Assembly: GCA_002697705.1 (NCBI GenBank) | Contig: NZXL01000045.1 | Location: 18,487 to 38,392, forward strand | Length of the DNA stretch: 19,906 bases | Direction of reading: 5' to 3' | Source: Methanobacteriota archaeon | GTDB lineage: Archaea; Thermoplasmatota; Poseidoniia; Poseidoniales; Poseidoniaceae | Part shown: positions 1-19,906 of the stretch, piece by piece | Numbering within the stretch: position 1 is the stretch's first letter | Layout: every line of letters starts with the position of its first letter | The notes under the pieces: model-generated | Databases searched by the model: none | Told to the model about the DNA's origin: nothing | The model's input: only the letters and a program-made list of their open reading frames with translations | Made by a program: the position numbers and the translations under genes

Positions 1-2493
1 CTTGCTGTAATGGGGCATGGAATCAATGATTTACTCCCTGATATTACAGTCGTTAATTCTGGATACGGGATAGACATCCCAATTCCTAGTGTCGGAGAGG
101 AAGTTCATTTCAATTCAAGAATTGAAAATACAGGTAATGTAAAATCAGATTTCTTTGATGTAGAGTTACAAGTTGATGGAGTTGTAGTAGAGACCAAAAA
201 TATGGATATCGGTGGAGGCACAGTCAAAGACCTATACTGGACTTGGACTCCACAAAGTTCAGGTTCGAAATTAATTTCTTTTATTATCGACCCAGCAAAT
301 GATGTGGAAGAGACTTTGGAAAACAATAATCGTCAAGATGTAATTGTAGAAGTCACTTCTCCCGGTGTTTCTCTTACTTCAACGCAAAGAATAATTTCAC
401 TCAATGACCCACTACAGAGTTCCACTTCTTGGCAAGTTAACTTGACCAATACTGGTTTACTTCCTACTAATGCTACTATCACTAAACAAGGAGTTACTTT
501 GGCTGAAACGGGAGAAAGTATCTCTTGGTATGTTGGAATTTCATCCACAAGTTTTTCTCTCCAAGGTCAAGAATCTACGCCTCTAAGTGTGACAATGATT
601 CACCCCGAAACACCGGCTAAGGGGAATTATCAAATTCAGTTACAGGCAACAGATACAGATAATGGAGTAACCAGTCAGTTCACATTGGAAATGGAAGTTT
701 TAGAAATTGCCAATATATTAGTTGAATATGATTATGAAATAATCCCAGTCCATCCAATAGACTCGAGTACATTCCCAATTTATGTACAAAATTTAGGTAA
801 TTCAAATTTAGAATACGACCTTCAAGTCCAGTCACCTGTTGGATGGAATGCTTTCTTTTCTCAGGGAGAGCCAATTGGTAAGTTTACTAGTACTGGGCCG
901 GTAGATGTCAATCTAGTTTCAACTTTGAACATCACTGTAGAGCCTCCTAACATTGTCCAAGATGCAGGCGTTGAAAAAATAATTTCAGTAAATATTCTTT
1001 CTCGAACTACACCGATTAAAAGTTGGCTAATCGAAATCCCAATCAAGGTTGAATCGGTCAAATCAGTCGAATTTGAACTAGACTCTCAGTTGAACAGTAT
1101 TATTCCAGGTTCAGAATTCGTCATGATATATACAATTGAAAACAAAGGTAATGTCGATGTTAGATTGTTCCCCTCATTTGTACTGCCTCAAGGAATTCAA
1201 AATACACAAGGTGTATCTCCATTCAATTTAGATATCGGTGAGTCAAAAGTTTACATTATCTCTCTTTATGCTGGTCCGAATTCAAAGAGTGGCCAAATAA
1301 CAGTGAATATGGATAACGGTTCAGAGAGATTCTCAACAACTTATGATTTGGTGGTTCAGATATTCGCAAAGCCAACGCTTCAATTCAGTAGATTGACTTA
1401 TTCAGATCTATCGACTTATTCTACATATTCTGGTTCTGGCAGCCATCCTGCAGGTCAAGTTTTGCAATTCGACTGGACACTAGGGAATTCGGCAGATATT
1501 GAATGGACGCCAATCCTCAGCATCCAAGAGGATGATGATTTATCTGTTCAATGTAGTAGTCTTTCGATACTAAATATGGATGACGCGATTGACCTTTCCT
1601 GTTTTGTTGAGATCGATTCTAATGCTGCTCCATTTTCAGAACCATCATTTACCCTTGAATTAAGCGGCGAAGGCGCTCAATTTTCAGAAACGGTCTCTCT
1701 CTATATTGCAAGCTTAGAGCAAGTATCTTGGCAAGGATTGTCATCTAATACGTTCAATACCGGTGAAGAGAAGTCGATTCAAATCATGGTGACTAATACC
1801 GGAAATATCCCGTTTAATAATCGCATTGAGGTGACATCTGAAGATGATTGGGATGTTGAAATCGTCGGTGAAGATATATTGGATTTACAGGTTGGAGAGT
1901 CGGCAAATGTACGATTCTTAATCACTGCAAATGAGCCAGGTTTCTCTTCCATTTCACTTGGATTTAAAACCGCAGAAATTTCAGAAGTCAGTAATTTTCA
2001 GTTCAATGTATCTTCTACTGGCGAATCTAAGGATTCAGCTAGTGGAGGTCTTTCGATTATAACATCATCTTTTTTGATTGTCGTTCTTTTGATAATAATT
2101 GGTCTAAGCGTGGCTTTACTAAAGCCAAAAAAGCAATCTATTGCGCCTCTCCCAATGCCAAATGCACTCAATCAGCCACATTTCAACAAACCAACAAACT
2201 CGCCGAAGTCTCTGCCAAATATTTCACCTGTTGCAATGGCCCCTCCAGCAATCGCCCAAAGCAGCCCATCGCCTATTGCTGCTAAACCGGCGGTAGTCGA
2301 GACAACTAGTGAACAAGAAAACTCTCCGCCGCCGATATGCTGGTCTTGTCGAAATCCAATAGAAGGGGCAATTCTAGGTTGCCCATCATGTGGCGCAAGA
2401 TATCATGGAGAAGGGCACGAAGCATGCGATATTTCTAAAATAGAAAACTGCGTTAGTTGCTCAGCACCAACTGCAGATTTTATTGAAGGATAG
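1..2493 (+). CDS. Large surface protein, CARDB-like ectodomain, one TM, C-terminal RING-like zinc module (5' partial)
   Basis: The frame is open from base 1 with no stop before the ATG at 10, so the gene very likely begins upstream; residues below are counted from that ATG. Residues about 5-105 read as a CARDB adhesion-type beta-sandwich (NTGN, then an EETLENNN strand end). Several similar repeats with NTG/NLGN/NKGN turns follow to about residue 675. One hydrophobic segment lies near 683-706, followed by Lys residues (LLKPKK), which puts the repeats outside and the C-terminus in the cytosol. A Pro/Ala/Ser-rich linker leads to a Cys/His module: C777, C780, C791, C794, H799, C806, C814, C817. 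Its CxxC...CPSCGxxYH...C...CxxC pattern resembles prokaryotic RING-finger/zinc-ribbon families. The function is not recognised; an adhesion or cell-surface role fits the family. The next gene, 43 bases on, has similar repeats and may be co-transcribed. Confidence 0.8.
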   Translation, partial: LAVMGHGINDLLPDITVVNSGYGIDIPIPSVGEEVHFNSRIENTGNVKSDFFDVELQVDGVVVETKNMDIGGGTVKDLYWTWTPQSSGSKLISFIIDPANDVEETLENNNRQDVIVEVTSPGVSLTSTQRIISLNDPLQSSTSWQVNLTNTGLLPTNATITKQGVTLAETGESISWYVGISSTSFSLQGQESTPLSVTMIHPETPAKGNYQIQLQATDTDNGVTSQFTLEMEVLEIANILVEYDYEIIPVHPIDSSTFPIYVQNLGNSNLEYDLQVQSPVGWNAFFSQGEPIGKFTSTGPVDVNLVSTLNITVEPPNIVQDAGVEKIISVNILSRTTPIKSWLIEIPIKVESVKSVEFELDSQLNSIIPGSEFVMIYTIENKGNVDVRLFPSFVLPQGIQNTQGVSPFNLDIGESKVYIISLYAGPNSKSGQITVNMDNGSERFSTTYDLVVQIFAKPTLQFSRLTYSDLSTYSTYSGSGSHPAGQVLQFDWTLGNSADIEWTPILSIQEDDDLSVQCSSLSILNMDDAIDLSCFVEIDSNAAPFSEPSFTLELSGEGAQFSETVSLYIASLEQVSWQGLSSNTFNTGEEKSIQIMVTNTGNIPFNNRIEVTSEDDWDVEIVGEDILDLQVGESANVRFLITANEPGFSSISLGFKTAEISEVSNFQFNVSSTGESKDSASGGLSIITSSFLIVVLLIIIGLSVALLKPKKQSIAPLPMPNALNQPHFNKPTNSPKSLPNISPVAMAPPAIAQSSPSPIAAKPAVVETTSEQENSPPPICWSCRNPIEGAILGCPSCGARYHGEGHEACDISKIENCVSCSAPTADFIEG

Positions 2494-2536
2494 CCCATTT
2501 TTAGTAATATTTCTATGAGCAACCGAGGATAGGCTT

Positions 2537-5500
2537 TTGATACTAAGTCTTCCACGGGGGTTCATGAACCCCCGGGAAAACACCCAACTTTCAACGCACC
2601 GTGGCGCGTTATTTCTCGTAATTCTAATGATGTTCTCCGTCTTACCTCTAATGGCTCCATCGGTCGCCGCCGATGGAAGTATCAGTCTAAATGTATCACC
2701 AAACTCTATGGAGGTCAACCCAGGGGAATCTGGAGAATACACAGTTGTAATTTTCAATACAGGTTCAGATCCAGTCACCGTGAACCTACAGGCATCAAAC
2801 GAACCAGGTGAAGATTGTAATGGTTTTACCACAACCATAGGGCAGATTCCTGGACAAATTGAATCGGGTTCTTCAGAAGAAACTACGATGAATGTAACAC
2901 TTGCTCAAACAGTTGAGCCAGACTCGGCTTGTGATACAACGGTTACTGCTACTATTACTGCGGTCATTGGCGCGCCAGGTGCAGAGATTCCAGAACCTTC
3001 CACTGAGACAGTCACCACAACTGCTGGTGATGGTTCAGGTAGTGCTTTGTTTGGAGTAGACCTTTATTTCGATAATGTCGAAGAAAGAAATACTCAGAAA
3101 AAAACGCTAGGTGCTGGCTCAGATATGGTTACTTACTTCATAACTGTTGAAAATACTGGTCAAACCAATCAGTCTATCGACCTGATTTTAGAAGAAGTGA
3201 CAGATTCTGGTTGTAATAATCCACAAGACCTCACAGTAACACTTAGCGACTCCCAAGTGGCTCTAGATGTAGAAGAGACCGAACAAATCACAGTCGAAGT
3301 CGAAGTTCCTGAAGGGCAACAAGCAAATGACTACTGTTGGGAAGTTACAGGTACTGTTTCAGGGTCTAACCCAGCACAAAATGCAACAGATACAGTAGAA
3401 TTCGAGTTGGAAGTTCCGGTATTGAAAGAATGTTCTATGACACTTTCCAAGACAACCCTGAACTTACAGCCTGAAGATGTTGGTACATTGACTGCCACTT
3501 TAAGCAATGAAGGAAACAGCGATTGGTCGGTTTCTATGTCAGTAACTGGAGACCCAGGCTCAGGAAATAACAAATGGGTTTCCTTCGATGGGCCTTCAAA
3601 TGGATTATTGCCTTACAACAGCGGTTCTGGGACAAAATCCTTTGATTTGGAAGTACAACCAGATGATTCACGAAGTGCAGGTTCTGAAACTCAAATCACA
3701 GTACAAGCAAAGGACGGAGGTACGCTAAAATGCACCAAACAATTTACTGTTGTTTTAGGACAGAGCTACGGAGCATCACTCAGTTTGCAGACCTCGAGTT
3801 TAGGACCTATTGAGCCAGGTGAAAATCAAACATCTAAAGTCACGGTCACAAATACAGGTAATGGTGAAGACACACTTCGTGTCACAGTCTCTTCTCCTCC
3901 ATCGGGTTGGAGCATTACTCTAGACAGATCATCGGTCAGCGTAGGTTCAAAACACGGCTCTAGTAAATCTGCCGAGGTATCCTTTACCGTTTCTGTACCA
4001 GAGGATGCACTGGCAACTGAAAGTATAGATTTGACCTTCTCCGTTTTGCCAAATGGCGGCGGTCAAGCATATCAAACAAAGATACTTTCAGTTACTGTCA
4101 AGGAAACTCATGGGATGGATGTTGAAAGAGGCGAAAATCAAACAGGCCGTTCAAATACAATCTTATTATTCCCAATAACGGTTGATAACCTAGGTAATAA
4201 TGAAGATAGTTTTAGATTCTATACCAAGAGAAATACAGAAAATTGGGAAACATGGTTCATGGATGAATCGGGCAATCAACAGACTCAATTTGATATTGGG
4301 GCTAGAGAGAGTAAAATTATCACTCTAAATGTTAGGGTCAAAGTAGGTACTGAGAATTGGGAGTTTACAGATATTGACGTCGAGATTACAAATCTTGGAG
4401 ATTCTAATACCGCTGATGAAAATCTCGATGGTTTGCCAGACAATAAGCGATTAGAAAAGTTTAGAGCGGTACGTTCAGATGTAAATTATTCTATGGATGT
4501 GCGCTTTGAAAAAGATACGCCGGGAGTCTCAATTGACAACCGCGTAACATCGATCATTTTACCTCCTGAGGGCGAAGTGATATTCGATTTATGGGTCGAA
4601 AATACGGGTGATGAAAATTATGATAATGCCGTCTTTGACATTAGTGGATTAGAAGGTTTAGCTACTCGCCAACTACTGTTGGACGGGGAAGTCGTAGAAA
4701 TAGATGGTAAATACAAGATTCTATCGGGTTATGGATTATGGAATTATACTACCAATTCATACCAACTTGATGACCAAGGTGAATTAATCCACTCATACTC
4801 ACAACAAGGAATTGAAATTGAAAAAGAGGATATAGGATTGATAGAACTGGAAGTTAGACCTTACAGGCAACTTTTCCAAATAAAAGTAGAGGTAAACCCT
4901 GGTGCAGTAACCGGTGATGGGGGCGCATTAGAAATTGTAGTTACAAGTGAATCTAATTCTGCTGACCGTTCAGGATTTACTTCTGTAAGTTTAGAGGTTC
5001 AGACAATCTATAATATTCAATTCCAATCCGATGTTGAGCTCCATTATACCCTAGAGTATCCAGATAAGAAAACAATAAATGTCGATGTGATCAATGAAGG
5101 AAATATTAGAACACAATTCATTGTTCTAAATCCTGAAGGCCTAAGAGGTTGGACGGTATCTATGGATTATACCAATGGCTCTTGTTCTTCTAATTCAGAA
5201 GGCCTAACCTGTTGGTTAGATGTTGGAGATTCTATCGGATTAGAGGTTAATGTTAGGCCTTCTTTTGAGGCAGAGGTTGAAGATAATTTCACCTTCACCC
5301 TATCTGTACAACCGATTGAAACCGGTGTTATCGATAGAGAGAATATCGAATTTTCAGTACTTGGAGAGCCTTATGCAGGAGCATTTGGACTTGGGATACA
5401 ACAAGAGCACATCAAGGCGGGAATGTACGTTCTAGTAGCAATAATTTTCCTTGGCGTCATCTATCAGGGTGCAAGACCTACGATAATGGAGATGGAAGCG

Positions 5501-6094
5501 AAATCTAGAGCCAAGCGTCAATTGATTTATTCAGATAAACTATCAGGGGCTAAGGCGAGTGGTTTCAAAACACAGAGTAGCTTAGGTTTCAACCCAGTAC
5601 CTTATCGTTCTCCGATAAAACAATGGCTACTTTTCACGCCTATTACCTTAGGAATTTATCCTGTGGTTGCTTTGTATAAATGGGGTAGTGAGATGAAGAG
5701 ACATGCAGACATCGGCCCTGGAGGGGCAAAGAATTTACTTTTCTTCATAATACCGTTATTCAACATATTTTGGGGATTCAAATTCGTTGGAATGGTTAGG
5801 CAACTTGAAGCCCAGACTATGCATGAAACTAGAATTTCAGGAAAGGCGCCTATGGTTTGGTTTATTCTTGGTCTATTCGTATTCCCTGTTATTGCTGCGG
5901 TGACCTTCTTTGTTGGAGCATTGCTAATGATTCCAGTGATCATTTTGTTGCCTGAAATCATTTCAATGCCAATTCTATACTTGTTTTATGCATTTGTCGT
6001 TTGGCTGTTTATTCTGCCAACTTACAAAATATGGTCTATGGTACAAAATTCAATGAATGCTTCATGGACTATTTGGTTCGGTAAATCCGCTTAG
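2537..6094 (+). CDS. Large secreted/membrane protein with NEW3/CARDB-like repeats and C-terminal multi-pass DUF4234-like domain
   Basis: The protein has 1185 residues. A signal peptide is visible: basic N-region, hydrophobic run ALFLVILMMFSVLPLM, then an APSVAA cleavage area near residue 45. About seven beta-sandwich repeats follow, recognisable by NTG/NEGN/NLGN turns (VTVTNTGNGEDTLRV, ITVDNLGNNEDSF, VDVINEGN) and typical of NPCBM-associated NEW3 or CARDB-like domains. A DENLDGLPDN segment near residue 627 looks like a calcium-binding loop. From about 961 there is a membrane segment, then a domain with TLGIYPVVALYKW resembling DUF4234 and three to four more hydrophobic segments to the end. 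The start is uncertain. TTG 2537 has GAGGAT (2525-2530) at normal spacing, while in-frame ATG 2564 gives a more usual signal-peptide length but has no SD and sits inside a perfect palindrome. The role is unknown; a surface or envelope function is inferred. Confidence 0.8.
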   Translation: MILSLPRGFMNPRENTQLSTHRGALFLVILMMFSVLPLMAPSVAADGSISLNVSPNSMEVNPGESGEYTVVIFNTGSDPVTVNLQASNEPGEDCNGFTTTIGQIPGQIESGSSEETTMNVTLAQTVEPDSACDTTVTATITAVIGAPGAEIPEPSTETVTTTAGDGSGSALFGVDLYFDNVEERNTQKKTLGAGSDMVTYFITVENTGQTNQSIDLILEEVTDSGCNNPQDLTVTLSDSQVALDVEETEQITVEVEVPEGQQANDYCWEVTGTVSGSNPAQNATDTVEFELEVPVLKECSMTLSKTTLNLQPEDVGTLTATLSNEGNSDWSVSMSVTGDPGSGNNKWVSFDGPSNGLLPYNSGSGTKSFDLEVQPDDSRSAGSETQITVQAKDGGTLKCTKQFTVVLGQSYGASLSLQTSSLGPIEPGENQTSKVTVTNTGNGEDTLRVTVSSPPSGWSITLDRSSVSVGSKHGSSKSAEVSFTVSVPEDALATESIDLTFSVLPNGGGQAYQTKILSVTVKETHGMDVERGENQTGRSNTILLFPITVDNLGNNEDSFRFYTKRNTENWETWFMDESGNQQTQFDIGARESKIITLNVRVKVGTENWEFTDIDVEITNLGDSNTADENLDGLPDNKRLEKFRAVRSDVNYSMDVRFEKDTPGVSIDNRVTSIILPPEGEVIFDLWVENTGDENYDNAVFDISGLEGLATRQLLLDGEVVEIDGKYKILSGYGLWNYTTNSYQLDDQGELIHSYSQQGIEIEKEDIGLIELEVRPYRQLFQIKVEVNPGAVTGDGGALEIVVTSESNSADRSGFTSVSLEVQTIYNIQFQSDVELHYTLEYPDKKTINVDVINEGNIRTQFIVLNPEGLRGWTVSMDYTNGSCSSNSEGLTCWLDVGDSIGLEVNVRPSFEAEVEDNFTFTLSVQPIETGVIDRENIEFSVLGEPYAGAFGLGIQQEHIKAGMYVLVAIIFLGVIYQGARPTIMEMEAKSRAKRQLIYSDKLSGAKASGFKTQSSLGFNPVPYRSPIKQWLLFTPITLGIYPVVALYKWGSEMKRHADIGPGGAKNLLFFIIPLFNIFWGFKFVGMVRQLEAQTMHETRISGKAPMVWFILGLFVFPVIAAVTFFVGALLMIPVIILLPEIISMPILYLFYAFVVWLFILPTYKIWSMVQNSMNASWTIWFGKSA
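2555..2574. repeat. Perfect 20-bp palindrome over the 5' end of the second surface-protein gene
   Basis: The two 10-base halves are exact reverse complements (CGGGGGTTCA and its partner), centred on TCATGA. As RNA it could form an 8-bp GC-rich stem with a CATG loop. The candidate ATG start at 2564 lies in that loop, so the element could act as a translation-control hairpin or, as DNA, as an operator for a dimeric regulator. The surrounding sequence is AT-rich, which makes the five-G/five-C arms stand out. Function is inference only. Confidence 0.7.
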
Positions 6095-6120
6095 ATTTTG
6101 TTGATTTTTCAATTAATTTG
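6095..6120 (+). terminator. Putative T-rich archaeal terminator after the second surface-protein gene
   Basis: Immediately after the TAG stop there is a T-rich stretch with runs of four and five T. Archaeal RNA polymerase commonly terminates at such runs without a hairpin. The position fits separation of the surface-protein genes from the nuo operon. No experimental support is possible from sequence. Confidence 0.35.
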
Positions 6121-6212
6121 CACTTGAAAAAAGCCGTATAGTTTGGCAACCCTTATTGAGGGGTAATTATTGGAAAGATTGCTGAGCGTATGCTTTGCAA
6201 TTGGGTGAAAAA
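6121..6212 (+). promoter_or_regulatory. Putative promoter and leader of the nuo operon
   Basis: This is the only sizeable gap before nuoA and so must hold the operon promoter if the operon is transcribed on its own. An A-rich CACTTGAAAA element starts at 6121, with GTATAG at 6136-6141. Either could be the BRE/TATA region, which would place transcription start roughly between 6150 and 6170. A 12-base element at 6147-6158 recurs inverted before the aIF1A gene. A GGGTGA ribosome binding site lies at 6203-6208. The exact TATA box cannot be fixed by eye. Confidence 0.35.
6147..6158. repeat. 12-bp element CAACCCTTATTG, inverted copy at 18100-18111
   Basis: CAACCCTTATTG here is the exact reverse complement of 18100-18111 (CAATAAGGGTTG), and the match extends one base further on one side. 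Both copies lie in short intergenic leaders, upstream of nuoA and of the aIF1A gene. A regulatory role is possible; chance is not excluded. Confidence 0.4.
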
Positions 6213-6698
6213 ATGTCCGGACTTGAATCGGTACCTAGTGCGTACCTTTCTATTGGCTTTTTGACGGTTGTAGGCATACTTATGCCACTTACAAATTTCA
6301 TCATAACTTGGGTGGTTAGGCCACGTGTAGACCCTGCTCGCCCACACATCACTCGCTCCTATCTTTTGGAAGGCTATGAGAAAGATCACAGTTTGTATCC
6401 TAGGAGATTGACAACCTTCGAATGTGGTAGTGAGCCGGTCGGCGATGCTATGATTCAATTTCACTTCCAATATTATTGGTATGCGATTATTTTCCTAGTG
6501 TTTGATGTAGCGTTTATGTTCCTTGTTCTTGGAGGAATGGTTGCATCTGATGCTACAGCACAAGACCTAGCAGAAAGCGCTAGAGAAAGCGCTGTTGCCA
6601 AGGCCAAGGACGCATTGATCGTCCTTAGCGCATTCTTTGCCACTATGTCGTTAGGCGTGTGGTATGTTTTCCGAAAGCGAGGAAGAATATACATTTGA
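6213..6698 (+). CDS. nuoA: Complex I subunit A (NuoA/FpoA-like), divergent
   Basis: NuoA is the ND3-type membrane subunit beside NuoH at the quinone end of complex I. The 161-residue product has three hydrophobic segments and the family block FECGSEPVGDA, followed by FxFxYYWYAIIFLVFDV. E70 and C71 of FECG and D98 of the FDxE motif are present, but the usual Glu two residues after that Asp is Ala (A100), and the following Pro-Trp is missing. The loop before the last membrane segment is lengthened by a helix-like, Ala/Glu/Lys-rich stretch (residues about 111-131). ATG 6213 is chosen because GGGTGA lies four bases upstream; a TTG at 6195 would add six residues with less support. It is the first gene of the operon, nine bases before nuoB. 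Confidence 0.9.
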   Translation: MSGLESVPSAYLSIGFLTVVGILMPLTNFIITWVVRPRVDPARPHITRSYLLEGYEKDHSLYPRRLTTFECGSEPVGDAMIQFHFQYYWYAIIFLVFDVAFMFLVLGGMVASDATAQDLAESARESAVAKAKDALIVLSAFFATMSLGVWYVFRKRGRIYI

Positions 6699-6707
6699 GG
6701 TGATTTA

Positions 6708-7301
6708 ATGGCTGACACAGGAGAGAATTTTGCTGCTTTCAATAGTAGGGCACTAGTCGAAATGGTTGGTGGTGTTACCGACGAAGCATTGAAAGTTACC
6801 AAAATCAAACAATTTCTAAGCGTTCTTGCTGGCAGATTTTTCAATTGGGCAGGTAGAAAATCACTGTTCACACTGCACTTGGGGATCAAGTGCTGTGCAA
6901 TCGAGATGGCTGCCGCTGCAACACCTAGATTCGATGGAGACAGATTCGGGGTACTTTTCCGTTCATCTCCTCGACAATCAGACGTTCTACTGGTAAACGG
7001 CCCAGTTTCTAAGAAATTTGCAGATAAAATCGTTCGCCTTTGGGAGCAAATGCCCGAACCAAAGTACTGTATTGCTATGGGTGAATGTGCTATTTCTGGT
7101 GGCCCATATTTCCAGTCTTACAATATCCTTGAAGGAGTCGACACAGTAATTCCAGTCGACGTCTATATCCCAGGATGCCCTCCAAGGCCAGAGGCTCTAA
7201 TCGATGGTTTTGGATTGCTACGCGAGAAGATTATCAGGATTGGCGGCGCTCCAAGTTCTGACAGAGAGAGCGAGAAGCCTTTGATCGTAGGAGATGAGTA
7301 A
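6708..7301 (+). CDS. nuoB: Complex I subunit B (NuoB), N2 cluster subunit
   Basis: NuoB carries the terminal 4Fe-4S cluster N2, which passes electrons to the quinone. The product has 197 residues. The ligands expected for N2 are all present: the tandem C62-C63 in GIKCCAIEM, C127 in GECAISGG and C157 in the PGCPPRPEAL motif. The Arg-containing TPRFDGDRFG and SPRQSD segments are also family hallmarks. The N-terminal 50 residues are more variable, as is usual. ATG 6708 follows GAGGTGAT at good spacing, and the SD overlaps the nuoA stop codon. The 3' end overlaps nuoC by eight bases, which suggests coupled translation of these adjacent peripheral-arm subunits. Confidence 0.97.
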   Translation: MADTGENFAAFNSRALVEMVGGVTDEALKVTKIKQFLSVLAGRFFNWAGRKSLFTLHLGIKCCAIEMAAAATPRFDGDRFGVLFRSSPRQSDVLLVNGPVSKKFADKIVRLWEQMPEPKYCIAMGECAISGGPYFQSYNILEGVDTVIPVDVYIPGCPPRPEALIDGFGLLREKIIRIGGAPSSDRESEKPLIVGDE

Positions 7302-7956
7302 TTTGGGCACAACAGTCACTCTATCACAAAACGAAGAGGCCGCCAATGAATGCTTAGAGGCAATCAATTCACGGTTCTCTGGTTCTGGAGTAGTAGCATC
7401 GGTTGAAAGACACTCGAATGCTAAGAAATATGCATTCATTAGAATCACCACGCCACCTCAACATTGGCAAGCATTAGCCAAGTGGATGCGTTTTGATTTA
7501 GGAGTCAATTATTGTTCGATGGTTACAGGAACTCATTTCCCCGAAGGCCCTCCAGAAAGAGGTTGGGAAGTCGCTTACCACTTCCTTAGACAACCTATTT
7601 CCAACCAATTACCAGACACTCACACGGTCTATGTGGCTGAGAAGTTGGATGGGCAATTGGTTCCAATGGAATTCGAAGTATTGATTCCTCTTGAGAATAA
7701 TGATTCTCCAATAGTGCCAACCGTTCAACATATTTGGGGCGGAGCAGACTGGAATGAGAAAGAGACTTGGGATTTGGTTGGAATAAAGTTCGAGGGTCAC
7801 AAAAATATGCACAGAGTACTCAATCCTCACGATAGCCCTGAAGGTTTCCACCCTCTTCAAAAACAACATAAAATTCGATACCATGATCATAACGAAATGT
7901 ATGATGATGCTCAAGGCTTTGGCCGAAAACCAGCGGATGAGGGCCGTGTCAAGTGA
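7294..7956 (+). CDS. nuoC: Complex I subunit C (NuoC, 30-kDa type)
   Basis: NuoC is a non-cofactor subunit that binds NuoD in the connecting (Q) module. The 220-residue product shows the respiratory-chain 30-kDa signature near its C-terminus, ADWNEKETWDLVGIKFEGH, followed by an HRVLNPHD segment and GFHPLQK. It is separate from nuoD; some bacteria fuse the two. The start ATG 7294 lies inside the end of nuoB, with GTAGGAG just upstream. The short acidic/basic tail ends nine bases before nuoD. Confidence 0.95.
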   Translation: MSNLGTTVTLSQNEEAANECLEAINSRFSGSGVVASVERHSNAKKYAFIRITTPPQHWQALAKWMRFDLGVNYCSMVTGTHFPEGPPERGWEVAYHFLRQPISNQLPDTHTVYVAEKLDGQLVPMEFEVLIPLENNDSPIVPTVQHIWGGADWNEKETWDLVGIKFEGHKNMHRVLNPHDSPEGFHPLQKQHKIRYHDHNEMYDDAQGFGRKPADEGRVK

Positions 7957-7965
7957 GGCGATATC

Positions 7966-9105
7966 ATGGCACAAATGTGGATTACAATGGGGCCTCAGCA
8001 CCCAATGACTCACGGATTATGGACTCTGAGAGTCAAAGTAGATGGTGAAACAGTTGTTGATACCGAGGCTGAATTAGGATATATTCATCGAGGCGTTGAG
8101 AAGATTTGCGAATCTAGAGATTTCACTCAAGTTACTCCTTACTGTGACAGACTTTGCTATGTTAGTGCAATGACTTGGGCTAACTCCTACATCTATGCTG
8201 CAGAAGACCTTCTAGAGGCTGAAGTGCCCGAAAGAGCTGAATATATTCGTTTGATTTCAGCTGAATTACAAAGACTTGCATCACATTTGATGTGGCTTGG
8301 AGCGTTTGGCCCAGATATTGGAAATTTAACTTTGATGACTTGGTGTATGCGTGACCGTGAAATGTTCCTTGATTTACTTCAAGAACTGGGCGGTTCAAGA
8401 ATGCATTACAACTATCCAAGAATCGGTGGCGTAAAGCGAGATATCCCAATTGGGTTTGCCGATAGAATGATTGCAAAAGTAAAACTATTCGAACGCAGAA
8501 TCGATGAGTATGAAATGATGCTTGACGAATCAACAATTTGGTTGGTTAGATTGCAAGGTGTTGGTTATGCTAATGCCGAAGAAATGGTTGAAGCCGGTGT
8601 TTCAGGGCCTAACGTCCGTGCCGCTGGTGTCAACTATGACGTACGATGGGCACATCCATATTCAGTATATGATGAAGTAGACTGGGAGCCAGCAGTTGAA
8701 AAACCAACATCGGTAAAAGGCGCAGACTGTTATGACCGTTACCGTGTAAGGATGGAAGAGATGCGCCAATCATGTAGAATGGTTTTAGACGCCATCGAGA
8801 AAATCCCTGGTGGAAAGAATACTAATTACGCAAATGGCGATGAGATGATTTTCCAAAAGGCGCCAACACGTGCCCCAGAAGGCGCTACTGGATTTAGCAA
8901 TTATGAGTGCACTAGAGGCGCTTCTCAATTCTATATCCAAGGTGGAGGCGAAGGCCGTGGAAAGAATCCATACCGCCTTTCAATCCGTTCACCTATGTTC
9001 ATTACAATTCCATTCGTTGCAAAGACAATGATAGGATACAAGGTTGCAGATATACCGGCAATTATGGGCAGTTTCGACCCATGTATCGGGGAGACAGATC
9101 GTTGA
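7966..9105 (+). CDS. nuoD: Complex I subunit D (NuoD, 49-kDa type)
   Basis: NuoD forms the quinone pocket with NuoB and is related to the large subunit of NiFe hydrogenases. The 379-residue product starts with ITMGPQHPMTHG, the quinone-site loop; H12 and H16 are the family His residues. The region PYCDRLCYVSAM supplies Y65, which aligns with the quinone-binding Tyr; the preceding residue is Cys64, where Asp is common. The middle has ELQRLASHL and GGSRMHYNYPRIGGV, and the C-terminus is the conserved GSFDPCIGETDR. No hydrogenase-type CxxC metal ligands are seen, as expected for complex I. ATG 7966 follows a GAGGCGAT SD that overlaps the nuoC stop. Confidence 0.97.
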   Translation: MAQMWITMGPQHPMTHGLWTLRVKVDGETVVDTEAELGYIHRGVEKICESRDFTQVTPYCDRLCYVSAMTWANSYIYAAEDLLEAEVPERAEYIRLISAELQRLASHLMWLGAFGPDIGNLTLMTWCMRDREMFLDLLQELGGSRMHYNYPRIGGVKRDIPIGFADRMIAKVKLFERRIDEYEMMLDESTIWLVRLQGVGYANAEEMVEAGVSGPNVRAAGVNYDVRWAHPYSVYDEVDWEPAVEKPTSVKGADCYDRYRVRMEEMRQSCRMVLDAIEKIPGGKNTNYANGDEMIFQKAPTRAPEGATGFSNYECTRGASQFYIQGGGEGRGKNPYRLSIRSPMFITIPFVAKTMIGYKVADIPAIMGSFDPCIGETDR

Positions 9106-9114
9106 GGTGATATC

Positions 9115-10617
9115 ATGGATGATGCATATGACTTACGAGGACTAATTTTCGACCTTGTCGATAAGACAATTCCACCTCTACTCGAGGGTACGCCACTTGA
9201 AGAAAGTACAGGGCAAATCGTATTTGGTCTAGCAACATTCGCAGTCGTAAATATTGTGTTTTTGATGCTGTTTTTCTCACAATTCGCAATTCTTTGGATT
9301 GAGAGAAAAGCCGTTGCAAGAATGAATGATAGAAGAGGTGCAACGACCGCTCTACGTTCTTTGTGGGTCGGTGAAAACGGTGTTACAGCAGGTGAATGGT
9401 GGAATATGTTGCCATTTGGACTTGGTAAACCGGTCGGCGCAGTCAATAAATGGCTCAATAAAAAATTCGGCAACAGAGACGAAAAGTTCCCAACCGTTGA
9501 TAGAGTAAACAACAGGTCATGGATGGGATACTCGATATTCCCGGGTTTCTTCCAAAATGTTGCCGACGGTATGAAATTCCTACTAAAAGAGCACATGGTG
9601 CCACAAAGAGCAGATAAATTGATCTTTGAAGTCTCACCTTTCCTAATCGTTTCTTCAACCCTACTAATACTGGGTATTATTCCTCTCTCAAGTGGAATTT
9701 ATGCAACCAACCCTGAACTTTCAATTCTTTATGCAATCGCCATCTTTGGTATTGCTCCAATAGGCGTATTCTTCGCCGGATGGTCTTCCAATAACAAGTA
9801 TACATTGATTGGCGGAATTCGTTCTGCTGCACAATTAACTGCTTACGAGATTCCACTTCTTCTAACATTACTTTCTGTCGCAGTTCTATCAGGTACCTTC
9901 AACATAATTGACAGCGTACATTTCCAACATTCTGCCGGCGCATGGAATCTTTTCTTGATGCCTCTTGGTGCTGGATTATTCCTTTTGACTATGATAGCAG
10001 AGGTTGAACGTGTTCCTTTCGATATGCCAGAAGCGGAAGCCGAACTTGTAGAAGGGTGGTGGACAGAATATGGTGGCATGAGATTCGGGATGTTATTCAT
10101 GGCTGAATATATCCGAACATATGCAGCTTGTTTCCTTTTCACACATTTCTTCCTTGGAGGATGGCACCTACCATTCCAAGGCCTAATCGGCTCGATACCA
10201 GTTCTTGGCGATCTTTACCTTTTGATTCCAGGCGCAGTAGTTGTTCTAATCAAGTCTTGGTTGGTTTTCCTGCTGGTATTTGTTTGGGCTAGATTCTCTT
10301 TAGCGAGAATAAGGACAGACCAAATCCTCGAATTCGGTTGGAGAATCCTGTTGCCATTGGCAGTCTTCCAACTAATTCTTTCAGCAGTTTACCGATTGTA
10401 TCTATTTGACCCTTCAGCAATGGATGATGGAACCTATGGAGGTACATCATGGGACGCTCTAGGAATACCATTCTTGATTCCAGCAATTACTACAGTCATA
10501 TGGCTAGGAATATTCTTCCTAATGCTAAATGATGAAGATAAGAGTGGAAATACGGAACGTATGTTCCATGTGTATACAGATAAGCCAGCGGGAACATATG
10601 TCCCGGGGCAGGAGTGA
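9115..10617 (+). CDS. nuoH: Complex I subunit H (NuoH) with large first-loop insertion and extra C-terminal TM
   Basis: NuoH is the ND1-type membrane subunit that joins the peripheral and membrane arms and forms the quinone entry channel. At 500 residues it is much longer than the usual 320-350. Hallmarks are present: WIERKAVARMNDRRG after the first TM (E63-G75), VADGMKFLLKEHMVP (149-163), and the acidic loop EVERVPFDMPEAEAELVEG beginning near E296. Between G75 and Q147, where the family normally has about ten residues, there are about 70, rich in Trp, Asn, Lys and Gly. After the usual last helix (LPLAVFQLILS) there is an additional hydrophobic segment near 443-466 and a polar tail. ATG 9115 has the GAGGTGAT SD overlapping the nuoD stop. 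Confidence 0.95.
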   Translation: MDDAYDLRGLIFDLVDKTIPPLLEGTPLEESTGQIVFGLATFAVVNIVFLMLFFSQFAILWIERKAVARMNDRRGATTALRSLWVGENGVTAGEWWNMLPFGLGKPVGAVNKWLNKKFGNRDEKFPTVDRVNNRSWMGYSIFPGFFQNVADGMKFLLKEHMVPQRADKLIFEVSPFLIVSSTLLILGIIPLSSGIYATNPELSILYAIAIFGIAPIGVFFAGWSSNNKYTLIGGIRSAAQLTAYEIPLLLTLLSVAVLSGTFNIIDSVHFQHSAGAWNLFLMPLGAGLFLLTMIAEVERVPFDMPEAEAELVEGWWTEYGGMRFGMLFMAEYIRTYAACFLFTHFFLGGWHLPFQGLIGSIPVLGDLYLLIPGAVVVLIKSWLVFLLVFVWARFSLARIRTDQILEFGWRILLPLAVFQLILSAVYRLYLFDPSAMDDGTYGGTSWDALGIPFLIPAITTVIWLGIFFLMLNDEDKSGNTERMFHVYTDKPAGTYVPGQE

Positions 10618-10627
10618 GGTGAAAAAT

Positions 10628-11602
10628 ATGCCAATGCATCCACACGCAAAACCGAATTTTAGAAACCTATTTTGGTACCCGTTTAAGATTACTTTGATTA
10701 CAGCATTACGAACCTTCCCGATTTTCGGTAGGTTGTTTGGAAAGAGGCTTTCTGGTGGTTATCACAATACTACTCACCCGGAATTTTTGGATGATGGTTC
10801 TGCAGCGAGAGCTTCAAAGAGTTCACAGTTCAATGATATTTCACAACAGGAATTCGCTCCTGACAGAGTAACTTCAGACCTTTTCCCAACTCTTTGGAAA
10901 CCTCAAACAGTCCAATATCCGTATGAAAGACTTGAAGATATGGAGCCATGGCTTTTCGTCCCAGGCAACTATAACGGAAGAATTGGTGTAATTTGGGAGA
11001 CTTGTACTGCTTGTAAGTTGTGCGTAACGGCTTGTCCAAATGATTGTCTTCACATGACAACCGAACTAAGAGTAGACGTTCTTGATGGTGCAGAAGGCGA
11101 ACACGGAGGAATGGGTTCGGAATTAGAAGTCGGAGGATTTGCGGCAAAACAAATCGAAGAAGTAGCCGAGACTCTAAATGACTTCAATCACGTAACTGCA
11201 CACTCTGACACTCCAGACCAGTGGAGATTTGCTGAAGTTCTTGACCTATCTGGAAGCACTGCTACAGTACGTTGGAATGATTCAGGCGCTGAACAAGAAG
11301 TCGAAACATCTGAATTATTTGTTGCAGATGACCAAATCGTATCTGGTAGGATTGACTTAGGGCGATGTATGTTCTGTGGACTATGTATGGAAGCATGCGG
11401 CTTTACTTCATTCTTCATGACCAATGAATATGATGGTATGTCCGGCTTTTCTCGACAAGACCTTTGGTTTGATGCTAGTAGAACTAGAGTCTTGCCTTCG
11501 GTTCATCAAGAGGCAGTCGATTCTGAATTAGCAAAGCGCGCTAACAAAGAGCGTGATAAGAGAGCAAAGAAAGCAGCTAGGGCTGCTAAGGAGAGTGCTT
11601 GA
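10628..11602 (+). CDS. nuoI: Complex I subunit I (NuoI, 2x 4Fe-4S) with inserted domain between the clusters
   Basis: NuoI carries the two ferredoxin-type clusters that bring electrons to NuoB. The first motif is C126-xx-C129-xx-C132-xxx-C136-P and the second C247-xx-C250-xx-C253-xxx-C257, the latter followed by Gly instead of Pro. These 110 intervening residues compare with about 30-40 in typical NuoI. The extra part has an acidic helix-like stretch (about 155-190) and a beta-rich piece (199-236, with TATVRWNDSG) that resembles an SH3/Tudor-like fold. The N-terminus is also extended, and the C-terminal tail is Lys/Ala-rich. Length is 324 residues against roughly 130-220 usual. ATG 10628 is chosen because GAGGTGA lies just upstream, overlapping the nuoH stop; in-frame sequence from 10529 lies within nuoH. 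Confidence 0.93.
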   Translation: MPMHPHAKPNFRNLFWYPFKITLITALRTFPIFGRLFGKRLSGGYHNTTHPEFLDDGSAARASKSSQFNDISQQEFAPDRVTSDLFPTLWKPQTVQYPYERLEDMEPWLFVPGNYNGRIGVIWETCTACKLCVTACPNDCLHMTTELRVDVLDGAEGEHGGMGSELEVGGFAAKQIEEVAETLNDFNHVTAHSDTPDQWRFAEVLDLSGSTATVRWNDSGAEQEVETSELFVADDQIVSGRIDLGRCMFCGLCMEACGFTSFFMTNEYDGMSGFSRQDLWFDASRTRVLPSVHQEAVDSELAKRANKERDKRAKKAARAAKESA

Positions 11603-11603
11603 T

Positions 11604-11879
11604 ATGGACGTAGGAGCAATTGTTGAGGCGGGTGTTTTCTTCCTTTTTGCAACGATCACTATTGGTGGGGCATTAGGATTAATTCTCGCTCAAAGAGTTG
11701 CTCACTCCATGCTTTCACTCATTTTTTGTTTTATGGCGGTTTCAGGAATCTTCATTCTTTTAGGCGCTGAATTTTTAGCAGCGATTCAAATTCTTGTTTA
11801 TTTAGCAAGTGTGGGGTTGGTTGTACTATTCGGTATTATGCTTACTAGAAGACAAATACTTGAGGAGGATTTTGAATGA
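11604..11879 (+). CDS. nuoJ: Complex I subunit J, N-terminal half (NuoJ1/FpoJ-like)
   Basis: NuoJ is the ND6-type membrane subunit. This 91-residue product has three hydrophobic segments and the NuoJ signature around LLGAEFLAAIQILVYLASVGLVVLFGIML, which corresponds to its third helix with the pi-bulge region; A-E-F and Q-I-L-V-Y are typical. It ends at LTRRQILEEDFE, where a full NuoJ would continue into helices 4-5. The rest is encoded by the next gene, which overlaps by four bases (ATGA), so this is a natural split and not obviously a frameshift. The start ATG 11604 lies one base after the nuoI stop, with AAGGAGAG upstream. The ORF extends back into nuoI, but that part is not NuoJ-like. Confidence 0.9.
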   Translation: MDVGAIVEAGVFFLFATITIGGALGLILAQRVAHSMLSLIFCFMAVSGIFILLGAEFLAAIQILVYLASVGLVVLFGIMLTRRQILEEDFE

Positions 11880-12145
11880 AGTTCCTGTCTTTAGTAACTA
11901 GAATTGGTCTTCTCGGGCTTGGCATGATTCTTGTTTCTGTACTTAGTGCAGATGAAGTCTGGGATAATTCAAGTGAGAATGAACCGACAACCAATGCTCT
12001 TGCAGACATTATGCTGAATGAATGGGCATTACCATTACTGGTTCTTGGAATTTTAATGTCTGTTGCAATGATTGGGGCAGCATATCTAGTTCGTGATGAA
12101 AGAAGAGAAAATCTTCTTTGGGAATTTGGAGGTGAAGAAGAATGA
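11876..12145 (+). CDS. Complex I subunit J, C-terminal half (NuoJ2/FpoJ2-like)
   Basis: The 89-residue protein has two hydrophobic segments (about 5-23 and 50-70), separated by a polar acidic loop. It ends in a charged tail (VRDERRENLLWEFGGEEE). Length, position between nuoJ1 and nuoK and two-helix topology match the C-terminal part of NuoJ, which is also a separate gene in Methanosarcina fpo operons (FpoJ2). Sequence similarity alone is weak, as usual for this part of ND6-type proteins, so the assignment rests mainly on context. It overlaps nuoJ1 and nuoK by four bases at each end (ATGA), pointing to translational coupling. Confidence 0.75.
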   Translation: MKFLSLVTRIGLLGLGMILVSVLSADEVWDNSSENEPTTNALADIMLNEWALPLLVLGILMSVAMIGAAYLVRDERRENLLWEFGGEEE

Positions 12146-12444
12146 TTGATCCAGCATGGGTTTCTGCACTTTCCGCACTTCTGTTTGTTATTGGACTTGG
12201 CGGGGCTTTCACTCGTAAGAATGCCATCATCGTATTGATGTGTATTGAGTTGATGCTGAATGCGGCAAATATGCAATTTGCAGCCGCTGCAGTTCACCAC
12301 GGAGATGCCACAGGATGGATTTACACTATTTTTGCAATTGCTATTGCTGCAAGCGAAGTCGCAATAGGATTGGCGATTTTCCTTGCTATGTATGGTAAGC
12401 ATGAATCGATATCATTGGACGATGTAGACGTCTTGAGGAACTGA
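12142..12444 (+). CDS. nuoK: Complex I subunit K (NuoK)
   Basis: NuoK is the small ND4L-type subunit of the proton-transfer path. The 100-residue length is standard. Three membrane segments are visible, and both membrane glutamates are present at the same numbers as in Escherichia coli: E36 in CIELMLNAANMQF and E72 in AASEVAIGLAIF. This supports a working ion-transfer path. The start overlaps the previous gene by four bases. The acidic C-terminal tail ends six bases before nuoL, and a GAGGTGAT SD overlaps the stop codon. Confidence 0.97.
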   Translation: MIDPAWVSALSALLFVIGLGGAFTRKNAIIVLMCIELMLNAANMQFAAAAVHHGDATGWIYTIFAIAIAASEVAIGLAIFLAMYGKHESISLDDVDVLRN

Positions 12445-12450
12445 GGTGAT

Positions 12451-14715
12451 ATGATGGCAAGTAGTTCAGATGTTATACTCGACAGTGAAATGGTTCAATA
12501 TGCACCACTAATCATTCTTTTACCAATGTTAGCATTCCCGGTGATTTTATTCCTGGGTCGTGTATTCAATAAGAATCCATTTTGGAAGAATAATTTGAAA
12601 GAAGGGGGATTAATTGCTTTACCAGTAATGGCTGCGAGTTTGATTATCTCTCTTCTATTGATCAAAGACCACATTGGTGGTTTTGCTGGAATAAAAGATT
12701 CAATCAATCTTCTTTGGGTTAATACCACTGTTTGGGATGGAGGCGTGCTTGAACCAGTAAGTCTTGGATTTGGAATTTACATCGACCACGTTACTGTGAT
12801 GCTACTATTTGTTGCTTCATTCCTTTGTCTTCTAATCAATATATTCAGTGTTGGTTACATGAACACCGACCCGATTAATGATAATAGAAACCACCGTTTC
12901 TATGCAGAGTTCGTCCTATTCTGTTCAGGAATGCTAGGGATGGTTCTTGCAGATTCATTCCTTTGGCTATTTATCTTCTGGGAAATTATGGGTCTCTGTT
13001 CTTATCTTCTAATCGGATTTTACTATGAACGCCCAAGTGCTGCTTATGCCGCAAAGAAGGCTTTCCTAACCACTCGTATTGGCGATGTTTTCCTTGTTAT
13101 TGGATTGGTGATGATGTGGGATATCTTTGGTTCGCTTGATTATGATGTTATTTTCAGTGCTGTTGAGGATAAAGAATTCATGGCAGGAGTATCTTCTAGT
13201 ACCCTACAATGGGCACTTGGAATGATGTTTATTGGAGCAGTTGGTAAATCTGCACAATTCCCATTACACGTTTGGTTGCCAGATGCTATGGAAGGACCAA
13301 CACCAGTATCTGCACTTATTCACGCTGCAACCATGGTTAACGCTGGACTTTACTTGGTTGCTAGAATGTTCCCATTCTTTGGAGCCGAAGCACTTAGCGG
13401 CGACCTTGTTGACTTAGCATTCATCATCGCATTAATCGGTGGTATTACTGCGGTTATGGCAGCAGCAATTGCCTTTGTACAAAATGATCTGAAGAAGGTT
13501 TTAGCATATTCGACAATGAGTCAATTAGCCTATATTTTCACAGGACTTGGTTGTGCAATGTATCTTGCTAATACCTTGGATTGGCATAATGATAGTGATG
13601 CTCATTACATTGTTGTTGTAGCATTTGGAGCGGCATTATTCCATCTATTCAATCACGCGATGGCAAAGGGGATGCTGTTTATGGCAAGTGGATCAGTGAT
13701 TCACGAAGTTCATCATGCACACCATCACTTACACCATGACGATCATGGAGATGGGCATCATGACGACCATCATGATGATGACTTTGATGCACAATCCATG
13801 GAAAATATGGGTGGACTTGCATCAAAGATGCCACTTACAGCAACAGCTATGCTAGTTGGTTCAGCCTCAATTATGGGTCTCCCATTCATTGGAGGATTTT
13901 GGTCTAAAGAGGGAATCATTGCTAATGCTTGGAGAGTCGCTCAAGATGACCCAAGATTCCTACTTCCTGCATTGTGCGTATTAATCGGCGCTGGAATGAC
14001 TGGTTTCTATATGTCAAGAATGTGGCTAAAGACATTTGCTGGTAAGCCAAATAACGAGGTTGCAGCTCATGTAGGTCCAACAAATACATGGATAAAGATA
14101 CCACTTTTCACTCTAACTTTCGTAACTCTTTCAGCAATTATACTTGCAGGAATGGGCTTCACTCATTGGGCACCAGACAGTGAATACGGTTTCATGTCTG
14201 AAAAAGGCTTAGTGGAAGGAATTGCATATGAATTGGACCATGCATTTGCCAATGGCGATCCATTCTTCTTCATATTGACATATTTGGCTATAGCTATTGG
14301 AGCAGTATTAGGCCCAGGTTTGGCAATGTCACTTTATGGCGGTAATTTAGCACAAGGTGAACAAACCAAACCTTGGATGAAGCCTGTAATCAAATTGAAT
14401 GCTTGGGTTTATGCCCGTTTCAACTTCAATAATAGTGCGATCGCTCAATCTAGTCTTACTAGGGCGCTCGAGCAAAGATTGTACATTGATTACTACTATG
14501 ATATGGCCATGCTCAAGATTGTAGCAGCCTTCTCCAACAAGTCAGCAGAAGCAGATAGTTCAGTAATAGATGGAACCATCAAGAATATCGAAAGAGGGTC
14601 TCAGTCTTTATCCAGTGTAGTTCGCTCTTTGACAACTGGTTCTGCCAGAGACTACATTTTGATGGTCTCAGTTGGAACATTAGCGATTTTCTTCTTATTA
14701 TGGGGGGTGGCATGA
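12451..14715 (+). CDS. nuoL: Complex I subunit L (NuoL), antiporter-like, with His-rich loop
   Basis: NuoL is the distal antiporter-like ion-pumping subunit with the long lateral C-terminal helix. The 754-residue length is at the upper end of the family. Key charged residues are visible: E178 in FWEIMGLCSYLLIGF, K266 in GKSAQFPLHVWLPDAMEGPTP, K348/K349 in NDLKKVLAYSTMSQL, and K486 in GGFWSKEGII. Between GSVIHEV and MENMGGLASKMP is a His/Asp-rich insertion: 13 His in residues 418-441, followed by an Asp run. It could bind metal, but this is not shown. The C-terminal third has amphipathic and membrane segments consistent with the lateral helix and anchor. Two adjacent ATGs (12451 and 12454) could serve as start; the SD fits either. 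Confidence 0.96.
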   Translation: MMASSSDVILDSEMVQYAPLIILLPMLAFPVILFLGRVFNKNPFWKNNLKEGGLIALPVMAASLIISLLLIKDHIGGFAGIKDSINLLWVNTTVWDGGVLEPVSLGFGIYIDHVTVMLLFVASFLCLLINIFSVGYMNTDPINDNRNHRFYAEFVLFCSGMLGMVLADSFLWLFIFWEIMGLCSYLLIGFYYERPSAAYAAKKAFLTTRIGDVFLVIGLVMMWDIFGSLDYDVIFSAVEDKEFMAGVSSSTLQWALGMMFIGAVGKSAQFPLHVWLPDAMEGPTPVSALIHAATMVNAGLYLVARMFPFFGAEALSGDLVDLAFIIALIGGITAVMAAAIAFVQNDLKKVLAYSTMSQLAYIFTGLGCAMYLANTLDWHNDSDAHYIVVVAFGAALFHLFNHAMAKGMLFMASGSVIHEVHHAHHHLHHDDHGDGHHDDHHDDDFDAQSMENMGGLASKMPLTATAMLVGSASIMGLPFIGGFWSKEGIIANAWRVAQDDPRFLLPALCVLIGAGMTGFYMSRMWLKTFAGKPNNEVAAHVGPTNTWIKIPLFTLTFVTLSAIILAGMGFTHWAPDSEYGFMSEKGLVEGIAYELDHAFANGDPFFFILTYLAIAIGAVLGPGLAMSLYGGNLAQGEQTKPWMKPVIKLNAWVYARFNFNNSAIAQSSLTRALEQRLYIDYYYDMAMLKIVAAFSNKSAEADSSVIDGTIKNIERGSQSLSSVVRSLTTGSARDYILMVSVGTLAIFFLLWGVA

Positions 14716-16344
14716 TTGAATGATTGGATTTCGATTCCATTGGTTGCTTTCCCACTAATTAGCAGTATGATTTTACTAGCTTTTGTTTCCAATGCTTCCC
14801 CAAGAGTTCGTGAAGGACTAGTTAAGCCAATTAGAATGGCTTGTTTGGTTTTCTCACTACTCCTTCTTGTTTTGACAACTGGAATGTTCTTCAAGTATTT
14901 CGGAGAAGTTTCTTGGATGGACATTCAGTTCAATGACTATGAGTACTTCGTAAGTTATGCTTGGATTGATTCACTTGGAATAAACTGGACAGTTGGATTA
15001 GATGCTCTATCTTTCCCAATGGTTTGGTTGACTACATTTTTACTACCAGTGACAATAATTGCTACTTGGAATGAAAAGTATGGCGCTACATATTTCCCTC
15101 TACTATTGATGATGGGTGGGGCTTTGATTGGCGTCTTTGTATCTCTGGACTTATTCATGTTCTATGTGTTCTGGGAACTTACACTAATTCCAATGTTCTT
15201 CTTGATTCTAAAGTGGGGTGGAGCAGATAGAAAGTATGCTGCCCAGAAATTCTTCATCTATACATTTACTGCATCTGTAGTAATGCTTCTAGGTCTAATT
15301 ACTCTATACTTCTTACAAGAACCTAACACCTTGGCTTCCGCTGGCTCAATGACAGGTCGTAGTTTCTCGATTCCTGAATTGATCGATACGGCAAGAACTG
15401 CCAATGTAGGTGACAACTGGTTCTTGGGCAAGACAATGCAGAATATATTATTCGTAATGTTGATGATTGGTTTCTTGGTAAAATTGCCAGCAGTACCTTT
15501 CCACACTTGGCTGCCTGATGCTCACGTTCAAGCACCTACTGGTGGTTCAATGCTTCTAGCAGGTGTAATGCTGAAGATGGGTGCATACGGAATGTTTAGA
15601 TTACCTCTAAGCCTATTCCCTCATGCATTATACCATTTCCAACTAGCATTGATGATTATTGGAATGGTATCTCTTGTATGGGGTGCAATTGTTTGTTTGG
15701 GTCAAACTAACTTGAAGAAAATGGTTGCTTATTCATCGGTTTCTCACATGGGTGTAATTCTAATTGGTATTGCTACAATGCAACCTATGGGTTGGGCAGC
15801 CGCACTATTCATGATGTTCGCTCACGGTATTATCAGTCCAATGCTATTCGCTGTTTGTGGTGCATTCAAACATCATTATCATAGCATGGAAATTGGTGCA
15901 ATGCGTGGAATGGCAAAACATTCACCATGGCTTGCAACTTCCATGATGTTTGCTTGGATGGCTTCTTTGGGTCTTCCATTACTTGCAGGTTTCGTTGCAG
16001 AAATTATGATGCTTATCGCTTTGTGGCATATGATTTCTTTGGATGGATGGAGTATTTGGTGGATGGTTGGTCCAGCACTGGTTCTTGCTCTGACTGCGGC
16101 TTACTATCTATGGTCGATGCAGAGAACAATTTTCGAAGGCGGTGATGACACCCAACCACCAGCAAATATGGTAGGTAAGGTAATTCCAGACATATCCAAT
16201 CCGGAAAAGTTTGCAATGCTAATATTAGCCTTCTTTACAATTTTATTCGGTGTAATGCCATGGATTGCTTTAGACATGATGGATGATTGGACCAAACAAA
16301 TTTTCAACGGTTTGATATTATTTGTCGGAAAGGGAGGCGCTTGA
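14716..16344 (+). CDS. nuoM: Complex I subunit M (NuoM), antiporter-like, TTG start
   Basis: NuoM is the middle antiporter-like pumping subunit. The 542-residue protein has the family motifs VGLDALSFPMVWLTTFLLP, FWELTLIPMFF (E154), VKLPAVPFHTWLPDAHVQAP (K256), VMLKMGAYGMFR (K287), NLKKMVAYSSVSHMG, and AGFVAEIMML (E429), so the charged residues expected for proton transfer are present. The start is TTG at 14716, directly after the nuoL stop with no spacer. No in-frame ATG occurs before residue 18, which is already inside the first membrane segment, and a G-rich SD-like stretch (14702-14710) precedes it. ATGs at 14712 and 14720 are out of frame. Confidence 0.96.
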   Translation: MNDWISIPLVAFPLISSMILLAFVSNASPRVREGLVKPIRMACLVFSLLLLVLTTGMFFKYFGEVSWMDIQFNDYEYFVSYAWIDSLGINWTVGLDALSFPMVWLTTFLLPVTIIATWNEKYGATYFPLLLMMGGALIGVFVSLDLFMFYVFWELTLIPMFFLILKWGGADRKYAAQKFFIYTFTASVVMLLGLITLYFLQEPNTLASAGSMTGRSFSIPELIDTARTANVGDNWFLGKTMQNILFVMLMIGFLVKLPAVPFHTWLPDAHVQAPTGGSMLLAGVMLKMGAYGMFRLPLSLFPHALYHFQLALMIIGMVSLVWGAIVCLGQTNLKKMVAYSSVSHMGVILIGIATMQPMGWAAALFMMFAHGIISPMLFAVCGAFKHHYHSMEIGAMRGMAKHSPWLATSMMFAWMASLGLPLLAGFVAEIMMLIALWHMISLDGWSIWWMVGPALVLALTAAYYLWSMQRTIFEGGDDTQPPANMVGKVIPDISNPEKFAMLILAFFTILFGVMPWIALDMMDDWTKQIFNGLILFVGKGGA

Positions 16345-16345
16345 T

Positions 16346-18073
16346 ATGTCTACATTGAAAACTGTTGAACCATTTGGTGATGGTTTCATCTCTGCACTTT
16401 GTCCTGAATTAATTTTATTTGCAGGTTTAATATTACTAATTGTAGTTCCTAATCTAGGGGATGGAAAGTTCAGAATTCCAGGAACTCAAACCAGAATACC
16501 TTGGTTATTAGGCGGTCAAAGATTCAAGTTGACTAGCGACCCAAGATTGCCTTCTTGGATTGCAGTCATTACCATTGGTACATCCTTTGTCATGACCATT
16601 CTTTCTTTCCAAGATGGAGTGGAAAGAACTGCTATTGTTAGCGAAGGAGGCACTCAAATTCTAATGATAAATGCCTTTAGCAGGGTCTTTGAATTGATTT
16701 TCTTTGGTGCTTTGACCCTAGCAGCATTCGCTAGCATGAATAGGTTAGATGTCAAAGGAATAGGTGCGAGGTTATCCACTGATGAATTATACAATAATAG
16801 AAGACAGGGTGATTTCTATATTTTGATGATCACCTGTGCTCTTGGAATGTCTATCGTCGCTCTAGCCCAAGACTTGTTTGTACTATTCATCGGGCTTGAG
16901 TTAGCATCTTTCTCAACCTATGTTCTTGTTGCATTCTTCAAGGAGTCCAAGGCTGGAACTGAGGCGGGAATGAAATATTTCATCGTTGGTTCGGTCGCTT
17001 CAGGAGTAGGTTTGTATGGATTATCAATGTTGTATTTGTGGGCAGGTTCTCTACAATTAGATGTACTGGCAACAACATTTGCCCAATCTGGAAGTGATGC
17101 ACTTCCAATGATTGGTATTGGATTTGTTTTGGTTGGCTTTGGTTTCAAAGTTAGCGCAGCACCTTTCCACTTTGCAGCACCAGATGCCTATTCAGGAGCA
17201 AGCAGTCCAGTGGCGGGCGTTCTTGCCACAGCGAGCAAAGCAATGGGTATCGTTGGTCTTTTGCGAATACTGTTGATAGTTGCAGCACCAGAGTCTAGTG
17301 AAGATGGTACAGTTTGGCTTGTTTGTCTTGGATTATTATCTGTAATTACAATGACTTGGGGCAACTTAGCTGCTCTTGGCAGTACTAATCCTAAGAGGAT
17401 GCTTGCTTACTCTTCTGTAGCCCATGCAGGTTACATGCTTGCAGCGATTACCGCTATTGGAGCATGGAATTGGGATGAAACATTATCAGGAGATCCTGGA
17501 GAAGCGGCAGTGGTTGTATTGACCGCATTGATGTTCCACTTGATGGTATTGGTAGCATTCAAATTGGGTGCATTCCTTGTCTTATCTGTTCTTGAATCAG
17601 AAGGTGGCGGCTCGAGATTATCTTCTCTTGGTGGGCTTGCCAAGAGAGAACCATTCCTTGCAGTTGCCATGTTTATCTTCATGATTTCATTAGCAGGTGT
17701 CCCACCTCTGGCAGGATTTATGTCGAAATTACTAGTGATAATGGGAATTGTTAAAGTTGCTCTTGGTGACATGAGTGAGGCATTAGCAACAGGTAGCGAA
17801 CTCGGATTATCTGATGTTCATTGGGTCTGGTGGTTAGCATTAGCCATGGTCATCAATTCAGCAATTTCAGTTTACTACTACCTGAGAATTGGAGTCGTAA
17901 TGTTCTTTGAGGAACCTGAAGAAGGTAAAACAGGTCCTCTTCCAGCAGGATGGCAAGTTCGCTTTGCAATTCTTGCCTGTTTACTTGCTACAGTATTCAT
18001 GGGAGTTGCAAGCGATAAGATTCTTGAAATCTGTGAAATTGCAGCACAAAGTTTCAATTATAATTGGGCATAA
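16346..18073 (+). CDS. nuoN: Complex I subunit N (NuoN), antiporter-like
   Basis: NuoN is the antiporter-like pumping subunit next to NuoK. The 575-residue product shows FIGLELASFSTYVLVAF (E185), GFGFKVSAAPFHFAAPDAY (K268), VLATASKAMGIVGLLR (K298) and NPKRMLAYSSVAHAGYML (K350), all hallmarks of this paralogue; the FHxxxPDxY form separates it from NuoL/NuoM, which have WLPDA. Fourteen or so hydrophobic segments are visible. The ATG at 16346 lies one base after the nuoM stop, with AGGGAGG just upstream. The frame is open further back, but that would run into nuoM. It is the last nuo gene and ends with TAA, followed by a 65-base gap. Confidence 0.96.
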   Translation: MSTLKTVEPFGDGFISALCPELILFAGLILLIVVPNLGDGKFRIPGTQTRIPWLLGGQRFKLTSDPRLPSWIAVITIGTSFVMTILSFQDGVERTAIVSEGGTQILMINAFSRVFELIFFGALTLAAFASMNRLDVKGIGARLSTDELYNNRRQGDFYILMITCALGMSIVALAQDLFVLFIGLELASFSTYVLVAFFKESKAGTEAGMKYFIVGSVASGVGLYGLSMLYLWAGSLQLDVLATTFAQSGSDALPMIGIGFVLVGFGFKVSAAPFHFAAPDAYSGASSPVAGVLATASKAMGIVGLLRILLIVAAPESSEDGTVWLVCLGLLSVITMTWGNLAALGSTNPKRMLAYSSVAHAGYMLAAITAIGAWNWDETLSGDPGEAAVVVLTALMFHLMVLVAFKLGAFLVLSVLESEGGGSRLSSLGGLAKREPFLAVAMFIFMISLAGVPPLAGFMSKLLVIMGIVKVALGDMSEALATGSELGLSDVHWVWWLALAMVINSAISVYYYLRIGVVMFFEEPEEGKTGPLPAGWQVRFAILACLLATVFMGVASDKILEICEIAAQSFNYNWA

Positions 18074-18138
18074 AATCACACTTAAACGGGTGATGCCTTC
18101 AATAAGGGTTGACCATCAGCCCATATTAGTGAGACATT
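18074..18138 (+). promoter_or_regulatory. Putative promoter/leader region of the aIF1A gene
   Basis: This 65-base gap separates nuoN from the aIF1A gene. A CATAAAAT element and CACTTAAAC (18079-18087) are TATA/BRE candidates; the second resembles CACTTGAAAA before nuoA. The inverted copy of the 12-base element lies at 18100-18111. A possible hairpin pairs GGGTGATG (18088-18095) with CATCA-G-CCC (18114-18122) with one bulged base and an 18-base loop. GTGAG at 18129-18133 is the likely SD. No convincing T-run terminator for the nuo operon is seen, so read-through into aIF1A is possible. Confidence 0.35.
18100..18111. repeat. 12-bp element CAATAAGGGTTG, inverted copy of 6147-6158
   Basis: This is the exact reverse complement of the element upstream of nuoA, here 27 bases before the GTG start of the aIF1A gene. 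It lies in the loop of the possible hairpin described for this gap. It may be a shared control element; coincidence is possible. Confidence 0.4.
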
Positions 18139-18807
18139 GTGGGTCGTAGACGTGAAGAAAAAGTAGACGTGGAAGAACTAGCCCGTCTAGAGAATCCAGA
18201 AGATGGTTCTTCTGGAAAGATTCGTGTCAAAATGCCGAACCGCAAAATAAACGAAATGTTCGCTTTAGCAGAACAAATTCTTGGTGGTCGAAGAGTAACT
18301 ATTCTTTGTGAAGATGGAGAAACGAGGTTAGCTAGAATCCCTGGCAAGATGAGAAGGCGACAATGGGTTAGAGAAGGTGACTTAATCATCGTTTGGCCTT
18401 GGGATTTCCAAGACTCCAAAGCAGATGTCAAACACAGATATACCAAAACTCAAGCAATGTACTTATCGCGTAAAGGAGTTCTACCAGATGATGTCGATGT
18501 ATTTGGCATGAATGTCAGTCATGATGATGATGATGAACACGACGATCTATTTGGAACTGTAGATACCGATGATGATGATGACTTATTTGGGGAGGCAGAC
18601 ACTCCAGATGATGACGATGATGATGATTTATTCGGTGACAGTGAAGATGAGGGAGAGGATGATTCAACCCCTCAAGAAGAGGTTTCTGAAGAAAATCCAG
18701 AAGAGTCGGAAGAAGTATTTGAGGCAGTAGAAGAATATCCTGCTACCGAAGAAGAAGATGAAGACGATGATGATGATGACATCGACATCGATTCACTATT
18801 TGGTTAG
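18139..18807 (+). CDS. Translation initiation factor aIF1A with long acidic DDLFG-repeat tail
   Basis: aIF1A binds the A site of the small ribosomal subunit during initiation. The 222-residue product begins with the family's basic N-terminus and an OB-fold: VKMPNRKINEMFALAEQILGG, RVTILCEDGETRLARIPGKMRRRQWVREGD and LIIVWPWDFQDSKADV (about residues 30-97), followed by a short helix region to about 117. Typical archaeal aIF1A stops near 100-115 residues; here about 100 more follow, mostly Asp/Glu. Within them are DVFG (120-123), DDLFG (135-139, 147-151, 162-166) and a terminal DSLFG (218-222). Eukaryotic eIF1A also ends in an acidic tail that binds eIF5B, so a comparable contact is an inference. 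The GTG start is set by the conserved N-terminus, with GTGAG upstream. A RIO1 gene follows 14 bases later, a pairing common in archaea. Confidence 0.93.
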   Translation: MGRRREEKVDVEELARLENPEDGSSGKIRVKMPNRKINEMFALAEQILGGRRVTILCEDGETRLARIPGKMRRRQWVREGDLIIVWPWDFQDSKADVKHRYTKTQAMYLSRKGVLPDDVDVFGMNVSHDDDDEHDDLFGTVDTDDDDDLFGEADTPDDDDDDDLFGDSEDEGEDDSTPQEEVSEENPEESEEVFEAVEEYPATEEEDEDDDDDDIDIDSLFG

Positions 18808-18821
18808 GATTTATTGGCCTT

Positions 18822-19820
18822 ATGGGTGGTCAAATGAAAGATTTAGACGACGATTGGGATGAACTTGCCATAAACAAGAACCGTCGTCCCCGTAAAAAAT
18901 CTAAATTCAAGAATTCTGAACATCAAAAGGATGCAGAATTTTCCCGATATGAGGAAAAACAATTCATTGATACTCTAGAGAGTAAATCTGGAAAGTATTC
19001 TTGGATGAAAGAAAAGCGATACAAAACGATGTTTAGGAATATCGAAGATAAAATCCAAGGTGCGATGGGAAAAGGTCCTTTTGAATGGGTTGATAGAAGA
19101 GTTTTCGACCAAGTCTTTGATAGATTAACTTTGATGTCACTGTATAAATTGATGAAAAACGGAGTCATAGATACGCTAGACTTCCCAGTGGCGAGAGGAA
19201 AAGAGGCTCACGTTTTCCATGGCACAGATATAGATGGAAATCCAGTGGCAGTCAAAATATTCCACACATCAAATGCAGTTTTCAAGAATCTCATGCAATA
19301 CATAGAGGGAGACCCTAGATTTACTGGACTTAGGCGTAGACATCGAGATTTAGTTGATATTTGGGTTCGTAAAGAACAAAGAAACCTTACCCGTTTAGCC
19401 AAATGGTGGCTTAGAGTTCCTAAGCCATTAGGATTACACAAGAATGTCTTGGTAATGGATTACTTAGGAGATGAAACTTCTCCTTTTCCCAAACTACGTG
19501 AAGTTAAGGTCGAAGAACCACAACCTGTCTATGATGAATTACTCGAGTTTTTAGCGGTTTCATGGCAAAAAGCAAATTTGGTTCATGGTGATTTTTCTCC
19601 ATTCAATATTTTATGGAATGATGAGGATAAGCCAGTGGTAATCGATGTAGGACAAGCGGTTATACAATCACACCCTAAAGCACAAGATTTCCTTGTTAGA
19701 GATGTTACTAGATTAGTCGAATGGGGTCAAAAGAATAACTTAGATGTTGATTTGGCTGAAGCGATGTATGATGTGCTAAACATGGATCTAAGTCATGTAG
19801 AAGAAGTTTCTATTGATTGA
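18822..19820 (+). CDS. rio1: RIO1-type atypical serine kinase/ATPase
   Basis: RIO1 kinases act in maturation of the small ribosomal subunit. The 332-residue protein shows the RIO family core: an altered glycine loop RGKEAHVF (residues 125-132), VAVKIF with the ATP-binding K145, the catalytic loop VHGDFSPFN with D257 and N262, and the metal-binding IDVGQ with D275. The spacing and the HGDFSPFN...IDVGQAV pair fit RIO1 better than RIO2, and no RIO2-type winged-helix N-terminus is apparent. The first 50 residues are very basic and may contact rRNA. Two starts are possible: ATG 18822 and ATG 18834. The second has GGGTGGT just upstream and would remove four residues. Its position after aIF1A fits co-expression of ribosome-assembly and initiation genes. 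Confidence 0.93.
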   Translation: MGGQMKDLDDDWDELAINKNRRPRKKSKFKNSEHQKDAEFSRYEEKQFIDTLESKSGKYSWMKEKRYKTMFRNIEDKIQGAMGKGPFEWVDRRVFDQVFDRLTLMSLYKLMKNGVIDTLDFPVARGKEAHVFHGTDIDGNPVAVKIFHTSNAVFKNLMQYIEGDPRFTGLRRRHRDLVDIWVRKEQRNLTRLAKWWLRVPKPLGLHKNVLVMDYLGDETSPFPKLREVKVEEPQPVYDELLEFLAVSWQKANLVHGDFSPFNILWNDEDKPVVIDVGQAVIQSHPKAQDFLVRDVTRLVEWGQKNNLDVDLAEAMYDVLNMDLSHVEEVSID

Positions 19821-19822
19821 GT

Positions 19823-19906
19823 TCATTCTTCTTCCCAATTAATTTCTTCATCTGCAGATAGTTCCATCATTTCTTCCACTGCTTCTTCATCAGCAGGGTC
19901 AACTTG
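19823..19906 (-). CDS. C-terminal end of a convergent gene with acidic tail (5' partial, runs off the window)
   Basis: On the minus strand, one frame is open from the window edge for 27 codons to a TGA stop at 19825-19823, while the other two minus frames stop within 39 bases. It reads as a strongly acidic tail (DPADEEAVEEMMELSADEE and INWEEE before the stop). Its stop lies two bases from the RIO1 stop, giving tightly packed convergent genes. Too little is visible to name it; acidic C-termini occur in many proteins of this kind of genome, including the aIF1A nearby. Confidence 0.6.
   Translation of the reverse strand, partial: QVDPADEEAVEEMMELSADEEINWEEE

Follow-up and report, generated by a model that had tools for sequence, protein, structure and literature searches.

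NuoI of Poseidoniales carries an order-wide acidic insertion, predicted to form a small SH3/Tudor-like barrel, between its two 4Fe-4S motifs

Complex I-like enzymes with 11 subunits, encoded by nuoABCDHIJKLMN without nuoEFG, occur in both bacteria and archaea. Archaeal complex I usually lacks NuoEFG, according to excerpts from 2 sources (PMC11237513; PMC3750248), and an excerpt from a third still treats the direct donor of the 11-subunit enzyme as a question (PMC11238625). The subunit NdhI of cyanobacterial and chloroplast NDH-1 likewise works without NuoEFG and has the same hairpin between its cluster motifs. Passages from the NDH-1 literature describe this hairpin as essential for binding ferredoxin (PMC6992706) and list K86, K89, and K91 of T. 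elongatus NdhI as ferredoxin contacts (PMC7021789). Several small proteins surround the site: in passages of PMC7021789, the SH3-like NdhS lies in a groove of NdhI, and NdhV and NdhO, but not NdhS, are placed at the ferredoxin interface; another passage, from PMC7021789 or PMC6992706, has ferredoxin touched by none of NdhS, NdhO, and NdhV. For Marine Group II (MGII), the Poseidoniales, excerpts from PMC6336850 call complex I canonical and report RnfB in many families. Among the open-licence PMC papers listed by our searches, none was seen to describe a NuoI insert of the kind presented below.

The window, that is, the whole stretch of 19,906 nucleotides analyzed here, comes from a Poseidoniales genome assembly of 1.6 Mb and 74% completeness, and carries nuoI between nuoH and nuoJ in a cluster of the nuoABCDHIJKLMN type (Table 1); nuoE, nuoF, and nuoG were not seen in the cluster or elsewhere in the window. 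The second nuoJ frame, nuoL, nuoM, and nuoN were named from their reading frames alone. The best NCBIfam model for NuoI was TIGR01971 (64.6 bits in 2 stretches), below its cut-off of 113.05, which excludes most NuoI proteins of the phylum, being reached in just 1 of 20 phylum genomes. NCBIfam places general NuoI models above ndhI for this protein, and the 4 best PDB sequence matches of the NuoI family are NdhI chains. All 8 motif cysteines are invariant across alignment A3 (84 sequences), and the protein has the 2 motifs expected of NuoI and NdhI. Outside the hairpin, the N-terminal extension of NuoI is moderately conserved. The first cytosolic loop of NuoH is long in the order sequences compared, at about 73 to 74 residues versus 38, 37, and 13 in 3 sequences from outside it (4 of the 8 order sequences were measured by script and the other 4 are similar by eye), and a His/Asp-rich stretch of NuoL has a metal-binding look.

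Table 1. Coordinates of the features discussed (positions in the window unless a locus is given).
Feature	Position	Strand	Remarks
NuoI, 324 aa	10628..11599	+	ATG at 10628; subunit of 11-subunit-type complex I
First 4Fe-4S motif, Cys 126-136 (CTACKLCVTACP)	11003..11035	+	all four Cys invariant in alignment A3
Extra segment of the inter-motif hairpin, residues about 148-236	11069..11335	+	boundaries approximate
SH3/Tudor-like barrel strands, residues 199-236	11222..11335	+	predicted; pLDDT 91-92 for 201-230, with the NuoI core poorly modeled in the same prediction
Second 4Fe-4S motif, Cys 247-257 (CMFCGLCMEACG), then Gly	11366..11398	+	all four Cys invariant in A3
NuoI N-terminal extension, approximately residues 43-90	10754..10897	+	gap in shorter NuoI proteins (alignment A3)
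Genes preceding nuoI: nuoA, B, C, D, H	6195..10617	+	all five by Pfam
Genes following nuoI: nuoJ (in two frames), K, L, M, N	11553..18073	+	Pfam matches for the first J frame and for K
NuoH first cytosolic loop, after DRxG motif, residues about 76-149	9340-9561		long in the order
NuoL, His/Asp-rich stretch HEVHHAHHHLHHDDHGDGHHDDHHDDD	12451-14715		metal-binding look; coordinates of NuoL
RnfB-like ferredoxin / CCG-domain (HdrD/GlpC-like) neighbor	L153:1059-1391 / 1436-2797
RnfB-like ferredoxin / CCG-domain (HdrD/GlpC-like) neighbor	L154:1183-1515 / 1520-2860
Four-motif NuoI	L003, L005-L009, L011; P0152-P0157, P0159, P0165, P0166
NuoI in one frame with a putative GltD/NfnB-type flavoprotein, 632 aa	L013:1417-3312		flavoprotein named by reading

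The original prediction, which concerned positions 11003 to 11401 (exactly C126 to G258 of NuoI), was that 110 residues separate the 2 cysteine motifs, far more than the 30 to 40 of an ordinary NuoI. The spacing was confirmed and extends well beyond this protein. In a set of 121 proteins, comprising the query (P0001) and the best 120 of its 311 homologues, both motifs are intact in 116, the exceptions being P0044, P0064, P0088, P0089, and P0111, which have one intact motif each and were left out of the counts; all 116 scorable proteins have a spacing of 110 to 113 residues (63, 7, 45, and 1 proteins, respectively). Outside the order the loop is indeed much shorter: it measures 24 to 42 residues in the 12 NuoI loci read there, and among 48 further outside proteins, 45 have 2 motifs, of which 41 give a measure of the inter-motif loop, again always 24 to 42. 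The other 4 of these 45 rows are 3 truncated copies (54, 33, and 33 residues, between motifs that are not the pair 1 and 2) and a polyferredoxin (47). NdhI of T. elongatus, with 29 residues, falls within the short range that the Poseidoniales protein exceeds. The long spacing is thus a lineage trait and no accident. The same holds for the second peculiarity that had been pointed out, Cys-Gly instead of Cys-Pro after motif 2, which is right for this NuoI but is a trait of its lineage: in the same set, the proline is missing from all 63 proteins of spacing 110 (residue 258; 11399-11401), being replaced by G in 37, N in 10, S in 8, D in 4, K in 3, and H in 1, and is present in 50 of the 53 proteins of spacing 111 to 113.

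To map the distribution of the insert, we searched 292 genomes of the phylum. At E ≤ 1e-10, a whole NuoI of the insert type was matched in 79 of the 81 order genomes, namely in all 42 of one family and in 37 of the 39 of the other, whereas the remaining 211 phylum genomes gave no match at this threshold. A profile of the insert alone recovered the same 79 genomes, at E ≤ 2.7e-30, and among the 211 genomes outside the order it gave matches in 9, with E values of 0.0275 to 0.246 at best. In the 2 unmatched genomes of the order (G061 and G161), matches to the NuoI family were likewise only weak and ferredoxin-like, with best E values of 9.4e-7 and 8.4e-8. The spacing is therefore kept across the order and absent from the other Thermoplasmatota NuoI proteins sampled. 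Within the insert, residues G161, G163, G169, H192, F201, E203, W216, and D218 reach a conservation of 90% or more in alignment A1 (62 of the 121 proteins), with, for example, G169, H192, and W216 fully invariant. In a comparison of 20 genomes (17 from the genus and 3 from the family), the insert (residues 151-236) had a pN/pS of 0.208 and the barrel one of 0.176; the N-terminal extension gave 0.197, and the 2 parts of the core gave 0.036 and 0.063. With synonymous sites almost saturated (pS 0.7-0.8), these values serve as a relative measure only. The insert is under purifying selection, weaker than that on the core.

The structural part of the original prediction fared unevenly. The proposed beta-rich piece at residues 199-236 agrees with the model, which has 4 strands spanning 199-242 (199-208, 211-216, 222-226, and 231-242), and the suggested SH3/Tudor-like look is matched by a small barrel in the model, for which the matches listed by Foldseek are chiefly barrels of the SH3, Tudor, PWWP, KOW, and myosin-N kinds; VIA-align rows too indicate an SH3/Tudor-type barrel. 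The preceding "helix-like acidic stretch" is certainly acidic (net charge −10 for 151-198), but its helical character is weaker, amounting to one short predicted helix at 177-183. Similarly, residues 140-245 had been expected to fold as a separate domain; a small domain is predicted, but only about residues 161-236 are modeled with any confidence. At the sequence level, a Pfam scan of the insert returned no family above cut-off, its weak matches being SH3_VIII-1_N, Sororin_C, Myosin_N, DUF6679, and PCB_OB (best E 0.0041, 0.0087, 0.014, 0.017, and 0.018, respectively), and the insert profile gave one meaningless match among PDB sequences (E 0.1). We conclude that the Poseidoniales NuoI carries an order-wide insertion with a small acidic barrel that is predicted to be of SH3/Tudor-like type. 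Neither outcome that had been named as counting against the insert was found, since there is more to it than disorder and its spacing is not shared by the other Thermoplasmatota NuoI proteins sampled.

The first Foldseek row for the barrel was 6nbq_O, NdhO of T. elongatus NDH-1 (E 0.02, rmsd 8.9), which agrees in the class of barrel without establishing the family; NdhO was not among the VIA-align rows listed. We compared the barrel with a profile of 80 NdhO sequences, NdhO having been chosen after it appeared in library-wide searches, and obtained an hhalign score of 27.2 over 16 columns, covering the motif GEVxDxxGDxAxVxW; scores from 300 column shuffles, run for NdhO only, reached at most 18.3. 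The control families NdhS, HypC, and KOW scored 11.0, 16.2, and 10.7, and the NdhS profile (PF11623) did not match the barrel (hhalign probability 0.6). DUF6679, which is present in all 15 cyanobacterial genomes searched, reached 24.6 over 31 columns. In searches with Pfam models against the inserts of profile A2 (24 of 43 non-redundant inserts), NdhO (PF11910) stayed below cut-off, with a best E of 0.1 in 1 of 24 members (0.12 in the other scan), and Myosin_N (5 of 24) and DUF6679 (4 of 24) matched more members, and better. Given a match of 16 columns and a nearly equal score for DUF6679, homology to NdhO is unproven, and we keep an NdhO identity of the barrel as a hint alone; we take the GEVxDxxGDxAxVxW hairpin to be common in such barrels, and the barrel and NdhO may share common descent.

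The original prediction had also placed the insertion on the surface where electrons enter, and this location is well supported by homology. In T. elongatus NdhI, motif 1 ends at C73 and motif 2 starts at C103, which places K86, K89, and K91 inside the loop homologous to the one that bears the insert. The whole inter-motif loop has a net charge of −18 in the NuoI of the window and a mean of −18.6, with values from −24 to −10, over the 116 Poseidoniales-type proteins from the query and the best 120 of 311 homologues, the rest of the protein averaging +1.8 in the same 116. The mean is 0.1 (−4 to +6) for 28 relatives with short loops and +3.0 (+2 to +4) for the 10 proteins retrieved with a NuoI of a sister family (L003); these loop-charge sets do not include P0158 and P0163-P0169. 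With T. elongatus NdhI at +1, the sign of the docking hairpin is reversed in the order. Taken together, the insert is real, probably ordered, lineage-wide, and located at a mechanistically pointed position.

Gene content was used to assess the possible donors. Of the 3 subunits of the NADH module, NuoF (PF01512) was the one searched for across whole genomes: of 60 genomes of the order, 54 lack it and 6 have a match, which we did not count as carrying a complex I module because the 2 loci inspected encode a NuoE-NuoF-like fusion beside a formate-dehydrogenase-like gene (both named by reading). POR_N of the 2-oxoacid oxidoreductases was found in 40 of 40 genomes. An F420 donor is disfavored, the F420 module (PF04432) being found in 0 of 40 genomes of the order. 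Gene content thus points to ferredoxin. An RnfB-like ferredoxin of 110 residues, whose best NCBIfam match is rnfB (48.9 bits, below the cut-off of 68.7), occurs in 59 of 60 genomes. In 30 loci from these 59 genomes its mean charge is −2.0 overall, made up of +3.0 in the N-terminal tail and −5.0 elsewhere, the tail value being lowered in 6 of the 30 rows because the start chosen by the script cut them to 90 or 91 aa (2 others were lengthened). In both genomes read, the ferredoxin gene adjoins one for a CCG-domain protein, which would be an equally natural partner. We infer that ferredoxin is the simplest donor and that the RnfB-like protein is a candidate for it.

Our preferred reading, to which we assign a probability of about 0.55, is that complex I is driven by ferredoxin and that the insert serves it as a built-in module for docking the donor or for gating. 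The cluster encodes no NuoEFG module for NADH oxidation, and the enzyme would most likely be fed by reduced ferredoxin generated by 2-oxoacid oxidoreductases. The reduced ferredoxin would dock at the NuoI hairpin, and its electrons would pass over the 2 NuoI clusters to the NuoB cluster and on to quinone, if the cluster order given in a passage of PMC7021789 applies. In cyanobacterial NDH-1, the hairpin grips ferredoxin with the small separate proteins NdhV, NdhS, and NdhO around it; in Poseidoniales, one such prop seems to have been built into NuoI with its charge inverted, so that the barrel on the hairpin would offer a fixed acidic contact surface or a gate in place of the separate props. 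We infer that the barrel contacts the donor, and, lying as it does in the loop that docks ferredoxin in cyanobacterial relatives, it may help to select it. Such a module would favor donors whose surface is neutral or basic. The main weakness of this reading is that an acidic surface would be expected to repel ordinary acidic ferredoxins, which is what makes a ferredoxin with a basic tail of interest. A more specific version, in which the RnfB-like ferredoxin, with its basic N-terminal helix, is the dedicated donor and the barrel its receptor, a charge-inverted, single-chain counterpart of the NdhI/NdhS/NdhV/NdhO site and perhaps a captured NdhO-like barrel, is speculative, and we hold it to be unlikely.

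The same expected repulsion leaves room for roles that do not involve donor choice. The barrel might be a structural cap that shields the exposed top of the Q module, in the place of NuoG, or, along with the other extensions seen across the order, aids assembly. Several subunits are enlarged in the order, as seen from the NuoH loop and the N-terminal extension of NuoI, and the lesser constraint on the insert than on the core would suit such a role; however, the loop occupied by the insert is the one with which NdhI contacts ferredoxin, and the insert's negative charge, found in 116 of 116 sequences, would not be required of a mere cap, which we regard as a lesser but appreciable possibility. 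Alternatively, the acidic barrel could act as a latch by binding either the C-terminal tail of NuoI, which is basic, or a basic patch on NuoC or NuoD, thereby regulating access to the clusters. Residues 293-324 are rich in K/R with a net charge of +4, and added NdhO reduced ferredoxin-dependent activity in cyanobacteria according to a passage of PMC7021789, but the tail is modeled only as a helix (290-323), and we consider a latch improbable. A neutral, lineage-specific insertion or disordered filler could likewise explain the lower constraint and the lack of a Pfam family above cut-off; a pN/pS of 0.21, a nearly fixed length, invariant residues, and a confidently predicted fold argue against it, making it the least credible explanation.

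Other departures from the ordinary NuoI were encountered in the phylum. NuoI proteins of f3, a different family in the class to which Poseidoniales belong, and of locus L011 have 4 CxxCxxCxxxC motifs, 2 of them C-terminal extras that are possibly another input device. In one further locus, NuoI shares a reading frame with a putative flavoprotein (Table 1), an arrangement that suggests input from NAD(P)H in the absence of NuoEFG.

Poseidoniales are among the commonest archaea of the surface ocean. They are described as lacking cultured isolates in an excerpt from PMC6336850. The insert is a variant of a known subunit and not a new kind of system; yet being fixed in the lineage, inverted in charge, and located at a ferredoxin contact known from NdhI, it provides a concrete handle on the donor question, and one short segment and one candidate ferredoxin could be tested by expression, with no need to culture the organism.

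Compared with the described systems, the locus has the same gene set as other 11-subunit complex I-like enzymes and differs from them in its NuoI. Within the phylum, the other NuoI proteins sampled have short loops, unlike that of Poseidoniales; in the f3 family the loop already reaches 42 residues, but it has no barrel and is basic (+2 to +4 in the 10 proteins found with L003). The barrel shares its hairpin motif with NdhO, its top Foldseek row, but NdhO and NdhS are separate proteins, whereas the Poseidoniales barrel lies inside NuoI. The protein also differs from NdhI of T. elongatus, in which the hairpin between the cluster motifs is a loop of 29 residues with a net charge of +1, whereas in the Poseidoniales NuoI it comprises 110 residues with a net charge of −18 and a predicted barrel.
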